From Actinocorallia herbida (lineage in GTDB: Bacteria > Actinomycetota > Actinomycetes > Streptosporangiales > Streptosporangiaceae): a stretch of DNA of 64,000 nt. How positions within the stretch are numbered: the first letter of the stretch is position 1; each line of letters opens with the position of its first letter. The notes under the pieces were generated by a model, which saw nothing but the letters and a program-made list of their open reading frames with translations, searched no databases and was not told the origin of the DNA. Of the stretch, positions 1 through 64,000 are shown piece by piece. The translations under genes and the position numbers were made by a program. The DNA is taken from NCBI RefSeq assembly GCF_003751225.1, contig NZ_RJKE01000001.1, forward strand, positions 2,976,001 to 3,040,000, in the 5' to 3' direction.

Positions 1-186
1 CGCGGTGCCGAGGCGCATCCGCCCCGTCCTGGCGCCCCACCACGACAGCGGCGCGATGGCGTCGGACCCGTAGGTCTCGGCGGTCCAGAAGCTCTCCACG
101 CCGGCCTCCTCGGCGGCGGCCAGGCGGCCGTCGACGTCGCGGGGCGGGCGGGAGGTCCAGTAGCCGGCGGCGATTCCGATCTTCAC
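1..186 (-). CDS. LLM-class (F420-dependent type) oxidoreductase, N-terminal part
   Basis: The gene starts at a GTG (184-186) and runs off the left edge, so only about 62 residues are visible. They begin with a beta-strand of the form KIGIAAGYW, followed by an EEAGVESFWTAETYGSDA segment. This is the usual beginning of luciferase-like monooxygenases that use F420 or FMN to oxidise small organic substrates in the cytoplasm. The start lies 11 bases after the stop of the enoyl-CoA hydratase gene on the same strand, so the two are probably co-transcribed. Cofactor and substrate cannot be told from this fragment. Confidence 0.75.
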   Translation of the reverse strand, partial: MKIGIAAGYWTSRPPRDVDGRLAAAEEAGVESFWTAETYGSDAIAPLSWWGARTGRMRLGTA

Positions 187-197
187 GGGGGTGCCTC

Positions 198-1007
198 TCA
201 GTGGTTGCGGTAGACCGGCGGGCGCTTCTCCAGGAAGGACGCGACGGCCTCCCTGTGGTCCCTGGTCAGCGCGCTAAGGATCTGGGTGCGGTTCTCCAGC
301 GCGATCGCCGAAGGCAGCGAGGCGGTCTCCAGGTTCGCCCACAGGACGTCCTTGGTCATCCACACGCCGAAAGGGGAGTGCTCCGCGATCGCGGCCGCCT
401 TGGCGAGCGCCGCGGGGAGCAGTTCGCCGGGCGCGTGGACGGACGAGGCGAGCCCGATCTCCAGCGCCTCGGCGGCGTCGACGCGGCGGCCGGTGAGCAT
501 GATGTCGGCGGCCCGGGAGAACCCGGCGATCCGCGGGAGCAGCCAGCTCAGCCCGACGTCGCAGGCCGACTGGCCGCGCTTGATGAACGACGCCTCGAAG
601 GCCGCGCCGTCGGCCATGAGCCGCAGGTCGGCGGCCAAGGCGAGGGACATGCCTCCGCCGTAGGCGGGCCCGTTGACGGCGGCGATGATCGGCGCCCGGG
701 TCTCCCGGAACGCGGCGGTCAGGGAGGCTATGTGCTCCTGGACCCGCATCCCCGCCTGGACCCTGCCCTCACCGTCGGACGCGCCGGGCGGCACGCCGTA
801 CCCCTTGAGGTCGATGCCCGCGCAGAACGCCCGGCCCTCACCGGTCAGGACGATCGCGCGGACCGAGGCGTCCTCGCGGACCCCGCCGAGGAGGCCGTGC
901 AGCTCCTCGACGAGCTCGGCGTTGAGCGTGTTGAGCGACGCCGCCTTGTCCAGGCGGATCAGCAGGACCCCGGGGGAGGGTTCTTCGGTGCTGATGAACT
1001 GGTTCAT
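198..1007 (-). CDS. Enoyl-CoA hydratase/isomerase family protein
   Basis: A crotonase-fold protein of 269 residues, a normal length for the family, expected to hydrate or isomerise an enoyl-CoA in cytoplasmic beta-oxidation-type degradation. The oxyanion-hole segments are visible: GRAFCAGIDLKG near residues 59-69 and AVNGPAYGGGMSLALAADLRL near 110-130. The region that holds the usual catalytic Glu (PExxLG) instead reads RGQSACDVGLSWLLPRIAG (about 144-162), a sub-family pattern with Asp, so the reaction may be isomerisation or hydration of an unusual substrate. I chose ATG 1007 over an upstream start at 1052 because AGAAAGG sits just before it and the family begins here. It leads an operon with the LLM oxidoreductase at the left edge, and operator-like motif A lies in its promoter. 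Confidence 0.85.
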   Translation of the reverse strand: MNQFISTEEPSPGVLLIRLDKAASLNTLNAELVEELHGLLGGVREDASVRAIVLTGEGRAFCAGIDLKGYGVPPGASDGEGRVQAGMRVQEHIASLTAAFRETRAPIIAAVNGPAYGGGMSLALAADLRLMADGAAFEASFIKRGQSACDVGLSWLLPRIAGFSRAADIMLTGRRVDAAEALEIGLASSVHAPGELLPAALAKAAAIAEHSPFGVWMTKDVLWANLETASLPSAIALENRTQILSALTRDHREAVASFLEKRPPVYRNH

Positions 1008-1051
1008 TTTCGGCCTTTCTCTACCGCTCCCGCGCTGCTCGGAGCGGCCCA

Positions 1052-1078
1052 CTTATCCTAAAGGCTTTAGATTTAAAT
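1052..1078. promoter_or_regulatory. Shared operator-like palindrome, copy A
   Basis: The core CTAAAGGCTTTAG (1058-1070) is a perfect inverted repeat of CTAAAG/CTTTAG around one central G, continued by ATTTAAAT. It lies in the divergent region between the enoyl-CoA hydratase gene (start 1007) and the TetR gene (start 1149). The same core, with small changes, recurs at 3684, 19011 and 21137. Its position suggests a TetR-family operator for both flanking genes, and the adjacent TetR gene is the simplest candidate. Binding itself is inferred. Confidence 0.65.
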
Positions 1079-1148
1079 CTCAAGGGAGTAGGTAACCGAT
1101 GGGCCGTAAGGCCCTGGTGCGGACCGGGTGATCGGCTAGGATTCGGGC

Positions 1149-1796
1149 ATGCCACGTCCCCGTCAGCCGCTCATCAGCCGGACCGGCGCGGTGGCCGCGG
1201 CGATCGAGATCATCGACACCGAGGGCCTCGAAGCGCTCAGCCTCCCGCGCCTCGCCCGGCACATGAACGTCCGGGCGCCCTCGCTGTACCACCACTTCGC
1301 CGACAAGTCCGCGATCCTCGCCGCGGTCTCCGCCGCCGTGGTCGCCGAGACCGTCGTGCCCCGCAAGCCCGACCCCGAGCGGTGGGTCGAGTGGTTCGTC
1401 CAGCTCAGCCTCAACCTGCGCCGGGCCGTGCTGCGGCACCGCAACGCCGCGCCGCTGCTGCTCTCCTACCCGCCGCGCGACATGCTGACCGACCTCTACG
1501 AGGACGCCGCCAGGTACCTCGCGGCCTGCGGCGTCCCGGCCGAGGTGCACGTCCAGATCCTCGACAGCATGGACACCCTGACGCTCGGCGCCTGCATCTC
1601 CGAGGCGGTCAAGCCCGCCGCCGCCCGCCGGGCGATCTTCCCCGTCGACGCCGAACGTCAGCCCGTCCTGGCCGAGGCGATGGCCGCGAACACCTTCACC
1701 CAGGCCAGGCTGTACGAGGAGATGATCCGCAGCTTCCTGCACGGCGTGATCCACTTCGCCGCGGAACGCCGGGCGCAGGCCGAGGCCGCGTCCTAG
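1149..1796 (+). CDS. TetR/AcrR family transcriptional regulator
   Basis: A 215-residue one-component regulator. The N-terminal helix-turn-helix (about residues 12-55) includes LSLPRLARHMNVRAPSLYHHF and continues with DKSAILAAVS, the TetR pattern; the C-terminal two thirds resemble the tetracycline-repressor C-terminal ligand domain. It is divergent from the enoyl-CoA hydratase/LLM operon, with palindrome A between them, so it probably represses that operon and itself. Because the same palindrome occurs at three other promoters in the window, it may control a wider regulon. The 3' end overlaps the end of the convergent Rieske oxygenase gene by four bases. The ligand is unknown; an acyl-CoA intermediate would be typical. 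Confidence 0.85.
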   Translation: MPRPRQPLISRTGAVAAAIEIIDTEGLEALSLPRLARHMNVRAPSLYHHFADKSAILAAVSAAVVAETVVPRKPDPERWVEWFVQLSLNLRRAVLRHRNAAPLLLSYPPRDMLTDLYEDAARYLAACGVPAEVHVQILDSMDTLTLGACISEAVKPAAARRAIFPVDAERQPVLAEAMAANTFTQARLYEEMIRSFLHGVIHFAAERRAQAEAAS

Positions 1797-2947
1797 CGGG
1801 TGAGCTTCGCGACGTCCTCGGCCAGCACCGTGTGGAACATCTGGCCCGGCAGTTCGTTGCGGCCGTAGACGAGTTCGCCGACCCCGCCGGTCGCGATGTT
1901 GCCGGTGATCGTCCCGGCCACGTGCCAGTCCTCGTCGAGGAGGGTCTTCATCAGCAGCTCCCAGTTCTTGTCGAAGAACCTGACCTGCCTTTCGGTCTCG
2001 GGCTTCGCCGGGGAAAGGAGCCGGATCGTGGTGCGGCTCCGGTTCGGATCGTCCGGGTGCGGGGTGATCGTCCAGATCTCGAAGTGGTTCGGCTCGGTCA
2101 CGAGCATCGTGCCGGGGTAGATCGTGTAGTTCGCCAGGGTGTAGTCGCGGACGTCCACCTCGTCCGGGTCCTTGCCGCGGATCTGCTCCAGCGTCTTGCG
2201 GGCGACGACCAGCCGCCAGGACTTGCCGTGCGGGTCGAGCGCGTAGATGTTGCCGTGCAGCAGCGGGCAGACGGTCGTGGTGTGCAGCTGGCACAGGTGG
2301 TAGCTGTCCTGGACGCCGTCCACGACGACCTTCCAGTTCATGTCGAGATCGAACGTCTCGAACCTGTGCTGGTGAGACGCGCCGATCCCGGTCTGCTCGA
2401 GCTCGCCGTCGTGCTTGTCGCCGAGGATCGCCCTGACGTCGAGGTCCTCGCCCGCCGTCGGGATCACCCAGACAAGGCTGTGCCTGACCTCGCAGGGGAA
2501 CTCGACGAGCCCGAACTCGGCCTTGTCCAGGCCCGGGAAGTCCTCGGCGTGCGGCATCGCGCGCAGCTCCCCGCCGCGTCCGTAGGCCCAGTTGTGGTAC
2601 GGACAGCTGAAGATCCGCTTGCAGCCCTTCTCGGCGAACTCCACCCGGGCGCCCCGGTGCCGGCAGACGTTCGAGAACGCCTTGACCGACCCGTCGTTCT
2701 GCCGGACGACCAGCAGCGGGGTGCCGATCAGCTCGGTGGTGAGGAAGTCGCCGGGATTCGGCAGCTCGTCGGTGTGCGCGACGATGTGCGGATGCCTGCG
2801 GACCACCTCGACCTCGCGTTTCGCCAGTTCGGGGTCGTTGAAGGCGCCGAACGGGACCCGCATGAGGCCGTCGGCGTAGTCGGTCGTCCCGTTGTCCACA
2901 TGGGCCAGCAGGCGGCTGGTCAGCGAGAGCTTCTCCGTGCGATCCAT
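1793..2947 (-). CDS. Rieske [2Fe-2S] aromatic-ring-hydroxylating-type oxygenase, large subunit
   Basis: A 384-residue oxygenase alpha-subunit. The Rieske cluster ligands are seen as CRHRG (Cys95, His97) and CPYHNW (Cys115, His118). The mononuclear iron site appears as NWKVVVDGVQDSYHLCQLH (His217, His222). Such enzymes take electrons from a ferredoxin/reductase and insert oxygen into a ring or C-H bond; no electron-transfer partner is encoded nearby, so it must be elsewhere. The gene is divergent from a TetR gene, with a perfect 11-bp inverted repeat between them that overlaps the presumed promoter. It resembles oxygenases of steroid, terpenoid or aromatic acid degradation, but the substrate cannot be read from sequence. 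Confidence 0.9.
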   Translation of the reverse strand: MDRTEKLSLTSRLLAHVDNGTTDYADGLMRVPFGAFNDPELAKREVEVVRRHPHIVAHTDELPNPGDFLTTELIGTPLLVVRQNDGSVKAFSNVCRHRGARVEFAEKGCKRIFSCPYHNWAYGRGGELRAMPHAEDFPGLDKAEFGLVEFPCEVRHSLVWVIPTAGEDLDVRAILGDKHDGELEQTGIGASHQHRFETFDLDMNWKVVVDGVQDSYHLCQLHTTTVCPLLHGNIYALDPHGKSWRLVVARKTLEQIRGKDPDEVDVRDYTLANYTIYPGTMLVTEPNHFEIWTITPHPDDPNRSRTTIRLLSPAKPETERQVRFFDKNWELLMKTLLDEDWHVAGTITGNIATGGVGELVYGRNELPGQMFHTVLAEDVAKLTR

Positions 2948-2954
2948 GGCCGCA

Positions 2955-2988
2955 ACTTATAGACAAAGTTCGTCATCTGTCTATAAGT
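2955..2988. promoter_or_regulatory. Perfect 11-bp inverted repeat, probable TetR operator
   Basis: ACTTATAGACA (2955-2965) and TGTCTATAAGT (2978-2988) are exact reverse complements separated by 12 bases. The element lies 8 bases upstream of the Rieske oxygenase start (2947) and 30 bases upstream of the divergent TetR start (3019). A long exact palindrome of low GC content in such GC-rich DNA is a strong operator candidate. By position, the neighbouring TetR protein would bind it and control both genes. This site is unrelated in sequence to the CTAAnGGCTTTAG set. Confidence 0.75.
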
Positions 2989-3018
2989 CTCTTCTGTGGA
3001 TCATCGGAGATCGGTATC

Positions 3019-3630
3019 GTGACCGGTATGAGCAGGTCCACCCGCACCCGGCTGCGCGGCGCAGAGCTGGAGGAGGCCATCCTCCGGGCCGCCGAGTCGT
3101 GCTTCGCGCGCTTCGGCATCGCCAAGACGACGATGGACGACGTCGCGCGGGCCGCCGAGGTCGCGCGGGCGACCGTCTACCGGTACTTCCCTGATCGCGA
3201 GGCGCTGGTGCTGGCGTCGGTGCGGCGGCGGGCGCGGCTGAACATCGAGCCCGCGCGGGCGCACATCGCCAAGTTCGACACGTTCGCGGAGAAACTGGTC
3301 GAGGGGATCTGCCACAACGTCCGGCGGGGCCGCCGCGACCCGATGGTCGACCGGCTCGTCTCTCCGGAGGAGATGGCGCTGGCGTCGTCCCTGCTCGGCG
3401 ACACCGGCATCGCGGTGGAGCTGACGCACGCGCTGTGGGCGCCGATCCTGGTCGCGGCCCGGGAGTCGGGCGAGCTGCGCGCGGACGTCGAGCCGCTGGA
3501 GCTGTCGGAGTGGATCTCCCATCTGGAGATCATGTTCATCGGCCAGTTCGGCCGCGACGAGGCGTCCTTCGCCCGGTTCCGGGCGATGATCGAGAAGTTC
3601 CTGGTGCCCGCCGTCGTCGCGGCGCCCTGA
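3019..3630 (+). CDS. TetR/AcrR family transcriptional regulator
   Basis: A 203-residue TetR protein. The helix-turn-helix contains TTMDDVARAAEVARATVYRYF, followed by the DREALVLASV helix typical of the family. The GTG at 3019 is preferred because GGAG lies nine bases upstream; an ATG at 3028 is the alternative. It is divergent from the Rieske oxygenase gene across a perfect inverted repeat (2955-2988), the classic arrangement of a local repressor. The C-terminal ligand domain is not specific enough to name an inducer. Downstream is the DUF35/thiolase operon, which carries its own operator-like site, so it may not be part of the same transcript. Confidence 0.85.
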   Translation: MTGMSRSTRTRLRGAELEEAILRAAESCFARFGIAKTTMDDVARAAEVARATVYRYFPDREALVLASVRRRARLNIEPARAHIAKFDTFAEKLVEGICHNVRRGRRDPMVDRLVSPEEMALASSLLGDTGIAVELTHALWAPILVAARESGELRADVEPLELSEWISHLEIMFIGQFGRDEASFARFRAMIEKFLVPAVVAAP

Positions 3631-3678
3631 GCATCCGTGCAGGTCGGAGCCGGAATCCCGGGTCCGGTCTTGCCGTCA

Positions 3679-3702
3679 TAAACCTAATGGCTTTAGTCTT
3701 AG
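3679..3702. promoter_or_regulatory. Shared operator-like palindrome, copy B
   Basis: CTAATGGCTTTAG (3684-3696) matches 12 of the 13 core bases of copy A and keeps the CTAA...TTAG arms; the flanks are TAAAC on the left and TCTTAGG on the right. It lies between the TetR stop (3630) and the start of the NTF2-like gene (3728), upstream of the ribosome-binding site GAAGGAG. This is where an operator for the 3728-7096 operon would be expected. Confidence 0.65.
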
Positions 3703-3727
3703 GAACCCCCGAGGAAGGAGCGCCACG

Positions 3728-4048
3728 ATGGCTGAGAACGAGGTGGCGGAGTTCCGCGCCCGGTATGAGCGGCACACGCAGTTCGTCCTGGACGGAGATC
3801 TGAAGTCGGCCCTCGCGGACATGGTCCAGGAGAACCTGCCGAAGGTCTTCGAGGGGGTGCGGACCCCGGGCAAGGGTGTCAGCGCGCGGCGGATCGTGGA
3901 CGTCCGCAGGGAGGGCGACACCTGGATCGGGGACACCGTCTACACGACCCCCGAGGGCCTGATCGGGCTCCGGTCGATCTGGGAACTGCGCGACGGGGTG
4001 TGGCTCGCCGCGGCGCTGGCGAACTTCCCCGTCCCGGAGGAGGCGTGA
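3728..4048 (+). CDS. SnoaL/NTF2-like small protein
   Basis: A 106-residue protein with the look of the SnoaL/NTF2-like cone fold: an N-terminal helix (EFRARYERHTQFVLDGDLKSALADM), then strands ending in the WELRDGVWLAAALANFPVPEE segment. Members are small dehydratases, isomerases, cyclases or ligand carriers; the active-site residues here are not recognisable enough to choose. It has a strong ribosome-binding site (GAAGGAG) and is the first gene of a tight operon, sharing the GTGA overlap with the DUF35 gene. Its place before an OB-fold/thiolase pair suggests a role with a CoA-bound intermediate. That role is inferred from context only. Confidence 0.6.
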   Translation: MAENEVAEFRARYERHTQFVLDGDLKSALADMVQENLPKVFEGVRTPGKGVSARRIVDVRREGDTWIGDTVYTTPEGLIGLRSIWELRDGVWLAAALANFPVPEEA

Positions 4049-4470
4049 GCGCGCCGGCCGTCGAGATCCCCTGCGGCCCGGCCGCCGACGGGCTCGACAC
4101 GCCTTACTGGGAGGGGCTTCGCGCGGGTGAGCTGCGGGTCCAGCGGTGCGCGGACTGCCGCGCCTGGCTGTGGGGGCCCCGGCACATCTGCCCGCACTGC
4201 CACGGCTTCGACCTGGGCTTCGAGCCCGTGGAGATGACCGGGACGGTCTACTCCTGGTGCCGTACGCATCATCCGTACATGGCGGAGTACGCGCATCTCG
4301 TGCCTTATGTCTCGGTCGTCGTGGAGCTGCCGCAGGCCGACGGGGTCCGGCTGCTCGGGCTCCTCGACGGCGACTCCGTCGCGATCGGGGACCGGGTGAC
4401 CGGGTTCCTCGAACGGCCGGAGAACGCCGCGTGGCCGCTGCTGCGCTGGCGGATTGGAGAAGGCGCATGA
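4045..4470 (+). CDS. DUF35 OB-fold protein with N-terminal zinc ribbon
   Basis: A 141-residue protein. The N-terminal rubredoxin-like zinc ribbon is seen as CADC followed by CPHC (about residues 33-54). An OB-fold follows, with PVEMTGTVYSW and a PYVSVVVELPQADGVRLLG core. DUF35 proteins bind acyl-CoA and partner thiolase-like enzymes; in sterol side-chain breakdown the DUF35 part of ChsH2 forms a complex with the aldolase Ltp2. I placed the start at GTG 4045, which overlaps the previous stop (GTGA) and has GGAGGAGG just upstream, rather than at an earlier in-frame ATG. It overlaps the thiolase start by four bases (ATGA), which supports a physical partnership. Confidence 0.85.
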   Translation: MSAPAVEIPCGPAADGLDTPYWEGLRAGELRVQRCADCRAWLWGPRHICPHCHGFDLGFEPVEMTGTVYSWCRTHHPYMAEYAHLVPYVSVVVELPQADGVRLLGLLDGDSVAIGDRVTGFLERPENAAWPLLRWRIGEGA

Positions 4471-5651
4471 GAACCTCCCCGATGCGGGGCGCGGCGGCCG
4501 TCGTCGGCGTCGCCGACCTGCACTACAAGCGTGGCCAGGCCCCTGCGGGGGAGCACCGGATGGCCCTGGAGGCGATCCTGGCGGCCTGCCGCGACGCGGG
4601 CGTCTCACCCCGTGACGTCGACGGGTTCGTGTCCTATGCCGGGGGAGACCTCTCCGGCCCGGTCCTGGGCGCCGACCTCGGGATCCACGAGCTGCGCTGG
4701 TCGTCCATGGTCTGGGGCGGGGGCGGCGGAGGCGCGGCGGCCGCGATCACGACGGCGGCGGCCGCCATCGCGACCGGCCAGGCCGAGTGCGTCGTCGCCT
4801 ACCGGACGATGGCCCAGGTCGACACCGGCCGCCTCGGCTACGCCCGCTACTTCTACGACAACCACTACCTCGCGCACGGCGTCGGCGCCCCCGCCCAGGT
4901 CTGCGCGCTGCGCACCCGGCGGATGCTGGAGCACGACGGCGTACCGGCCGAGACCCAGCGCGCGCTTGTCCTCGCGGCGTATCACCACGCGCAGAGCAAC
5001 CCCACCGCCGCCGGATACGGCAAGCCCCTGGACGCCGACGCCTACGCCGCGTCCCGCCCGATCGTCGACCCGTTCCGGCTGTTCGACTGCTCGCGGGAGA
5101 GCGACGGGGCCGTCGCGCTCATCCTCGTCTCGGCGGAGCGGGCCCGGGAACTGCGTGCCGACCCCGCGTTCGTGCTGGCCGGAGCCCAGGGCGCGCCGGG
5201 CGGGTACTCCTCGCTGACCGAGAACGACGACGCCTACGCCACCGCCGGTTTCGGCGGACGCCCGGACTGCCGGGGCGTCGCAGGACGGCTCTTCGACGCG
5301 GCGGGGATCAAGCCCGGCGACGTCGACGTGGTCCAGGTGTACGAGAACTTCAGCGGCTCGGCCGTCGCGTCGCTCATCGACCACGGGCTCGCCCCGTCCG
5401 GGCCTGCGGCGGGGGAGGTCCTCACCTTCGAGAACCTCATCGCCCAAGGCGGGAAGCTGCCCGTCAACACGAGCGGCGGGAACATCGCCGACGCGTTCGT
5501 CAACGGGATGGGCCTGGCCGTCGAGGCCGTCAAGCAGATCCGCGGCACGTCACCGAACCAGGTGACCGGGGCGCGGACCTCCCTGTTCGCGGGCGGCCCG
5601 ATGGCCCCGCTCGTCAGCTCGGTGCTGTTCGCCCACGAGGACGTGCTGTGA
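4467..5651 (+). CDS. Thiolase-like protein of the Ltp2/SCP-x type, lacking the nucleophilic Cys
   Basis: A 394-residue thiolase-fold protein. Where thiolases carry the catalytic Cys loop it reads RWSSMVWGGGGGGAAAA (about 77-93), with no cysteine. The C-terminal GHP histidine box is also absent: LPVNTSGGNIADAFVNGMG (331-349). It therefore cannot do normal Claisen chemistry. This matches the sub-family of Ltp2 retro-aldolases, which split a beta-hydroxyacyl-CoA using tyrosines; Tyr292 in VYENFSG is a candidate. Start codon ATG overlaps the DUF35 stop and has GGAGAAGG upstream. Likely complex partner: the DUF35 protein just before it. The aldehyde or ketone released could feed the next gene, an aldehyde dehydrogenase. 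Confidence 0.8.
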   Translation: MRTSPMRGAAAVVGVADLHYKRGQAPAGEHRMALEAILAACRDAGVSPRDVDGFVSYAGGDLSGPVLGADLGIHELRWSSMVWGGGGGGAAAAITTAAAAIATGQAECVVAYRTMAQVDTGRLGYARYFYDNHYLAHGVGAPAQVCALRTRRMLEHDGVPAETQRALVLAAYHHAQSNPTAAGYGKPLDADAYAASRPIVDPFRLFDCSRESDGAVALILVSAERARELRADPAFVLAGAQGAPGGYSSLTENDDAYATAGFGGRPDCRGVAGRLFDAAGIKPGDVDVVQVYENFSGSAVASLIDHGLAPSGPAAGEVLTFENLIAQGGKLPVNTSGGNIADAFVNGMGLAVEAVKQIRGTSPNQVTGARTSLFAGGPMAPLVSSVLFAHEDVL

Positions 5652-5665
5652 CCGAAGGGAACACG

Positions 5666-7096
5666 ATGGACCGAGACACCCTGTACATCGGCGGCGCGTG
5701 GACGGCTCCGCGCGGCGGCGCCGTCGACGTCGTCGAGGCGTCCACCGGCGAGGTCTTCGCCCGCGCGGGGCTCGCCGGGACCGCCGACATCGACGACGCC
5801 GTCGCCGCCGCCCGCGGCGCGCTCGAGGGGGCGTGGGGCGCCCTCGACGCCCCCGCCCGCGCCGACCTCATCGACCGCTTCGCCCGGGAGCTGAAGAGCC
5901 GGGGCCGCGCGACCTCTGCCCTGGTGAGCCGCGAGAACGGCATGCCGATCACCCTGTCGGCCGGGGCCAACGGCTTCGCCGCCGCCGGGATCATCGCCTA
6001 CTACGCGCGGTTGCTGCGCGACCTGGAGTCCGAAGACGTCAGGGCGAGCGTCTTCGGCGGCCGGACGATCGTGACGCGCGGCCCCGTCGGGGTCGTCGCC
6101 GCGATCACCCCCTGGAACTACCCGCAGGCCCTCGCCGCGATGAAGCTCGGCCCGGCGCTGGCCGCGGGCTGCACGGTCGTCCTGAAGCCGCCGCCCGAGA
6201 CCGCCCTGGACGCCTACGCGTTCGCCGAGGCCGCCGAAGCCGCCGGCCTGCCCGCGGGCGTGCTCAACGTGGTCCCCGCCGACCGCGAGGCGGGCGCCCA
6301 CCTGGTGGCCCACCCCGGCGTCGACAAGGTCGCCTTCACGGGCTCGACCCCGGCGGGCCGGTCCATCGGCGAGGTGGGCGGCCGCCTGCTACGGCCGGTC
6401 ACCCTGGAGCTGGGCGGTAAGTCGGCCTCCCTCATCGCCGAAGACGCCGACCTGGACCTCTTCGCCGCCAAGCTCCTCGAGGTCTCCCTGCCCAACAACG
6501 GGCAGACCTGCCACGCCTGCACGCGCATCCTCGCCCCCCGCTCCCGGTACGCCGAGGTGGTCGAGGCCGTGACGGAGACGGTCCGCGGCCTGCGGATCGG
6601 CGACCCGCTGGACAAGTCCACCGAGATCGGGCCCCTGGTCAGCAGGGCCCAGCAGACCCGGGTCCTCGGCCACATCGAAGAGGGCAGGCGCAGCGAGGCC
6701 CGCCTCACCACGGGCGGCGCGGCCCCGGACGGCCCCGGCTGGTACGTCGAGCCGACGGTCTTCGCCGACGTCGCCAACACCGACCGGATCGCCCGGGAGG
6801 AGATCTTCGGCCCCGTCCTCGCCGTCATCCCCTACACGACCGAAGACGAGGCGGTGGCCATCGCCAACGACTCCGACTACGGCCTCGGCGGCACGATCTG
6901 GACCACCGACGAGTCCCACGGCATCGACCTCGCCCACCGCATCGAAACGGGCTCCGTCGGTATCAACCACTACGCCCTGGACTTCTCCTCTCCCTTCGGC
7001 GGCGTCAAGTCCAGCGGCCTGGGTCGCGAACTGGGCCCCGAAGGCCTCACCCCCTACCTCCAGACCAAGTCCATCTACCTGTCCTCCCGCCTGTAG
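5666..7096 (+). CDS. NAD(P)-dependent aldehyde dehydrogenase
   Basis: A 476-residue ALDH-superfamily enzyme with all key residues: PWN (Asn151), ELGGKSAS (Glu248), GQTCHA (Cys282) and the EIFGPVLAV box. It oxidises an aldehyde to a carboxylate with NAD(P). ATG 5666 has GAAGGGA at good spacing; a GTG at 5648 that overlaps the thiolase stop is an alternative start. It closes the operon NTF2-like/DUF35/thiolase/ALDH. Following an aldolase-type thiolase, it may clear the aldehyde released from the side chain of the substrate. A strong hairpin follows the stop codon. Confidence 0.9.
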   Translation: MDRDTLYIGGAWTAPRGGAVDVVEASTGEVFARAGLAGTADIDDAVAAARGALEGAWGALDAPARADLIDRFARELKSRGRATSALVSRENGMPITLSAGANGFAAAGIIAYYARLLRDLESEDVRASVFGGRTIVTRGPVGVVAAITPWNYPQALAAMKLGPALAAGCTVVLKPPPETALDAYAFAEAAEAAGLPAGVLNVVPADREAGAHLVAHPGVDKVAFTGSTPAGRSIGEVGGRLLRPVTLELGGKSASLIAEDADLDLFAAKLLEVSLPNNGQTCHACTRILAPRSRYAEVVEAVTETVRGLRIGDPLDKSTEIGPLVSRAQQTRVLGHIEEGRRSEARLTTGGAAPDGPGWYVEPTVFADVANTDRIAREEIFGPVLAVIPYTTEDEAVAIANDSDYGLGGTIWTTDESHGIDLAHRIETGSVGINHYALDFSSPFGGVKSSGLGRELGPEGLTPYLQTKSIYLSSRL

Positions 7097-7107
7097 CCGA
7101 AACTCAT

Positions 7108-7144
7108 GACGCCCCGGTGCCCGCGTGACGGACGCCGGGGCGTC
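7108..7144 (+). terminator. Hairpin after the aldehyde dehydrogenase gene
   Basis: GACGCCCCGG (7108-7117) pairs perfectly with CCGGGGCGTC (7135-7144) across a 17-base loop, twelve bases after the ALDH stop and before the convergent MFS gene. There is no T-tract, which is common for actinomycete terminators, so function as a terminator is likely but not certain. Confidence 0.55.
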
Positions 7145-7194
7145 TCGCGCCGGCCCGCGGCGCGCACGGCGCGCCGCTTCGGCGCAGGTGAGGG

Positions 7195-8409
7195 CTACGG
7201 GTGGGCGGACTGCGCGGGCGCGGTTCGGGCGCGGAACGAGAGGGCGGCGTAGGTGAGCGCGGCGGCCAACTGGGTCGCGGCGGCGGTCAGGAGGGCCAGG
7301 GGGAGGGAGCGGGTGGCGAGGGGGCCGGCGAGAGCGGCGCCTCCGGCGAAGCCGGTGATCTTGAGGCTGGCGCCGGTGGTGAAGATCTGGCTGAGGAGGT
7401 GGGCGGGCGCCTCGCGGTGGCGGACGGCGAAGAGGGAGGTGAGCTGGGGGCCTTCGCCGAGTCCCGCGACCACGGCGGCGGCGATGAGGGCGGCAGGGTG
7501 GACGGTCGCGGCGAGGAGCAGGGCGGCGGCGAGGACGAGGGTGCTGACCCAAAGGACGGTGTCCGGGCGCATCAGGGCGGGCCACCGGGAGAGGGCGAAG
7601 TTGGCGGCCAGTGCCGAGGCGGCGAGGACGGACAGGAGGAACGCCCCGTGGTCGGCCGAGCCGAAGGCGCGGGCGCCCAGGAGGGGCACGCAGGCGACCA
7701 GGATGCCCTGCCCCGCGCAGGAGACGACCGTGGTCGCCGTCGCGCGGGCCAGCGGCCGGGTGCGGACGATGGCGCGGACTCCGGCGGCGACGTCGGCGCG
7801 GACGGTGGACGAGGAGGGCGGGCGTGGCGGCGGCGAGGGCAGCACCAGCGCCGACGGCAGCGCGAGGCAGATCAGCACGACCGCGACGACCACCGCCGCC
7901 GACGCCCCGGCCGTCCCCGCCACGGCCCCAGCGAGTGCGGGCCCGGCGAGACTCGCCACGTTGAACGTCATCGCGTCGAGCGCGGTCGCGCGCGGCAGCC
8001 CCGCGCGCGGCACGGAGTGCGGCAACTGCGAGGTCCATCCGCCCGACAGCGCGGGACCCAGCAGCCCGGCGCCGAGCGCGACGAGCACGCTCGCCCACAC
8101 CGGAACCCGTCCCAGGCTCACCAGGATGACCGTGAGCGCCCCCGCGTAGACCGCGAACGCCATGGCCAGCAGCCGCCCCGGCCGCGCCGCCCGATCGAGC
8201 AGCGCCCCGAAGACCGGCCCGCCGACCGCCGCCGAGACCGTGATGCCCGCCAACAGCGACGACGCGGACGCGACCGACCCGGTGGCCGCGAGCCCCGCCA
8301 GCAGCAGCGCGGGCCCCGACATCGCATCCCCGGTCCGCGCGGCGACCGCCCCAGGAACATAAGACCACAACGCATACCGCTTACTCACTCGCAGGACGCT
8401 ACCGGTCAT
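7195..8409 (-). CDS. MFS transporter, DHA3-like exporter family
   Basis: A 404-residue integral membrane protein with about 12 hydrophobic segments of alternating Ala/Leu/Val, such as ALLLAGLAATGSVASASSLL near the start and LPLALLTAAATQLAAALTY near the end. The overall shape fits MFS_3/enterobactin-exporter-like drug or metabolite efflux permeases. ATG 8409 is chosen because the first helix begins shortly after; the longer frame to 8574 adds a Pro/Arg-rich stretch not seen in transporters. A perfect 9-bp inverted repeat lies about 30 bases upstream and may be an operator. The substrate cannot be inferred. It is convergent with the ALDH operon. Confidence 0.8.
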   Translation of the reverse strand: MTGSVLRVSKRYALWSYVPGAVAARTGDAMSGPALLLAGLAATGSVASASSLLAGITVSAAVGGPVFGALLDRAARPGRLLAMAFAVYAGALTVILVSLGRVPVWASVLVALGAGLLGPALSGGWTSQLPHSVPRAGLPRATALDAMTFNVASLAGPALAGAVAGTAGASAAVVVAVVLICLALPSALVLPSPPPRPPSSSTVRADVAAGVRAIVRTRPLARATATTVVSCAGQGILVACVPLLGARAFGSADHGAFLLSVLAASALAANFALSRWPALMRPDTVLWVSTLVLAAALLLAATVHPAALIAAAVVAGLGEGPQLTSLFAVRHREAPAHLLSQIFTTGASLKITGFAGGAALAGPLATRSLPLALLTAAATQLAAALTYAALSFRARTAPAQSAHP

Positions 8410-8438
8410 CACCCCCAAAAACGACGCCCCGACCGCAC

Positions 8439-8460
8439 GCACGGACAGCGGTGTCCGTGC
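8439..8460. promoter_or_regulatory. Perfect inverted repeat upstream of the MFS gene
   Basis: GCACGGACA (8439-8447) and TGTCCGTGC (8452-8460) are exact reverse complements with a 4-base spacer. The element is 30 bases upstream of the MFS start on the minus strand, where an operator could block the promoter. No regulator gene is adjacent, so the binding protein is unknown. The rest of the 8410-8734 gap shows only a second hairpin (8470-8510) and no convincing gene. Confidence 0.45.
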
Positions 8461-8469
8461 CCGGCACCC

Positions 8470-8510
8470 GGCCCCTGGTCCCGGCCGCCACCGTGCCGGG
8501 ATCAGGGGCC
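8470..8510. repeat. 16-bp inverted repeat with one mismatch
   Basis: GGCCCCTGGTCCCGGC (8470-8485) and GCCGGGATCAGGGGCC (8495-8510) pair at 15 of 16 positions around a 9-base loop, followed by a short pyrimidine run. It lies in the divergent gap between the MFS gene and the ADP-ribosylglycohydrolase gene. It could be a transcription barrier between the two units or a structured leader. No function can be assigned. Confidence 0.4.
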
Positions 8511-8734
8511 GATCTTCTCCCTCGACGGACGGGAGCGGCCGTGCGTGAAGTGCGAGGATCGGCCGTGGCCTCAAGCGCTCCCTCGCTGACCGTGGTCGGC
8601 GGCGACGGCTACCGCCCCGCCCTCCCGGAAATCCTCGCCTTCGCCACGGCCCCGGCCTGACCGTCCGGCACGCTCACTGCCCGCCCGGCTGCGACCTTCC
8701 CGGGCGGGTGGGCGCCGCTGGGTACGCTGGCCCG

Positions 8735-9655
8735 ATGGGCATTGATCGTCGTGGGGGTGCGTGGCGGGCGCTGGGCGGGGTGGCGGCGGGGGACGCGCTG
8801 GGGTCGCAGTTCTTCGTGCCGGAGCATCGGGGGGCGTTCGAGCGGCGGGAACCGCCGGAGGGTCCCTGGCAGTGGACCGATGACACGGAGATGGCCTGCG
8901 GGGTCGTTCGAGTGCTCGAGGCGGCCGGGCGGGTCGACCAGGACCTCCTGGCCCGGGTGTTCGCAGAACGCCATGATTTCGACCGGGGATACGGGCCGGG
9001 GACCAACCGTCTGCTGCGCCTGGTGCGGGAGGGCGGGGACTGGCGGAAGCTCGTCCGGGAAGGCTTCGGCGGCCAGGGGTCCTGGGGGAACGGGGCGGCG
9101 ATGCGGGTCGCGCCGCTCGGCGCGTGGTTCGCCGATGATCTCGGGACCGCGGCGGAGCAGGCGGTGCTGTCCGCGGAGGTGACGCACGCGCATCCCGAGG
9201 GCGTCGCCGGGGCGGTGGCCGTCGCCGTGGCGGCCGGTGTCGCCGCGGGCACGGACCGGCTCTCGCCGGGGCGGTTCCTCGACGCGGTCCTGGAGCACGT
9301 GCCCGGAGGCAGGGTCCGGGAGGGCGTCGAGGAGGCTCGGCGGCTGCTCACGATCGCGGACGCCGCGACGGCCGCGGCGGTCCTCGGCAACGGGCGCCAG
9401 GTGGCGGCGCACGACACGGTGCCCTTCTGCCTGTGGGCCGCCGCCCGCCACCTCGACGACTTCGAGGCGGGCTTCTGGGCGACGGCGTCGGCCGGTGGCG
9501 ACGTCGACACCACCTGCGCGATCGTCGGCGGCGTCATCGCCGCGCGGCCGGGGGGCGAGGTTCCCGCGCGCTGGCTGCCGCGCATCGAGGAACTGCCCGA
9601 GTGGGTTCGGGCTCCGCTCCGCGATCGGGAGGAGGTGCCGGACGGAACCGCGTGA
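8735..9655 (+). CDS. ADP-ribosylglycohydrolase family protein
   Basis: A 306-residue DraG-like hydrolase expected to remove ADP-ribose from proteins or small molecules using two metal ions. The metal-ligand motifs are all present: GDALGSQFF near the N-terminus, TDDTEM (about 50-55), GSWGNGAAMRV (about 115-125), and GGDVDTTCAIVGG near residue 250. ATG 8735 is preferred over GTG 8708 because the motif-bearing fold starts here and a TACGCT -10-like box ends seven bases upstream, which would give a leaderless mRNA. It stands alone, with no ADP-ribosyltransferase nearby. Confidence 0.85.
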   Translation: MGIDRRGGAWRALGGVAAGDALGSQFFVPEHRGAFERREPPEGPWQWTDDTEMACGVVRVLEAAGRVDQDLLARVFAERHDFDRGYGPGTNRLLRLVREGGDWRKLVREGFGGQGSWGNGAAMRVAPLGAWFADDLGTAAEQAVLSAEVTHAHPEGVAGAVAVAVAAGVAAGTDRLSPGRFLDAVLEHVPGGRVREGVEEARRLLTIADAATAAAVLGNGRQVAAHDTVPFCLWAAARHLDDFEAGFWATASAGGDVDTTCAIVGGVIAARPGGEVPARWLPRIEELPEWVRAPLRDREEVPDGTA

Positions 9656-9813
9656 CGAGGCCGAGCGGGTGCTGCGCGCGTGGAACGCGCTCGAGGTGGC
9701 GCGGGGTGCGGGCCCGATCATCGATTTCGACGGTGCGCCGAGCGCCGACCCCGTGGAGCCCGCTCACGACCGGTCGGGGGGCTACCGGCGGCCCCGGCCG
9801 CTGAGGGCCGCGC

Positions 9814-10356
9814 CTACCGCCGCACGCGGAAGCGGAGCGTCGTGACGGCGCCCGACTGGGTGTTGCTGAAAGGCTCCAGCTCGATCCTGCCGAGGCCCGG
9901 GGGCGAGAAGCGGACACCGTCACCGAGGAGCACCGGCAGGACGTACACGAGGATCTCGTCGACGAGCCCGCGCCGCAGGCACTGGGCGGCCAGGTCGGCG
10001 CCGAGGATCTCCAGGTTCTTGCCGCCCGCCGCGTCGCGCGCCGTGGCGACGGCTTCCTCAAGCGCACAGGTGAGGAACGTGACGGAAGGGTCCGGCTCGG
10101 CAGGAGGCCTGTGCGTGAGGACGAACTGCGGTCCCCCGTCGTAGGCGGCGCCCTGATCGGACATGCGCTTGGCGACCTCGTACGTGCCCCGGCCGACGAG
10201 CATCGCGCCCGTGGCCGCCATGACCTCCGGCACCGCGTCCGCGGTCAGGTGGTCGGCGATCCAGTCCATCGAGTGGCCGGGACCGGCGATGAAGCCGTCC
10301 AGCGACATCGCCCTGTTCACGACCACTTTGCCGACGCCGACGCGCACATCACTCAT
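9814..10356 (-). CDS. RibD C-terminal/dihydrofolate reductase-like protein
   Basis: A 180-residue protein of the RibD_C/DHFR-like reductase family, NAD(P)H-binding. Typical marks are MSLDGFIAGPGHSMDWI near the N-terminus, MLVGRGTYEVAKRM in the middle, and LEILGADLAAQCLRRGLVDEILVYVLPVLLG followed by the GDGVRF turn. ATG 10356 has GGAGAG seven bases upstream. These stand-alone proteins are common in actinomycetes and few have a known substrate; true folate reduction is unlikely because the second half matches RibD rather than FolA. No operon partner is seen. Confidence 0.8.
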   Translation of the reverse strand: MSDVRVGVGKVVVNRAMSLDGFIAGPGHSMDWIADHLTADAVPEVMAATGAMLVGRGTYEVAKRMSDQGAAYDGGPQFVLTHRPPAEPDPSVTFLTCALEEAVATARDAAGGKNLEILGADLAAQCLRRGLVDEILVYVLPVLLGDGVRFSPPGLGRIELEPFSNTQSGAVTTLRFRVRR

Positions 10357-10455
10357 CTGTCTCTCCACGGCTCAGGGAGGCCCGAGGCCGAGCATAGTTC
10401 GACGGGAGAGGCGGGCACCACCGTCGCCAGGCCCCCGCCGGTCGGCGCGGGCGGT

Positions 10456-10878
10456 TCAAGTGGTGCGGGTGTCGTGGGTCGCGCGGTTGGCGAGCACCTC
10501 GTCCATGTGCGTCTCGGCCCAGGTCTTGAGGCCGCGCATCATCTGATGGAGGGAGAGGCCGAGGTCGGTCAGCGCATAGGAGACGGTGACGGGTACGGTC
10601 GGCGTCGCGGTGCGGGTGAGGAGACCGTCCCGCTCCAGGGAGCGCAGGGTCTGCGTGAGCATCTTCTGGCTGACGCCGGCCAGCGTGCGGGACAACTCCG
10701 AGAAGCGCATCGACCGGGGCGCGTCGGCGCAGCCGTCGCCGCCCAGCGCGGCCAGGATCAAAGTGACCCATTTATCGGAGATCCGGTCGAGCAGCTTGCG
10801 GCTCGGACATGCCGCCAGGAAGGCGTCGTACTCCGCCTTGGCCCGTGCTCTCTTCTCGGCCGCCGTCGTCGTCGCCAT
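10456..10878 (-). CDS. HxlR-type winged-helix regulator
   Basis: A 140-residue regulator of the HxlR/DUF24 family. It shows CPSRKLLDRISDKWVTLIL at about 24-42, including the single Cys24 at the position often used for redox or electrophile sensing. It then shows RFSELSRTLAGVSQKMLTQTLRSLERDGLL, the winged helix. AAGGAG precedes ATG 10878. It is divergent from an aldo/keto reductase gene, and the 130-bp gap carries nested inverted repeats, so it probably represses that gene until an aldehyde or oxidant is sensed, as for other HxlR regulators of carbonyl detoxification. Confidence 0.85.
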   Translation of the reverse strand: MATTTAAEKRARAKAEYDAFLAACPSRKLLDRISDKWVTLILAALGGDGCADAPRSMRFSELSRTLAGVSQKMLTQTLRSLERDGLLTRTATPTVPVTVSYALTDLGLSLHQMMRGLKTWAETHMDEVLANRATHDTRTT

Positions 10879-10914
10879 CGATCGCTCCTTCCACGTGGGT
10901 GACCTACGCACTTT

Positions 10915-10946
10915 CAGGTGCCTGCTTCCCGTTGGGAAGTCACCTG
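10915..10946. promoter_or_regulatory. Nested inverted repeats, probable HxlR operator
   Basis: CTTCCC (10925-10930) and GGGAAG (10934-10939) flank GTT. Outside them CAGGTG (10915-10920) and CACCTG (10941-10946) form a second, slightly offset pair. The element is in the divergent gap between the HxlR gene (start 10878) and the aldo/keto reductase gene (start 11011), so it could serve both promoters. Confidence 0.55.
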
Positions 10947-11010
10947 CCCATACTGGGGGAAAGATCGGTCGGACACCATCTTCCCAGCTCACGAGGGTAG
11001 GCAGACTTCC

Positions 11011-11883
11011 ATGAGTACGCTCTCCGCGCCGCTTCCCGGCGGCACCTGGACACTCGGCGACCTGACCGTCACCCGGTTCGGCTACGGTGCCATGCAGCTC
11101 GCCGGCCCCGGGGTCATGGGCCCGCCCGCCGACCACGACGGCGCACTCGCCGTCCTCCGCGAGGTCGTCGACCTCGGCATCACCCATCTCGACACCAGTG
11201 ACGCCTACGGGCCGCACCTCACCAACCGGCTGATCCGTGAGGCGCTGCACCCGTACCCCGCATCGCTGCGCATCGTCACCAAGGTCGGCGCGACCCGGGA
11301 CCGGCAGGGCGGCTGGCCCACGGCCCGGGCGCCGGAAGACCTGCGCCGGTCCGTCCACGAGAACCTCGAGAATCTCGGCGTCGAGGTGCTCGACGTGGTC
11401 AATCTGCGCCTCGGGGACGCTCAGGGGACCCAGGCCGGCTCGCTCGCCGAGCCGTTCGAAGCGCTCGTCGAACTCCAGCGGCAGGGCCTGATCCGGCATC
11501 TCGGAGTGAGCAACGCGACGGCCGAGCAGGTCGCCGAGGCGCAGGCGATCGCGCCGATCGTGTGCGTGCAGAACATGTACAACCTCGCGTACCGCCGGGA
11601 CGACGAGCTGATCGACGCGCTCGCCGAAGACGGCGTCGCCTACGTGCCCTTCTTCCCGCTCGGCGGCTTCAGCCCACTGCAGTCCTCGGCGCTCTCGAGC
11701 GTGGCCGCCCGCCTGTCCACGACGCCGATGTCCGTCGCCCTGGCCTGGCTCTTGCAGCGGTCGCCGAACATCCTGCTCATTCCCGGCACCTCGTCGGCGG
11801 CGCACCTGCGCGAGAACGTCGCCGGAGCGGGGGTCCCGCTCACCGGGGCGGAACTCGCCGAGCTGGACGAGATCGGCCGTTAG
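11011..11883 (+). CDS. Aldo/keto reductase
   Basis: A 290-residue TIM-barrel NAD(P)H-dependent carbonyl reductase. The active-site Asp and Tyr occur in LDTSDAYG and the Lys in RIVTKVGA; the strand that normally carries the catalytic His (LHRxD) reads VVNLRLGD, so the fourth tetrad residue is changed. The cofactor end shows LLIPGTSSAAHLRENV. ATG 11011 is the first start that matches the family; upstream codons are intergenic. It is divergent from the HxlR regulator and most likely controlled by it. The missing His suggests altered pH dependence or substrate range, as seen in some AKR sub-families. Confidence 0.88.
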   Translation: MSTLSAPLPGGTWTLGDLTVTRFGYGAMQLAGPGVMGPPADHDGALAVLREVVDLGITHLDTSDAYGPHLTNRLIREALHPYPASLRIVTKVGATRDRQGGWPTARAPEDLRRSVHENLENLGVEVLDVVNLRLGDAQGTQAGSLAEPFEALVELQRQGLIRHLGVSNATAEQVAEAQAIAPIVCVQNMYNLAYRRDDELIDALAEDGVAYVPFFPLGGFSPLQSSALSSVAARLSTTPMSVALAWLLQRSPNILLIPGTSSAAHLRENVAGAGVPLTGAELAELDEIGR

Positions 11884-11943
11884 CAGGGCCCGGACGTCAC
11901 TCGCCCCTCCCGCCCGAGCCCGACACCCGAGGAACCGGATGCC

Positions 11944-12780
11944 TCACACCTGCTGGAGCCCGATCACCCGCAGCATGTCGAGCATCGTCGCCCCGGGGGA
12001 TCCCGGCTCGGCCGAGTACACGAGCACGGTCTGGTGGCCGTCCGGGAGCAGCATGACGTCGCAGTCGAGCGAGAACGTGCCCAGGCCGGGGTGCCTGACG
12101 CTCTTGGTCGCAGTACGCCATTGGGAGGAGCGCCCTTCCCGCCAGAGCTCGTCGAACCGGGTGCTGCCGCGACGCAGTTCCGCGATCATCCGGGTCAGGT
12201 CGGGGTCGCCCGGGTACCGGGCCTGTGCGGCGCGCAGCGTGCCGATCGAGGCGCGGGCGGCCGCGTCGTCCTCGTCGGGGCCCGCGGCGACCTGGCAGCG
12301 GCTGCTGCCGAGGAAACGCTGCCAGATGAGGTTGCGCCGTCGCCGCGGCCACGCGGACATGTCGCCCTGCAGCGCCGCCGCGAGGGGGTTCCAGGCCAGC
12401 ACGTCGCCCTTCGCCGACAGCACCAGCACGGGCAGATCCGCCATGCGGTCCAGCAGCCGGAGCACGCTCGGCTGGACGACCATCGCGATGCGCCCGGCCT
12501 GCGGCGGTTCGTGGTCGGCGAGCCGGAACAGCAGGTCGCGGTCGTCGTCGTCGAGCCGCAGGGCCTGCGCCAGCGCGGCGATGACCTGACCGGAGGGCCG
12601 CGGTCCGCGCCCCTGCTCGAGCCGGACGATGTAGTCGACGCTCACGCCCGCGAGCAGGGCCAGTTCCTCGCGGCGCAGACCCGGCACCTGGCGGCGTGTT
12701 CCCGCCGGCAGCCCGACGTCCTGTGGTCGGACACGGGCTCGGGCGGTGCGGAGGATTTCGGCGAGTCCGGCGCGGTTCAC
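11944..12780 (-). CDS. XRE-type regulator with MmyB-like ligand domain
   Basis: A 278-residue regulator. The N-terminal helix-turn-helix (about 34-66) contains LRREELALLAGVSVDYIVRLEQGRGPRPS, the XRE pattern. The C-terminal half, from about residue 107 (VLRLLDRMADLPVLVLSAKGDVLAWNPLAAAL), is the PAS-like MmyB ligand-binding domain, which in structural work binds a fatty-acid-like ligand. The large family is expanded in actinomycetes and often sits next to the SDR it regulates. Here an SDR gene is divergent, starting at 12883, about 100 bases away. Confidence 0.88.
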   Translation of the reverse strand: MNRAGLAEILRTARARVRPQDVGLPAGTRRQVPGLRREELALLAGVSVDYIVRLEQGRGPRPSGQVIAALAQALRLDDDDRDLLFRLADHEPPQAGRIAMVVQPSVLRLLDRMADLPVLVLSAKGDVLAWNPLAAALQGDMSAWPRRRRNLIWQRFLGSSRCQVAAGPDEDDAAARASIGTLRAAQARYPGDPDLTRMIAELRRGSTRFDELWREGRSSQWRTATKSVRHPGLGTFSLDCDVMLLPDGHQTVLVYSAEPGSPGATMLDMLRVIGLQQV

Positions 12781-12882
12781 CGTTCCATCATGCCCGCAGA
12801 CCGGGCAGGCCGGGTGGTACCGCGGGTCCTAGGCCTCGGCGGTCCTGGCGGGCCTTGGGCGGTCGACCCGAGGATCGGTGCC

Positions 12883-13605
12883 ATGACGGAGACGAAGACG
12901 GTGGCCCTGGTCACCGGAGCGAACAAGGGGCTGGGCCGGGAGACCGTGCGCCGCCTGGCCGGCGAGGGATGGCGGGTCTTCCTGGCCGCGCGGGACCGGG
13001 AGCGCGGCGTCCGCGCGGCCGACGAGCTGGCGGGCGCGGGGCTCGCAGTGGAGTTCGTCGAGCTCGACGTGACCTCGGACGAGTCCGTGGCGGCGGCCGC
13101 GAAGGCCGTCGCCGAGCGCGTGGAGCGCCTGGACGTCCTGGTCAACAACGCCGGAGTGGGCGGCCCGATGCTGGATCCGGCCGACATGGACGCCGACGCG
13201 CTCCGGGTGCTGTACGAGGTGAACGTGTTCGGTCAGGTGCGGGTCACCCACGCGTTCCTGCCGTTGCTCCGGAAGTCGGCACAGCCCCGCGTCGTCATGG
13301 TCTCCAGCGGTCTCGCCTCGCTGACGCACGCCGGTGATCCGGCCCGCCCCGAGCACGGCTTTCTGAGCCTGGACTACGCCTCGTCGAAGGCGGCGCTCAA
13401 CATGGTCGTCTCCCAGTACGCCCGGGCGCTGCCCGGGTTCCAGGTCAACGCCGCCGATCCGGGCAACCCGGCCACCGACATGAACCATCACACGGGTGTC
13501 CACACGGTCGAGGAGGGCGCCTCGGCGATCATCAGGCTGGCCACCTTGGACGCCGGTGGGCCGACGGGAGGCTTCTTCGGCAGCGACGGCCCGGTTCCAT
13601 GGTAG
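12883..13605 (+). CDS. Short-chain dehydrogenase/reductase
   Basis: A 240-residue classical SDR. The nucleotide motif TGANKGLG is at 11-18, NNAG at 88-91, and the catalytic Ser141/142, Tyr165 and Lys169 (YASSK) are in place. It reduces or oxidises a carbonyl/alcohol with NAD(P)H; carbonyl-reductase-like SDRs share the ANKGLG form. ATG 12883 is the only start that leaves a normal N-terminus. Divergent from an XRE/MmyB-type regulator, the common partner of such SDRs, and followed after eight bases by a small gene of unknown function. Confidence 0.88.
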   Translation: MTETKTVALVTGANKGLGRETVRRLAGEGWRVFLAARDRERGVRAADELAGAGLAVEFVELDVTSDESVAAAAKAVAERVERLDVLVNNAGVGGPMLDPADMDADALRVLYEVNVFGQVRVTHAFLPLLRKSAQPRVVMVSSGLASLTHAGDPARPEHGFLSLDYASSKAALNMVVSQYARALPGFQVNAADPGNPATDMNHHTGVHTVEEGASAIIRLATLDAGGPTGGFFGSDGPVPW

Positions 13606-13613
13606 GAGTGAAC

Positions 13614-13982
13614 ATGACCAAGATCCTGACGATCGGGCTGCATCCGAGCACGATCGACTACACCGGACATCCCGGACTTGACGCGGCGACGCTCACCGCA
13701 CGGATCGAGCGGGGCGACGCGGCCGTGCGGGCGGCGGGCTTCGACGCGGTGTCCTGCCTGGTCGGCACCGACCCGGACGAGGCTGAGAAGGCCGTCCGCG
13801 AACGGCTGTCCGAGGGGCCCTTCGAGGTGGCCATGATCGGGGGAGGCGTGCGCATGGCCCCCGAGCGCACCCTTCTGTTCGAACGGCTGATCAACGTACT
13901 GGCGGCGACGAATCCCGGAATCCGGTTCTGTTTCAACACCTCGCCGGAGACGACGATCGACGCCCTTCGCCGCTGGGTCTGA
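13614..13982 (+). CDS. Conserved-looking hypothetical protein, co-transcribed with SDR
   Basis: A 122-residue acidic protein with a Rossmann-like rhythm. It has a first strand (KILTIGLHPSTIDY), a later strand and glycine turn (VAMIGGGVRMAP), and a final strand before the C-terminal helix (RFCFNTSPETTIDALRRW). No catalytic motif is evident. TAGGAG lies five bases upstream of ATG 13614. The gene starts eight bases after the SDR stop, so the two are probably co-transcribed and may act together. I do not recognise the family by name. Confidence 0.65.
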   Translation: MTKILTIGLHPSTIDYTGHPGLDAATLTARIERGDAAVRAAGFDAVSCLVGTDPDEAEKAVRERLSEGPFEVAMIGGGVRMAPERTLLFERLINVLAATNPGIRFCFNTSPETTIDALRRWV

Positions 13983-14166
13983 CCCGCGGGGCGCAGGCTC
14001 CGGCATGCATCGCGCATGCCGGAGCGGCCGCGCCATCGGCACGCCTCCCACGGTCGCGCCACGGGCTGTCGCAGGCTGAATTCTCGGGATATTCGGTCGA
14101 GTCGGCGAACTTTTCGTGTCGTACAGGCATCTCACTCGCAACATCCGTGATCGAGAGGTCGCCACC

Positions 14167-15357
14167 GTGAAGACCGTCGCCCTTCCCTCGCTCGCCGCCT
14201 TGGCTCTCACGGCGGCGCTGATCCCCGGATCCGCCGCGCAGGCCCGACCGCACCCCGCGCGGCCGGGCGACTACGACGGCGACGGACGCCGCGACATCGC
14301 GGTGACCCTCGAGCGGGCCAAGGGGCAGAAGTCCGCGATCCTCGTGTACTCCGGCGGCGCCAAGAGGGTCTCGCGCAATCCCGACGTCATCCGGCGGCCC
14401 AACGCGACGGGTCACTTCACCGCCCTGGCGACCGGCGACTTCGACGGCGACGGCTACGCGGACCTGGCCGGCCTGCTCGAACGGGAGCCCGTGCCGGGCG
14501 ACGTCCAGGGCGGTCTGGTCGTCTACGCGGGCTCGCGCAAGGGCCTGGGCAAGAAGGCCAGGACCCTGCTGCCCTGGGGCGCGGCCGAGCGCGTCGCCCC
14601 CGTCGCCGCCGACTTCAACGGTGACGGCTACGCCGACGTGGCCGTCCGGGTCCCGATGGGGGTCCTGGTCTTCAAGGGCGGCGCCAAGGGCCTCGACGCC
14701 GACCGCTACAAGATCCTCAAGGGCGTGACGGGGCGGCTCGCGGCGGGTGACGTGAGCGGCGACAAGCTCGCCGAACTCGTGGCGGTCGGCGCCCGGGCCG
14801 TGACCTTCCGGAGCAAGAAGGGGTACTGGCCGGATCCGTCCCGGTCCTGGACCTCGGACGGGTTCCAGGACGGCGAGGGCCCGGCGCACCTCGCCGACAT
14901 CACCGGCGACGGCCGCGCCGACCTGGTCGCCACCCGGCTGACGGGTCCGGGCACCGGCCATGTCGACGTGCGCCTGGGCACCGGCCGGGGCTTCGGCCTG
15001 CCGCTCGCGCCGATCCCCTTCACCGGGTCGGTGACCGTCGGCGACGTCACCGGCGACGGCCGCGCCGACGTGGTCGTCGCGCCCGACTCCCGGACCCTCC
15101 GCGTGATCCGCGGCACCCGCAAGGGTCTCGACACCGCCCACGCCAGGACCATCAAGACGTCCGCGTTCGGCGCGAAGGAGATCGACGCACAGGACATGGT
15201 GGTCCAGAACCCGGTCGGCGGCCCCGCCAAGGAGCTCCTCATCCCCGACAGCGCGGCCCCGAACCTCTGGGTCGTCCCCGTCACCCGCCCCAAGACCGCC
15301 CAGAAACTCCCGGTCCCCCTCTCCGGCCTCCTCGGCCAGGGAACCGCCCGCCCCTGA
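14167..15357 (+). CDS. Secreted FG-GAP/VCBS repeat protein
   Basis: A 396-residue exported protein. The start is GTG 14167 with GAGAGG upstream, giving a signal peptide (basic MK, hydrophobic LAALALTAALI, Ala-x-Ala cleavage near AQA-RP, about residue 27). The mature part is a beta-propeller of FG-GAP repeats, each with a calcium-type loop: DYDGDGRRD, DFDGDGYAD, DFNGDGYAD, DITGDGRAD and DVTGDGRAD. Such proteins are extracellular or wall-associated and may bind ligands or surfaces. No enzyme domain is attached, and flanking genes do not hint at a partner. Confidence 0.88.
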   Translation: MKTVALPSLAALALTAALIPGSAAQARPHPARPGDYDGDGRRDIAVTLERAKGQKSAILVYSGGAKRVSRNPDVIRRPNATGHFTALATGDFDGDGYADLAGLLEREPVPGDVQGGLVVYAGSRKGLGKKARTLLPWGAAERVAPVAADFNGDGYADVAVRVPMGVLVFKGGAKGLDADRYKILKGVTGRLAAGDVSGDKLAELVAVGARAVTFRSKKGYWPDPSRSWTSDGFQDGEGPAHLADITGDGRADLVATRLTGPGTGHVDVRLGTGRGFGLPLAPIPFTGSVTVGDVTGDGRADVVVAPDSRTLRVIRGTRKGLDTAHARTIKTSAFGAKEIDAQDMVVQNPVGGPAKELLIPDSAAPNLWVVPVTRPKTAQKLPVPLSGLLGQGTARP

Positions 15358-15491
15358 CGCCGAAGACCGGTGTCGACGCCATCGAGCACGGCGCCGTCGG
15401 CATGGGTCACCGAGCCGGGCCTGCGTGCGGCGTGCAGCGGGAAACCCCCGGCCCCCGCACGACGGCCGCGGATACCGGCCCGTCAGGATTG

Positions 15492-15505
15492 TTGACCACG
15501 GTCAA
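15492..15505. promoter_or_regulatory. Perfect 14-bp palindrome upstream of the PucR-type regulator
   Basis: TTGACCACGGTCAA is TTGACC/GGTCAA around AC, with no mismatch. It lies 160 bases upstream of the regulator start at 15666, in a 308-base gap that otherwise shows no gene. TTGACC could also serve as a -35 box. An autoregulatory site or a site for another factor are both possible. Confidence 0.4.
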
Positions 15506-15665
15506 GAAAACCGGCATGCTTCAGACTCGCTAAGCATCTTCCCAAATAATGAGATCGCCACTTCGCATTCGCGAGAAGAGGATTCTTACGGGTGACCGCC
15601 TTCACGACCACCTAGCCGGCGATCCCCCAGGCGAGAGGCCGGCCGGACACCGTCGAGGACCTGAC

Positions 15666-16919
15666 ATGCCGGAGCATCATGTTCCCCCCACCCCGGACGC
15701 ACCATGCGCCCTGCCGTCGAGCATCGTGGAAAAGGTCATCCGTCCCCAGCTGGCGTCCCTCGCCGTCGACGTCATCGCGGCGATGGGCGAGCAGGTCCCC
15801 GGACTCGGCGAGCTGCTCGGAAGGCAGGCCGGGCAAGGCGCTCGGCAGAACTTCGTGGACGTCTTCGAAGAGTGCGTCGAGGGCGCGATCTCAGGCGGGC
15901 CGGACGCGCAGGGCCAGGCCCGCAGGATCCACCGGGCCTTCGTGACGCAGGTCTTCCTGGCGGGCCACACGCTGGGCACGCTGCTGGCCGCCTGCCAGGT
16001 CGCCGCCCGTGTCGTGTGGAACCGGCTGTCGGTGGCCGGACAGGAGACCGGCGCCGCACCCACCGACATGTACCTGCTGGCCAGAGTCATGTTCGACCGC
16101 CTGGAACACCTGTCGGCGGTGTCCACGGAGATCTTCGAGCGGCTCGGGGAAGATCCCCTCAACGTCATGAAGGAGAGACGCCTCGCCCTGATCAAGGCCC
16201 TGGTCGGAGAGGGGGTCTCCGACGGGCGCCCGGTGCCGGACCTGGCAAGGGAGGCGGCCTGGCGCCTGCCCGAGACCCTGGCCTGCGTCGCGCTCGGGCC
16301 CAGGCCGGGGGACGCCCGCACGCTCTTCGGCCTGACGCCGGACGTCCTGCTCGACGTGGAGCGCCCCGACCCTTACCTCTTGGTGCCCGCGCCGGATCTC
16401 CCCGGGCGAAAGGCGATGTTCGAGCAGTGCCTCGGCGGGATCACCCACGCCCTCGGCCCTTCCGTGCCGTACACCGACGGGGCGGTGTCCCTGAGACTGG
16501 CCCGCCGCGCCCTCGTCCTGGCCGACGAGGGCATGATCCAGCCCGACGGGGACTGCATCCGCTGCGACGACCATCTGGCCACGCTGCACCTTCTCGCCGA
16601 CGACGACTGCGCACGGCTCCTGGTCGACAGGACGCTCAACGCGTTCGCCGACGTCTCCGACAAACGGCTCACCCCGCTCCTGGAGACACTCCTGGCCTTG
16701 CTCACCAGAGGATCATCGGCACCGGAGATAGCCGAACACCTCAACGTCCACCCGCAGACCGTCCGCTACCGGATCCGCCAGATCGAGAACTACTGCGGCA
16801 TCTCGCTCAACGACCCCCAGTGGCGCATCGAAACCCAGCTCGCCCTGCGCATCTGGCGACTCCACCGCACCCGCGAACAACGACGGACCACCACGCCCAC
16901 GAACCCGAACAGAACCTGA
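15666..16919 (+). CDS. PucR/CdaR-type transcriptional regulator
   Basis: A 417-residue regulator. The C-terminal PucR helix-turn-helix is clear: APEIAEHLNVHPQTVRYRIR followed by QIENYCGISLNDPQWRIETQLAL at the extreme C-terminus. The first 180 residues are helical and resemble the N-terminal sensory region (RsbRD/GGDEF-like cap) of this family. ATG 15666 with GAGGA upstream is preferred over the longer frame from 15549. Members sense metabolic or stress signals and often act on neighbouring genes, but no obvious target is adjacent. The downstream lipoprotein gene is separated by 229 bases. Confidence 0.82.
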   Translation: MPEHHVPPTPDAPCALPSSIVEKVIRPQLASLAVDVIAAMGEQVPGLGELLGRQAGQGARQNFVDVFEECVEGAISGGPDAQGQARRIHRAFVTQVFLAGHTLGTLLAACQVAARVVWNRLSVAGQETGAAPTDMYLLARVMFDRLEHLSAVSTEIFERLGEDPLNVMKERRLALIKALVGEGVSDGRPVPDLAREAAWRLPETLACVALGPRPGDARTLFGLTPDVLLDVERPDPYLLVPAPDLPGRKAMFEQCLGGITHALGPSVPYTDGAVSLRLARRALVLADEGMIQPDGDCIRCDDHLATLHLLADDDCARLLVDRTLNAFADVSDKRLTPLLETLLALLTRGSSAPEIAEHLNVHPQTVRYRIRQIENYCGISLNDPQWRIETQLALRIWRLHRTREQRRTTTPTNPNRT

Positions 16920-17148
16920 GCGCACGCAATGAGCGGATCAAGCGCCCACGTGAGCGTGTCGATCCGTGCCGTCCGTAGGGAGCCGAGGGCGGCCCTCTCC
17001 GCGGGCGGCGACCCTGCCGTCGCCGGAACGAACCGCGGGAGGAAGATGGACGAACGGCCACCGCCGCGACCATGCGCCACCGGCGCGGCGAACTCGCGCC
17101 GTCGGGTCGGCGCGAGCGGCCGCTGCGCATTCACCTCGGGGGAACGGC

Positions 17149-17784
17149 ATGAAACATCCGCTGCTCGTGTCCGGCACGCTCATCGTGTGCTCCGTGTTGG
17201 CCGGCTGTACGGCTCAGGAACCTTCCGAGCCCACCTCTGCGCCGTCAGGGACCTCCGCCGCTTCGGCGCCCGCCATCGGCGGTGCGCCCAGCCCGTCCGG
17301 CGCGCCCTCCACGCCTTCCGCCGCCGGTGAAACGCCCTCGGGGCCCGCCACCCCGGCGGCGGGGGAGCGTTGCCACACCTCTGAGCTGAAGGCGTCCATC
17401 GGGCCCAACAGCCCCGGCGCCGGCCAGTCGAACTTCGCGCTCGTGCTGACCAACGCCTCCGACCGCACGTGCACGGTCCGCGGCTACCCCGGGCTCGCGT
17501 TCGTCAACGGCAAGGGCGAGCAGATCACACCGGATCCCGAACGGGAGCCGAGCGACGTGCGGCGGACCGTGACGCTGGCGCCCGGGGCCGGCGCCTGGTC
17601 GGGCCTCACCTACGGCAGTCCGGCGATCTCCGGCGTCACCACGGTGACACCGGAGGCCCTGCTCATCACGCCCCCGGACGAGACGACCTCGATCTCGGTC
17701 CCCTGGACCGGCGGCGAGGTCTCCAACACGGGCAAGGCCTCCGTGCCCCGCGTAAGCCCCCTGCGCCCCGGCGACGGCCCCTGA
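17149..17784 (+). CDS. DUF4232 lipoprotein
   Basis: A 211-residue lipoprotein. The signal peptide ends in the lipobox VLAGC (Cys20), so the protein should be anchored on the outer face of the membrane. A long Ser/Pro/Ala linker (about 25-80) leads to a beta-rich DUF4232 domain that starts at ERCHTSELKASIG and contains LVLTNASDRTCTVRGYPGLAF; two cysteines (CHTS and CTV) probably form a disulphide. GGGGGAA precedes ATG 17149. The function of DUF4232 is unknown. The gene is convergent with the acyl-CoA dehydrogenase gene. Confidence 0.88.
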   Translation: MKHPLLVSGTLIVCSVLAGCTAQEPSEPTSAPSGTSAASAPAIGGAPSPSGAPSTPSAAGETPSGPATPAAGERCHTSELKASIGPNSPGAGQSNFALVLTNASDRTCTVRGYPGLAFVNGKGEQITPDPEREPSDVRRTVTLAPGAGAWSGLTYGSPAISGVTTVTPEALLITPPDETTSISVPWTGGEVSNTGKASVPRVSPLRPGDGP

Positions 17785-17818
17785 CCCCTCAACGGCGAGA
17801 CCGCCCGAAGGCCCGGGC

Positions 17819-18967
17819 TCAGGCCAGCAGCTCCCGCTGGATGATCTCCTTCATGATCTCGTTGGTGCCGCCGTAGATGCGTTGGATGCGGGCGTCGATG
17901 AAGGCCTTGGCGACGGGGTATTCGAGCATGTAGCCGTAGCCGCCGTGGAGTTGGACGCCGGTGTCGATGACGTCGTGCTGGAGGTCGGTGGCCCAGAGTT
18001 TGGCCTTGGCGGCGTCGACCGCGGTGAGGGTGCTCTTGTTGTAGGCGAGGACGCAGCGGTCGAGGTAGGCACGGGAGACCTCGACGGCGGTGCGGAGTTC
18101 GGCGAGCTGGAAGGCGGGGGCCTGGTTGTCGGCGATGCGCCTGCCGAAGGCGCGGCGCTGTTTGACGTAGTCGACGGTCCAGCCGAGGACGGTCTCCGCG
18201 GAGAACTGGGCGGCCAGGGCGATGCCCAGGCGTTCCAGGGGGAGGCTCTGCATGAGGGCGGGGAGGCCCTCGCCGACCTTGCCCAGGAGGGCGCTCGCGG
18301 GGAGGCGGGCGTCGGTGAAGAAGAGCTCGGCGGTGTCCTGGGCGTGCAGGCCGACCTTGTCGAGTTTGCGGCCCCGGGTGAAGCCGGGGGTGCCGGTCTC
18401 GACGACGAAGAGGCTGAAACCGCGGGAGCCCGCGGCCTCGTCGGTCTTGGCGAAGACGATCACGAGGTCGGCGAGGATGCCGTTGGTGATGAAGGTCTTC
18501 GAGCCGTTGAGCACCCACTCGTCGCCGTCGCGGACCGCCGTCGTGCGGATGCCGCGCAGGTCGCTGCCCGCGGAGGGCTCGCTCATCGCGATGGCGCCGA
18601 TGGTCTCGCCGGTCGTGAAGCCGGGGAGCCAGCGCGCGCGCTGGGCGGCGTCGGCGTGGCGGAGCAGGTAGTTGAGCGCGATGTCGTCGTTCGTGGTGAA
18701 TCCGGACTGGAGTGAGGAGGCGCCCACGCGGGCGATCTCCTGCTGGACGACGGCGCGGAAGCGGTAGTCGGTCTCGGCCGCGCCGCCGAACTCCTCGGGC
18801 ACCGACAGGCCCAGGAGGCCCTGGGCGCCGGCCTCCTTCCAGGTCTCGCGGTCGATGATCCGCTCTTCGTCCCAGCGGGCCATGTTCGGCTCGACCTGGC
18901 GCTTCACGAACTCCCGGACGGTCTGCCGGTAGGCCTCGTGATCGGCGGTGAACAGTTCGCTCTCCAT
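17819..18967 (-). CDS. Acyl-CoA dehydrogenase
   Basis: A 382-residue FAD-dependent acyl-CoA dehydrogenase that makes an alpha,beta-enoyl-CoA. Visible marks are AIAMSEPSAGSDLRGIRT in the FAD/substrate region, GSKTFITNG, the RRAFGRRIADNQAPAFQLAE helix, QLHGGYGYMLEYPV, and the terminal RIQRIYGGTNEIMKEIIQRELL. ATG 18967 has GAGGAGGAG upstream. It is divergent from the second Rieske oxygenase, and the 97-bp gap holds the variant shared operator (copy D). That ties it to the regulon that includes CoA ligase and thiolase genes. Confidence 0.92.
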   Translation of the reverse strand: MESELFTADHEAYRQTVREFVKRQVEPNMARWDEERIIDRETWKEAGAQGLLGLSVPEEFGGAAETDYRFRAVVQQEIARVGASSLQSGFTTNDDIALNYLLRHADAAQRARWLPGFTTGETIGAIAMSEPSAGSDLRGIRTTAVRDGDEWVLNGSKTFITNGILADLVIVFAKTDEAAGSRGFSLFVVETGTPGFTRGRKLDKVGLHAQDTAELFFTDARLPASALLGKVGEGLPALMQSLPLERLGIALAAQFSAETVLGWTVDYVKQRRAFGRRIADNQAPAFQLAELRTAVEVSRAYLDRCVLAYNKSTLTAVDAAKAKLWATDLQHDVIDTGVQLHGGYGYMLEYPVAKAFIDARIQRIYGGTNEIMKEIIQRELLA

Positions 18968-19004
18968 GCCTGCTCCTCCTCGGATCGGGTTCTGGTCTTC
19001 CCCC

Positions 19005-19028
19005 ATTAATCTAATGAGAGTAGGTTTA
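19005..19028. promoter_or_regulatory. Shared operator-like site, divergent copy D
   Basis: On the minus strand, CTACTCTCATTAG (19023-19011) is followed by ATTAAT. It keeps the CTA and TTAG ends of the shared core, and its ten-base stretch TTAGATTAAT is identical to that of copy C at 21137. The centre differs. It lies between the divergent acyl-CoA dehydrogenase (start 18967) and Rieske oxygenase (start 19065), as expected for a site acting on both. Confidence 0.5.
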
Positions 19029-19064
19029 CCGGCACAAGACCCGAGCTGGGAACGGAGGCCGGAC

Positions 19065-20228
19065 ATGACACTGGACGAGCGGGGCGGCCGGATCGAGCGG
19101 CTGCTCGACCTGCTGCGCGAGGACGACACCGACAAGTTCGAGGGCGTGGTGCCCTTCGGACCACAGGAGTTCACCGATCCCGGAATCGCCGCGCGGGAGC
19201 GGGAGATGATCTTCGGACGGGTGCCGTCGATCGTCGCGCACTCGGCGGAGATCGCGCGGCCGGGGGCGTTCCTGACGCTCCAGATGCCGCGCAACAAGGT
19301 GATCGTGGTGCGCCAGCGCGACGGGGGCGTGAAGGCGTTCGTCAACGCCTGCCGCCACCGGGGCGCGCTGCTGGAGGACCAGCCGTCCGGGCAGTGCCGG
19401 ATCTTCTCCTGCGGCTACCACCGCTGGTCCTACGACACCGACGGCAGCCTGCGCACGGTCACCTATGACCACACCTTCGGCGAGGTCGACAAGTCGGCCT
19501 CGGGCCTGATCGAGCTGCCCGCCGAGGAGCGGCACGGGTTCATCTGGCTGGTCGACAACGCCGCGGCGACGATCGACGTCGGCTCCTGGCTCGGCCCCGA
19601 GATGGACACGATCCTCGCCTCCTACAGCCTCGACACCCTCCTGACCTACCAGGCCGAGGGCTTCGACGAGCCCGTCAACTGGAAGGTCATGCAGGACGCC
19701 TTCCTCGACGGGTACCACATCAAGTACGCCCATCCGAACACCGCCGGGAAGATCATCCACACCAACGTCCTGGCCGTGGAGGACTACGGCGCGCACGCGC
19801 GCTTCCTGTCCCCGCGCAAGAGCATCGACCGCTTCCTGGAGGAGGACCACGGGGACGCCGATCTCGGCAGGCACGTCACCGAGTCGCACTTCCTCGGCCC
19901 GAACAGCACCCTGCTGCGCCAGCCCGACCACTACCAGCTGCTCACCTTCCGCCCGCATCCGACGGACCCGGGCCGCAGCCGGATGGAGATGCGCGTCATG
20001 GTCCCCGACGTCGAGGCGTCCGGGCTGGACGAGGCGGTCTGGGAGCGGCGCTGGGCGAAGAACTGGCAGATCCTTCTCGATGTCCTGCACGCCGAGGACT
20101 TCCCGCTGCTGCGCGCCAGCCAGGAGGCCCTGGGCAGCGCCGACGCCGGCGGCATGCTGCTCGGCCGCAACGAGGTGATCAACCAGATCTTCCACCGCCA
20201 GGTCCGCGCCCTGACGGCCGACCGGTGA
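19065..20228 (+). CDS. Rieske [2Fe-2S] oxygenase, large subunit
   Basis: A 387-residue second Rieske oxygenase, distinct from the one at 1793. Cluster ligands: CRHRG (Cys97, His99) and CGYHRW (Cys116, His119). Mononuclear iron site: NWKVMQDAFLDGYHIKYAH (His218, His223). ATG 19065 with GGAGG upstream. It is expected to hydroxylate a ring or side chain with electrons from an unlinked ferredoxin/reductase. Divergent from an acyl-CoA dehydrogenase, and the stop overlaps the start of a GNAT gene by four bases, so the acetyltransferase is translated with it. Confidence 0.92.
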   Translation: MTLDERGGRIERLLDLLREDDTDKFEGVVPFGPQEFTDPGIAAREREMIFGRVPSIVAHSAEIARPGAFLTLQMPRNKVIVVRQRDGGVKAFVNACRHRGALLEDQPSGQCRIFSCGYHRWSYDTDGSLRTVTYDHTFGEVDKSASGLIELPAEERHGFIWLVDNAAATIDVGSWLGPEMDTILASYSLDTLLTYQAEGFDEPVNWKVMQDAFLDGYHIKYAHPNTAGKIIHTNVLAVEDYGAHARFLSPRKSIDRFLEEDHGDADLGRHVTESHFLGPNSTLLRQPDHYQLLTFRPHPTDPGRSRMEMRVMVPDVEASGLDEAVWERRWAKNWQILLDVLHAEDFPLLRASQEALGSADAGGMLLGRNEVINQIFHRQVRALTADR

Positions 20229-21091
20229 TCGGCGCCGCCTGGCGCGCGAGGCTGGACGGGGAGGACCTCAAGGAAGCCTTGGAGCTCGTCCGCATCTGCG
20301 CCGAGTTCGACGCCGAAGCGGGCTTCACCGGCGTGACCGAGGAGGCCGGCACGGGCCCTGGCCCGCACCTCCTCGTCCGGCGTGACGCCGACGCCTCCCT
20401 GGTCGCCTACGCCTGCTTCACCACCGAGGACGGGATGACGGACGGGCGATTCGTCGTCCATCCCGGGTTCCGCTCGATCGGGATCGCGACGACCCTGCTG
20501 GAGCTCCTCGGCCCGGACGCGGCCTCGTGGCCGGTGCCCGGACCCGTCGGCGGCTGGGCGGACGGCCACCATCCGGCGGCCGAGCGGCTGGCCCGCAGGT
20601 TCGCCCTACCGGAGACCGGCCGTGTCTGGCGAACTCTGCGGCCGCTGACCGGCCCGCACGCCCGCCCGCTCCCCGAGCCGCCCAGCGCGCTCACCCTCAC
20701 CGAGGCACCCGCGCCCGGCGAGGCCGTCAGGCTGTGGGAGGAGTCCGGCCTGCCGGCGCGCTACCGCCCGCCCGTGGACGGCTCGGCCCGCCTCCTGTTC
20801 GCCGCCGGCCCCGGCGGCGGGCTCGTCGGCTACGCCTGGCTCGACCGCCGTCTGCGGCGGGTCGAGGGACTGCGGACGGGCACCCTGAAAGCGATCGTGC
20901 CCGCCGCGCGCGGGCGCGGCACCGGCCTCGCTCTGGCGTCCGGCGCGCTCGCGCTGCTGCGCGCGGACGGCGCCCGCGCGGCCGAGGCACGGGTGGACCC
21001 CGCGCTGTCCCGGGTGGTGCGGATGAGTCGTCTGCTCGGCTTCGAACGGACCCAGGATGATGTCAGATACGGCCTGAACATGGGCATCTAG
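20225..21091 (+). CDS. Tandem-GNAT acetyltransferase, MshD-like
   Basis: A 288-residue protein with two GNAT halves. Half one (1-145) shows GRFVVHPGFRSIGIATTLLELL; half two (about 155-288) shows TGTLKAIVPAARGRGTGLALASGALALL and ends in RLLGFERTQDDVRYGLN. The double-GNAT layout and the HPAAERLARRF...LRPL joint recall mycothiol synthase MshD, which acetylates Cys-GlcN-Ins. The lack of strong identity blocks and its coupling (GTGA overlap) to a Rieske oxygenase argue for a different acceptor, perhaps an amino group on the degraded substrate or its detoxification. Function is inferred. Confidence 0.7.
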   Translation: MIGAAWRARLDGEDLKEALELVRICAEFDAEAGFTGVTEEAGTGPGPHLLVRRDADASLVAYACFTTEDGMTDGRFVVHPGFRSIGIATTLLELLGPDAASWPVPGPVGGWADGHHPAAERLARRFALPETGRVWRTLRPLTGPHARPLPEPPSALTLTEAPAPGEAVRLWEESGLPARYRPPVDGSARLLFAAGPGGGLVGYAWLDRRLRRVEGLRTGTLKAIVPAARGRGTGLALASGALALLRADGARAAEARVDPALSRVVRMSRLLGFERTQDDVRYGLNMGI

Positions 21092-21131
21092 CTGGGAATC
21101 CGCGATAACGCACCCGCTGGGTCTTGCGCCC

Positions 21132-21158
21132 AGAGACTAACGGCTTTAGATTAATCGG
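21132..21158. promoter_or_regulatory. Shared operator-like palindrome, copy C
   Basis: CTAACGGCTTTAG (21137-21149) is the 13-base core, followed by ATTAATCGG. It matches copy A at 12 of 13 bases and shares GGCTTTAGATT with it. It lies after the GNAT stop (21091) and 102 bases before the CoA-ligase start (21251), in the leader of the long 21.2-30.4 kb gene run. Confidence 0.65.
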
Positions 21159-21250
21159 CATGTGAGGCAGGGCACAGTCCGGCCGTCGCGGGAGGAGCCG
21201 CGGCGGTGCGTGAGCCCGCCCATCGAAAGAGACAATCGGAAGGTTGCCCC

Positions 21251-22771
21251 ATGAGCGGAACCGTCAACGACGCGCTCGTCTTCTGGTCGAGGATCAACCC
21301 GGACAAGGTCGCCGTCGACTTCGACGGCGACGCCGTCACCTACCGCGAGCTGTCCTCGTGGGCGGACGGCGTCGCCGCGAAGCTCGCGGCCGAGGGAGTC
21401 CGGGCGGGCGACAGGGTCGCGCTGCTGGGCAACAACAGCCTCGAGTGGTGCGCCGCGACGCTCGGCGCCTGGCGGCTCGGCGCGATCGTCGCCCCCTTCA
21501 ACCACCGGATGCTGGCCCGCGAGCTGACGGCCCTGGTCGAAGACTGCGAGCCCACCGTCGTCTACGGCGACGCGGTCTTCGCCGAGCGCCTCGGGGAAGT
21601 CCACGCGGCGTCCCCGACCTTCGTGCCCGGCGTCCTCGGCGACCTCACCGCGCTGCGCGGGGCGGACCACGCCCCGGTCACCGCGCCCATCGCCGACCGC
21701 GACGACGTCGCCGCGATCATCTTCACCAGCGGTACCACCGGACGGCCCAAGGGCGTCATCTTCAGCCACGCCACCATCGCCGGGATGACCCAGGAATGGT
21801 CGCTGATCGAGCCCGTCCCGCCGAACGACCTCAGGCAGCTCCTGGTGCTGCCGATGTTCACCGCGGCCGGTGTCATCTGGGCGTTCGCACGGGTGCTGAT
21901 CAACGGCGGCACGCTCTTCCTCCAGCCCGCGTTCAACCCGGCCAGGGCCGTCGAGGTGGCCGCGGCGAACCGCGTCACCACGATCATGGGCCCGCCGATC
22001 ATCTTCCAGGGCATCTCCGGCGCGCCGGGCTTCGCCGAGGCCGACCTGTCGAGCGTGGTGACCGCACACGTCGGCGGCGCGCGCGTCCCGGTCGACCTGC
22101 TGCGCGCCTGGCAGGCCAAGGGCGTGCTGCTGCGCCAGATCTACGGGCAGACCGAGATCGGCGGCTCGGCCACCGTCATGCCGCGCGACCTCGCCGCGGA
22201 CAACCCCGAGAAGTGCGGGCGCGGCGGCATCTTCACCAAGGTCCGCGTGGTCGACCCCGAGGGGACCGACTGCCCGGCGGGCACCGCGGGCGAGATCCTG
22301 CTGCGCGGCCCGGCCATGATGCCCGGCTACTGGCGCAACAAGGAGGCCACCGAGGCGGCGCTCAAGGACGGCTGGCTGCACACCGGCGACATGGGCGTCC
22401 TCGACGAGGAGGGATACCTCACCTTCGTCGACCGCATCAAGGACATGATCATCTCCGGCGGCCTCAACATCGCCCCGCTGGAGATCGAGAACGTGCTCAC
22501 CGAGCTGCCCGGCGTTCAGGAGGTGTCCGTCATCGGCGTGCACGACGCGAAGTTCGGCGAGACCCCCGCGGCCCTCATCAAGACGACGGCGAAGCTCACC
22601 GAGGCCGAGGTGATCGAGCACTGCAACGCCCGCCTCGCCGACTACAAGGTGCCGCGCTATGTCGTCTTCGTCGAGGGCGAGTTCCCGCGCATGGCCAGTG
22701 GCAAGATCGCCAAGCGCGAGCTGCGCGACACCTACCGGGACGTGCCCGACACGCATGGAAAGGTGCGCTGA
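21251..22771 (+). CDS. Acyl/aryl-CoA synthetase (AMP-forming)
   Basis: A 506-residue ANL-family ligase that activates a carboxylate to its CoA thioester through an acyl-AMP. The P-loop TSGTTGRPKG is at 159-168, the A5-type YGQTE follows in the middle, then GWLHTGDMG, DRIKDMIISGG and the C-terminal Lys motif GKIAKRELR. ATG 21251 has GGAAGG upstream. It is the first gene of a run of seven same-strand genes and has the shared operator 100 bases upstream. Its stop overlaps the SDR start (TGATG). Likely substrate: the carboxylic acid entering this pathway, identity unknown. Confidence 0.92.
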   Translation: MSGTVNDALVFWSRINPDKVAVDFDGDAVTYRELSSWADGVAAKLAAEGVRAGDRVALLGNNSLEWCAATLGAWRLGAIVAPFNHRMLARELTALVEDCEPTVVYGDAVFAERLGEVHAASPTFVPGVLGDLTALRGADHAPVTAPIADRDDVAAIIFTSGTTGRPKGVIFSHATIAGMTQEWSLIEPVPPNDLRQLLVLPMFTAAGVIWAFARVLINGGTLFLQPAFNPARAVEVAAANRVTTIMGPPIIFQGISGAPGFAEADLSSVVTAHVGGARVPVDLLRAWQAKGVLLRQIYGQTEIGGSATVMPRDLAADNPEKCGRGGIFTKVRVVDPEGTDCPAGTAGEILLRGPAMMPGYWRNKEATEAALKDGWLHTGDMGVLDEEGYLTFVDRIKDMIISGGLNIAPLEIENVLTELPGVQEVSVIGVHDAKFGETPAALIKTTAKLTEAEVIEHCNARLADYKVPRYVVFVEGEFPRMASGKIAKRELRDTYRDVPDTHGKVR

Positions 22772-23502
22772 TGCCCGTCGCGGTGGTCACCGGGGGAGGG
22801 CGGGGGATCGGCGCCGCCGTCAGCCGCCGCCTGGCGCGCGACGGGTACGCCGTCGCCGTCAACTACTCCCGGAGCCGGGCCGATGCCGAGGCCGTCGTCG
22901 CCGGGATCGAGGCGGCGGGCGGCCGGGCGGTGGCGCTCGGCGCGGACGTCGGGCGGGCCGAGGAGGCCGCGGCGCTCATCGAGCGGACGACCGAACTGCT
23001 CGGCACCCCGACGGTCCTGGTGAACAACGCGGGCGTCAACCACAGCGGCAGTGCGCGCAGGCAGGCGCCCGAGGAGTTCGACCGCGTCCTCGCGGTGAAT
23101 CTGCACGGCGCCTACTACTGCACGCACGCGGCCCTTCCCGGCATGTACGAGGAGGGCCGAGGGCGGGTCGTGTTCTTCGGCAGCCCCAGCGGCGGCCGGG
23201 ACATCGTCCCCACCATGGGCGCGTACGCGGCCGCCAAGGCGGGGCTCGCGGCGATGGCCAAGGTGATCGCCAAGGAGACCGCCCGAAGGGGCGTCACCGT
23301 GAACACCGTCGTCCCCGGCTTCGTGGAGACCGACATGGTCCGCTCGGCGGGGGACAAGGCCCTGGAGAACCTCAAGGCGACGTGGCCGGAGATCCCCGCC
23401 GAGGCCGTCGCGTCCACGGTGTCCTTCCTGGTGTCGGACGAGGCCGCGTACGTGTCCGGTGAGGAGATCGGCGTCTGGCTCGGCGGTCCGGTCTCCGCCT
23501 GA
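22771..23502 (+). CDS. Short-chain dehydrogenase/reductase (FabG-like)
   Basis: A 243-residue SDR with TGGGRGIG at 7-14, NNAG at 85-88, catalytic Ser138/140, Tyr152 and Lys156 (YAAAK). The form is close to 3-oxoacyl reductases (FabG), so it probably oxidises a 3-hydroxyacyl-CoA or ring alcohol in this operon. Translation is coupled to the CoA ligase by a one-base TGATG overlap. The C-terminus ends with the usual EEIGVWLGG strand; no fusion or defect is visible. Confidence 0.88.
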   Translation: MPVAVVTGGGRGIGAAVSRRLARDGYAVAVNYSRSRADAEAVVAGIEAAGGRAVALGADVGRAEEAAALIERTTELLGTPTVLVNNAGVNHSGSARRQAPEEFDRVLAVNLHGAYYCTHAALPGMYEEGRGRVVFFGSPSGGRDIVPTMGAYAAAKAGLAAMAKVIAKETARRGVTVNTVVPGFVETDMVRSAGDKALENLKATWPEIPAEAVASTVSFLVSDEAAYVSGEEIGVWLGGPVSA

Positions 23503-23561
23503 GCCCCCGGCCGGATCGGCCCACCACCGGCTTTCCCGAATTCCCTGCTTTGGAGATCAGT

Positions 23562-24779
23562 ATGAGCGGTTATCCGATGCTCGCCGGGCTGCGGATCCTC
23601 GAGGTCGCGCAGCTCGCTCCCTCGTCCGTCGGCGGGCACCTCGCCGACCTCGGCGCCGAGGTGCTCAAGGTCGAGTCCGGGCCGCTCGGCGATCCCGTGC
23701 GGGTCGGCGGGGCGCTGGCCGTCGGGGGCCCGGACGGACCGGCCTTCATGCACCTGCGCTGGAACCGGGGCAAGAAGAGCGTCCGCCTCGACCTGCGCTC
23801 CGCGGAGGGCAAGGAGGCGTTCCTCAAGCTCGCCGAAGCCAGCGACGCGGTCATCGAGGGCACCCGGGCGGGCTACCTCGACTGGCTCGGGCTCGGGCAC
23901 CCCGTACTCGCGGAGCGCAATCCCGCGATCGTGCTGTGCTGCGTGTCCGGCCTCGGCTCTGACGGGCCGTATCGGCGGCTCGGCTCCGGCGGGCCGGTCT
24001 TCGACGCCTACGCGGGCCTCCGCGAGGTCACCACTCCCGACGAGCCTCCTACGCGGGGCATGGCGGGCGCGACCTCCCCGTCGATCGCGATGTACGCCCT
24101 CGGGGCCTACGGGGCGATGGGGCTGCTCGCCGCGGTGCACGAGGCGCGGAACACCGGGCGCGGGCGGCAGCTCGAGATCGCCGGGATCGACGTCGCGGCG
24201 ACGTGGATCCCGGACGAGATCGACGCGGCGCTCAACACCGGGCGGACCGTGCCGCGCGACGGGTGGCTCCCCGATGGGCGGCTGCCCGACTGGCCACGAC
24301 TCGAGGCCTACCGGACCAAGGACGGCGGCGCGATGCTCATGGGCGCGCACGTCGAGAAGTTCTGGCGGAACTTCTGCCTCGCCGTGGGGCGGGGGGATCT
24401 GCTGGAGATCGACCTGTCCTCCGCCGACGAGGGCGCGGTCGGGCGTGCGGAGACGGTCTGGCGGGAGCTGCGCGGGATCTTCCTGGAGCGGACGCGGGCG
24501 GAGTGGATCGACCTGTTCCTCGCGCACGACGTGGCGGGAGGTCCGGTGAACACCTTCGCCGAGCTGGTCGAGGACCGGCACTACAACGCGCGGGCCACCA
24601 CTTACACGGTCGGTGACGGGCGGGGCGGGAGCTTGCGGCTGCCCGCGTCCGCCGTGCGGCTGCCGGGCGAGGAGTTCGCGCCTGAGCTCGCGCCGCTGCT
24701 CGGGGCCGATACCGCGGCGGTTCTCCGGGACGTCGCGGGCTATTCCGACGAGGAGGCCGCTCGGTTGGCGGAGGGCTGA
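23562..24779 (+). CDS. CaiB/BaiF (family III) CoA-transferase homologue with Met at the catalytic Asp position
   Basis: A 405-residue family III CoA-transferase by overall pattern: LRILEVAQLAPSSVGGHLADLGAEVLKVE at the start, then WNRGKKSVRLDLR, and TGRGRQLEIAGID near 198-210. Aligned without gaps to the usual segment ADLATGLHAAIAILAAL, the residue that should be the nucleophilic Asp is Met177 (AMYALGAYGAMGLLAAV). Aspartyl-CoA chemistry therefore seems impossible, and the racemase branch also needs this Asp. It may be a CoA-ester binding protein, catalyse another reaction, or act with a partner. GGAG precedes ATG 23562. Located between two CoA ligase modules. Confidence 0.8.
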   Translation: MSGYPMLAGLRILEVAQLAPSSVGGHLADLGAEVLKVESGPLGDPVRVGGALAVGGPDGPAFMHLRWNRGKKSVRLDLRSAEGKEAFLKLAEASDAVIEGTRAGYLDWLGLGHPVLAERNPAIVLCCVSGLGSDGPYRRLGSGGPVFDAYAGLREVTTPDEPPTRGMAGATSPSIAMYALGAYGAMGLLAAVHEARNTGRGRQLEIAGIDVAATWIPDEIDAALNTGRTVPRDGWLPDGRLPDWPRLEAYRTKDGGAMLMGAHVEKFWRNFCLAVGRGDLLEIDLSSADEGAVGRAETVWRELRGIFLERTRAEWIDLFLAHDVAGGPVNTFAELVEDRHYNARATTYTVGDGRGGSLRLPASAVRLPGEEFAPELAPLLGADTAAVLRDVAGYSDEEAARLAEG

Positions 24780-24922
24780 ACCGGGCCCTTCTCTCCCGTG
24801 ATCGCGCGGCTCCCCGGCCGCGGATTCCTTCCACCCCATCGGGTCGCACCGGATTCGCCCCTTGTGCGGCCTGGCATTTCGGACTCGTCCCACATCCCCC
24901 GTCATCCGCGAGGAGCCGTCCG

Positions 24923-26449
24923 TTGCACATCAATGACCTCGTCCGCTACTGGGGCCGCACCCGCCCCGAGCACGACGCCATCGCCTTCGAGGGCACCGTC
25001 CGGTCCTGGGCGGAGGTGGACGCCGCGTCCGACGCGCTCGCCCGCGGCCTCGCCGCGCGCGGCGTCCGCAAGGGCGACAGGGTCGGCCTGCTCCTGACGA
25101 ACAAGCCGGTCCTCGCCGAGCTGATGCTCGCCACCGTGAAACTCGGCGCGATCTGCGTCCCGCTGAACTTCCGGCTCATCGCGGCGGAACTGCTGCCGAT
25201 GCTCCAGGACTCCGCGCCGTCCGTCGTCGTCGCGGACGCGGGCCTCGCGCACCTGCTGGAACCCGGCCAGGCCGACGTGGGCTTCGAGATCTACACGGTA
25301 GGAGGCTCCGACCTGCCTTCGATCGACCTCCTGTACATCACCTCTGGCGCCGTCCCTGACGTCGAGGTGGCCGACGACGACCCCGCGTTCATCTGCTACA
25401 CCTCCGGCACGACCGGCGTGCAGAAGGGCGCGCTCCTGACGCACCGGAGCATCCTGTCGGTCGGCCAGTCCGCCGCGGTCACGCACGGCCTGTCGTGGCG
25501 CGACCGGGTGCTGGCCTGCGCCCCGCTCGTCTACACCGGGTCGGGCATCTCGGTCTTCATGCAGTTCGTCGTCTACACCGGCGCGACCCTCGTCCTGCTC
25601 GCCGACTTCGACCCCGACACCGGCCTCGACGTCATGGAACGCGAGCGCGTCACCGCGACGACCATGGTCCCGGTCATCTGGGAGCGGATGGCCTCGGGCC
25701 TGGCGTCCCGCGAGCTCGCGAGGTTCACCTTCGCGGGCGCGGGCGGCGCCCCGGTCTCCCTCGACCTGCTGGAGGCCTACCGCGCGCACGGCATCCCGCT
25801 CACCCAGGTCTACGGACTCACCGAGGTCTCCGGTCTCGCCGCGACCATGCGCTACGAGGACGCGCGGACCCGTCCCGGCTTCGCGGGCCTGCCGCTGGTC
25901 GGCACCCGCATCCGGATCGGCGACGAGCAGGGCGCGGCCGTCGGCGCGGACGAGGTCGGCGAGATCATGGTCCAGGGTCCGCACGTCATGCGCGGCTACT
26001 GGAACCGGCCGGAGGCGACCGCCGAGGTGATGTCCGGCCCCTGGCTGCGCACCGGGGACCTCGGCCTCCAGGACGGCGACGGCTTCCTCAAGCTCGTCGA
26101 CCGCAGCAAGGACCTCGTCATCTCCGGCGGCATCAACGTCTACCCCGCCGAACTGGAGAAGGCGCTCGCGGGCGTCCCCGGTGTCCTCGACCTCGCCGTC
26201 ATCGGCGTCCCCGACGAGCGCTGGGGCGAGGTCCCGATCGTCGTCTTCCACACCGAGAAGGACGCCGCCGAGACCGCCGCTCTGCTCGCCGAGCGTTCGA
26301 GCGGCAACCTGGCGCGCTTCAAGCAGCCCAAGCACGCCGTCGCCCTGGGCGAACCGCTCCCGCGCACCTTCTCCGGCAAGCTCGCCAAGAACGTGCTGCG
26401 CGAGCGCATCCCCGCCACCCCGTCCGACGCCCTGCCCCTCGACCGCTGA
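24923..26449 (+). CDS. Acyl/aryl-CoA synthetase (AMP-forming), second copy
   Basis: A 508-residue ANL ligase, clearly diverged from the one at 21251. It has TSGTTGVQKG at 160-169, QVYGLTEVSG in the centre, GPWLRTGDLG, DRSKDLVISGGINVYPAELE, and the terminal Lys motif SGKLAKNVLR. It starts with TTG 24923, supported by GAGGAG eight bases upstream, after a 143-base leader with no gene. Two ligases in one run suggest that either two different acids, or two stages of one substrate after side-chain cleavage, are activated. An aldehyde dehydrogenase follows after 25 bases. Confidence 0.92.
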   Translation: MHINDLVRYWGRTRPEHDAIAFEGTVRSWAEVDAASDALARGLAARGVRKGDRVGLLLTNKPVLAELMLATVKLGAICVPLNFRLIAAELLPMLQDSAPSVVVADAGLAHLLEPGQADVGFEIYTVGGSDLPSIDLLYITSGAVPDVEVADDDPAFICYTSGTTGVQKGALLTHRSILSVGQSAAVTHGLSWRDRVLACAPLVYTGSGISVFMQFVVYTGATLVLLADFDPDTGLDVMERERVTATTMVPVIWERMASGLASRELARFTFAGAGGAPVSLDLLEAYRAHGIPLTQVYGLTEVSGLAATMRYEDARTRPGFAGLPLVGTRIRIGDEQGAAVGADEVGEIMVQGPHVMRGYWNRPEATAEVMSGPWLRTGDLGLQDGDGFLKLVDRSKDLVISGGINVYPAELEKALAGVPGVLDLAVIGVPDERWGEVPIVVFHTEKDAAETAALLAERSSGNLARFKQPKHAVALGEPLPRTFSGKLAKNVLRERIPATPSDALPLDR

Positions 26450-26474
26450 CTCGCACACCCCGATGGGAAGCACG

Positions 26475-27980
26475 ATGACTCGCACCCTCGCCAACTTCAT
26501 CGACGGCCGGTTCACCGCGGACCCAGGCCCCGTCCTCACCTTCGACGACCCCTCCACCGGGGAGCCCCTGGGCACCGTCCCCGACAGCGGCGCGGCCGAG
26601 ATCGACCAGGCCGTGGCCGCGGCCCGCCGCGCCTTCGCCGAAGGCCCCTGGCCCCGGATGACCGTGGCGGAGCGGGCGGACGTCCTCCGCTCGATCGCCG
26701 GGGTGCTGGAGTCCCGGTTCCCCGACCTGGCGGCCGCGCTCGTCGCCGACACCGGCAGCACCGTCCGGCTCGGCCCGATCCTCCAGGCGGGCAGCCCGAT
26801 CGCGCACCTGCGCGACTTCGCCGGGATGGCGCCGCTGCTGGAGCGCCCGGTCTCCCACCCCGTCGACACCTTCCCCGGCTTCGGCCAGTGGGAGCTGCAC
26901 CGCGAGCCCGTCGGTGTGGTAGGCGCGTTCACGCCGTACAACTTCCCGCTGTTCATGGCCGTCTGGAAGGCCGCGCCCGCGCTGCTCGCGGGCAACACGA
27001 TCGTGCTCAAGCCCTCGCCGCTCACCCCCGTCGGCCTGGACGAGCTGGCCTCGGCCGCGGCCGAGGCGGGCCTGCCGGAAGGCGTCCTGAACATCGTGCA
27101 CGGCGACCGGGCCGCGGGCGAGGCGCTCGCCGCGCACCCGGACGTCGATCTGCTCAGCTTCACCGGCAGCACCGCCGTCGGGCGGCAGATCATGGCCGCC
27201 GCCGCGGCGAACCTCACCGACGTGGTCATGGAGCTGGGCGGCAAGTCGCCCGCGATCGTCCTCCCGGACGCCGACGCCGAACTCGCCGTGCGCGGCACCC
27301 TCTACAGCAGCATGATGCACTCCGGGCAGGCGTGCGTGGCCACGACCCGGATGCTCGTGCCCGAGTCCCGGTACGCGGAGTTCTGCGCGCTGCTGGCCGA
27401 GCGGGCGGGCGCGCTGGTGCTCGGTCCGGCGACCGACCCGGCGAGCGATGTCGGCCCGGTGGTCAGCGCCGCCGCGCGCGACCGGATCGAGAAGCAGATA
27501 GCGGCGGCCGTCGAGCAGGGCGCGCGCGTGCTGGTCGGCGGCGAGCTGCCGGCCGGGCTGCCCGAGGGCGGCCACTACGTCGCCCCGACCGTGCTGGTCG
27601 ACCTCGACAACACCAACGTCGGGGCCCGCGAGGAGTTCTTCGGCCCCGTCCTGGTGGTGCTGAGCTACCGCGACATCGACGACGCCGTCGCCCAGGCCAA
27701 CGACTCGCAGTACGGCCTGGCCGCCTCCGTCTGGGGCACCGACCTGCGCCGGGCCCGCGAGGTCGCCTCCCGCATCGAGAGCGGCCTCACCTGGATCAAC
27801 GAGGCGGGGGCCGCCGACGTCGCCCGCACCCCCCTGGCCGGCCGCAAGAACAGCGGGGTCGGCGCGGAACTCGGCCCCGACGGCCTGTTCGCCTACACCC
27901 GCGTCAAGAGCCTCTACACCGGCCTCGACACCGACCCGGCCACCCGCGCCTATCCCCTGGTGGGCTCCCGGTGGCCGTGA
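26475..27980 (+). CDS. NAD(P)-dependent aldehyde dehydrogenase
   Basis: A 501-residue ALDH with PYN (Asn156), MELGGKSPA (Glu253), SGQACVATTR (Cys287) and EEFFGPV. ATG 26475 has GGGAAG upstream; an ATG 12 bases earlier is possible. It sits between the second CoA ligase and a P450. An ordered path alcohol (P450) to aldehyde (ADH at 29290) to acid (this ALDH) to acyl-CoA (ligase at 24923) fits the gene set well, that is, terminal oxidation of a methyl group. The pathway reading is inference from gene order. Confidence 0.92.
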   Translation: MTRTLANFIDGRFTADPGPVLTFDDPSTGEPLGTVPDSGAAEIDQAVAAARRAFAEGPWPRMTVAERADVLRSIAGVLESRFPDLAAALVADTGSTVRLGPILQAGSPIAHLRDFAGMAPLLERPVSHPVDTFPGFGQWELHREPVGVVGAFTPYNFPLFMAVWKAAPALLAGNTIVLKPSPLTPVGLDELASAAAEAGLPEGVLNIVHGDRAAGEALAAHPDVDLLSFTGSTAVGRQIMAAAAANLTDVVMELGGKSPAIVLPDADAELAVRGTLYSSMMHSGQACVATTRMLVPESRYAEFCALLAERAGALVLGPATDPASDVGPVVSAAARDRIEKQIAAAVEQGARVLVGGELPAGLPEGGHYVAPTVLVDLDNTNVGAREEFFGPVLVVLSYRDIDDAVAQANDSQYGLAASVWGTDLRRAREVASRIESGLTWINEAGAADVARTPLAGRKNSGVGAELGPDGLFAYTRVKSLYTGLDTDPATRAYPLVGSRWP

Positions 27981-28035
27981 CCCGCGCAGTACCCCCACCA
28001 AGAGCCATCAGTCTGACCTCACCCTAAGGACGGCC

Positions 28036-29262
28036 ATGAGCACGAACCCCCCGCGTGACTCCTCCGACCCCGGCATCCAGACCGACTTCGACATCCACGA
28101 CCCGGCGATCGCCGACACCGTCTACGCCGAGTACGACAAGCTCCGCTCGGCCTGCCCCGTCGCCCACTCGTCCGCCTACGGCGGCCACTGGGTGCTCACC
28201 GGCTACGACGACATCCAGGCGGTCTGCCGGGACGCCGAGACCTTCTCCAGCGTGAGCGTCAACGTTCCGCCGTCCATCGGGCAGGACGGCCAGATGATCC
28301 CGCTGGAGACCGACCCGCCGGACCACACCGGCTACCGGCAGATCCTCACGCCGGTCTTCTCGCCCCGCCGGATGGCGGCGCTGGAGGAGCGGATCCGCGA
28401 GATCGTCGCCGAGCTCCTCGACGCGATGGAAGGACGGGCGAAGGTCGATTTCGTGGCGGCCTTCGCCAAGGAACTGCCCACCCGCGTCTTCCTGGCCCTC
28501 ATGGGCTGGCCCCTGGAGGACGCGGCCCGCTTCCACACCTGGGTCGACACGATCGTCGTCGGCGTCCCCGGCGGCACCGAAGAGGAGTCGATGGCCGCGC
28601 GCGGCGAGGCGGCCATGGCGGTGTACGGCTACTTCTCCCAGATGATCGACGCGCGGGCCGCCGACCCCGTCGAGCGCGACGACGTCACCGGGCTTCTGCT
28701 GCACGGCACGTTCGGCGACCGCGAGCTGACCCGGCACGAGATGCTCAACATGCTGTTCGTGCTGCTCATCGGCGGGCTGCACACGGTCGTCGGGCAGCTC
28801 GCGCACAGCGCGATCTTCTTCGCCGAGAACCCGGACAAGCGGCGCGAACTCGTCGCGGACCCGGGCCTGGTGAACACCGCGGTCGAGGAGATGCTGCGCT
28901 GGGAGTCGGCGGTCGCGCCGGCCCGCGTCGTCACCCGCGACACCGTCGTGGGCGGGGTGCGGATGAGCGCGGGCGACAGGGTGCTCATCCCGCTCGGCGC
29001 GGCGGGCCGCGACCCCGCGAAGTTCCCGGGCGCGGACGAGGTGGACCTCGCCCGCGAGCCCAACCCCCACCTGGCGTTCGGCGCGGGGCGACACCGCTGC
29101 CTCGGCTCCCACCTGGCCCGCGTGGAGCTGCGGGTCGCGTTCGCCGAACTGCACCGGAGGTTCCCCGACTACCGGCTCGACCCGGCCGACCCGCCCGTCC
29201 GACACCTCAGCCAGGTCAAGGGCGTCGTCCGGCTGCCCCTGCTCCTCGGCGTCTCCGCCTAG
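28036..29262 (+). CDS. Cytochrome P450, P450cam-like I-helix
   Basis: A 408-residue soluble bacterial P450. The haem loop is FGAGRHRCLG (Cys355), the K-helix ExxR is Glu285-Arg288. The I-helix LLIGGLHTVVGQL (243-255) is strikingly like that of camphor hydroxylase (VGGLDTVVNFL), but the acid before Thr250 is His249. The family resemblance suggests a terpenoid-type substrate. It needs a ferredoxin and reductase, neither nearby. Ribosome site AAGGA before ATG 28036. It is followed by an alcohol dehydrogenase that could oxidise its alcohol product. Confidence 0.9.
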   Translation: MSTNPPRDSSDPGIQTDFDIHDPAIADTVYAEYDKLRSACPVAHSSAYGGHWVLTGYDDIQAVCRDAETFSSVSVNVPPSIGQDGQMIPLETDPPDHTGYRQILTPVFSPRRMAALEERIREIVAELLDAMEGRAKVDFVAAFAKELPTRVFLALMGWPLEDAARFHTWVDTIVVGVPGGTEEESMAARGEAAMAVYGYFSQMIDARAADPVERDDVTGLLLHGTFGDRELTRHEMLNMLFVLLIGGLHTVVGQLAHSAIFFAENPDKRRELVADPGLVNTAVEEMLRWESAVAPARVVTRDTVVGGVRMSAGDRVLIPLGAAGRDPAKFPGADEVDLAREPNPHLAFGAGRHRCLGSHLARVELRVAFAELHRRFPDYRLDPADPPVRHLSQVKGVVRLPLLLGVSA

Positions 29263-29289
29263 CCACCCCGTATCGAGAGGAACAATGAC

Positions 29290-30402
29290 ATGAAGTCGAA
29301 AGCAGCGGTCCTGTGGGAGTCCCCCGGCCAGTGGGACGTCATCGAGGTCGACGTCGACGAGCCCCGGGCGCACGAGGTCCTCGTCAAGTTCGCCGCGGCG
29401 GGCCTGTGCCACTCCGACGACCACGTGGCCAAGGGCGACGTCCCGGCAGGCCACCTGCCCTACTGCGGCGGGCACGAGGGCGCGGGCGTCGTCGTCTCCG
29501 TCGGGCCGGGAGTCCGCGACCTGGAGGTGGGCGACCACGTCGTCGCGGCCTTCATTCCGGGCTGCGGCAGGTGCCGGTGGTGCGCGAGCGGGCAGCAGAA
29601 CCTGTGCGACAACGGCGCGTTCATGATGCTCGGCACCCAGCTCGACGGCACGTTCCGGCTGCACGCCAAGGGCCACGACGTCGGGCAGGCGTCCCTGGTC
29701 TCGACGTTCTCGGAGTACAGCGTGCTGCCCGAGTGGGGCGCCATCAAGATCGACAAGGACATCCCGCTGGAGGTCGCGGCGCTCGTCGGCTGCGGCGTCC
29801 CGACCGGCTGGGGTTCCGCGGTCAACGCCGCCGAGGTCCGGCCGGGCCACACCGTCATCGTCATGGGCGTCGGCGGGATCGGGGTCAACGCCGTCCAGGG
29901 CGCGAAGCACGCGGGCGCGACCCGGATCATCGCGGTCGACCCCGTGGAGTTCAAGCGGACGACCGCGCTGGAGTTCGGCGCGACCGACGCCGTCGCGGAC
30001 ATGGCCGCGGCCGCCGACCTCGCGCGGTCCATCACCGGCGGTCAGGGCGCGGACTCCGCGATCGTCACCGTCGGCGTCGTGAAGGGTCAGGACGTCGCCG
30101 AGGCGTTCGCCGCGATCCGCAAGGCCGGGACGGTCGTGGTCACCGCGGTCGGCAACGTCCAGGAACCGAACATCCCGGTCAGCCTGTTCGAGACCGCCAT
30201 GTTCCAGAAGCGGATCCAGGGCGCCCTGTTCGGGATGATGTCCCCGAGCCGGGACATCCCCTACTTCCTTGATCTGTACCGGTCGGGCCACCTCAAGCTG
30301 GACGAGCTCATCACCCGCAGGTACCGGCTCGAGGAGATCAACGAGGCGTACGCCGACCTGCACGCGGGCCGCAACCTCCGCGGGATCGTCCACTACGACT
30401 GA
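29290..30402 (+). CDS. Zn-dependent alcohol dehydrogenase, NDMA-type
   Basis: A 370-residue medium-chain dehydrogenase. Catalytic zinc ligands: Cys40, His62 and Glu63 (GGHEGAG). Structural zinc: Cys92, Cys95, Cys98 and Cys106 (CGRCRWC, NLC). The nucleotide motif GVGGIGVNAVQGA follows. The pattern fits the actinobacterial NDMA-dependent class, which keeps NAD tightly bound. It probably oxidises the primary alcohol made by the P450 27 bases upstream. The long run ends here with a strong rho-independent terminator at 30453. Confidence 0.9.
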   Translation: MKSKAAVLWESPGQWDVIEVDVDEPRAHEVLVKFAAAGLCHSDDHVAKGDVPAGHLPYCGGHEGAGVVVSVGPGVRDLEVGDHVVAAFIPGCGRCRWCASGQQNLCDNGAFMMLGTQLDGTFRLHAKGHDVGQASLVSTFSEYSVLPEWGAIKIDKDIPLEVAALVGCGVPTGWGSAVNAAEVRPGHTVIVMGVGGIGVNAVQGAKHAGATRIIAVDPVEFKRTTALEFGATDAVADMAAAADLARSITGGQGADSAIVTVGVVKGQDVAEAFAAIRKAGTVVVTAVGNVQEPNIPVSLFETAMFQKRIQGALFGMMSPSRDIPYFLDLYRSGHLKLDELITRRYRLEEINEAYADLHAGRNLRGIVHYD

Positions 30403-30452
30403 GCCGGCTGGACCCGGCCCGGTGCACGGGGGCCGGGATGCCGTCTCCGCCG

Positions 30453-30485
30453 GGCCGTCCGCTCTTTCGAGCGGGCGGCCTTTTT
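30453..30485 (+). terminator. Rho-independent terminator
   Basis: GCCGTCCGCTC (30454-30464) pairs over 11 bp, with one G-T wobble, with GAGCGGGCGGC (30469-30479) around a TTTC loop. It is followed by C and five Ts. This is a textbook intrinsic terminator, 50 bases after the alcohol dehydrogenase stop, and marks the end of the 21.2-30.4 kb transcription unit. Confidence 0.85.
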
Positions 30486-30490
30486 CTGGC

Positions 30491-30530
30491 GACTTTTACA
30501 TATACATTATTCTTTTTACTGGCGGTGGGC
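30491..30530 (+). promoter_or_regulatory. AT-rich promoter region of the LLM gene
   Basis: Between the terminator and the LLM start at 30547 there is a run of about 30 bases with very few G or C: ACTTTTACATATACATTATT then CTTTTTAC. TTTTAC occurs twice. The TATACAT/CATTAT boxes could serve as -10 elements. The patch marks the next gene as a separate transcription unit. Confidence 0.5.
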
Positions 30531-30546
30531 AGGCAGGAGCGCGGCG

Positions 30547-31521
30547 ATGTTCATGATGCGGTTCGACATGCGGGCGCCGGCGACCGGCGCGCCCGCGGCG
30601 GAGCTGTACGCGGCCGCCCTGGACATGGCCGAGTGGGCGGAGCGGCACGGATGCGTGACCGCCATGGTGTCCGAGCACCACGGGGCCGAGGACGGGTACC
30701 TGCCGTCGCCGCTCGTCCTGGCCGGCGCGATGGCGGCACGGACGAAGACGCTGCCGATCACCGTCGCGGTGGTGATCCTGCCGCTGCGCGACCCGATCCG
30801 GCTCGCCGAGGAGATGGCCGTCATCGACGTCATCAGCGGCGGCCGTGTCATGTACGTCGCCGCGATCGGCTACGTCGAGCAGGAGTACGCCATGTTCGGC
30901 GTGGACTTCCGGCGGCGGGGCAAGATCGCGGAGGAGAAGCTCGGCGTCCTCCTCAAGGCCAAGACCGGCGAGCCTTTCGAGCACGCGGGGCGGCGCGTGC
31001 GCGTCACGCCGGCGCCCGTCACGCCCGGCGGGCCCATGGTCTCCTGGGGCGGCAGCAGCCTCGCCGCGGCCCGCCGCGCTGGACGGCACGGCATCGGGTT
31101 CTTCGCGCAGGGCGGCGAACCGGGACTCGCCGAGGCCTACCGGGACGCGGCCCGCGCCGCCGGGCACGAACCGGGCCTATGCTTCGTGCCGACCGTCGAC
31201 ACCCCGACGACCGTGTTCGTCGCCGAGGACGTCGACAAGGCCTGGGAAGAACTCGGCCCGTACCTGATGCACGACGTCCGTGCCTACGCCGCCTGGAACG
31301 AGGGCGCGACCACGACCGCCAGCCTTTCGTTCGCGCGGACCGCGGAGGAACTGCGCGCGGAGAACCGCAGCCACCGCATCCTGACCGTCGAGGAGGCCGT
31401 CGCGCTCGTCCGCGGCGGCACGATGCTCGCGCTGCACCCGCTGCTCGGCGGCCTGCCCCCGGAGATCGCCTGGCGCTACCTGCGGACGGTCTCCGACAGG
31501 CTCCTTCCCGCCCTGGCCTGA
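30547..31521 (+). CDS. LLM-class flavin-dependent oxidoreductase
   Basis: A 324-residue luciferase-like monooxygenase with the TIM-barrel order seen in the family: FDMRAPATG start, VTAMVSEHHGAEDGYLPSPL near 40, then LPITVAVVILPLRDPIRLAEE, DVISGGRVMYVAAIGYVEQEY and a C-terminal EAVALVRGG helix. The EHHG segment resembles FMN- or F420-dependent monooxygenases. AGGAG lies seven bases before ATG 30547. It follows the catabolic operon but has its own promoter and terminator boundary. Substrate and cofactor are unknown. Confidence 0.88.
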   Translation: MFMMRFDMRAPATGAPAAELYAAALDMAEWAERHGCVTAMVSEHHGAEDGYLPSPLVLAGAMAARTKTLPITVAVVILPLRDPIRLAEEMAVIDVISGGRVMYVAAIGYVEQEYAMFGVDFRRRGKIAEEKLGVLLKAKTGEPFEHAGRRVRVTPAPVTPGGPMVSWGGSSLAAARRAGRHGIGFFAQGGEPGLAEAYRDAARAAGHEPGLCFVPTVDTPTTVFVAEDVDKAWEELGPYLMHDVRAYAAWNEGATTTASLSFARTAEELRAENRSHRILTVEEAVALVRGGTMLALHPLLGGLPPEIAWRYLRTVSDRLLPALA

Positions 31522-31615
31522 CGGGATCGGTCCGTTCGTCTGCCTGTTGTTCACCTTCTGGCCGTATGCTCAAGCGCCGAACGTCATGGGGCGCGAGTGC
31601 GGGGAGAGCTGAAGC

Positions 31616-32497
31616 GTGATCAGTGTGGTGGGCGAGGCGCTCATCGACGTGCTGCTGGTGGCGGGGGACAAGGACGCGGTCGCGCGGCCGGGCGGCAGCC
31701 CGCTGAACGTCGCGGTGGGTCTGGGCAGACGGAACGTGCCGGTGGCGCTGCTGACCAGGTTCGGGAACGACGCCGACGGCCACGCCCTCGCCGCACACCT
31801 CGAAGGCAGCGGGGTCGGCCTGATCGGCGAGCCGCACGACGACCTCGCGACGAGCAGGGCCACGGCCCGCATCGACCTGCTCGGCGGCACCGAGTACGAG
31901 TTCCGGCTGGACTGGCGCATCCCTGACGTCCCACTGCCGGAGACGACGACCTGCCTTCACACCGGGTCGCTCGCCGCGCACCTGGAACCCGGCGCCGGCC
32001 GGGTCGTCGACCTGCTGCACGAGTGGCACGGCAAGGCGGTCATCTCCTACGACCCGAACTGCCGGCCGTCGCTGATGGGCGACCCGGCCACCGCGCGGCT
32101 CCGCGTCGACGAGTGCGCGGCGCTCGCCGACATCGTCAAGGCGAGCGCGGAGGACCTCGCCTGGCTGCACCCGGAACTGCCCGTCGAGCAGGTCGCCGCG
32201 GGCTGGCTGACCATGGGCCCGTCCCTCGTCGTGGTGACGCGCGGCGAGAAGGGCGCGACCGCCTACCTCGCCGACGGCACGGTGCCGCAGCCCGCCGTCC
32301 GCGTCGAGGTCGTCGACACCGTGGGCGCCGGGGACGCCTTCACCTCGGGCCTCCTCGCGGGCCTGCACACCCGCGGCCTCCTCACCCGGGACGCCCTCCG
32401 CTCCCTCTCCCGCGCCGACCTGGCCCCGGTCCTCGCCGAAGCCGCCTCCCTCGCCGCCGCCACCTGCACCCGCCCCGGCGCGGACCCGCCCCGATGA
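31616..32497 (+). CDS. PfkB-family carbohydrate kinase (fructokinase-like)
   Basis: A 293-residue ribokinase-fold sugar kinase. Marks: GEALIDVLL start, GGSPLNVAVGLGRRNVPVALLTRFGND (substrate loop), YDPNCRPSLMGD in the middle, and the ATP/anion-hole motif DTVGAGDAFTSGLLAGL with catalytic Asp in GAGD. It phosphorylates a sugar or sugar-like compound in the cytoplasm. The start is GTG 31616 with GGGGAGAG upstream. The stop overlaps the start of a small receiver-like protein gene (ATGA), so the two are translated together. Confidence 0.88.
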   Translation: MISVVGEALIDVLLVAGDKDAVARPGGSPLNVAVGLGRRNVPVALLTRFGNDADGHALAAHLEGSGVGLIGEPHDDLATSRATARIDLLGGTEYEFRLDWRIPDVPLPETTTCLHTGSLAAHLEPGAGRVVDLLHEWHGKAVISYDPNCRPSLMGDPATARLRVDECAALADIVKASAEDLAWLHPELPVEQVAAGWLTMGPSLVVVTRGEKGATAYLADGTVPQPAVRVEVVDTVGAGDAFTSGLLAGLHTRGLLTRDALRSLSRADLAPVLAEAASLAAATCTRPGADPPR

Positions 32498-32814
32498 CCG
32501 CCCCGCTCATCCTCGGCATCGACGACCTCCGCCCCCTGCCCCACTGCACCCACGTCGCCCGCACCAGCCAGGACGGCCTCCGCCTCCTCCAGGAACACCG
32601 CGACACCCACATCACCGAACTCTGGCTCGACCACGACCTGGGCGGCGCCGACACCATCCTCCCCGTCCTCACCCTCCTGGAGCAGGCCGCCTTCGAAGGC
32701 GAACCCTTCGCCATCGGCACGATCTTCGTCCACAGCGCCAACCCCACCGGCGCCGACACCGTCCTGAGAGCCCTGCACCGCTGGAACTACCGCGCGCGCC
32801 GCGCGACGGCCTGA
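32494..32814 (+). CDS. cREC: cyclic-phosphate-processing-type receiver domain protein
   Basis: A 106-residue single-domain protein with a receiver-like fold: GIDDLRPL at the start, ELWLDHDLGGADTILPVL in the centre (DHDLGG is the hallmark), and IFVHSANPTGADTVLRAL near the end. The family has been predicted to act in RNA or cyclic-phosphate processing rather than in phosphorelay. Its four-base overlap with the PfkB gene suggests a shared job, such as handling a cyclic or phosphorylated sugar. The link is an inference; no experiment on this pair is known to me. Confidence 0.75.
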   Translation: MTAPLILGIDDLRPLPHCTHVARTSQDGLRLLQEHRDTHITELWLDHDLGGADTILPVLTLLEQAAFEGEPFAIGTIFVHSANPTGADTVLRALHRWNYRARRATA

Positions 32815-32848
32815 CCCCGCATTCCCTTCCGCACGGACACGGCGGCCT

Positions 32849-32896
32849 CGACCCGCGCGGTGCGGGTCGGCTCCGGAGGTGGTGCCGTCCGGAGCC
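32849..32896. terminator. Two tandem hairpins between convergent genes
   Basis: CGACCCGC/GCGGGTCG (32849-32856 and 32862-32869) and GGCTCCGGA/TCCGGAGCC (32869-32877 and 32888-32896) are perfect stems. They lie between the cREC gene end (32814) and the convergent LLM gene end (32961) and probably stop transcription from both sides. Confidence 0.6.
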
Positions 32897-32960
32897 GTAG
32901 GGCGGTGACGTCAGGGTTCGCCGCGTCACGCAGTGGCCCTTCGGCGAGGGACGCGCGGGG

Positions 32961-33890
32961 TCAGGTCCAGAGGCGGTGCCAGCGGGCGCCGAGGGCGTCG
33001 ACCCAGGCGGGGGCGCGGTCCGGGTCGGCGGTGAAGGCGGTGAGAGGGACGGTCGCTTCGGTGACGCCGGCGTCGGAGAGCGCCGCGGTGTGGTCGAGGG
33101 TCCTGTCGAGGTCGGGAGAGCCGTCGGTGCGCGCGACGGGCAGGGTGTGCCGGACCCGGGGGACCGCCCCGCCGCGGCCGGCCTCCGCCCACGCGCGGCG
33201 GATCCGCGCGACGCCTTCGGCCACGCCGGCCACGGGCTCGCCCATGATCGGGATCCAGCCGTCGCCGAGGCCGGTGATCCGGCGCAGGTTCCGGGCGGTC
33301 AGCGGGCCGCTGAACAGGATCGCCGGGCCGCCCGGGGCGACCGGTTTCGGGTCGCACCACAGGCCGTCGAAAGAGAGCGTCGGAAGGTCGACGCTCGCCG
33401 GTCCGCCCTCCGCCCACAGCGCCTTGCAGGCGGTGACCGTGTCGTCGAGGATCTGGGCCCGCTCTCCGAACTCCAGGCCCATCGCCTCGTACTCCTCGCG
33501 CTGCCATCCCGTGCCCACGCCGAGTTCGAGGCGCCCGCCCGACAGCGCGTCCAGAGTCGCCGCGGTCTTGGCGAGCAGCGGCGCGCGGCGCAGCCCGGCG
33601 ATGAGGATGCCGGTCGACAGGCGGACCCGGGACGTCGCCCCCGCGATGACCGCGAGCGTCGTCAGCGGCTCCAGCCAGGGCGATCCGTCGGGGAACGCGA
33701 ACGTGCCGAAGGGGTAGCGGTCGGTCCGGCCGCCCATCACGACGTGGTCGCTGTGCACCAGCGTGTCGATCCCCGCCGCGTCGGCGGCCCGCGCGATCTC
33801 CACGATCCTGTGTTGCTGGTCCGCCTTGTACAGGGTCGTCCCCACCGGGAGCCCCAACGCCAGCCGGGGCCGCCCGCCCGCCTCGTCCAT
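32961..33890 (-). CDS. LLM-class F420-dependent-type oxidoreductase
   Basis: A 309-residue luciferase-like protein with ALGLPVGTTL at the N-terminus, DTLVHSDHVVMGG (substrate/cofactor loop), RVRLSTGILIAGLRRAPLLAKTAATLDALSGGRLELGVGTGW, and GDGWIPIMGEP. The last long block is the normal LLM signature. GGAGG lies six bases upstream of ATG 33890; the longer frame to 34034 is not needed. It is followed upstream by another LLM gene on the same strand, 160 bases away, and may be partly co-transcribed with it. Confidence 0.88.
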   Translation of the reverse strand: MDEAGGRPRLALGLPVGTTLYKADQQHRIVEIARAADAAGIDTLVHSDHVVMGGRTDRYPFGTFAFPDGSPWLEPLTTLAVIAGATSRVRLSTGILIAGLRRAPLLAKTAATLDALSGGRLELGVGTGWQREEYEAMGLEFGERAQILDDTVTACKALWAEGGPASVDLPTLSFDGLWCDPKPVAPGGPAILFSGPLTARNLRRITGLGDGWIPIMGEPVAGVAEGVARIRRAWAEAGRGGAVPRVRHTLPVARTDGSPDLDRTLDHTAALSDAGVTEATVPLTAFTADPDRAPAWVDALGARWHRLWT

Positions 33891-34050
33891 CCGTGCCTCC
33901 CGGCCCCGTCCGTCATGTCCGTCGGCGGCATTCTGTGCTCCGCCGGCCCCGCGCCTCAAGCGACGCGGAGGGCTCGCCGAGACGTCGGGTACCGCACCGG
34001 GGCATTCCCGGATCGTCCGGCCGGACCAGGCCAAGTCATGTGCTGACGGG

Positions 34051-34932
34051 TCAGGTCTGGAGGGACAGGACGGAGCGGACGGCGGAGAGCTCGGTGCGCC
34101 AGTCGGCGGGGGAGTGGAGGGGCGCCAGGACGAACTTCGAGAACCCGGCGTCGATGTAGCGGCGGAGGGTCCGTTCCAAGGCGTCGAGGGACGGGACCAG
34201 GTCGTCGAGGTCGGCGTCGCTCAGGTCCTTGCGGGGCAGCCGGCGGACGGGCAAGGCGGCGCCGTGCCGGTATCCGACGGTGACGCCGAAGTGCTCCGGG
34301 TCGATCGCGCGGCCGTGCTCGGCTGCCGTGCGCTCGATGAGGAGCCGGCCCCGTTCGGCTTCCGCGGGGGTCACGAAGGCGGCGAGCCAGCCGTCCGCGA
34401 GCCGGCCCGTGCGGCGCAGCTCGGTGTCGGCCGTACCGCCCATCCACACGTCGAACGCGCCCCTGACGGGCTTCGGCCGGACCTCGATACCGTCGAAGGA
34501 GAACCGGGGGCCGCGATGCGTGACGCTCTCCTCGCTCCAGAACCTGCGCAGCAGCGGCAGCAGCTCCTCGAACAGCGCGACCCGCTCGCCGCGCGCCACC
34601 CCGAACGCCTGGTGCTCGGCGTCGAGCCGCTGGCCCAGCCCGAAGGCGGGCAGCAGCCGCCCGCCCGACAGCCGGTCGAGCGTCGCGAGCTGCTGGGCGA
34701 GCAGCGCGGGCTGCCGTCCGGGCAGCGTCATCACCGCGGTGCCCAGCTTGATCCGCTCGGTCACCGCGCTCGCGTGCGCCAGCAGCGCGACGGGATCGCC
34801 GCCCGGCCCGGTGGCCCGCTCCGTCACCCAGAGGGAGTCGAAGCCCAGCTCCTCGAGGCTCCGGCAGAGCGTGGTGAAGTCGTCCCTCTCGGGCCCGCGG
34901 GCCCCCGGCGCGTAGCCGATCCGGATTTTCAC
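34051..34932 (-). CDS. LLM-class F420-dependent-type oxidoreductase
   Basis: A 293-residue LLM protein: KIRIGYAPG start, FDSLWVTERATGPGGDPVALLAHASAVTERIKLGTAV, then LDRLSGGRLLPAFGLGQR and RTGRLADGWLAAFVTP. A typical F420- or FMN-linked monooxygenase or reductase fold. It shares strand and family with the gene at 32961 but low identity, so this is family expansion rather than a recent duplication. Substrate unknown. The start ATG 34932 is clear, with a short Met-Lys-Ile beginning. Confidence 0.88.
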   Translation of the reverse strand: MKIRIGYAPGARGPERDDFTTLCRSLEELGFDSLWVTERATGPGGDPVALLAHASAVTERIKLGTAVMTLPGRQPALLAQQLATLDRLSGGRLLPAFGLGQRLDAEHQAFGVARGERVALFEELLPLLRRFWSEESVTHRGPRFSFDGIEVRPKPVRGAFDVWMGGTADTELRRTGRLADGWLAAFVTPAEAERGRLLIERTAAEHGRAIDPEHFGVTVGYRHGAALPVRRLPRKDLSDADLDDLVPSLDALERTLRRYIDAGFSKFVLAPLHSPADWRTELSAVRSVLSLQT

Positions 34933-35056
34933 TCCCCGATGCTAACTCCGCGACAGAACGCCCTCCAGGGGCTGAACCCGGCTCGCCGGGAAGGGGCGGG
35001 GAAGGGGCGGGTGAGGGCCGGGGCGTCGACGGCCTCCGGGCGGCCGCGGGTCCTTT

Positions 35057-35788
35057 TCAGCGCGCGCGTCCGCGGGGCTTGGATTCGAGCAGTGCGCAGT
35101 CACCGCATTTGCCTCCGCCGGGGATCCGGTAATAGAGGCAGCAGGTGGTCCGGGTGAAGAACGCCTCGCCCGGGGCGGACTCGGTGAACGTGCCGGTACC
35201 GCGCAGTCTTCCCGAGCCGAGCAGCGCGTCACCCAAGGCGAGCGCGTCGGCGGAGAGGTGAGGCCGGGCCGATGCCAGCGCGCGCACGGCGCCGCCCAGA
35301 GCGGACGCGGTATTGCCCCAGAGAAGCCGCGGCGCGAGCTTCACCTCGCCGAGGACGAGACCGTTGAGCCGGTCGAGCAGGGGCTCCACCGCGGCGTAGA
35401 GAGCCCCGGCCGCCTTGACGGGATCTTCCACCGGCCGTCCCGTAGGGGAGGGAAGACGCAAGGGAAGCGGGCCGCCGAGCGCGTCCTTCCACTCCAGGGT
35501 GTCGGCGCTCCAGTCGAGCAGCACCCGGTGCGCCACCAGCGCGCCCACGACGGGGGACCAGATCCGGGCGGAGATTCCCAGATGGGCCACGGACGCCGCG
35601 ATGCGGAGCTCGTCGGTGCCGAGATGCGCGGCGACCATCGCGATCCGTGCGGCGAAGGCCGGGCCGTCGTCGAGGAGAGTGCCGAGCGGCCGCCAGGGTC
35701 CGGGAGGGGCGTCGGCGGTGTAGAGGTGGAAATATCCGCTGATCTCCGCCAGGTCGGCGATCAGCGATTCCAGCGCTCCCGATGCCAT
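35057..35788 (-). CDS. FhuF-like (2Fe-2S)-binding siderophore-iron reductase
   Basis: A 243-residue protein whose C-terminus carries the FhuF cluster motif TTCCLYYRIPGGGKCGDCAL (CC-x10-C-x2-C). FhuF proteins reduce ferric iron bound to siderophores in the cytoplasm. The N-terminal 190 residues match the family in length and in the HLGISARIWSPVVGALVAHRVLLDW segment. ATG 35788 gives the usual N-terminus; an upstream start at 35833 is possible. No siderophore transporter is adjacent, so its siderophore partner is unknown. Confidence 0.85.
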   Translation of the reverse strand: MASGALESLIADLAEISGYFHLYTADAPPGPWRPLGTLLDDGPAFAARIAMVAAHLGTDELRIAASVAHLGISARIWSPVVGALVAHRVLLDWSADTLEWKDALGGPLPLRLPSPTGRPVEDPVKAAGALYAAVEPLLDRLNGLVLGEVKLAPRLLWGNTASALGGAVRALASARPHLSADALALGDALLGSGRLRGTGTFTESAPGEAFFTRTTCCLYYRIPGGGKCGDCALLESKPRGRAR

Positions 35789-35975
35789 CCCCGCGAGTGT
35801 AGTCCCCGGTCCCGCGGTGAGATCGGCCCGCATCCCTCCCCGCGGCCTTCACCGTGCGGCGAGTGCCGGGTGAGCAGAACGTTGCACGGAGAGACGATCG
35901 CCGCGTTCTCCCCGAAACGAGACCCGCCTACCGTCGGGTGGCGACGCACCCCGAGGCGACGGGAGACCGAACCGC

Positions 35976-36347
35976 ATGAGCATCTACGACTCGATCGGCG
36001 GCGCAGAGGCGGTCAAGGCCGCAGTCGACGATTTCTACGTCAGGGTGACCACCGATCCAGAGCTCGCCGGCTTCTTCGCCGACACCGATTTGAACCGCCT
36101 CAAAGCCCACCAGCGCGCCTTCATCGCCGCCGCCGTAGGCGGCCCGGCCATCTACGCGGGCCGCGCCATGGCCGCGGCCCATGCTCCCCTCGCCATCTTC
36201 GACGCCCACTTCGACCGGGTGGTCGCCCACCTCGTCGCGACCCTCGACGGCCTGGGCGTCCCCGACGCGACCATCGCCGCGATCGGGGAGACCCTCGCCC
36301 CCCTCCGCCCCGAGATCGTCACCAGCCCCGCCGGACTCAAGACCTGA
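35976..36347 (+). CDS. Group I truncated haemoglobin
   Basis: A 123-residue 2-on-2 globin: SIYDSIGGAEAVKAAVDDFY (A/B helices), then LAGFFADTDLNRLKAHQRAFI. The proximal His region is AAAHAPLAIFDAHFDRVVAHL, where His of AAHAPL should bind haem iron. The length fits group I (HbN-type) proteins that bind oxygen or convert nitric oxide to nitrate. It stands as a single gene after the FhuF-like gene, divergent from it, sharing a 187-base gap. No regulator is linked. Confidence 0.88.
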   Translation: MSIYDSIGGAEAVKAAVDDFYVRVTTDPELAGFFADTDLNRLKAHQRAFIAAAVGGPAIYAGRAMAAAHAPLAIFDAHFDRVVAHLVATLDGLGVPDATIAAIGETLAPLRPEIVTSPAGLKT

Positions 36348-36493
36348 CCGGCCCGACAGCGTCCCGTGCCGGGGCGCGGACGGCCCCGCCCGTGCGCGCG
36401 GTCAGCCGATGCTCCCGGCGCCGGAGCGCGAACGGCGCCGATGCGCGAAGCCCCGGACGGGGCGGTCGGTACGCGCGGCGTGCGGAAGCGCGG

Positions 36494-37129
36494 TCAGGCG
36501 CCGTGCTCGGTGATCCAGGTGGAGAGGGCCGCGATGTCACCACGGGTGAGGGCGTGGCCGCCGGGGGAGCGGAGCGCGGTGACGAGCGCGCCGGACTCGT
36601 CGTGGAGGTACTTCCAGGTGCGGGCCTGGAGGTCGACGGGGATGACCGTGTCGGCGTCGCCCTGCGCGACCAGGACGGGCACTCCGGTGAGGCGTCCAGG
36701 GGTGGTCGGGATTCCGGCGTCGAAAGGCAGCGTGGCGTACAGGGTGGCGAGGCCGGCGAAGCGTTCGGGCGCGTCGAGGAGAAGGCCGCCCGCGAAGGTC
36801 GCGCCGCCGCTGAAGCCGACGAGGAAGACGGGGCGGCCGGACTTCGCGACGCCGTCGAGCCACGCGCGGAACCATGTGATGCCCTCGGCGAGGGACGCGG
36901 CCAGGGGGCGGCCGATCCCGCGGTTGGCGAACCACGCGTAGCCGCCGCCTTCGCTGATGGGCGCCCGTACGGCCGTGTAGACGGCGTCGTCGGGGAGCAG
37001 GTCGGCGAGCCCGATGATGTCCCGCTCGTTCGAGCCCCGGCCGTGCAGGAGCACGACGAGCGGCTTGTCGGTCTTGTCTTCGCCCTGCCAGAGCACGGTC
37101 GGCCGCACGTCTGCGATCACGCACTCCAC
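36494..37129 (-). CDS. Carboxylesterase/phospholipase family alpha/beta hydrolase
   Basis: A 211-residue serine hydrolase with a complete triad: Ser in GFSGGATF, Asp in QGDADTVIPV, His in GGHAL; the oxyanion strand reads LVVLLHGRGSNERD. It matches the small YpfH/YqiA-like carboxylesterase group. The start is uncertain between GTG 37129 and GTG 37120; the latter has GGGTGGAG close upstream. It is divergent from a MarR regulator gene with TTGAAG-type palindromes between, so it is most likely the gene this regulator controls. Confidence 0.85.
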   Translation of the reverse strand: MECVIADVRPTVLWQGEDKTDKPLVVLLHGRGSNERDIIGLADLLPDDAVYTAVRAPISEGGGYAWFANRGIGRPLAASLAEGITWFRAWLDGVAKSGRPVFLVGFSGGATFAGGLLLDAPERFAGLATLYATLPFDAGIPTTPGRLTGVPVLVAQGDADTVIPVDLQARTWKYLHDESGALVTALRSPGGHALTRGDIAALSTWITEHGA

Positions 37130-37145
37130 CCTTCGGGGTCGTCCG

Positions 37146-37192
37146 TTGAAAATGCTTCAATCTTGAAGAAAGCTAGCCCGAATTACTTCAAG
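37146..37192. promoter_or_regulatory. Overlapping TTGAA/TTCAA palindromes, probable MarR operator
   Basis: CTTCAATCTTGAAG (37155-37168) is a perfect CTTCAA/TTGAAG palindrome. It overlaps TTGAA (37146-37150) paired with TTCAA (37156-37160). A further CTTCAAG half-site is at 37186-37192. All lie in the 82-bp gap between the divergent esterase and MarR genes, as usual for MarR autoregulation. Confidence 0.7.
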
Positions 37193-37211
37193 CGTCAACT
37201 AAGCTTGGCGC

Positions 37212-37730
37212 GTGACGGAACACGTGCGCCCCGAGGCGGGGGGAGACGGCGTCCGGTGGCTCACCCCGGACCAGCGCCTGGCGTGGCTCGACATGGTCCG
37301 CGTCATCACGACCCTGCCCGCCTCCCTCGACGCTCAGCTGGCACAAGACGCGGGGCTGAGCTTCTTCGAGTACCACGTGCTCTCGATGCTCTCCGAGCTC
37401 CCCGACCGCACCCTTCGGATGAGCCGCCTCGCCCAGCTCACCAGCTCCTCCCTCTCGCGCCTGTCGAACGTCGTCAAGCGGCTGGAGGCCCGTGGTCTGG
37501 TCCGTCGCGAGCCCGACCCCGACGACCGTCGGGCCACCCGCGCCGTCATCACCGACGAAGGCGTGCGCCTCATCGAGGAGGCCGCCCCCGCGCATGTCGC
37601 GCACGTCCGGGAACTCCTCATCGACGCGCTCTCGCCCGCCCAGCTGGCGCAGCTGCACGAGGCACAGCAGCGTGTCCTGGCGCGGCTCGATCCGACGGCG
37701 GCCACGAGGCCGGAGTGGCTCGACACCTGA
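37212..37730 (+). CDS. MarR-family transcriptional regulator
   Basis: A 172-residue winged-helix regulator. The DNA-binding part is RMSRLAQLTSSSLSRLSNVVKRLEARGLVRREPDPDDRRATRAVITDEG (about 74-122); the wing DPDDRR is typical. Helices at both ends (WLDMVRVITTLPASLDAQL and LSPAQLAQLHEAQQRVLARL) form the dimer. GTG 37212 start. It is divergent from the esterase gene at 36494, with palindromes between; it probably represses the esterase and itself in response to a phenolic or lipid ligand. Confidence 0.88.
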   Translation: MTEHVRPEAGGDGVRWLTPDQRLAWLDMVRVITTLPASLDAQLAQDAGLSFFEYHVLSMLSELPDRTLRMSRLAQLTSSSLSRLSNVVKRLEARGLVRREPDPDDRRATRAVITDEGVRLIEEAAPAHVAHVRELLIDALSPAQLAQLHEAQQRVLARLDPTAATRPEWLDT

Positions 37731-37916
37731 CGCGGATGGCGCCGGGCCCTTGTGTCCAGCGAGGAGGACGGGGTGTCGGAGATTTTTTGCGCATTTATTT
37801 TCGGGGCGAATGCGGATGTGTCCCGATTTGATGAAGAATGTATTTTGCTAGTGTCGGGATTGCCGTCGTGAATGTGTGGCGGGTGGTTCGGTTTCGCTCC
37901 TGTGTTGAGGTGAATC

Positions 37917-38759
37917 ATGTGCGGTTCCGGATTCGTTCGTATCGGCCTGGTGGTGCTGGCCGTGGCCTCGCTGTTCTGCGGCGTCCTCGCCGCACCCGCC
38001 CAAGCCGCCCGATTGCGGAAATACGTGGCGCTCGGGGATTCTTTCGCCGCAGGACCGGGCATTCCACGCGAACTCAATGAGAAATGCGAAAGGTCGAGCC
38101 GCAATTACGCCCAGGTGCTGGCCGAAGGCCGCCTGGCCCTGACGGACGTCACCTGCAAGGGCGCCACCACCGACGCGCTTTTCCACCGCCAGAAGGCGGG
38201 CGTCGCGGCCCAGCTCGACTCGCTCGCCGCCGACACCGAGCTCGTGACCCTCACCGTCGGTGGCAACGACATCGGCTTCGGCGGCATCCTCAGGACCTGC
38301 GTCTTCGCCTCGTTCCTCCGGGGCTGTAAGCGGATCTTCACCGCCAACGGCAAGGACAGGATCGAGGCGAAGATCGCCGCGACCGCGCCGAAGATCGACA
38401 AGGCACTCGAGCGGATCCGCGCCAAGGCCCCGCACGCGGTGATCGTCGTCGTCGGCTACCTGCGGCTGCTGCCCGACACCGCGAACTGCGGCAAGTCGAT
38501 CGCCGTCGAGCCCGAGGACATCCCCTACCTGGCCGCCAAGGAACGCAGCCTGAACACGATGCTGGCCCGTCGCGCCGCGGCCTTCGGCGCCCTGAGCGTC
38601 GACCCCTTCGAACCCAGCACCGGCCACGACGCCTGCCGCTCGCGCACCACCCGCTGGACCGAACCCATGCGCGACCCATCCGGGGCCATCGCCATGCACC
38701 CCAACGCCAGAGGCATGCACGAGGTGGCCAGGCTCATCTACACGGCTCTCGCCGGCTGA
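37917..38759 (+). CDS. Secreted SGNH/GDSL hydrolase (lipase/esterase)
   Basis: A 280-residue exported esterase. Signal peptide: hydrophobic VVLAVASLFCGVLA, cleavage near APAQA-A (about residue 31). Catalytic blocks of the SGNH fold: ALGDSFAAGPG (Ser in GDS), a Gly in the second block, GGNDIGF (Asn), and HPNARGM (His) near the C-terminus. Six cysteines in the mature part suggest disulphides, as in Streptomyces extracellular lipases. Upstream is a strikingly AT-rich stretch (37780-37860) that probably holds the promoter (TTGATG and TAGTGT-like boxes). Confidence 0.88.
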   Translation: MCGSGFVRIGLVVLAVASLFCGVLAAPAQAARLRKYVALGDSFAAGPGIPRELNEKCERSSRNYAQVLAEGRLALTDVTCKGATTDALFHRQKAGVAAQLDSLAADTELVTLTVGGNDIGFGGILRTCVFASFLRGCKRIFTANGKDRIEAKIAATAPKIDKALERIRAKAPHAVIVVVGYLRLLPDTANCGKSIAVEPEDIPYLAAKERSLNTMLARRAAAFGALSVDPFEPSTGHDACRSRTTRWTEPMRDPSGAIAMHPNARGMHEVARLIYTALAG

Positions 38760-38765
38760 CCGAAC

Positions 38766-38906
38766 TCAAGCCCCCGTACACCCCGAGACGCCCCAAGAGC
38801 CGACCACCGCCAGCTCCGCCACGAAGTTCATCGGCCACAGCTGACCGCCATGGGTGTGCCCCGACAGCTGCAGGTCCACCCCGTGCGCCACGGCCTCATG
38901 CGCACA
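38766..38906 (-). pseudogene. Metallophosphoesterase C-terminal remnant
   Basis: On the minus strand, 46 codons from 38906 down to a TGA at 38766-38768 read through LQLSGHTHGGQLWP, the last metal-binding motif (GHTHGGQ) of membrane-type metallophosphoesterases of the YkuE kind. They end in a hydrophobic tail like those proteins. Directly upstream an in-frame TGA (38907-38909) and a low-complexity heptamer array replace the rest of the gene, so about 85% of it is missing. It is a decayed gene end, not an expressed protein. Confidence 0.7.
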
Positions 38907-38964
38907 TCACGACCCATCGAGCCCGAAGCGGCCATGCGCCCCCGACGGCCTGCCCCGACCCGTC

Positions 38965-39013
38965 GAAGCCCGAAGCCCGAAGCCCGAAGCCCGAAGCCCG
39001 AAGCCCGAAGCCC
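38965..39013. repeat. Tandem repeat, seven perfect GAAGCCC units
   Basis: Seven uninterrupted copies of the 7-base unit GAAGCCC fill 49 bases. Copy number in such a perfect array is likely to vary between strains by slippage. The array starts about 60 bases beyond the truncated metallophosphoesterase remnant. No reading frame through it looks genuine. Confidence 0.9.
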
Positions 39014-39040
39014 GGGAGCCCCGCGCCTGGTACACCGTCG

Positions 39041-39075
39041 GGGCGCTGGGCGCTGGGCGCTGGGCGCTGGGCGCT
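39041..39075. repeat. Tandem repeat, five perfect GGGCGCT units
   Basis: Five exact copies of the 7-base unit GGGCGCT fill 35 bases, 27 bases after the GAAGCCC array. The four-base GCCC of the first unit is complementary to the GGGC of the second, so the arrays could pair imperfectly into a long cruciform or hairpin. The stretch from here to 39416 holds no supported gene; a minus-strand frame begins near 39392 but dissolves into these repeats. Confidence 0.9.
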
Positions 39076-39416
39076 GGGCGGCCGGGTACGGGGCAAGGAG
39101 GCTGCGGGGTAAGAACTGGGGCACGGTGGGGGCAGGGTGCGGGGCGGGGTGAGGGGAAGGCGGGATCACCTGGTGTTCGCTCGGTCTGGTCTTGTTCGGC
39201 CGGCCTTCGGGCGCAGAGGTGTATGCGGTGAGGGCTCAGTGTGGGGGAGGGGTCCAGGTGGGAGGTGAGGGATTCGAGGGCGTTGAGGATGGACTCGTTG
39301 CCGAGAGAGGGGAAGAGGCCGAACGCGCGTTGGGCGGCGGGGCTGAGGTTAGGGGCGGACGAGTCTTGGTCGAGCAGGGTGATGCCGCGCACGGTGGGTT
39401 CCGTTGTGGGGTTGGG

Positions 39417-39791
39417 CTAGCGGCGGGGGAGGGCCGGGATGAGGACGGCGGCCACGGCCAGGTGGAGAAGGGTCAGGGTCGTGTTGGTGCCGGTGCTCGG
39501 CAGGGAGAGGGGGCTGAGGAGGGAGAGGGCGAGGACGGTGAGGGCGGTGAGGGTCCAGGTGAGGCGGGGGCGGGGGACGAAGCGCTCCAGGAGGGCCAGG
39601 AGGGCCCAGCCTGCGAGACCTGCGGCGATGCTCGCGGAGGCGATCGCCAGGGGGCCTACCGGGCGCGGGCCGCCGTGTGCTGCGACGTCCAGGGACACGC
39701 CTGCGCCGGGCACGGCGAGGGCCCAGAGGGCGAGGGCGGCGAAGGGGGCGGCGAAGACGGTGATGAGGAGGCGTCGCGAGGTGGTGTTCAT
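39417..39791 (-). CDS. DUF6069-like small membrane protein
   Basis: A 124-residue integral membrane protein with about four hydrophobic segments: LLITVFAAPFAALALWALAV, PLAIASASIAAGLAGWALLAL, LTALTVLALSLLSPLSL and LTLLHLAVAAVLIPAL. The pattern and the charged RFVPRPR between helices two and three match DUF6069 proteins of actinomycetes, whose function is unknown. ATG 39791 is chosen because the first helix follows at once; the ribosome-binding site is weak. It is divergent from the histidine kinase gene. Confidence 0.65.
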   Translation of the reverse strand: MNTTSRRLLITVFAAPFAALALWALAVPGAGVSLDVAAHGGPRPVGPLAIASASIAAGLAGWALLALLERFVPRPRLTWTLTALTVLALSLLSPLSLPSTGTNTTLTLLHLAVAAVLIPALPRR

Positions 39792-39921
39792 GGCCGAAGG
39801 TTCGCCTGCCGGGCGAGGGTTCCGCATCGGGCTTCCGGTCGTGACCTCCCCGTCCAGGGAAGGGGCCGCCCCCTACTTTGGTAGGTGACGGTGCGGTCTC
39901 TCCGGTGGTTAGCCTGGCGCG

Positions 39922-41046
39922 GTGAGCGAGATGCGGCATCCCCCGTCAGCGGCTGTGGCCTCCGTGGTCGTCGGGATCGGCGGGCTCACCGCCGGCACGG
40001 TGTGGGGGCAGTCGGACGGGACGTTCCTGACACTCGATCTCCTGGCCGGGGCCGCGGCCCTCGTCGCGGCGCTCGTCCAGCTGTGGCGGCCGTTTCCGGG
40101 AGCGCTCGCCGCGGTGCTGCTGGCCGCGGTCTCTCCGGCGGCGACCCCCGCGGCGACCTTCGGCGCGCTCCAGACGGCGCGGCGCGGGCCGTTCGGGCGG
40201 GCGGCGGGCGTCGCGGCGCTGGGCGTGGCGGCCCACGTCGGCCAGGGGCTCCTGCGTCCCAACCCGGGCATCGCGCTCGGCTGGTGGCTGCTGCTCGTCT
40301 GCGCGGCCTACGCGGCGCTGCTCGGCTGGGGCGCGCTGGCCCGTTCCCGGCACGCGCTGCTCGTCTCCCTGCACGAACGCGCCCTTCGGGCCGAAGCGGA
40401 ACAGGGAAGGCGGGTCGCAGAGGCGCGCATGGCCGAGCGCCGCGCGCTGGCCCGCGAGATGCACGACGTGCTCGCCCATCGGCTCACGCTGGTCGCCACC
40501 TATGCCGGCGCCCTGGAATACCGCACGGACGTCTCCCCACAGCAGGTCTCCCAGGCCGCCGGGGTCGTCCGCGCGGGGGTGCACGCGGCCCTGGAGGAGT
40601 TGCGGCAGGTGATCGGCCTGCTGGGCGAGGAGGACGAACACGACGACCTCGTGCCCCCGCCCACCCTGGCGGACCTCGCACGGCTGGCCGACGAGGCCCG
40701 CCACTCCGGGCAGAGGGTGCGACTCGTGGACGAGACGGAGGGCGCCGTGTTGCCTTCCGGTGTGGGACGGACGGGCTACCGGGTCGTCCAGGAGGCGCTG
40801 ACGAACGCCCGCAAGCACGCGCCCGGACAACCCGTCGAGGTGCACGTGCACGGCGAGCCGGGTGAACGCCTGCGCATCGATGTGCGGAACCCGCTCGCCG
40901 ATCCCGTCCAGGAACCCGCCTTCCCGGGGAGCGGCACCGGCCTCGTCGGACTCACCGAGCGGGTGCGCCTGGCCGGGGGGAGGCTCGACCATCGCGCCGG
41001 AGACGGGGAGTTCGTCGTGAACGCCCGGCTACCATGGCCCGCATGA
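39922..41046 (+). CDS. Sensor histidine kinase, NarL/DesK type
   Basis: A 374-residue membrane kinase with about four or five N-terminal transmembrane segments (13-140) and no large periplasmic domain. The dimerisation helix carries the phospho-acceptor motif REMHDVLAHRL (His181). The ATP domain shows EALTNARKHAPG (N box) and GSGTGLVGLTERV (G box). It should phosphorylate the response regulator encoded next, whose start lies within its last codons. The signal is unknown; the compact membrane part suggests sensing within the membrane, as in DesK-like kinases. It could control the DUF6069-like gene that is divergent from it. Confidence 0.9.
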   Translation: MSEMRHPPSAAVASVVVGIGGLTAGTVWGQSDGTFLTLDLLAGAAALVAALVQLWRPFPGALAAVLLAAVSPAATPAATFGALQTARRGPFGRAAGVAALGVAAHVGQGLLRPNPGIALGWWLLLVCAAYAALLGWGALARSRHALLVSLHERALRAEAEQGRRVAEARMAERRALAREMHDVLAHRLTLVATYAGALEYRTDVSPQQVSQAAGVVRAGVHAALEELRQVIGLLGEEDEHDDLVPPPTLADLARLADEARHSGQRVRLVDETEGAVLPSGVGRTGYRVVQEALTNARKHAPGQPVEVHVHGEPGERLRIDVRNPLADPVQEPAFPGSGTGLVGLTERVRLAGGRLDHRAGDGEFVVNARLPWPA

Positions 41047-41687
41047 TCCGCGTCCTTCTGGTCGACGACGACGCCCTCGTCCGCGCGGGCCTGGCCATGA
41101 TGCTCGACGGAGCCGCGGGCCTCGCCGTCGTCGGTGAGGCAGGGGACGGTGCCGAGGCCGTCACGGCGACGGACGCGCATGCCCCCGACGTCGTCCTCAT
41201 GGACCTGCGGATGCCGCGCGTCGACGGCATCACCGCCACCCGCAGGCTGCGCGCCAGACGCCGCCCGCCCGAGGTGATCGTCCTGACCACCTTCGACACC
41301 GACGAGAACATCCTGCGCGCGCTGCGCGCCGGGGCGAGCGGCTTCCTGCTCAAGGACACCCCGCCGCCGAGGATCGTCGAGGCGGTCACCCGCGTCGCGG
41401 CGGGCGACCCGATCCTTTCCCCGGCCGTCACCCGGCGTCTCATGGAGCGCGCCGTCGTCCAGACAGGTGCCCACGACCGCGCCCGCGCCGCCCTCGCCGT
41501 CCTCACGCCCCGCGAACGCGACGTCGCCGTCGAGATCGCCCGCGGCGCCGCCAACGCCGACATCGCCGCCGACCTCGCGATGAGCGTCACCACGGTGAAG
41601 GCGCACGTCTCCAGCATTCTCACCAAGCTCGACCTCGACAATCGCACCCAGATCGCCCTGATCGCCCACGACGCCCAACTCGCCTGA
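41034..41687 (+). CDS. NarL/FixJ-type response regulator
   Basis: A 217-residue response regulator. Receiver domain: VDDDALVRAGL, phospho-acceptor Asp57 in VVLMDLRMP, Thr in LTTFD, Lys in LLKDTPP. LuxR-type helix-turn-helix: LTPRERDVAVEIARG followed by ADIAADLAMSVTTVKAHVSSIL. ATG 41034 overlaps the kinase by 13 bases; ATG 41043 is equally possible. It is the partner of the upstream kinase. Confidence 0.92.
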   Translation: MARMIRVLLVDDDALVRAGLAMMLDGAAGLAVVGEAGDGAEAVTATDAHAPDVVLMDLRMPRVDGITATRRLRARRRPPEVIVLTTFDTDENILRALRAGASGFLLKDTPPPRIVEAVTRVAAGDPILSPAVTRRLMERAVVQTGAHDRARAALAVLTPRERDVAVEIARGAANADIAADLAMSVTTVKAHVSSILTKLDLDNRTQIALIAHDAQLA

Positions 41688-42037
41688 GCCGCCGGACCAC
41701 GACGTCCGCGGAGCCTGATCGTCCGCCGTGGAACTGCCGCCACGGCGTCCGCCGACGACGACGCTGCAGCGTCGCGCGGAGCCCGCCGTTCCGGCCGTGG
41801 GCCGATGGTCCGGGCGCGGAGTCTCAGACGGACGGCTCGGGGTCGCGCGGTGGTCGCTGTTCGGTCCGGGGTCGGTGGTTCCGACCTGGCCGCGGACGCG
41901 TTGGGGCGCAGGTCGGGCGGGCTTTCGGCCGAGGGGACGACGGGTTCCCGGAAATGTCGGTGGTGGGCGCTAGCGTGAGCGGCAGTCGGTTCGGACGGGT
42001 GCGGGGCGGTCGGGGATCGTCGCGGGGAGGAGGGGGC
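41688..42037. other. Intergenic stretch, nothing recognised
   Basis: The 350 bases between the response regulator and the AlkD-like gene contain an Arg/Gly/Pro-rich open frame (41728-41973) that has no family resemblance and no ribosome-binding site, so I do not call a gene. The end carries the strong GGGGAGGAGGGGG ribosome-binding site of the next gene. Confidence 0.5.
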
Positions 42038-43141
42038 ATGCCTTTCGCGGAGGAGCTGCTGGGGCGGGAGGCCGTCGTGGGTCTCGCGGCGGTGCTCGAC
42101 GGGATAGGGCGGCGCCGCGCGGCGGAAGCGGTGCGGGCGGTCGCACCAGGGCTGGACGGGATGGCACTGCGTGAGCGGAGTGATGCCCTCAGCGCGGTGC
42201 TGCTCGCGGAGCTGCCCTCCGGGCACGTCGGCATGCGCGAGAGCGTGCGGGCCGCGCTGGCGGATCCGGCGTTCGCCGGGTGGATGACCTGGCCCGTCAC
42301 CGAGGCCGTGGCGTCGCGGGCCCTGGAGGAGGGCACGCCGGAGGCCTTCGACGAGGGGCTCGCTCTGCTCGCCGCGCTCACCCCACGGCTGACGGCCGAG
42401 TTCGCGATCCGGCGGATGCTGATCGCCGACCTCGACCGTGCGCTCGGCGTCATCACGGAGTGGACGGCGCATCCGGACGAGCACGTGCGCAGGCTGGCGT
42501 CGGAGGGCACCAGGCCACGGCTGCCCTGGGCCGTCCGGGTCCCGGACATCCTGCGGCGGCCGCGGGCGACCCGGCCGATCCTCGACGCCCTGCACCGGGA
42601 CGAGTCGGAGTACGTGCGCAGGTCCGTCGCCAACCACGTCAACGACATCAGCCATGCCGAGGCGGCGCTGGCCGTCGAGATCACCGCCGGCTGGGCGGCC
42701 GACCCGGGGCCGAGCACGGCTCAGTCGGTGCGGCACGCGCTGCGCACCGCGGTGAAGCGGGGGGACCCCGGCGCCCTGGTCCTGCTGGGCTTCGCCCCGG
42801 ACGCGCCGGTCGCGCTCAGCGGCCCGCGTCTCGCCTCGTCCGACGTCGCCGTGGGCGGCTCCCTCGATTTCGCGTTCGAGGTCGCCAACACCGGGGATTC
42901 CACGACCCGCCTGGTGATCGACTACATCGTCCACTACCGCAAGGCCACGGGACGAACCGCCCCAAAGGTCTTCAAACTCACCACCCTTTCCCTGTCCCCC
43001 GGCGAACGCACCACCCTGACCCGCCGCCACCCGCTCAAGCCCCTCAGCACCCGGCCCCTCCACCCGGGCCCCCACACCCTCGTCCTCCAGATCAACGGCA
43101 CCACCCACCCCCCGACCCCCTTCACCCTCACCCCACCCTGA
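42038..43141 (+). CDS. AlkD-like DNA alkylation repair protein (HEAT-repeat)
   Basis: A 367-residue protein of the DNA alkylation repair family. The centre shows the HEAT-repeat signature HVRRLASEGTRPRLPWAVRV (about 150-170), followed by DESEYVRRSVANHVNDIS, both diagnostic of AlkD-like glycosylases that remove bulky 3- and 7-alkylpurines. The C-terminal 100 residues (VALSGPRLASSDVAVGGSLDFAFEV on) are beta-rich and common in actinomycete members. ATG 42038 has a very strong ribosome-binding site; the longer frame from 41954 is not needed. No ada or alkA gene is adjacent. Confidence 0.85.
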   Translation: MPFAEELLGREAVVGLAAVLDGIGRRRAAEAVRAVAPGLDGMALRERSDALSAVLLAELPSGHVGMRESVRAALADPAFAGWMTWPVTEAVASRALEEGTPEAFDEGLALLAALTPRLTAEFAIRRMLIADLDRALGVITEWTAHPDEHVRRLASEGTRPRLPWAVRVPDILRRPRATRPILDALHRDESEYVRRSVANHVNDISHAEAALAVEITAGWAADPGPSTAQSVRHALRTAVKRGDPGALVLLGFAPDAPVALSGPRLASSDVAVGGSLDFAFEVANTGDSTTRLVIDYIVHYRKATGRTAPKVFKLTTLSLSPGERTTLTRRHPLKPLSTRPLHPGPHTLVLQINGTTHPPTPFTLTPP

Positions 43142-43834
43142 CCCCGAAGGCCCACCGCCCCCCAACGGCCGCCCCTTCCGGGCCGAGGTCGCGGCCGCGT
43201 CGATCTCCCGCGCCCCGCGCCGTCCACAGCGTCGCGCGCCGCCCCGGGGCCTCGCCGCCGTCCCCGCCCCGACCGCCCCGACGCCCGCACCCACGCGGCC
43301 GAACAGAACCGAACACGCCACCCGCCCCTTCCCGATGTACGTCGGTCACCTCTCCGCTGTGGGCAGATCCGGCGGAACGGGGCGTGCCCCGGTCCGGGCA
43401 GATGGTCGGCAGGGGGCGAGCACGGTCACTCCGCTGGTCGGCGCGGCGCGCGCGTAGGTCGCCCGCCTACGGCGTGAGGCGCCGCTGGCACGGGGGTTCG
43501 CGGAGCAGACGGCGCGGGGCGCCGGCATGGCGCGAGGAGGCGGGTCGCCCGCCCACGGAGTGGCTCCGTTGCCAACGGGGCCAGGCTGCCGGAGCCAGGT
43601 AGCGGTGGCTCTCGGCAGCGCGGACCGGGCTGACGGCGTGCCGGCCTCCCACGCCGGTCGGGTCGCCCTCGTGGGGTGGCGCTCGTCGCGCAGCCCGTCG
43701 CGGCTTCGACGTACGTCATGCGGTGCGGTGCGGTGCGCGGATCGTGGTGAACCTGGGGGAGGCGGGGGGAGTCGGATAGGGGGAATCCAGGTCCCCCGTC
43801 CTGTCTTGTGGGCGTTGTGCCTGTGGAGGGGTGG
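43142..43834. other. Long intergenic stretch without a supported gene
   Basis: About 690 bases. Open frames exist on both strands but are Arg/Pro/Gly-rich shadows of GC-rich sequence without family marks or ribosome-binding sites. Third-position bias does not favour any of them clearly. A short GCGGT triplet repeat (near 43730) and the GGAGGGG site of the next gene are the only notable features. Confidence 0.5.
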
Positions 43835-44287
43835 ATGAACGGGAACTCGGGAGCGGGAGGGCGGCGGGAGCTGCCGTGGAGTGTGGTCATCGCGAGGTTT
43901 CTCATGGGGCTGCACGCTGTGGTGCTCGCCGTTGCCGGGATGTTCCTCGGTGGTCTGTTCCAGGGGGACGTTGAGGTGGGGTTCGCGCCGCTCGTGCCCG
44001 CCTTTCTGCTGGCCGGCGTTTCGGGCCTGCTCAAGAAGGGCCCGCGCGGGGTTCGGGTGGTCGCGCTGGTGCTGCTCGGCGGGCTGCTGGTCGCCCAGTG
44101 CGTGGTGTACCACCGGGTGTTCTTCGCCGACGGCGGCGGTGCGGACGGCGACATCTTCCTGGATCCGGCGTTCTTTCTGATCTGGCTGCTTCCGCCGCTG
44201 CTCCCGGGTCTCCTGGCGCTCGTCCTCCTGTGCACCCCGTCGGCCCGGGCCGCGTATCGCGTGCCGCCCACCGGGCCAGGGCGCTGA
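43835..44287 (+). CDS. Small membrane protein of unknown function
   Basis: A 150-residue protein with four predicted membrane helices: VVIARFLMGLHAVVLAVAGM, FAPLVPAFLLAGVSGLL, GVRVVALVLLGGLLVAQCVV and FFLIWLLPPLLPGLLALVLL. ATG 43835 has GGAGGGG upstream; a GTG at 43808 is possible. I do not recognise a family. It lies alone, with a 250-base gap before the esterase gene; a metabolite or stress role cannot be guessed. Confidence 0.65.
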   Translation: MNGNSGAGGRRELPWSVVIARFLMGLHAVVLAVAGMFLGGLFQGDVEVGFAPLVPAFLLAGVSGLLKKGPRGVRVVALVLLGGLLVAQCVVYHRVFFADGGGADGDIFLDPAFFLIWLLPPLLPGLLALVLLCTPSARAAYRVPPTGPGR

Positions 44288-44537
44288 CGGGACAGGGGAG
44301 ACCGCACGCGATATGGGCCGGTTCGGGGAAAATTCCGGACTCGTCAGATCCGTGGGGAAGTGGGGTATCGCCAACGGATGTGCGGGGGTTCGCCAAGGCG
44401 GCCCCGGGGCGCGTTTGGCCGGGGGCGGCCGGGAGCAGGCCACACTGCGTGACCGCCCGCGCGGTTCCCGGAACCGGGCCGCCGGGCCCAGGCGCGCGCG
44501 TAGGGGCGGGCGCCGCACCTCGCAAAGGAGACCACCC

Positions 44538-45506
44538 ATGACGCAGCAGCCTCCTCCGCTGACCCCGTTCCTCGAGCCCGCGGCGCAGGCGCTCGCCGAG
44601 GCGACGGCCCCGCACCCGCGCATCTACGAGGTGCCGCCGGAGAAGGGCCGGGACATCCTGGCGGGCCTCCAGAGCGGTGAGGGCGTGGCGCGCCCCGACG
44701 TCGACGAGCAGTGGGTCGAGGTCGACGCCGGGGAGTGGGGCAAGGTGCGCACCCGGATCATCCGGCCCAAGGGCGTCTCGGGGAACCTGCCCGTCGTGCT
44801 GTACATCCACGGCGCCGGATGGGTCTTCGGCGACGACAAGACGCACGACCGCCTCTTTCGCGAACTCGTCGTCGGCGCCAACGCGGTAGGCGTCTTCCCC
44901 GTCTACGACCGCGCGCCCGAGGCGAAGTACCCGACCCAGGTCGAGCAGAACTACGCCGTCGGCAAGTGGATCGCCGAGAACGGCGCCCAGTACGGCGCGG
45001 ACACCTCCCGCATGGCGGTGGCGGGCGAGTCGGTCGGCGGCTGCATGTCCGCGGTGTTCGCGCTGATGGCCAAGGACCGCGGCGGCCCCGCGCTCAAGGC
45101 CCAGGTGCTGCTCTACCCGGTCACGAACGCCGACTTCAGCACCCCGTCCTACGTCCAGTTCGCCGACGGCTACTACCTCACCCGAGACGGCATGATCTGG
45201 TTCTGGGACGCGTACACGGCCGAGGACTCCCAGCGCAAGGAGGTCTACGCCTCGCCGCTCCAGGCGAGCCTGGAGGAGCTGAAGGGCCTGCCGCCGACCC
45301 TGGTGATCACCGACGAGGCCGACGTCCTGCGCGACGAGGGCGAGCAGTACGCCAACCGGCTCCGCGAGGCGGGCGTGGACGTCACCGCGGTCCGGGTCGC
45401 GGGCATGGTCCACGACTTCCTGCTGCTGGACAGCCTGCGCGACACCCGCGCCGCGAACGTCGCCCGCCACCTGGCGATCGACGCGCTCAACAAAGCGCTC
45501 AACTGA
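44538..45506 (+). CDS. Alpha/beta hydrolase, HSL-like esterase
   Basis: A 322-residue esterase of the hormone-sensitive-lipase group. The oxyanion-hole motif is HGAGW (HGGG-like) in VVLYIHGAGWVFG, the nucleophile GESVGG, the Asp in LVITDEADVLRDEG and the His in GMVHDFLLLD. AAAGGAG precedes ATG 44538. A cytoplasmic ester hydrolase of unknown natural substrate; the family often works on short-chain or xenobiotic esters. It ends at a strong bidirectional terminator facing the convergent APH-like gene. Confidence 0.88.
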   Translation: MTQQPPPLTPFLEPAAQALAEATAPHPRIYEVPPEKGRDILAGLQSGEGVARPDVDEQWVEVDAGEWGKVRTRIIRPKGVSGNLPVVLYIHGAGWVFGDDKTHDRLFRELVVGANAVGVFPVYDRAPEAKYPTQVEQNYAVGKWIAENGAQYGADTSRMAVAGESVGGCMSAVFALMAKDRGGPALKAQVLLYPVTNADFSTPSYVQFADGYYLTRDGMIWFWDAYTAEDSQRKEVYASPLQASLEELKGLPPTLVITDEADVLRDEGEQYANRLREAGVDVTAVRVAGMVHDFLLLDSLRDTRAANVARHLAIDALNKALN

Positions 45507-45514
45507 GGCGCCCC

Positions 45515-45554
45515 GTGACGGCGCCGCACGGACCACCCCGTGCGGGGCCGTCAC
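45515..45554. terminator. Long hairpin between convergent genes
   Basis: A 17-base arm (45515-45531, from GTGACGGCG) pairs with 45538-45554 (to GCCGTCAC) with one mismatch around a 6-base loop. It lies in the 52-base gap between the convergent esterase and phosphotransferase genes and should end both transcripts. No T-tract. Confidence 0.75.
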
Positions 45555-45558
45555 GCGT

Positions 45559-46713
45559 TCAGGGCGCTTCGCCGTCTATCAGCGCGGTCAGCACCTTGAA
45601 GGAGTCGTGCGCGGCGACCCCGGCGACGGCGCGGGCGACGCCGGTCCGGGAGACGTCGCGCGGCTGCATCCGCTCCCCGGCCTCGGCGGTGCAGACGGCG
45701 GCGAGGTACGCCTCGGTGACCGCCGCCCGGTAGAGCGTCCACTGCTCGTCGGTGTCCGCGGCGACGCCCAGGTCCCGCAGCCGCGCCGCGTAACGCTCGA
45801 CGAGCGGCCGCTCGATCTTGCGGAGCAGGTCGGGCTCGACGGACGTGGTCGCGAAGTACGCGATGTCGCGGATGCCGGGTCCGGCCATGGCGACCTGCCA
45901 GTCGAGGAAGCCGGGCGCGGATCCCTCGAAGAACAGGTTGCCGAGGTGGGTGTCGCCGTGGATCAGGGTCTGGGGCCGCGCTTCCCAGAAAGCGTCGATC
46001 TCGGCACTGCGCTGGTAGAAGACGCGGCACTGGAGCTTCATCTCTTCGGGGATGAGATCGGCGGCGTGCCCGTTGATCTGCTCCAGGAAGCGGCGGCGGA
46101 TCAGGTCGCCGAGGCGCAGCGCGCCGGGGGAGCGCCGGGCGAGGGGCGCGAGGTCGGTCTTGAAGCGGTCGGTGCCCCAGAAGGCGGCGTGCAGGCCAGC
46201 CAGGGCGTCGACGACGGACTCGGCCTCCTCCCGGCTCACCGAGTCGACGACGGTCCGGAACGTGGCGGTCTCCGACAGGTCCTCCAGCACCAGGACCGAG
46301 CGGCGCCTGCCCTCGTCGGCCTTGGCGGCGTGGCAGCGCGGCACCCGGACGGGCGGGGTCTCGCCTAGCGCGCGGTAGGCGTGGATCTCGCGGAGGCCGA
46401 GGTCGAACAGGTTCATCAGGACGTGCTGGAGGTAGTTGCGCGGCGGCAGCTTGAGGAACAGGTGGTCCGGCAGCCCGTCGGCCTCGACCGCGAGGCGGAC
46501 GCGCGCGGCGGTCCCGGAGTGCGCGTCGGCGATGCGCACGGAGGTGACCGTGCCGGGGGCGAGGCCGAGTGCGTCGCTGAGCCATCGCTCGTCGATCCCG
46601 TCGGCGCGCAGCGGCACCGAGCCGCCGGGCAGGGTCCGGTCGAGTCCGGCGCGGAGCGCCTCTTTGACGGCCATGCCGAGGCCGGATGCGGTGACGAGGA
46701 ACTGTGCGGTCAT
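45559..46713 (-). CDS. APH-family phosphotransferase
   Basis: A 384-residue protein-kinase-like fold protein. ATP Lys88 in HLFLKLPP, catalytic HGDTHLGNL (HGD at 252-254) and metal Asp271 in FLDWQ. The family phosphorylates small molecules (aminoglycosides, choline, sugars, acyl-CoA-pathway alcohols); this branch (ecdysteroid-kinase/DUF1679-like) is common next to P450 and acyl-CoA dehydrogenase genes. AAGGAGG precedes ATG 46713. It follows a TetR gene on the same strand, 113 bases away, in a block with P450 and AtuA-like genes, suggesting a role in the same catabolism. Confidence 0.82.
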   Translation of the reverse strand: MTAQFLVTASGLGMAVKEALRAGLDRTLPGGSVPLRADGIDERWLSDALGLAPGTVTSVRIADAHSGTAARVRLAVEADGLPDHLFLKLPPRNYLQHVLMNLFDLGLREIHAYRALGETPPVRVPRCHAAKADEGRRRSVLVLEDLSETATFRTVVDSVSREEAESVVDALAGLHAAFWGTDRFKTDLAPLARRSPGALRLGDLIRRRFLEQINGHAADLIPEEMKLQCRVFYQRSAEIDAFWEARPQTLIHGDTHLGNLFFEGSAPGFLDWQVAMAGPGIRDIAYFATTSVEPDLLRKIERPLVERYAARLRDLGVAADTDEQWTLYRAAVTEAYLAAVCTAEAGERMQPRDVSRTGVARAVAGVAAHDSFKVLTALIDGEAP

Positions 46714-46826
46714 GGGGGGACTGCCTCCTTGGGAGCTTCCGGATCCAACCACGTCGAAGATCGATAAGTCCGGAATTAGCCAAGCGTTGACCGATGTAGG
46801 CCGTTCGGCGACCGCGTGTCGTCCGG

Positions 46827-47435
46827 TCACCGCGGCTCCAGACCGCGCAGCGTCGCCGTGATGAACTCCGCGAGGAGCCCGGCCCGGACGGCCTTGGCCT
46901 CGCGGATCGTGGCGAGCAGCGCGTACAGGCCGAGGAAGAAGAAGTAGCCGCTGTGCGCGGGATCGGCCTCCTCCCGGACCTCGCCGCGTGCCCTGGCCTG
47001 CGCGATCTCCTCGATGATCATGACCATCACCGGGTGGCCGTCCCACTCGTCGATGTCGGGGCGCGAGGGGGAGAAGTAGAGCGCGAGGACGTCCTTGAAG
47101 AGGGTCTTCCCGACCCTGCGCTCGGTCGCCAGGACGAGCCGGACCACTTCGCCGAGCACGTCGCCGAGGCCGTGCGGGGCGGTGAGGAACCGGGTGAGGC
47201 CGTCGGCGACCCGGCGTTCCTCGCGCCGCACGACCTCCGCGAGGACGTGCTCCTTGGTGGGGAAATGGAAGTAGAAAGTGCCCCGCGCGACCCCCGCCGC
47301 GGTCGCGATGGCGCCGATGTCCGCGCTCGCGGCACCCGCTCGCCGGAACTCGGCGAGCGCCGCCTCGAACACCCGCTGACGTGTCTCGACGCGCTGCGCG
47401 TCCCGCCGGGACGGCCCCTCCCGAAGTACGGACAT
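46827..47435 (-). CDS. TetR/AcrR family transcriptional regulator
   Basis: A 202-residue TetR protein. DNA-binding helices: ADIGAIATAAGVARGTFYFHFPTKEHVLAEVV. C-terminal part rich in helices with SGYFFFLGLYALLATI. GGAAGG lies upstream of ATG 47435. It is divergent from the P450 at 47607, and the gap carries two adjacent GTCAnTGAC palindromes, so it probably controls the P450, itself and the APH-like gene downstream on its own strand. Confidence 0.85.
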   Translation of the reverse strand: MSVLREGPSRRDAQRVETRQRVFEAALAEFRRAGAASADIGAIATAAGVARGTFYFHFPTKEHVLAEVVRREERRVADGLTRFLTAPHGLGDVLGEVVRLVLATERRVGKTLFKDVLALYFSPSRPDIDEWDGHPVMVMIIEEIAQARARGEVREEADPAHSGYFFFLGLYALLATIREAKAVRAGLLAEFITATLRGLEPR

Positions 47436-47464
47436 CGCCTTCCCTTCCGCCCCGATCCGTCGAT

Positions 47465-47490
47465 GAACGTCAATGACGAACGTCAGTGAC
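47465..47490. promoter_or_regulatory. Tandem 13-bp repeat of a GTCAnTGAC palindrome
   Basis: GAACGTCAATGAC (47465-47477) is followed directly by GAACGTCAGTGAC (47478-47490), 12 of 13 bases identical. Each holds a GTCA/TGAC palindrome (47469-47477, 47482-47490), 13 bases centre to centre. Located between the divergent TetR and P450 genes; two dimers side by side would fit a TetR operator. Confidence 0.65.
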
Positions 47491-47606
47491 ACATGTCGAT
47501 GATACCGCAGGGGCCCTTGACCGCCTTGGAAAACCGGTGGTAGACAGCATGGGCGGGCAATGCTGAGCGACCGCCCAGCATGGAGTGCGCCGTGCGCTCG
47601 CGAGCC

Positions 47607-48815
47607 ATGGAGGGAATGACGGTGGGCACTGAGGAACCGATCCGCTGGGACCCCTACGACCCGGTCATCGGGAAGGACCCCTATCCGGTGTACCGGCGGC
47701 TGCGCGAAGAGGCGCCGCTCTACTACAACGACGCCCATGACTTCTACGCGGTCAGCCGGTACGAGGACCTCGACCGGGGCCTGCCGGACTGGCAGACGTT
47801 CTCTTCGGCGCGCGGCAACATCCTCGAGCTCATCAAGTCGGGCATCGAGATCCCGCCGGGCACCCTCATCTTCGAGGACCCCGACGCGCACGGCATCCAC
47901 CGCCGGCTGCTCACCAGGATGTTCACGCCGCGGCGGATCGGCGCGCTGGAGCCGATGGTCCGCGACTACTGCCGGCGCACCCTCGACCCGCTGGTCGGGG
48001 AGAAGGGCTTCGACCTGGTCGCCGCCGTAGGCACCGAGCTGCCTATGCGCGTCATCAGCGCGCTCCTCGGCATCCCCGACGAGGCGCAGGAGTCCATCCG
48101 CGACTCGGCGGACAAGTTCATCACCACCGAGGACGGCGGTCAGATGGACTTCAGCGCGGGCGCGGTGATGGACACCGAGCAGCTCAGCGCCTACATCGAC
48201 TGGCGGATCAAGAACCCCTCGGACGACCTGGTGACGGAGCTGCTCACCGCCGAGTTCGAGGACGAGCACGGGGTCCGGCGCACCCTGTCCCGCGACGAGG
48301 TGGTCACCTACATGACCGTCGTCGCGGGCGCCGGGAACGAGACGACGGGGCGGCTCATCGGCTGGATCGGCTCCCTGCTGGCCCAGAACCCCGACCAGCG
48401 CCGCGACCTCGTCGCCGACCCGTCCCTGATCCCGAACGCGGTCGAGGAGGTGCTGCGGTACGAGCCCGCGGGCCACGCGATCGCCCGCGCCGTCATGACG
48501 GACCAGGAGTTCCACGGCCAGACGGTCCCGGCGGGCAGCGCCCTGCTGTTCATCGTGGCCGCGGCGAACCGGGACGAACGCCGCTACCCCGACCCGGACC
48601 GCTTCGACGTCCGCCGCAAGATCCGGCACCAGATGACGTTCGGGTACGGCATCCACTACTGCCTCGGGGCCGCCCTCGCCAGGCTGGAAGGCAGGGTGGC
48701 GATGGAGGAGATCCTCAAGCGCTTCCGGGAGTGGGAGGTGGACTGGGACAAGGCCAACCTCGCCTCGACGTCCACGGTCCGCGGCTGGGAGTCGCTCCCG
48801 ATCATCCTGCGGTAG
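47607..48815 (+). CDS. Cytochrome P450
   Basis: A 402-residue P450 with a normal active site: I-helix VAGAGNETTGRLI (acid Glu245 and Thr246), ExxR Glu281-Arg284, and haem loop FGYGIHYCLG (Cys352). The C-terminus STVRGWESLPIIL is common in actinobacterial catabolic P450s. The start is uncertain (47580, 47607 or 47616); I used the central ATG. Divergent from a TetR gene with a likely operator. Its 3' end overlaps the convergent AtuA-like gene by 14 bases. Redox partners are not encoded nearby. Confidence 0.88.
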   Translation: MEGMTVGTEEPIRWDPYDPVIGKDPYPVYRRLREEAPLYYNDAHDFYAVSRYEDLDRGLPDWQTFSSARGNILELIKSGIEIPPGTLIFEDPDAHGIHRRLLTRMFTPRRIGALEPMVRDYCRRTLDPLVGEKGFDLVAAVGTELPMRVISALLGIPDEAQESIRDSADKFITTEDGGQMDFSAGAVMDTEQLSAYIDWRIKNPSDDLVTELLTAEFEDEHGVRRTLSRDEVVTYMTVVAGAGNETTGRLIGWIGSLLAQNPDQRRDLVADPSLIPNAVEEVLRYEPAGHAIARAVMTDQEFHGQTVPAGSALLFIVAAANRDERRYPDPDRFDVRRKIRHQMTFGYGIHYCLGAALARLEGRVAMEEILKRFREWEVDWDKANLASTSTVRGWESLPIILR

Positions 48816-50610
48816 CCGGCCGCCGGTCCAGCAGCTCGACGGGTATGTCCACGACGCGGGCGAGGAGGTACTCGCCCACGGCCTTGCCGACCTGGTCGAC
48901 CCGCAGGTTGCTGGACCCGCCGACGCCGAGGAGCCCGCGCAGCACGAAGTGGACCGCGCGCAGGTGCGGGAACTCGTGCCGGACGATCTCCAGGTCCGCG
49001 GTCTCGGGAAGGAGGCCGCGGATCGCGTCGGTCCCGAGCGCGGCGCGCAGCCAGGGCCACGCCTCGGGGTCCGCGGTCCACACGCCGACGTTGCTGTTGC
49101 CGCCCTTGTCGCCGCTCCGCGCGAAGGCGATCCGGCCGAGCGGCGCCCGCTCGGTCCGGCCCGAGGGGTATGGCGCGGGCTCCGGCTGGACGGGCTGCCC
49201 GGCGAACCCCTGGGTGATCTTGGGCGGTGCGATGCCGATGCGGCGCCCGTCGTCCAGGACCGCCCTGTGCTCGACCGCCTCCAGGGGAAGCAGGCCCGGC
49301 CAGTACTCGATCCGCGGCTGCGGTGCGAGCGCGGGCGCGGCGGCGGTGTCGATGAAGAACCCGGGGACGCTGCCGAGGAACAGCGCGTTGACGCGGGCGG
49401 CGAAGTTCGCGTACTCCAGGGGTGCCCGCTCCTTCGCGGTGGCCATGATCCGCACCGGGACCGTCGCCTCCCACTGGCTGCGCGGGTCCGCGGCGGCGGT
49501 GCCGAGCAGCGTGACGTCGAGGTCCTCGACGCCCGGCGCGGCCAGGTCGCGGATCTGGGCGGCGAGCAGCGCGTGCTTCTCCGCGATGCGCAGGCCGGTG
49601 AGGTAGGCCGTCATGACGATCTGGTGGCCGATCGGCGCGAACAGCGCGACCTTCGTGGTGGGCGGCGGCGCGGACCCGGTCGTGCCGGACACCTCGACGC
49701 GGTCGGGCCCGGCCTGGCGCAGGCGGACGTCCGCGAGATGGACGGTCACGTCGGGATTGAGGTAGTCCGGCCCCTGGATCTCGTAGACGAGCTGGGCCGT
49801 GACGGTGTCGACGGTGACCGCGCCGGGGTGGTCCGCGTGCTTGGTGATGACGCTGGACCCGTCTGCGGCGACCTCGGCGAGGGGGTAGCCGGGCCGGAGC
49901 GCGCCCGGGACGTTCGCGGATCCACCCGGAATCACGGCGAACCCGGTGAAGTTGCCGCCCGTGGCGTGCGGCCCGCACTCGATGATGTGCCCGGCGAGGA
50001 CCGCCCCGGCCAGCGCGTCCCAGGCGTCCTCGGCCCAGCCGTGCCACCAGGCCGCGGGCCCCGAGGTCAGCGACGCGTCGGTGACCCGCCCGCAGATCAC
50101 GATGTCCGCGCCCGCCTCCAGCGCCGCGGCGATGCCTCGGCCGCCGAGGTAGGCGTTGGCGCTGATCGGCTCGGCCCCCCAGGAGGCCAGCGGCGCGCCG
50201 GTGTCCAGGTGCGCGAGGTCGTGCCCGGCCTCCCGCAGCTCCGCCAGATGGGGGAGCAGGTTGTCGCCTTCGATGTGCGCGACCCGCAGCGGCAGGCCCT
50301 CCGTGGAGATCACCGCACGCAGGGCTTCCGCGAGCCCTGCCGGATGGAACGCCCCCGCGTTCGTCACGACCTTGGTCCCACGCTCGGCGATGGCCGCGAG
50401 ATGTGGCCGGATCTGCCCGAGGAAGTACCCGACGTATCCCTTGGCCGGATCCGCCCGGTGCCGCGCCGAAAGCGAGGCGAGCGTGACCTCGGCGAGGTAG
50501 TCCCCGACGAGGACGTCCACCGCATCCCCGGCCATGACCTCGTCCAGCGCGCCATGGCGGTCGCCGAGGTATCCGGAGAAATTGGCGATGCGCACCGGCC
50601 GTCGGGTCAT
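48802..50610 (-). CDS. AtuA-like protein (DUF1446) of acyclic terpene utilisation type
   Basis: A 602-residue cytoplasmic protein. The first 450 residues match the AtuA/DUF1446 core: RIANFSGYLGDRHGALDEV, ASLSARHRADPAKGYVGYF, KVVTNAGAFHPAGLAEAL, GRVTDASLTSGPAAWW, ECGPHATGGNFTGF. The C-terminal about 110 residues start at APLGRIAFARSGDKGGNSNVGV, the small domain usually attached to AtuA. In Pseudomonas the atu genes degrade citronellol and geraniol; AtuA itself has no proven reaction. Here it lies next to a P450, an acyl-CoA dehydrogenase and a prenyl synthase fusion, so a branched isoprenoid acid is an attractive but unproven substrate. Confidence 0.85.
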   Translation of the reverse strand: MTRRPVRIANFSGYLGDRHGALDEVMAGDAVDVLVGDYLAEVTLASLSARHRADPAKGYVGYFLGQIRPHLAAIAERGTKVVTNAGAFHPAGLAEALRAVISTEGLPLRVAHIEGDNLLPHLAELREAGHDLAHLDTGAPLASWGAEPISANAYLGGRGIAAALEAGADIVICGRVTDASLTSGPAAWWHGWAEDAWDALAGAVLAGHIIECGPHATGGNFTGFAVIPGGSANVPGALRPGYPLAEVAADGSSVITKHADHPGAVTVDTVTAQLVYEIQGPDYLNPDVTVHLADVRLRQAGPDRVEVSGTTGSAPPPTTKVALFAPIGHQIVMTAYLTGLRIAEKHALLAAQIRDLAAPGVEDLDVTLLGTAAADPRSQWEATVPVRIMATAKERAPLEYANFAARVNALFLGSVPGFFIDTAAAPALAPQPRIEYWPGLLPLEAVEHRAVLDDGRRIGIAPPKITQGFAGQPVQPEPAPYPSGRTERAPLGRIAFARSGDKGGNSNVGVWTADPEAWPWLRAALGTDAIRGLLPETADLEIVRHEFPHLRAVHFVLRGLLGVGGSSNLRVDQVGKAVGEYLLARVVDIPVELLDRRPATAG

Positions 50611-50682
50611 GGGATTCCTCTCTGAGCACGGCGCCGGGGCGGTGCGCCGGGCTTGCGATGCTAGTCGTGCCGAGCGAAAAAA

Positions 50683-50694
50683 GTCAGGCTTGAC
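50683..50694. promoter_or_regulatory. Small GTCA/TGAC inverted repeat before the TetR gene
   Basis: GTCAGGCTTGAC pairs GTCA with TGAC across four bases, flanked by A-rich and T-rich runs. It lies between the divergent AtuA-like gene (start 50610) and TetR gene (start 50709). The half-sites resemble those of the tandem element at 47465, but the spacing differs. A weak operator candidate. Confidence 0.35.
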
Positions 50695-50708
50695 GGTTTG
50701 TTTCGGCC

Positions 50709-51344
50709 GTGGGCATGATGCCGCGCGTGTCGTCTTCCGCGGCGGGCCGGGTCCCGCAGGGTGAGCGGTCGCAGGCCATGCGCCGGCGGCTGCTCGACGC
50801 GACGGTCAGGTGCCTCGTCGAGTACGGCTGGAGCGGGACGTCCACGGTGCTGGTGTCCGAACGGGCCGGGGTCAGCCGCGGCGCGCAGCTCCACCACTTT
50901 CCGACCAAGAACCACCTGGTGCTCGCCGCCGTCGAGCATCTGTGGGAGTCGCGCGCGGAGGCGCACCGCGCCGCCTTCGCCGCGCTGCCCGACGGCCCGG
51001 ACAAGGTCCACAGGGTCGTGCACCTGCTCGGCGAGCACTTCTCCGGCGACCTCTACACCGCGGCCCTCGAGCTGTGGGTGGCCGCGCGCAGCGACGCCGC
51101 GCTGCACGAGGCGGTCGTCCGGCTGGAGCAGCGGATCGGGCAGGCCGCCCACCGCCGGACGGTCGAGGCCCTCGGCGTCGACGAGTCGGTGCCGGGCGTG
51201 CGCGAACTCGTCCAGGCGACCCTGGACCTCGTGCGCGGCCTCGGCCTCGCCAACACCCTCACCGACGACTCCGCGCGCCGGGCCCGGATCCTCGACCGCT
51301 GGGCGCGCACGCTCGATCAGGCACTGCGCACCGCCACCCCCTGA
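50709..51344 (+). CDS. TetR/AcrR family transcriptional regulator
   Basis: A 211-residue regulator: TSTVLVSERAGVSRGAQLHHFPTKNHLVLAAVEHLWESR forms the helix-turn-helix and linker (about 45-82). The GAQLHHF form belongs to the TetR group with a C-terminal domain seen in fatty-acid or branched-acid regulators. The start may be GTG 50709, ATG 50715 or ATG 50718. Divergent from the AtuA-like gene and followed after 16 bases by an acyl-CoA dehydrogenase, so it likely controls both. Confidence 0.85.
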   Translation: MGMMPRVSSSAAGRVPQGERSQAMRRRLLDATVRCLVEYGWSGTSTVLVSERAGVSRGAQLHHFPTKNHLVLAAVEHLWESRAEAHRAAFAALPDGPDKVHRVVHLLGEHFSGDLYTAALELWVAARSDAALHEAVVRLEQRIGQAAHRRTVEALGVDESVPGVRELVQATLDLVRGLGLANTLTDDSARRARILDRWARTLDQALRTATP

Positions 51345-51360
51345 CCCCCGAGGAGCCCCC

Positions 51361-52512
51361 TTGCGAGCCTGGACCCCCGAGCAGGAACTGCTGCGCGACA
51401 CCGCGCGCCGCTTCACCGAGCGCGAGATCGCGCCCCACCTCGACGCCTGGGAGGACGCGGGCGAGATCCCGCGCGCGCTGCACCGGGAGGCCGCGAAGCA
51501 CGGCCTCATGGGTCTCGGGTTCGCCGAGGACAAGGGCGGCGACGGTGGCACGCTGCTGGACGGCATGGCCGCGCAGGAGGCGATGTTCGAGGCGGGCATG
51601 TCGAGCGGCCTCGCGGCGGGCCTGTTCACCCATGGGATCGCGCTGCCCCACATCGCCGCGCGCGGCAGCGCCGACCTCATCGACCGGTACGTCCGGCCGA
51701 CCCTCGCGGGCGAACTGATCGGCGCGCTCGGCATCACCGAGCCCGGCGGCGGCTCCGACGTCGGCGCGCTGCGCACGACCGCGGTCCGCGACGGAGACCA
51801 CTATGTCGTCAACGGGGCCAAGACCTTCATCACCAGCGGCGTCCGCGCCGACTTCATCACCACCGCGGTCCGGACGGGTGGGCCGGGCTCGGGCGGCGTC
51901 AGCCTGCTCATCGTCGACAAGGACACGCCGGGCCTGACCGTCGACCGGGCGCTGGCCAAGATGGGCTGGCGCTGCTCCGACACCGCGGAACTGTCCTTCG
52001 TGGACGTGCGGGTGCCGGTGTCCCATCTCGTCGGCGAGGAGAACGCGGGCTTCGCCTACATCGCCGAGCAGTTCGTGGTGGAGCGGCTCGGCCTGGCCGT
52101 CCACGCCTACGGCATCGCCGCCCGGTCGCTCGCCCTCACCGCGGCCTACTGCCGGGACCGCGCGACGTTCGGGGCCCCGCTCGTCAGCCGCCAGGTCGTC
52201 CGGCACAAGCTCGTGGAGATGCACCGGCAGGTCGAGGTCGCCCGCACCTACGCCCTTTCCGTCGCCGAACGCCATGTCTCGGGCGGCCTGGACGCCGATG
52301 TGATCGCCGCGGCCTGCCTCGCCAAGCAGACCGCCGTCGAGTGCGCCACGCACGTCTGCCACGAGGCGGTCCAGCTGCACGGCGGCACCGGCTACATGCA
52401 CGGCACCGAGGTCGAGCGGCACTACCGCGACGCCCGGCTCCTGCCCATCGGCGGCGGCGCCACCGAGGTGCTCACCGACCTCGCCGCGAAGCTCCTCGGC
52501 TACACGCCCTGA
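51361..52512 (+). CDS. Acyl-CoA dehydrogenase
   Basis: A 383-residue FAD flavoprotein: ALGITEPGGGSDVGALRT, NGAKTFITSG, MGWRCSDTAELSFVDVRVP, VQLHGGTGYMHGTEVERHYRDARLLPIGGG. It introduces a double bond into an acyl-CoA. It starts with TTG 51361, with GAGGAG upstream, directly after the TetR gene. The terminal segment reads IGGGATEV, the type common in actinobacterial FadE enzymes for branched or bulky substrates. Grouped with AtuA-like and P450 genes. Its stop is only five bases from the end of the convergent fusion gene. Confidence 0.92.
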   Translation: MRAWTPEQELLRDTARRFTEREIAPHLDAWEDAGEIPRALHREAAKHGLMGLGFAEDKGGDGGTLLDGMAAQEAMFEAGMSSGLAAGLFTHGIALPHIAARGSADLIDRYVRPTLAGELIGALGITEPGGGSDVGALRTTAVRDGDHYVVNGAKTFITSGVRADFITTAVRTGGPGSGGVSLLIVDKDTPGLTVDRALAKMGWRCSDTAELSFVDVRVPVSHLVGEENAGFAYIAEQFVVERLGLAVHAYGIAARSLALTAAYCRDRATFGAPLVSRQVVRHKLVEMHRQVEVARTYALSVAERHVSGGLDADVIAAACLAKQTAVECATHVCHEAVQLHGGTGYMHGTEVERHYRDARLLPIGGGATEVLTDLAAKLLGYTP

Positions 52513-52516
52513 CGCC

Positions 52517-54772
52517 TCACTCCCGCTCGCGCTCGGCGGCGTAGGAGCCCAGCGCGCGGACGAGGACGGCATGGTGCGTGTGCGGAAGGAGGCCCTGGAG
52601 GGGCTGCCAGGCCCGGTCCACCAGCCCGCGCGCCTCGTCCGTGCAGGCCTGGACGGCGCCGTGCCCTTCCAGGACCGCGGCGATCTCCCGGACGGCCTGG
52701 GTGTCGGCCCGGCCGTCGCGGACGGTGTGCCAGATCTCGCGGACCAGCCCCCGGGGGACCAGCGCGACCGCGTGCGCGAGCGGCATCGTGACCTTGCCCG
52801 CGTGAAGGTCCTCGGCGGCGTGCTTGGTGGCGACGCGGCCGCCGGCGGGGTCCGGGGCGGTGAGGCCGCGCAGGTCCATGACGTCGTCGCTGATCTGGTA
52901 GGCGAGCCCGACCGCCTCGAAGTAGGCGCCGAGCGCGCGGTACGTGTCGCCCGTCGCCCCGGCGATCAGCGCGCCGATCTCGGCGAGGCCCCGGACCGGC
53001 GTCGCGGTCTTGAGCAGGTGGACGGTCCGGATCCGGCGCAGCAGCGCCTCGGCGTCGCCGGTCTCGACCGCCGCGTCCATCGCGGCCCGGTGCCCCGCGA
53101 TGTCCAGGGCCTGGCCCGCGTGCCCGGCCCGCATGACCCGCAGATACGTCTCGTAGACGTGGCGGCGCAGCAGGTCGTCGTCGGGCAGGACGTCGCGAAG
53201 CACCTGGTCCAGGACGAAGTAGGCGGCCGTCCCCGCGTTGATCGCCGCCGCGTCGCCGTACACGCTGTGCACGGACGGCACGCCGCGGCGGGTGGGGGAG
53301 CGGTCCTCGACGTCGTCGACGATGAGGTTGCCGGTGTGCAGCACCTCGATCGCGCCGAGCAGTGGCCGGTAGGGCTCGCTGTCCACGCCGAACAACTCGA
53401 TCGCGGCGGTCGCGATGTAGGCGCGCAGGCTCTTGCCGAGGCCGTCGGCGGCGTGCCGGAGGGGGCGGACGAGGGCGGCGTGGAGGTCGGCGGCGAGGTC
53501 CGGATCGAGTGCCTCCGGCCGGTCCGAGAGGCCCGCGAGCGCGGCCAGCGCCGACGGGTCGGGCCGGTCGGGGAGCAGGCGGCGGATCTCCTGCCCGGTG
53601 ACCTCGCGGGTCCGGGCGACATAGCGCTCGATGTCCCCGATCCGGTTGGCCGGGACGATCTCGGCGAGCCCCCGCCCCGTCACCGGCCGCCCCGCCATCG
53701 TGCCCTGGGCTTCGACATGGGCGGCGAGGGCGCCGGTCCGAAAGACCAGCGAGCGCACCTCCTGCGGGAACCACGCCCGGACGCGCAGGGCGGCCTCGTG
53801 CCCGGGGACGTCAAGCTCCCAGACCGTGTCATAAGTGTTGAAAGTGGCCAGGGAGGTCCACGGCTCCGCGCCCATGAGGGAGGCCTTGGCCTCGTGGCGC
53901 TCCCCGTCGGGGGAGCACAGGACGGCGCGGCAGTCCCGCGGCTCGGTCGCGCCGGTGACGACGTCGGTGCGGCCCGCGGTGAAGACGGAGAGCTCCCAGC
54001 CGTTGTCCAGACGGAGGGCGGTCCGGGCGCACGACCAGTCGGCGCCGTCCTGGCCGTCGGGGACATGCCAGGCGTCGCCGAAGGAGTGCTCGTACCAGGC
54101 CTCGCCGGTCACCTCGGCGGTGCGCCCGCCGCGCCGGAGGCCGCCCTCGACCGTCAGCCGGGGGACGAAGTAGGTGTACAGCCAGCCCGGGACGTCGTCG
54201 TCCGTGCCGACGGTCTGGGTCACGGCGCCCTTCCGCGGGGCCAGCCGCAGGGAGAACGCGCAGCCCGTCCCGTCGGCCTCGATCCGGTAGGCGCCGTCGG
54301 GGTCCTTGCGCAGCCGGGCCACCCCGCCGAAGTCCAGGTCGAGGCCGCCCAGCCCGATCCGCGCGGGCCTGGGCAGAAGCCGGTCGGGAAGCGGCGGCTC
54401 TTCGGCGGAGGACGCCAGGAACGCCCGGCGGACGCGCGGGTCGGTGGCCGGGTCGGTCGCGGCGAGCAACCGGGACAGTTCGAGGCTCTCCCGGTCCAGC
54501 CACGACGCGCCCGACTCGCCGGTCATGGACGGGCGGGCGCGGTCGCCGAGCTGCCAGTACACCGCGTGCGCGTCCAGCGGGGTCCCGTCGGGCCGGGTGC
54601 CGCCCTGCCGCAGGAAGGCGATGACGAGTCCGTGCTCGGCGGCCCCGTGGTGCAGCCGGGCGGTGAACCACCACCGCTCGGTGCCGCAACCGCGATGCGG
54701 TGCGTCGTGCACGGCGAGGTCGGGGACCGCCCCCGGCACCGGCCAGTCGGCCCGCCACAGCTTCCCCGCCAT
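52517..54772 (-). CDS. Fusion protein: CrtC/AttH-type lipocalin domain + trans-polyprenyl diphosphate synthase
   Basis: A 751-residue two-domain protein. Residues 1 to about 370 match the CrtC/AttH lipocalin-like family of carotenoid 1,2-hydratases and relatives, with GEAWYEHSFGDAWHV (223-237) as the hallmark. Residues about 400-751 are a complete trans-prenyltransferase: GKSLRAY (446-452), first Asp motif DDVEDRSPTRRG (486-497), second Asp motif SDDVMD (628-633) after YQI. Such a synthase chains isopentenyl units; the fused lipocalin domain could hydrate, cyclise or bind the product. ATG 54772 has AGGACGGGG upstream; no stop or frameshift lies between domains, so it is a true fusion. Divergent from the DUF6230/DUF6114 pair. 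Confidence 0.85.
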   Translation of the reverse strand: MAGKLWRADWPVPGAVPDLAVHDAPHRGCGTERWWFTARLHHGAAEHGLVIAFLRQGGTRPDGTPLDAHAVYWQLGDRARPSMTGESGASWLDRESLELSRLLAATDPATDPRVRRAFLASSAEEPPLPDRLLPRPARIGLGGLDLDFGGVARLRKDPDGAYRIEADGTGCAFSLRLAPRKGAVTQTVGTDDDVPGWLYTYFVPRLTVEGGLRRGGRTAEVTGEAWYEHSFGDAWHVPDGQDGADWSCARTALRLDNGWELSVFTAGRTDVVTGATEPRDCRAVLCSPDGERHEAKASLMGAEPWTSLATFNTYDTVWELDVPGHEAALRVRAWFPQEVRSLVFRTGALAAHVEAQGTMAGRPVTGRGLAEIVPANRIGDIERYVARTREVTGQEIRRLLPDRPDPSALAALAGLSDRPEALDPDLAADLHAALVRPLRHAADGLGKSLRAYIATAAIELFGVDSEPYRPLLGAIEVLHTGNLIVDDVEDRSPTRRGVPSVHSVYGDAAAINAGTAAYFVLDQVLRDVLPDDDLLRRHVYETYLRVMRAGHAGQALDIAGHRAAMDAAVETGDAEALLRRIRTVHLLKTATPVRGLAEIGALIAGATGDTYRALGAYFEAVGLAYQISDDVMDLRGLTAPDPAGGRVATKHAAEDLHAGKVTMPLAHAVALVPRGLVREIWHTVRDGRADTQAVREIAAVLEGHGAVQACTDEARGLVDRAWQPLQGLLPHTHHAVLVRALGSYAAERERE

Positions 54773-54854
54773 CACGATCACCCCGTCCTGTCTTTCCGCG
54801 ACTATATGATCACTCAAGGTATCGGAGTGCGGATGATCGGGGAGGTGCGCGCTG

Positions 54855-55478
54855 TTGCGAAGCCGCGGCCGGCGGAGGCGGCCACAGCCCCGGCCGTCCA
54901 TCCGCCCGCGCCGCTTCGCCGCGGTGCTCGTCCCGTCGCTGGCGCTCGGCGGCGTCCTCGCCGCGGCGGTCGGGCAGGGCGCGCTCGCCGCCTCCTTCGC
55001 CGTGTCCGGGCGTGACATGAAGGTCTCCGCCGACCGGATCGAGGGCACCGGCTACGTCACCTATCCGTCCGTCGCCCGTTCCGCCGACGGCACGGAGCAC
55101 GCGGTCACCGTGCTCGCGGTGAAGACGGCCCGGGTGCGCGCGCTGTGCCAGTCGTCGGTTCTCGACACGCCGCTCGGACGCTACGTCCTCAGGCTGAGCG
55201 CCGCGCCGGACGGCCCGCCCGTCCGGGTCAGCGACCTCGCGCTCTCGGCGACCTCGATCGACGCCGACCTCGGCTTCACCAGCCTCCAGCTCAACCGGGA
55301 CGCCGCCTCCCTGGACGCGGTGCCCGGCTACAGCGGGGCCCCGGGCCACTACGGAATCCAGGCGCTCGGCTTCGCCGTCACGAACGTCCGGGTGCGGTCG
55401 TGGTCGGTCTTCAGCAGCTCGATCCACGTGAAGGGCCTGCGGCTCGCCGTCGGCCGCGACGAGGCGGAGTGCTTCTGA
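54855..55478 (+). CDS. DUF6230 family exported/anchored protein
   Basis: A 207-residue protein starting with TTG 54855, with GGGGAGG nine bases upstream. An Arg-rich N-terminus (MRSRGRRRRPQPRPSIRPRR) precedes one hydrophobic segment (FAAVLVPSLALGGVLAAAVG) that works as signal or anchor. The rest is beta-rich: LAASFAVSGRDMKVSADRIEGTGYV through IHVKGLRLAVGRDEAECF. This is the DUF6230 pattern, sometimes mislabelled cholesterol esterase; no catalytic residues are visible. Coupled by a TGATG overlap to a DUF6114 membrane gene, its regular partner. Role unknown, probably envelope. Confidence 0.85.
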   Translation: MRSRGRRRRPQPRPSIRPRRFAAVLVPSLALGGVLAAAVGQGALAASFAVSGRDMKVSADRIEGTGYVTYPSVARSADGTEHAVTVLAVKTARVRALCQSSVLDTPLGRYVLRLSAAPDGPPVRVSDLALSATSIDADLGFTSLQLNRDAASLDAVPGYSGAPGHYGIQALGFAVTNVRVRSWSVFSSSIHVKGLRLAVGRDEAECF

Positions 55479-55852
55479 TGGGTCTGCGCGCCTGGGTCGA
55501 CGGCCGTCCCTTCGCGGCGGGCCTCCTCGCCGTCCTCGCCGGCGCCGAGATCCTGCTGACGCCCGTCGTCGGCGCGGGGATCCTCGTCCATACCGGGCTC
55601 GCCGGACAGCTCAGCTTCCTGCTCGGCCTTCTCCTCGTCGTCTTCGGCCTGCTCTTCTGGACGGCCCCTTCCCTCCGCGTGGTGGTCGGCGCCCTGACGA
55701 TCGCCGTCGGGCTCGCGTCCTTCCTCACCGCCAACCTCGGCGGCTTCCTGGTCGGGCTGCTGCTCGCCCTCGTCGGCGGGGCCGCGGGCATCTCCTGGGC
55801 GCCCGCCGAGGTCCGCCCTCCCGGGCGAGGCCGGCACCGGTCGGCCGTCTGA
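55478..55852 (+). CDS. DUF6114 family membrane protein
   Basis: A 124-residue protein with four membrane helices (FAAGLLAVLAGAEILLTPVV, FLLGLLLVVFGLLFWTA, VVVGALTIAVGLASFLTA and LVGLLLALVGGAAGISW) and a charged C-terminus (EVRPPGRGRHR). The pattern and the company of DUF6230 identify DUF6114. ATG 55478 overlaps the preceding stop by one base. The pair is widespread in filamentous actinomycetes and its function is unknown; it may form a small envelope complex. Confidence 0.82.
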   Translation: MGLRAWVDGRPFAAGLLAVLAGAEILLTPVVGAGILVHTGLAGQLSFLLGLLLVVFGLLFWTAPSLRVVVGALTIAVGLASFLTANLGGFLVGLLLALVGGAAGISWAPAEVRPPGRGRHRSAV

Positions 55853-55896
55853 CGGAGTCCAACCGGATCCCAACACCCTGCTGCCAGGCTCGCGGC

Positions 55897-56352
55897 ATGC
55901 GCACGACGAACGGACCCCGGGCCTGGCGGCTGCCGGACGGCGACGTCCTCATCGAGGGACCTGCGTTCGACCTGCCCCCGCACTTCCACGGGCCCGGCAC
56001 CGGCGACACGCCCGGGCTGACGGAGACTCGCACCTACTACCGGCTGCGCGACGGCGACCTCGTCGGCGTTCACGAGCCGATCCCGTGGGCCGAGGGGTGG
56101 GAGTGCGGCATCGTCACCTACCGCGTCACCGGGGACGCCCTGACGCGGCACAGCATGACCGTCGAGACCGGGCCTCCCGAGCACCGGGCCGAGGTCGCGC
56201 TGCCCGGGCTCGCCGTGCTTCCGCCCGCGGAGACGCCCACCGCGGCGCAGGTCCACGCCCTGGCGCGCCGCCACTGGCGGGAGGCGGAGGCGCGCGGACA
56301 GCGGGTCGAGCACGGGTACTGGCCGAGGGACGCCTACCGCACGGACTCGTAA
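55897..56352 (+). CDS. Hypothetical protein, acidic, soluble
   Basis: A 151-residue protein with no membrane segment. Features: LPDGDVLIEGPAFDLPPHFHGP at the start, TYYRLRDGDLVGVHEPIPWAEGWECGIVTYRV in the middle, and an Ala/Arg-rich helix (ALARRHWREAEARGQRVEHGYWP) at the end. It has a beta-sandwich look but I do not recognise the family. Its ribosome-binding site is weak, so it may be leaderless. It lies in the same direction as the genes before and after, with gaps of 44 and 63 bases. Confidence 0.6.
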   Translation: MRTTNGPRAWRLPDGDVLIEGPAFDLPPHFHGPGTGDTPGLTETRTYYRLRDGDLVGVHEPIPWAEGWECGIVTYRVTGDALTRHSMTVETGPPEHRAEVALPGLAVLPPAETPTAAQVHALARRHWREAEARGQRVEHGYWPRDAYRTDS

Positions 56353-56415
56353 TCCCGGTCACCGAGGGTAGTGATCTTCCCGGAAGATGTGGTCCTTTCT
56401 CCCCTGGGGGTCGCT

Positions 56416-57693
56416 GTGAGCGTGCGGTCCAGCGCAGAAACCGTCGCCTCCTCCTCCGGACCGGGAAAGGCGGGCGCCGCGTTCGTCGGCCCGCTCGTCC
56501 TCGCGCAGTTCGGGGTCTACCTGGCGTTCATCACGCCGCTGGCGATCTCCCTGTCCATCCGGGTGGCCCAGATCGCACCGGGCAAGGTCGAGTACCTCGG
56601 CTACATCACCGGCAGCGGGGCCCTCGTCACCGTGCTGGCCGGGCCGCTGCTCGGCGCGCTCAGCGACCGGACCCGGTGCCGGTTCGGGCGGCGGCGGCCG
56701 TTCGTCGTCGGCGGGGCCGCGGTCGGCGTCGCGGGGCTCGTCGTCATGGCGCTGGCGCCCGGCGTCGGCGTCCTCGGGCTCGGCTGGGTGCTCGCCGCGC
56801 TCGGCTGGCAGCAGGCGCTGACCAAGCTCGTCGTCGTGCAGGCCGACCTGCTGCCGCCCGCGCAGCGCGGCAGGGTCGCGGGGCTCGGCGGCTTCGCCAC
56901 CATGGCCGCGCCGTTCGTGGGCGTCTCGCTGGCGAACGCGGTGAAGGGCGACCCGCTGCCCCTGCTCGTCCTGCCGGGCGTGATCGGCGCCGCCGCGGTG
57001 CTCCTGTTCGCCCTGATGTGCGGGGAGCCCGACAGCCGCGGGCTGCCCGCGCCACCGCCTTTGACGGCGGGCGCCGTGTTCCGGTCGTACCTGTGGGACT
57101 GCCGCAGGCACCGCGACTTCACGCTCGTGTGGCTCGGGCGTTTCGCGTTCTACTTCGGCCTGACCCTCGTCACCACCTTCACCGCGTTCTTCTTCGCGGC
57201 CCGGCTCGCCGTGCCCGTCCCCGAGGCCGCGGGGACCCTCGCGGCGCTCGCCGGAGCGGGCGCCGCCGCGACCGCCGCGGGATCGCTGGGCGGCGGGTTC
57301 CTCTCCGACCGGCTCGGCCGCCGCCGCGTCTTCGTCCTGCTCTCCGGCACGCTCTACGCCGCGGGCGCGGCCACCATGGCCCTTTCGACGGGCCTCGCGC
57401 CGCTGGTGACCGGGTCGCTCATCTGCGCGTTCGGGCTCGGCCTGTTCTCCGCCGTCGACCAGGCCCTCGCCCTCGACGTCCTGCCCGAGCGGGCCACCGA
57501 CGCGGGCCGCTACACCGCGATCCTCCAGTTCGCCACGTCCATCCCGCACTCGGCGGCCCCGGCCGCGGCGCCGCTGCTCCTGAACCTCGCGGTGGACGGC
57601 ACGGCGAAGAACTACACGCTGCTCTACCTCGTCGCCGGGGCGGCCACCCTCATCGGCGGCCTCATCGCCCTCCGCGTCCGCTCGGCCCGGTGA
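56416..57693 (+). CDS. MFS/GPH-like transporter
   Basis: A 425-residue integral membrane transporter with about 12 helices. The loop motif SDRTRCRFGRRRPFVVGG (about 87-104) is typical of GPH/SUC-like sugar symporters and of a wide actinobacterial MFS group; LSDRLGRRRVFVL near residue 310 is the repeat in the second half. Start GTG 56416 with GGGGG upstream; an ATG at 56371 is possible. The substrate may be a sugar or glycoside; no glycosidase is adjacent. Confidence 0.82.
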   Translation: MSVRSSAETVASSSGPGKAGAAFVGPLVLAQFGVYLAFITPLAISLSIRVAQIAPGKVEYLGYITGSGALVTVLAGPLLGALSDRTRCRFGRRRPFVVGGAAVGVAGLVVMALAPGVGVLGLGWVLAALGWQQALTKLVVVQADLLPPAQRGRVAGLGGFATMAAPFVGVSLANAVKGDPLPLLVLPGVIGAAAVLLFALMCGEPDSRGLPAPPPLTAGAVFRSYLWDCRRHRDFTLVWLGRFAFYFGLTLVTTFTAFFFAARLAVPVPEAAGTLAALAGAGAAATAAGSLGGGFLSDRLGRRRVFVLLSGTLYAAGAATMALSTGLAPLVTGSLICAFGLGLFSAVDQALALDVLPERATDAGRYTAILQFATSIPHSAAPAAAPLLLNLAVDGTAKNYTLLYLVAGAATLIGGLIALRVRSAR

Positions 57694-57774
57694 CCCGCGG
57701 AACTGGAGATCAATCGTTATCCGGACGGGTCTGGATGATCTTCGTCGGGTCCGGGCGATCACTACTATTTCCGG

Positions 57775-59031
57775 ATGATCACCGCACGACGATGGGCGGC
57801 CGGTCTGCTCGGCGCGCTCATCGCAGTGGCGACGCCGGGCGCGGCCGTCGCCGACGAGACCCCCGCCAAAGAACCGCCGCGCGTGGAGCTGGTGCTGGAC
57901 TCCAGCGGCTCGATGCGCGCCGCCGACATCGAAGGACGCACCAGGATGTCGGTCGCCAAGCAGGCGTTCAACGACGTCGTGGACGCGCTGCCGGCCGAGA
58001 CGAACCTCGGCATCAGGCTGCTCGGCGCCCAGCACCGCTTCCCCGGCAGCCCCAAGTCCGTCGGGTGCAAGGACACCAACCTGCTGTTCCCCGTCGGCGT
58101 CGTCGACAAGGTCGAGGCCAAGACCGCGATCGCCACGCTCGCCCCGACCGGCTGGACCCCGATCGGCCGGGCGCTGCGCGCCGCCGCCAAGGACCTCGGG
58201 ACCGGCGAGACGACCCGCCGGATCGTCCTCATCACCGACGGCGAGGACTCCTGCGGGCTCCCCGACCCCTGCGACGTCGCGCGCGAGCTCGCCGCGCAGG
58301 GCACCCACCTCGTCATCGACACCCTCGGCCTCTCCCTGGACGCCAAGGTGCGGCAGCAGCTCTCCTGCATCGCCGAGGCCACCGGCGGCACCTACACCGC
58401 GATCACCGGCCAGGCGCAGCTCACCGACCGGCTCAACCAGCTCATCGACCGGGCTGAGGCCACCTACCAGGAGGCGCCCCTGCACGTCGCGGGGACCGAG
58501 GGCTGCGCCACCGCGCCCGTGCTCGGTCCGGGCGTCTACAGCGACCGGGAGGAGATCGGCGAGCACCGCTGGTACCGGGTACGGCTCGCCCCCGGGCGGG
58601 AGCTGCGCGCCTCGGTCAGCCTCTCGCTCGACCGGCGTCTCAACCGGGACTACGGGGTGCTGCTCCGCGCGACCGCGAGCGGTGGCCGCGAACTCGTCCG
58701 GGGCTCGGACGCGGGCAGCGGCAGGACCGACGTGCAGTCGGCCGGCCTGCGCTGGTCCGACGGCCGCTCGGCCGACGATGAGGACGCCGAGCCGCGGACC
58801 GTCTGCCTCGTGGTGAGCAACTCCTTCGCCGCTCCGTCGGGTGTCCGGACGTCCCCCGGGATGCCGCTGGAACTGACCGTCGACCTTGTCGCGGCCTCGC
58901 CGGACCCCGGTGAGCCCGTCCTCGGCAAGGGCTGGGCCCTGCTCGGCGTGCTCGCCCTCGCGGGCCTGGTCGCCGGGCTGCTCCTGGGCTGGCTGGCCCG
59001 CTGGCGGATCTCGATCTGGAGGGAGAAGTGA
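57775..59031 (+). CDS. Exported VWA-domain protein with C-terminal membrane anchor
   Basis: A 418-residue envelope protein. Signal peptide (AAGLLGALIAVATPGAAVA, cleavage near residue 27), then a von Willebrand factor A domain: MIDAS DSSGS at 42-46, TGWTPIG (Thr) and VLITDGEDSC (Asp), so metal-dependent ligand binding is intact. A beta-rich part (about 240-380) follows, and a C-terminal helix (LGVLALAGLVAGLLLGWLA) anchors it with a short basic tail. The stop overlaps the next start (TGATG). The two probably form a surface complex. The ligand is unknown. Confidence 0.87.
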   Translation: MITARRWAAGLLGALIAVATPGAAVADETPAKEPPRVELVLDSSGSMRAADIEGRTRMSVAKQAFNDVVDALPAETNLGIRLLGAQHRFPGSPKSVGCKDTNLLFPVGVVDKVEAKTAIATLAPTGWTPIGRALRAAAKDLGTGETTRRIVLITDGEDSCGLPDPCDVARELAAQGTHLVIDTLGLSLDAKVRQQLSCIAEATGGTYTAITGQAQLTDRLNQLIDRAEATYQEAPLHVAGTEGCATAPVLGPGVYSDREEIGEHRWYRVRLAPGRELRASVSLSLDRRLNRDYGVLLRATASGGRELVRGSDAGSGRTDVQSAGLRWSDGRSADDEDAEPRTVCLVVSNSFAAPSGVRTSPGMPLELTVDLVAASPDPGEPVLGKGWALLGVLALAGLVAGLLLGWLARWRISIWREK

Positions 59032-59834
59032 TGCGCGCACGCCTGATCCTCGCCTTCGCCGCCGGGGCCGTTCTCGCCTCGTCGGCGCCGTTCCCGGCCG
59101 CGGCCGACGAGAAGGACGAGACGGTTCCGCAGCTCGAGGTGAAGACCGCGGGACCGTCGTTCCTCAGCGCCACGGAGATCGCGCCGGGCAACCTCGTCCG
59201 GGTCCCCGCGACGACGGGCGACTACCTGTACTGGTCGTTCGCCGCGGCGGCGGGGGAGACCCACAAGGTCGCCGTGAAGGTCACGCTGCCGCCCGCGGCG
59301 CAGCGGCACGGCGCGATGACGTGGACGCTCGACGTCTTCGACGGCCTGCGCCGCCGCCAGTCCTGCACGGCGGGCGCGCAGACCGCGACCACCAAGGGCG
59401 GTGAGGCCGATGTCGCGGTCGGCTGCACGCTGCGCCGCGTCCGGTCCTGGGCCGACCCGTGGTCGGCCGACCCGCTGCCCGGCACGTACTATCTGCGGCT
59501 GTCGGCCTCCGGGCTGCCCGAGCGCGACCTCGGCCGGCCCGTCCAGGCCGAGGTGGAGCTGACCGTCAAGGAGGGCGCGGCGCAGCCCGCAGGGGCGCGC
59601 ATGGAGGCGCCGCTCTCCCCGCCGGTCAACGCGGGCACGACCCTGGCGCCCGACGCCACGCCGACGGTGAGCGCCCTGGACTCCGCGCCGAAGCCCACGG
59701 CCAAGGCCGAGAGCTGGTTCAGCCGGCTCACCGGTCGCTGGACCTGGACGATCGTCGGCGGGGTCGTCGCGGCCCTGATGGGCGTGCTCGGCTACACCCT
59801 CACCCGCCACCCGCGCCGCTGGTTCGGCCGCTGA
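59031..59834 (+). CDS. Exported membrane-anchored protein, partner of the VWA protein
   Basis: A 267-residue protein: signal peptide (LILAFAAGAVLASSAPFPAAA), a beta-rich extracellular domain with two cysteines (SCTAG and VGCTL), a Pro/Ala/Thr-rich stalk (about 185-225), and a C-terminal membrane helix (TWTIVGGVVAALMGVLGYTL) with a basic end. It has the same architecture as the C-terminal half of the upstream VWA protein. GGGAGAAG precedes ATG 59031. I do not recognise a named family; coupling by overlap implies joint function. Followed by a perfect 15-bp hairpin. Confidence 0.72.
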   Translation: MRARLILAFAAGAVLASSAPFPAAADEKDETVPQLEVKTAGPSFLSATEIAPGNLVRVPATTGDYLYWSFAAAAGETHKVAVKVTLPPAAQRHGAMTWTLDVFDGLRRRQSCTAGAQTATTKGGEADVAVGCTLRRVRSWADPWSADPLPGTYYLRLSASGLPERDLGRPVQAEVELTVKEGAAQPAGARMEAPLSPPVNAGTTLAPDATPTVSALDSAPKPTAKAESWFSRLTGRWTWTIVGGVVAALMGVLGYTLTRHPRRWFGR

Positions 59835-59838
59835 CCCA

Positions 59839-59873
59839 CCGCCCCGCCGGGACTCCGCGTCCCGGCGGGGCGG
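59839..59873 (+). terminator. Perfect 15-bp hairpin after the VWA operon
   Basis: CCGCCCCGCCGGGAC (59839-59853) is exactly complementary to GTCCCGGCGGGGCGG (59859-59873) with a 5-base loop, four bases after the stop at 59834. There is no T-tract, but stem strength and position make it the likely end of the VWA operon. Confidence 0.75.
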
Positions 59874-59909
59874 GGCTCCCGGCGCGCCCGCGGGCGTGAG
59901 AATGAGCGG

Positions 59910-60401
59910 ATGAGAGTCGTCGCGATCTCCGACACGCACGCCCCACGGCGCTGGAAGGCGTGCCCGCCCGCCGTCGCCGCGCACCTGCGGGAGGCCGACG
60001 TGATCCTGCACGCGGGCGACGTCTGCACGGCCGCGGTGCTGGAGGAACTGTCGGCGTTCGCCCCGGTGCACGTGGTCCTCGGGAACAACGACGGGCCCGA
60101 CGTCGCCGCCTGGGGCGCGCCGGAACGCCTGGAGATCGAGCTCGACGGCCTGCGCGTCGGCATGATCCACGACAGCGGACCCTCCGCCCGGCGGCACGCC
60201 AGGCTCCGTCGCGCCTTCCCCGACGCGGACCTGGTCGTCTTCGGGCACTCGCACATCCCCTGGAACGAGTCCGCCGACGGCCTCCGCGCGCTCAATCCGG
60301 GCTCGCCCACCGACCGCCGCCGCCAACCCCACGGCACCCTCGGCCTCCTCACGATCGAGGCCGGGCGCCTCCTCTCCGCCGAGATCGTCAACGTGACCTG
60401 A
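59910..60401 (+). CDS. YfcE/MJ0936-type metallophosphoesterase
   Basis: A 163-residue calcineurin-like phosphodiesterase with the full metal site: ISDTHAP (Asp, His), HAGDV (Asp), GNND (Asn, Asp), MIHDSG (His) and FGHSHIPW (His, His). It hydrolyses small phosphodiesters in the cytoplasm with two divalent metals. The length matches the family. It is separate from the decayed, different-type remnant at 38766. Convergent with the DUF1963-like gene. Confidence 0.9.
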   Translation: MRVVAISDTHAPRRWKACPPAVAAHLREADVILHAGDVCTAAVLEELSAFAPVHVVLGNNDGPDVAAWGAPERLEIELDGLRVGMIHDSGPSARRHARLRRAFPDADLVVFGHSHIPWNESADGLRALNPGSPTDRRRQPHGTLGLLTIEAGRLLSAEIVNVT

Positions 60402-60412
60402 GCACCGGGCAC

Positions 60413-61420
60413 CTACTGCATGAACGTCAGCGGCGGGTGGTCCGGGGTCGCGGCGCAGCGGTAGACCTGGAGCGTGTAGCCGCGGCCGATCTCCACCATG
60501 GTGGCGCTGTCCGCCGTGATGAAGGGGGCGGGCTCCGCCGAGGCGTCCTCCAGCGGGAACCAGCTCCTGCTCTCGCCGTCGTACTCCCGGCCCTCGATGG
60601 TGAGCAGCGCCTCCACCGGCCCTCCGCACGCGCCGCACCTCAGCTCGGCGGGCTCGGGTGGGTCGAGGAAGGTCCAGGGGTGCGGCCAGCCGCCCACCTT
60701 CCAGCCCGGCGCGGTCGAGAGATCACCGCGATAGCTCAGGCCCCGGTCGACGGCCCAGGAATGGACGGCCTTGGCGAGTTCCCCGTCGAGTTCGTGCGCG
60801 GGAGGGTACTCGCGGACCCGCTCCGGATGCAGGACGCACCGCTCCGGCACATAGTCGTCCGAGCCGACGAACGCGGGCACCGGGGGACGGGTCAGGACCT
60901 CTCCGACGTCGGCGGACCGCCGCCAGCGCAGCCGCACCGCCGAGGACAGCTCCATGACCTCGTTGAACGGGCACCACAACACCTGGAGCAGGTCCGTGCC
61001 TTCCGGGCACGGCAGGTCCGGGACATCCCTCGCGTAGAACTGGGCGACCGCGAGCAGCGGCAAGGGACCGGCGGGCAAGGACGACGGCTCGTAGCCGGCC
61101 TGGACGCGGTCGATGACCGCCTGCTCCTCGGGGGTCAGGAGGTTCGCGCGCGGTGCGCGCGGGCGGGCCCAGGCCTCGGTGAGGATGCGGCGCCGGGTGC
61201 GGACGTCCTCGACCGTCGTCAGCCCGAACACCTCGTGTCCGTCGCCGCAGACCGGCCACGGCTCGTCGGCGGGCCACAGCAGCGGACCGCCGACCGAACT
61301 GTCGTGCACGGTCGGCGCGCCGGTGCGCGGGTGCAGCCGGGTGGCGGTCCTGGCCAGCGCGGCGAGCTCGGGGAACGCCGCGGCGGGATCGACCGGGCGC
61401 GGCGGCGTGGTGCGGGTCAT
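60413..61420 (-). CDS. DUF1963 (YwqG)-like protein
   Basis: A 335-residue soluble protein. GGPLLWPADEPWPVC near residue 44, then LPLLAVAQFYARDVPDLPCPEGTDLLQVLWCPF in the middle, form the DUF1963/YwqG pattern. A CGACGGP knuckle near residue 270 with LRCGAC may bind a metal. Proteins of this type are often linked to toxin immunity or contact systems, but no toxin is adjacent here. ATG 61420 start. Function unknown. Confidence 0.7.
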   Translation of the reverse strand: MTRTTPPRPVDPAAAFPELAALARTATRLHPRTGAPTVHDSSVGGPLLWPADEPWPVCGDGHEVFGLTTVEDVRTRRRILTEAWARPRAPRANLLTPEEQAVIDRVQAGYEPSSLPAGPLPLLAVAQFYARDVPDLPCPEGTDLLQVLWCPFNEVMELSSAVRLRWRRSADVGEVLTRPPVPAFVGSDDYVPERCVLHPERVREYPPAHELDGELAKAVHSWAVDRGLSYRGDLSTAPGWKVGGWPHPWTFLDPPEPAELRCGACGGPVEALLTIEGREYDGESRSWFPLEDASAEPAPFITADSATMVEIGRGYTLQVYRCAATPDHPPLTFMQ

Positions 61421-61510
61421 CTCTCCCCCTCTGATCGGCCGCGATCAACGTCGAGCCGCAGTCAACCAGGCGGCACCGACAGAACGCTCGCCGTTCCGGC
61501 CGGGCGGAGG

Positions 61511-62365
61511 TCAGGTGTTGTAGGTGAGGAAGCCGCGGACGGCGTCGGTGAAGGCGTCGGGCTCGTCGGACAGGATGCTGTGGCCGCTGTGCTCGAACAG
61601 GCGCAGGTCCGCGCCGGGGATGCCGCGGGCGATCTCGGCGGAGAACTCCGGCGCGCAGATCCAGTCGTGGAGGGCGCCGATCACCAGCGTCGGCGCGGTG
61701 ATGCGGGGCAGGTCGGCGGTGACGTCGTAGCCGCGCAGGAAGCCCGCGAACCCCTCGTTGAGCGCGTCGGGGCTGAGGATGCGGCGTTTCTTCCTGGCCT
61801 CGGCGAGGTCGTAGGTGCGGGAGTAGAGGGGGCCGAGGATCTCGAAGTACTCGCGGAGCTGGTCCTCGCTCTCGAAGGTGCCCGTCCAGAGCGGTTCCGC
61901 GGCGGCCCGCTGCGCCGGCGTGCCGCGCTCGGCGAGGATCTCCCGGGCGCGGGGGAGGAAGCGGTGGCTTGCCGTCGTGGCGACCGCGATCAGATGGGAA
62001 AGGTGCTCGCCGTACCGGGCGGCGTAGGAGAGGGCGACCATGCCGCCGTAGGAGGCGCCGAGCAGAGCGATCTTCTCCAGGCCGAGGTGAAGGCGGAGCG
62101 CCTCCAGATCCTCGACGTTGTTCTCCAGCGTGTAGGTCTCGCGGGGGCCGCGCGCGGAGCGGCCGCTCCCGCGATGGTCCAGGTAGACGATCTGCGCCTT
62201 GTCGGCGAGCCGGGAGAGCACCGGCTTGTAGGCGCTGTGTTCGCCTCCCGGGCCGCCGTGCAGCGCGATCAGGACGGGCTTCTCCCGCATCTCGCCCTTG
62301 TAGTGGACGAGCCCGGCACCTTCAACGTCGAAATACAGACTCGTGTCACGGACCCGCGCGTACAT
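61511..62365 (-). CDS. Alpha/beta hydrolase, proline iminopeptidase-like
   Basis: A 284-residue alpha/beta hydrolase. Oxyanion segment LIALHGGPGGEHS, strand YLDHRGSGRSARGP, nucleophile GASYGGMVALSYAARY, acid in VIGALHDWICAPE, and His in FEHSGHSI. The HGGPG and DHRGSGRS motifs are those of prolyl aminopeptidases and related hydrolases. Cytoplasmic; substrate may be a peptide or an ester. Same strand as the decarboxylase and close to it (93 bases), so possibly co-transcribed. Confidence 0.88.
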   Translation of the reverse strand: MYARVRDTSLYFDVEGAGLVHYKGEMREKPVLIALHGGPGGEHSAYKPVLSRLADKAQIVYLDHRGSGRSARGPRETYTLENNVEDLEALRLHLGLEKIALLGASYGGMVALSYAARYGEHLSHLIAVATTASHRFLPRAREILAERGTPAQRAAAEPLWTGTFESEDQLREYFEILGPLYSRTYDLAEARKKRRILSPDALNEGFAGFLRGYDVTADLPRITAPTLVIGALHDWICAPEFSAEIARGIPGADLRLFEHSGHSILSDEPDAFTDAVRGFLTYNT

Positions 62366-62458
62366 CGGCCGCCCCTCGGTGCTCAGAAGACTCTTCGTTG
62401 TCTACCGCACCGGGTCCCGTCCCGCCTAGTGCGCTTCCCACCGGCCGGGACGGGCTCG

Positions 62459-63910
62459 TCAGCCGGAGGAGCCGCCGAGGCGCGCGGCGAGGGCGGGGCC
62501 CAGTTCGCGGAGCACGTCGAGGAGGAGGTCCACGTCGTCCGTCGTGGTGCGCCAGTTGACGATGGCCGGACGGAAGACCTTCCTTCCCCGGTAGGTCGAC
62601 GTACCGGCGTACACCCTTCCGTCGGCCAGGAGAGCCTCTCCCAGAAGGGCGTTGAGCTCGTCCAGCCTGTCGTCGGGGACGCCCGGCGGGCGGTAGCGGA
62701 AGCACACGATGGACAGGCGGACCGGCGCGCGCAGCTCGAGGTCGGGGGCCTCCTCGATCCGCCGGCCCAGGTGGGCGGCGATGTCGAGATGCCGCTCGAC
62801 CATCGCGCGGTGCCCTTCCCGGCCGTAGGCGCGCAGCGTGGCCCAGATCGGAAGCGCGCGCGCTCGGCGTGACGACTCCGGACCCAGGACGTTGTAGTCG
62901 ACCTGCCCGCCCGCGGCCTCCGGCAGGTACGAGACGCCCCAGCCGCCGAAGGCGCGGGACGGGAAGGCCGCGTCGCGGACGAAGGAGAAACCGCTCTCGT
63001 AGGGCACGTTGAGCCATTTGTGCCCGTCGGCGGTGACGGAGTCGGCGCGCGCCACGCCGTCGGTCAGGTGCGCGGTGCGGGGAGAGAGCGCGGCGAACAG
63101 GCCGAAGGCCCCGTCCACGTGCAGCCAGCAGCCGTAGCGGTCGCGCAGGTCGGCGAGCGCGCCGATCGGGTCGGAGTCGCCGCTGTGCACCTCGCCGACA
63201 TTGCCGACGAGGATCGCCGGGGCGCCGTCGAGGTCGGCGAGGGCGCCCTCCAGGGCGGCGAGGTCGAGCGCGCCCGTGTCGTCGCGAGAGAAGGTGCGAA
63301 GGGTGTCCCGGCCGTGGCCGAGGATCTGGAGCGCCTTGCGGGTGCTCGGATGCACCAGGCCGCTGCTGAACACGGGCATCGGCGGCAGCCCCGCGAGGCC
63401 CTGGGAGGCGACGTCGGCCCCGTGCCGCTCGGCCCACCACGTCCGCGCGCACGCCAGGCCCGTCACGTGCGCGAGCGTCGCGCTGGGCGTGAGCACCCCG
63501 CCGAACGAGGCGGGCAGCCCGAACAGGTCCTTCAGCCATCGCAGGACCGTCGTCTCCATGTGGGCGGCCAGCGGGGAGGACACCCACAGCCCGCTGACCT
63601 GGTCGAGGAGCGAGGCGGTCCAGTCCGCGGCCATCGCCGCGGGCGTGGCGCCGCCGACGACCAGATGGAAGAACCGCGGACCCGAGGAATGGGTCGCGGC
63701 CCGGGTGCCGATCCCGAGCAGCCTCTCGATGCTCTCCGGCCCGCCCTCCCCCTCGTCGGGTAGCGGCCCGTCGAGTTCCGCGAGCAGTCCGTCCACCGAC
63801 CTGTCGTGCACCTTGCGATCGCCCAGGCCGTCGAGATAGGGCCCGGCGGCCCGGAGGACGAGTTCGAGCGGCGTGGCGGCACCGGCGATTTCGGAGAGCG
63901 GATCACCCAT
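62459..63910 (-). CDS. PLP-dependent group II decarboxylase
   Basis: A 483-residue group II amino acid decarboxylase-like enzyme. PLP site: Lys298 in TADGHKWL, Asp266 in LHVDGAFG, His186 near FSSGLVHPSTRKA; N-terminal part PRFFHLVVGGATPAAMAADW fits the family. It decarboxylates an aromatic or acidic amino acid, giving an amine, or performs a related reaction. The start ATG 63910 overlaps the stop of the gene at the right edge by eight bases, so they are translated together. No amine oxidase is in view. Confidence 0.88.
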   Translation of the reverse strand: MGDPLSEIAGAATPLELVLRAAGPYLDGLGDRKVHDRSVDGLLAELDGPLPDEGEGGPESIERLLGIGTRAATHSSGPRFFHLVVGGATPAAMAADWTASLLDQVSGLWVSSPLAAHMETTVLRWLKDLFGLPASFGGVLTPSATLAHVTGLACARTWWAERHGADVASQGLAGLPPMPVFSSGLVHPSTRKALQILGHGRDTLRTFSRDDTGALDLAALEGALADLDGAPAILVGNVGEVHSGDSDPIGALADLRDRYGCWLHVDGAFGLFAALSPRTAHLTDGVARADSVTADGHKWLNVPYESGFSFVRDAAFPSRAFGGWGVSYLPEAAGGQVDYNVLGPESSRRARALPIWATLRAYGREGHRAMVERHLDIAAHLGRRIEEAPDLELRAPVRLSIVCFRYRPPGVPDDRLDELNALLGEALLADGRVYAGTSTYRGRKVFRPAIVNWRTTTDDVDLLLDVLRELGPALAARLGGSSG

Positions 63911-64000
63911 GCCGCAAGTGATACATCATCGCGCGCAGCACGTCGACGCCGTGGCCGGGGACGCCGTCGGGATCGGCGGCCGCGCCGCCTCGGCCGAGCC
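63903..64000 (-). CDS. C-terminal end of an upstream gene, edge-truncated
   Basis: A minus-strand frame enters from the right edge and ends at TGA 63903-63905, with the final residues VDVLRAMMYHLRHG. Its stop overlaps the decarboxylase start by eight bases (ATGGGTGA), the kind of overlap expected of co-translated genes. Only about 32 residues are visible and no family can be named. Confidence 0.4.
   Translation of the reverse strand, partial: LGRGGAAADPDGVPGHGVDVLRAMMYHLRHG

Follow-up and report, generated by a model that had tools for sequence, protein, structure and literature searches.

A conserved fusion of an AttH/CrtC-type double lipocalin with a trans-prenyl diphosphate synthase in Actinocorallia herbida, and its possible place in isoprenoid export

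Actinocorallia herbida carries a gene whose single open frame joins an AttH/CrtC-type double lipocalin to a complete trans-prenyl diphosphate synthase, and the same two-domain frame recurs in other actinobacteria, in a second phylum and in cyanobacteria. We propose, with a probability of roughly one half, that the protein is a prenyl (probably GGPP) synthase whose lipocalin half receives the product, either for modification or for hand-over, as part of an isoprenoid export pathway. The gene lies in the window, which here means the whole 64,000-nucleotide stretch of contig NZ_RJKE01000001.1 that was analysed, and its features are collected in Table 1.

Table 1. Position of the fusion gene, its parts and the divergent gene pair in the window
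Feature	Position	Strand	Basis or remark
Lipocalin–prenyl diphosphate synthase fusion CDS	52517..54772	-	single open frame, 751 aa
AttH/CrtC-type double lipocalin half, residues 1-378	53639..54772	-	Pfam PF07143/PF17186; AlphaFold2 model; 2ich/7a0t matches
Linker helix and trans-prenyl diphosphate synthase half, residues 379-751	52520..53638	-	PF00348; 1wy0 match
Asp-rich motif 1, DDVED, residues 486-490	53303..53317	-	D486, D487 and D490 invariant in 38 fusions
Asp-rich motif 2, DDVMD, residues 629-633	52874..52888	-	motif position; 38-fusion alignment
Codons of residues 225-231 (AWYEHSF), including Glu228	54080..54100	-	alignment with relatives; PMC4717167
DUF6230 gene, divergent, 82 bp from fusion start	54855..55478	+	PF19741, E 7e-36
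DUF6114 gene, overlapping the DUF6230 stop	55478..55852	+	PF19609, E 6e-27

Results

Domains and folds of the fused protein

The frame begins with an ATG at 54772 and ends with a stop codon at 52517-52519 on the minus strand; an in-frame GTG stands immediately before the ATG, so the true start may differ by a few codons. When the protein was searched against Pfam, polyprenyl_synt (PF00348) was matched at residues 433-694 (E 1.6e-39, 136 bits against a 27-bit cut-off) and CrtC (PF07143) at residues 159-232 (E 4e-7, 31 bits against a cut-off of 22.5), together with Lipocalin_9 (PF17186) at residues 239-371 (E 2e-5), whose 25.4 bits lie slightly below the gathering score of 26.2; these were the only matches, and no terpene cyclase domain was detected in this search. 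The best NCBIfam match, the family 2 encapsulin polyprenyl transferase cargo (NF041169), was rejected, since it scored 112 bits against a cut-off of 450. An AlphaFold2 model built with 19 homologues had a mean pLDDT of 88 and a pTM of 0.89, the latter suggesting that the two predicted halves are held in a fixed arrangement; the modelled chain is largely beta to approximately residue 373 and helical from residue 381. Comparison with solved structures matched the N-terminal half to AttH NE1406 (2ich; Z 33.1 over 311 residues, 20% identity) and to kievitone hydratase (7a0t; Z 29.8), and the C-terminal half to GGPP synthase 1wy0 (Z 34.3) as well as to polyprenyl synthases. The fused protein therefore has the two lipocalin-like barrels that mark the AttH/CrtC superfamily, and the Pfam score, two Asp-rich motifs and all-helical fold that mark trans-isoprenyl diphosphate synthases. 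The initial annotation had described a lipocalin domain and a complete trans-prenyltransferase in one uninterrupted frame, with intact Asp-rich motifs at residues 486-490 and 629-633; both descriptions hold, the motifs are found at those residues, and the lipocalin fold on which this account depended is present in the predicted structure of the first half. That annotation gave no strand for the gene, and it mentioned neither the exporter neighbours nor the relatives with glycosyltransferase and sulfotransferase nor the other phyla.

Spread and origin of the fusion

Among the 299 genomes of the window's family, the N-terminal half scored strongly in 22, nearly always in frames of at least 700 aa, and 20 complete fusions from this family were taken into the alignment. 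A scan for relatives that used generic synthase motifs returned almost only stand-alone synthases, plus one fusion (L073) in a metagenome-assembled genome labelled Proteobacteria; within the phylum of that genome, which is probably Myxococcota, 26 of 189 genomes contain the fusion (referred to below as myxobacterial-type). Two-domain fusions were also present in two genomes of one cyanobacterial order, and on a plasmid of Streptomyces canus. When the window's phylum was sampled with the fusion profile, the window's own genome was the only match, even though the S. canus plasmid carries a fusion. In one fusion (L057 in G286) a frameshift at approximately 9173-9178 separates the two halves, either a sequencing error or a real split, and the contig of G303 ends inside the fusion gene.

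The two-domain frame is intact in 37 other aligned loci and in further genomes, so chance and misassembly are excluded. The idea that two unrelated genes were joined accidentally or in assembly draws on a single observation, the absence of the fusion from the two other searched species of the genus, and is refuted by its presence in the family, in the second phylum, in cyanobacteria and on the Streptomyces plasmid, leaving it with practically no probability. Conservation across genomes was thus the outcome of the survey, in place of the unfused homologues or local assembly error that had been considered at the outset.

In a tree of synthase halves, the fused proteins grouped in one clade that excluded 28 stand-alone synthases (SH-aLRT 100), which suggests a single fusion event. 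Two stand-alone Streptomyces synthases nested inside the fused clade, and the tree suggests that the lipocalin half was lost later in these two lineages. The nested synthases are encoded by S. clavuligerus pSCL4 (L213:6001-7056), where neither a lipocalin half nor the ABC pair described below was found in the surrounding 6 kb, and by Streptomyces NBC_01431 (L201:8028-9053). A conjugative plasmid of Nitrosomonas stercoris (L200:8365-11870) encodes a 649-aa protein with a synthase half of the fusion clade, followed by a flavin monooxygenase; the N-terminal half of the 649-aa protein gave no Pfam match and belongs to no recognisable lipocalin family.

The synthase half

The aspartates of both motifs (D486, D487 and D490; D629 and D630) and the linker proline P401 are invariant in the 38 aligned fusions, and the lysines are conserved. 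Actinobacterial, myxobacterial-type and cyanobacterial members all retain the synthase motifs, the second reading DDVxN in most relatives of the latter two kinds. With a consensus-like fragment from the alignment as query, used only to rank the nearest solved synthases, the sequences closest around the first motif came from human and yeast GGPP synthases and from the prenyltransferase (PT) domains of bifunctional fungal terpene synthases. Likeness to the type III GGPP synthases and fungal PT domains extends to a first Asp-rich motif (FARM) of the form DDxxD without insertion, to the surrounding MLHTxSLxxDDxxDxSxxRRG, and to the second Asp motif, the lysines, the fold and the sequence match, although the fused synthases make up a separate clade, bacterial throughout, and their partner is an N-terminal lipocalin rather than the class I or class II terpene cyclase of the fungal chimeras. 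The residues before the FARM are small, and together with Tyr518, Phe519 and His551 they resemble those of type III GGPP synthases; we take these three residues to match the chain-length floor positions of yeast GGPP synthase, and use the match as a lead only. Judged from these residues, the product is most likely C20 GGPP.

Exporter genes beside the fusion

In 10 actinobacterial loci the fusion is followed on its own strand, after 15-114 bp, by genes for an ABC ATPase and permease; 8 such loci have an MMPL transporter gene downstream, in the opposite orientation. The ABC permease is about 270-300 aa long and has no Pfam match, and an orthologous ABC pair (62-65% identity for the ATPase, 48-49% for the permease) flanks both the S. 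canus fusion and the stand-alone NBC_01431 synthase. In the synthase tree, the window fusion falls within the ABC clade (clade A), yet ABC genes are missing beside it, and a search of the window genome for the clade-A permease found no recognisable copy. At locus L054, no recognisable exporter of these types stands beside the fusion. LolD-like and LolA-like genes are located near the L073 fusion; among the other myxobacterial-type loci, LolD/FtsX genes are found in about one third, not adjacent and mostly several kb away. Stand-alone AttH genes come directly after genes for an ABC ATPase and an FtsX-type permease, and the published gene context of NE1406 agrees with this (PMC2954199).

Further genes accompany some of these loci. 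In five loci of the MMPL clade (clade B), the MMPL gene has as its neighbour a gene for a protein of about 200 aa that is probably secreted and matches no Pfam family (e.g., L068:5541-6191). About ten of the myxobacterial-type loci have a conserved gene that fits no known family, located approximately 150-1060 bp upstream of the fusion and on the same strand (e.g., L177:11349-12731).

In the window itself, the fusion is faced by the DUF6230 and DUF6114 genes. The same divergent pair occupies the same place in a member of another genus (L053; 65% identity for DUF6230, DUF6114 at 7958-8281), whose 11.8 Mb genome has a single DUF6230 gene, the window genome having two. Since L053 shares the placement and has its only DUF6230 gene there, coincidence is unlikely, and the pair may serve the product of the fusion. 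The initial annotation had suggested that the pair may use or carry this product, and the linkage gains some support from the L053 arrangement. No functional paper on DUF6230 or DUF6114 was found in the open literature. Genes for a P450, AtuA (acyclic terpene utilisation), a TetR regulator and an acyl-CoA dehydrogenase adjoin the fusion on its other side (window positions 47580-52512), the last of them convergent with the fusion and ending 5 bp from its stop; the proximity of a terpene/fatty-acid breakdown cluster to a prenyl synthase may be a coincidence. No carotenoid gene is present among the neighbours annotated at 45.6-60.4 kb of the window.

The active site of the lipocalin half

The CrtC enzyme RgCrtC requires D268, the proton donor, as well as H239, W241 and Y266 (PMC4717167), and it also requires W110, W283 and W285, changes of Trp to Ala or Phe being crippling (PMC12402844). 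These residues were mapped onto the fusions by motif and spacing, the alignment containing no CrtC sequence. On this mapping, D268 corresponds in the myxobacterial-type proteins to the Asp of GWYDHEFG, and W283 and W285 to a GWNW pair 15 and 17 residues further on (exact in L196), and none of the 21 myxobacterial-type and cyanobacterial members has lost any of the three equivalents. The corresponding window residues, mapped in the same way, are Glu228, Cys248 and Arg250, which leaves the CrtC catalytic set incomplete, and the positions equivalent by spacing to H239 and W241 are Tyr and Phe even in the conserved relatives, and are not His and Trp in the window. Because the acid and Trp set is intact in the sister phyla and altered in actinobacteria, an acid site that worked was probably present in the ancestor and was changed or lost in the actinobacteria, which kept the lipocalin domain in frame.

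The residue that replaces the acid is itself well conserved. Glu228 is shared by every member of the window's clade (12 of 12; 13 of 13 with S. canus), amid variable neighbouring residues, which argues for retained acid chemistry over mere binding and so counts against the hand-over view of the window protein. It would fit a truly bifunctional enzyme, a bacterial counterpart of the fungal chimeric terpene synthases, in which Glu228 donates the proton and the lipocalin hydrates or cyclises the chain made by the synthase half. The CrtC-like site in the sister phyla, the fold matches to kievitone hydratase and AttH, and the Trp equivalents, which come and go in the window's clade with one or both kept in several members, are in keeping with such an enzyme. 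Nevertheless, we consider it unlikely for the window protein, in which both Trp equivalents that RgCrtC cannot do without are replaced, the H239 and W241 equivalents are absent, and the actinobacterial loci have no tailoring enzymes nearby; in addition, the members of clade B, the sister actinobacterial clade, have exchanged the acid for Gln or Arg, some with a deletion beside it, and yet retain the domain. Of the initial suggestion that the protein may make and then modify a prenyl product, the lipocalin fold and the complete synthase are supported; CrtC-like hydration or cyclisation is weakened by the three window residues, by the Gln or Arg of clade B and by the Streptomyces synthases that have no lipocalin half.

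Loss of the acid in clade B could also mean that the actinobacterial lipocalin is a mere structural or oligomerisation appendage, the decaying relic of a bifunctional ancestor, so that only the synthase and the exporter matter. The N-terminal half diverges faster than the C-terminal half, that of the N. stercoris protein has no Pfam match, and in Streptomyces NBC_01431 the synthase alone stands beside the orthologous ABC pair, all as a relic would have it. However, only one complete actinobacterial member lacks an in-frame N-terminal half of about 370 residues, 29 N-terminal positions besides Glu228 are invariant across the window's clade plus S. canus, and dN/dS was below 1 in every pair tested, although its absolute values are unreliable because the extreme GC content saturates the method. 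We regard a relic as improbable.

Four-domain relatives and tailoring genes

Four-domain homologues of 1509 aa are encoded by a plasmid of Tolypothrix PCC 7601 and by L195 of the second phylum, with end-to-end homology (36%) and with the domain order sulfotransferase, glycosyltransferase (EryCIII/GT28 type), CrtC/Lipocalin_9 and polyprenyl synthase. The Tolypothrix gene is flanked by DevBCA-type exporter genes (DevC, an ATPase and a membrane-fusion protein). A sulfatase gene flanks the L195 gene, and beyond a methyltransferase lies an undecaprenyl-diphosphate-synthase-like cis-prenyltransferase (L195:4597-6216 and 12725-13654). In the cyanobacterial two-domain loci, the fusion is followed by separate UDP-glycosyltransferase, sulfotransferase and P450 genes (L209), or by FkbM methyltransferase and glycosyltransferase genes (L208). 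No glycosyltransferase or sulfotransferase homologues were found near the actinobacterial fusions at E under 1e-4. Domains that are fused in one lineage and encoded by neighbouring genes in another are a classic sign of a shared pathway, and the glycosyltransferase and sulfotransferase show both arrangements here; these members therefore appear to serve the synthesis of decorated isoprenoids, and not housekeeping prenyl supply.

Discussion

In the pathway that we propose, the C-terminal half would produce an all-trans prenyl diphosphate, most likely C20 GGPP, and the AttH-type double lipocalin, held on the synthase by the conserved linker, would receive the prenyl chain. In the myxobacterial-type and cyanobacterial proteins, the lipocalin probably protonates this chain, and the alcohol that results, hydrated or cyclised, could then be decorated by the glycosyltransferase and sulfotransferase, fused or encoded next door. 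Given the altered active site in the window's actinobacterial branch, the lipocalin there more likely binds the prenyl product and hands it over; any acid chemistry that it keeps would be of an altered kind, based on Glu. The product would leave by the neighbouring exporter, whether ABC, MMPL or, in the window's lineage, possibly DUF6230/DUF6114. Several observations weigh against this pathway: the clade-A permease is missing from the window genome, which bears on the export route, LolD/FtsX genes are distant in the myxobacterial-type loci, L054 has no recognisable exporter of these types beside its fusion, and the actinobacterial fusions lack glycosyltransferase and sulfotransferase neighbours. 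A more specific version can be put forward tentatively for the family as a whole, in which the prenyl synthase feeds the lipocalin, and the lipocalin works as a non-canonical terpene hydratase or cyclase whose reaction starts with protonation. Glycosyltransferase and sulfotransferase modules, supplied in cis or in trans, and an exporter dedicated to the product would complete this route, and the end products would be secreted sulfated prenyl glycosides; the window protein would then be a derived member, with Glu-based or lost chemistry.

Known systems resemble parts of this arrangement. AttH (NE1406, of AttEFGH-type ABC operons) has the same double-lipocalin fold as the N-terminal half, and like stand-alone AttH, which follows ABC ATPase and permease genes, many of the fusions adjoin ABC genes; AttH differs in standing alone, without the prenyl synthase partner that the lipocalin has here, and the permeases beside the actinobacterial fusions are of a different type. 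CrtC and kievitone hydratase share the fold, the Pfam families and, by spacing, the Asp268, Trp283 and Trp285 equivalents of the myxobacterial-type and cyanobacterial fusions, but these are replaced in the window, and its annotated neighbours include no carotenoid genes. In carotenoid glycoside pathways, a hydratase acts first and a glycosyltransferase follows, and the four-domain version suggests a similar order of prenyl chain, possible hydration and glycosylation; in contrast to those pathways, it is a single polypeptide, with a sulfotransferase and without phytoene synthase.

We found no paper describing a lipocalin–prenyl synthase fusion in the open literature that was searched. Each half belongs to a known superfamily, and the results point to the fusion as an undescribed route by which modified isoprenoids would be made and exported. 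In NCBI annotation such proteins are named 'polyprenyl synthetase family protein', and under this generic name a conserved two-to-four-domain enzyme of at least three phyla stays hidden. The fusion would place AttH-type lipocalins, which are found beside ABC transporters, directly on isoprenoid substrates. If the lipocalin acts on the prenyl chain, it would be a terpene-modifying enzyme that escapes searches for terpene cyclases, joined to the synthase that supplies its substrate and in many cases encoded next to an exporter.
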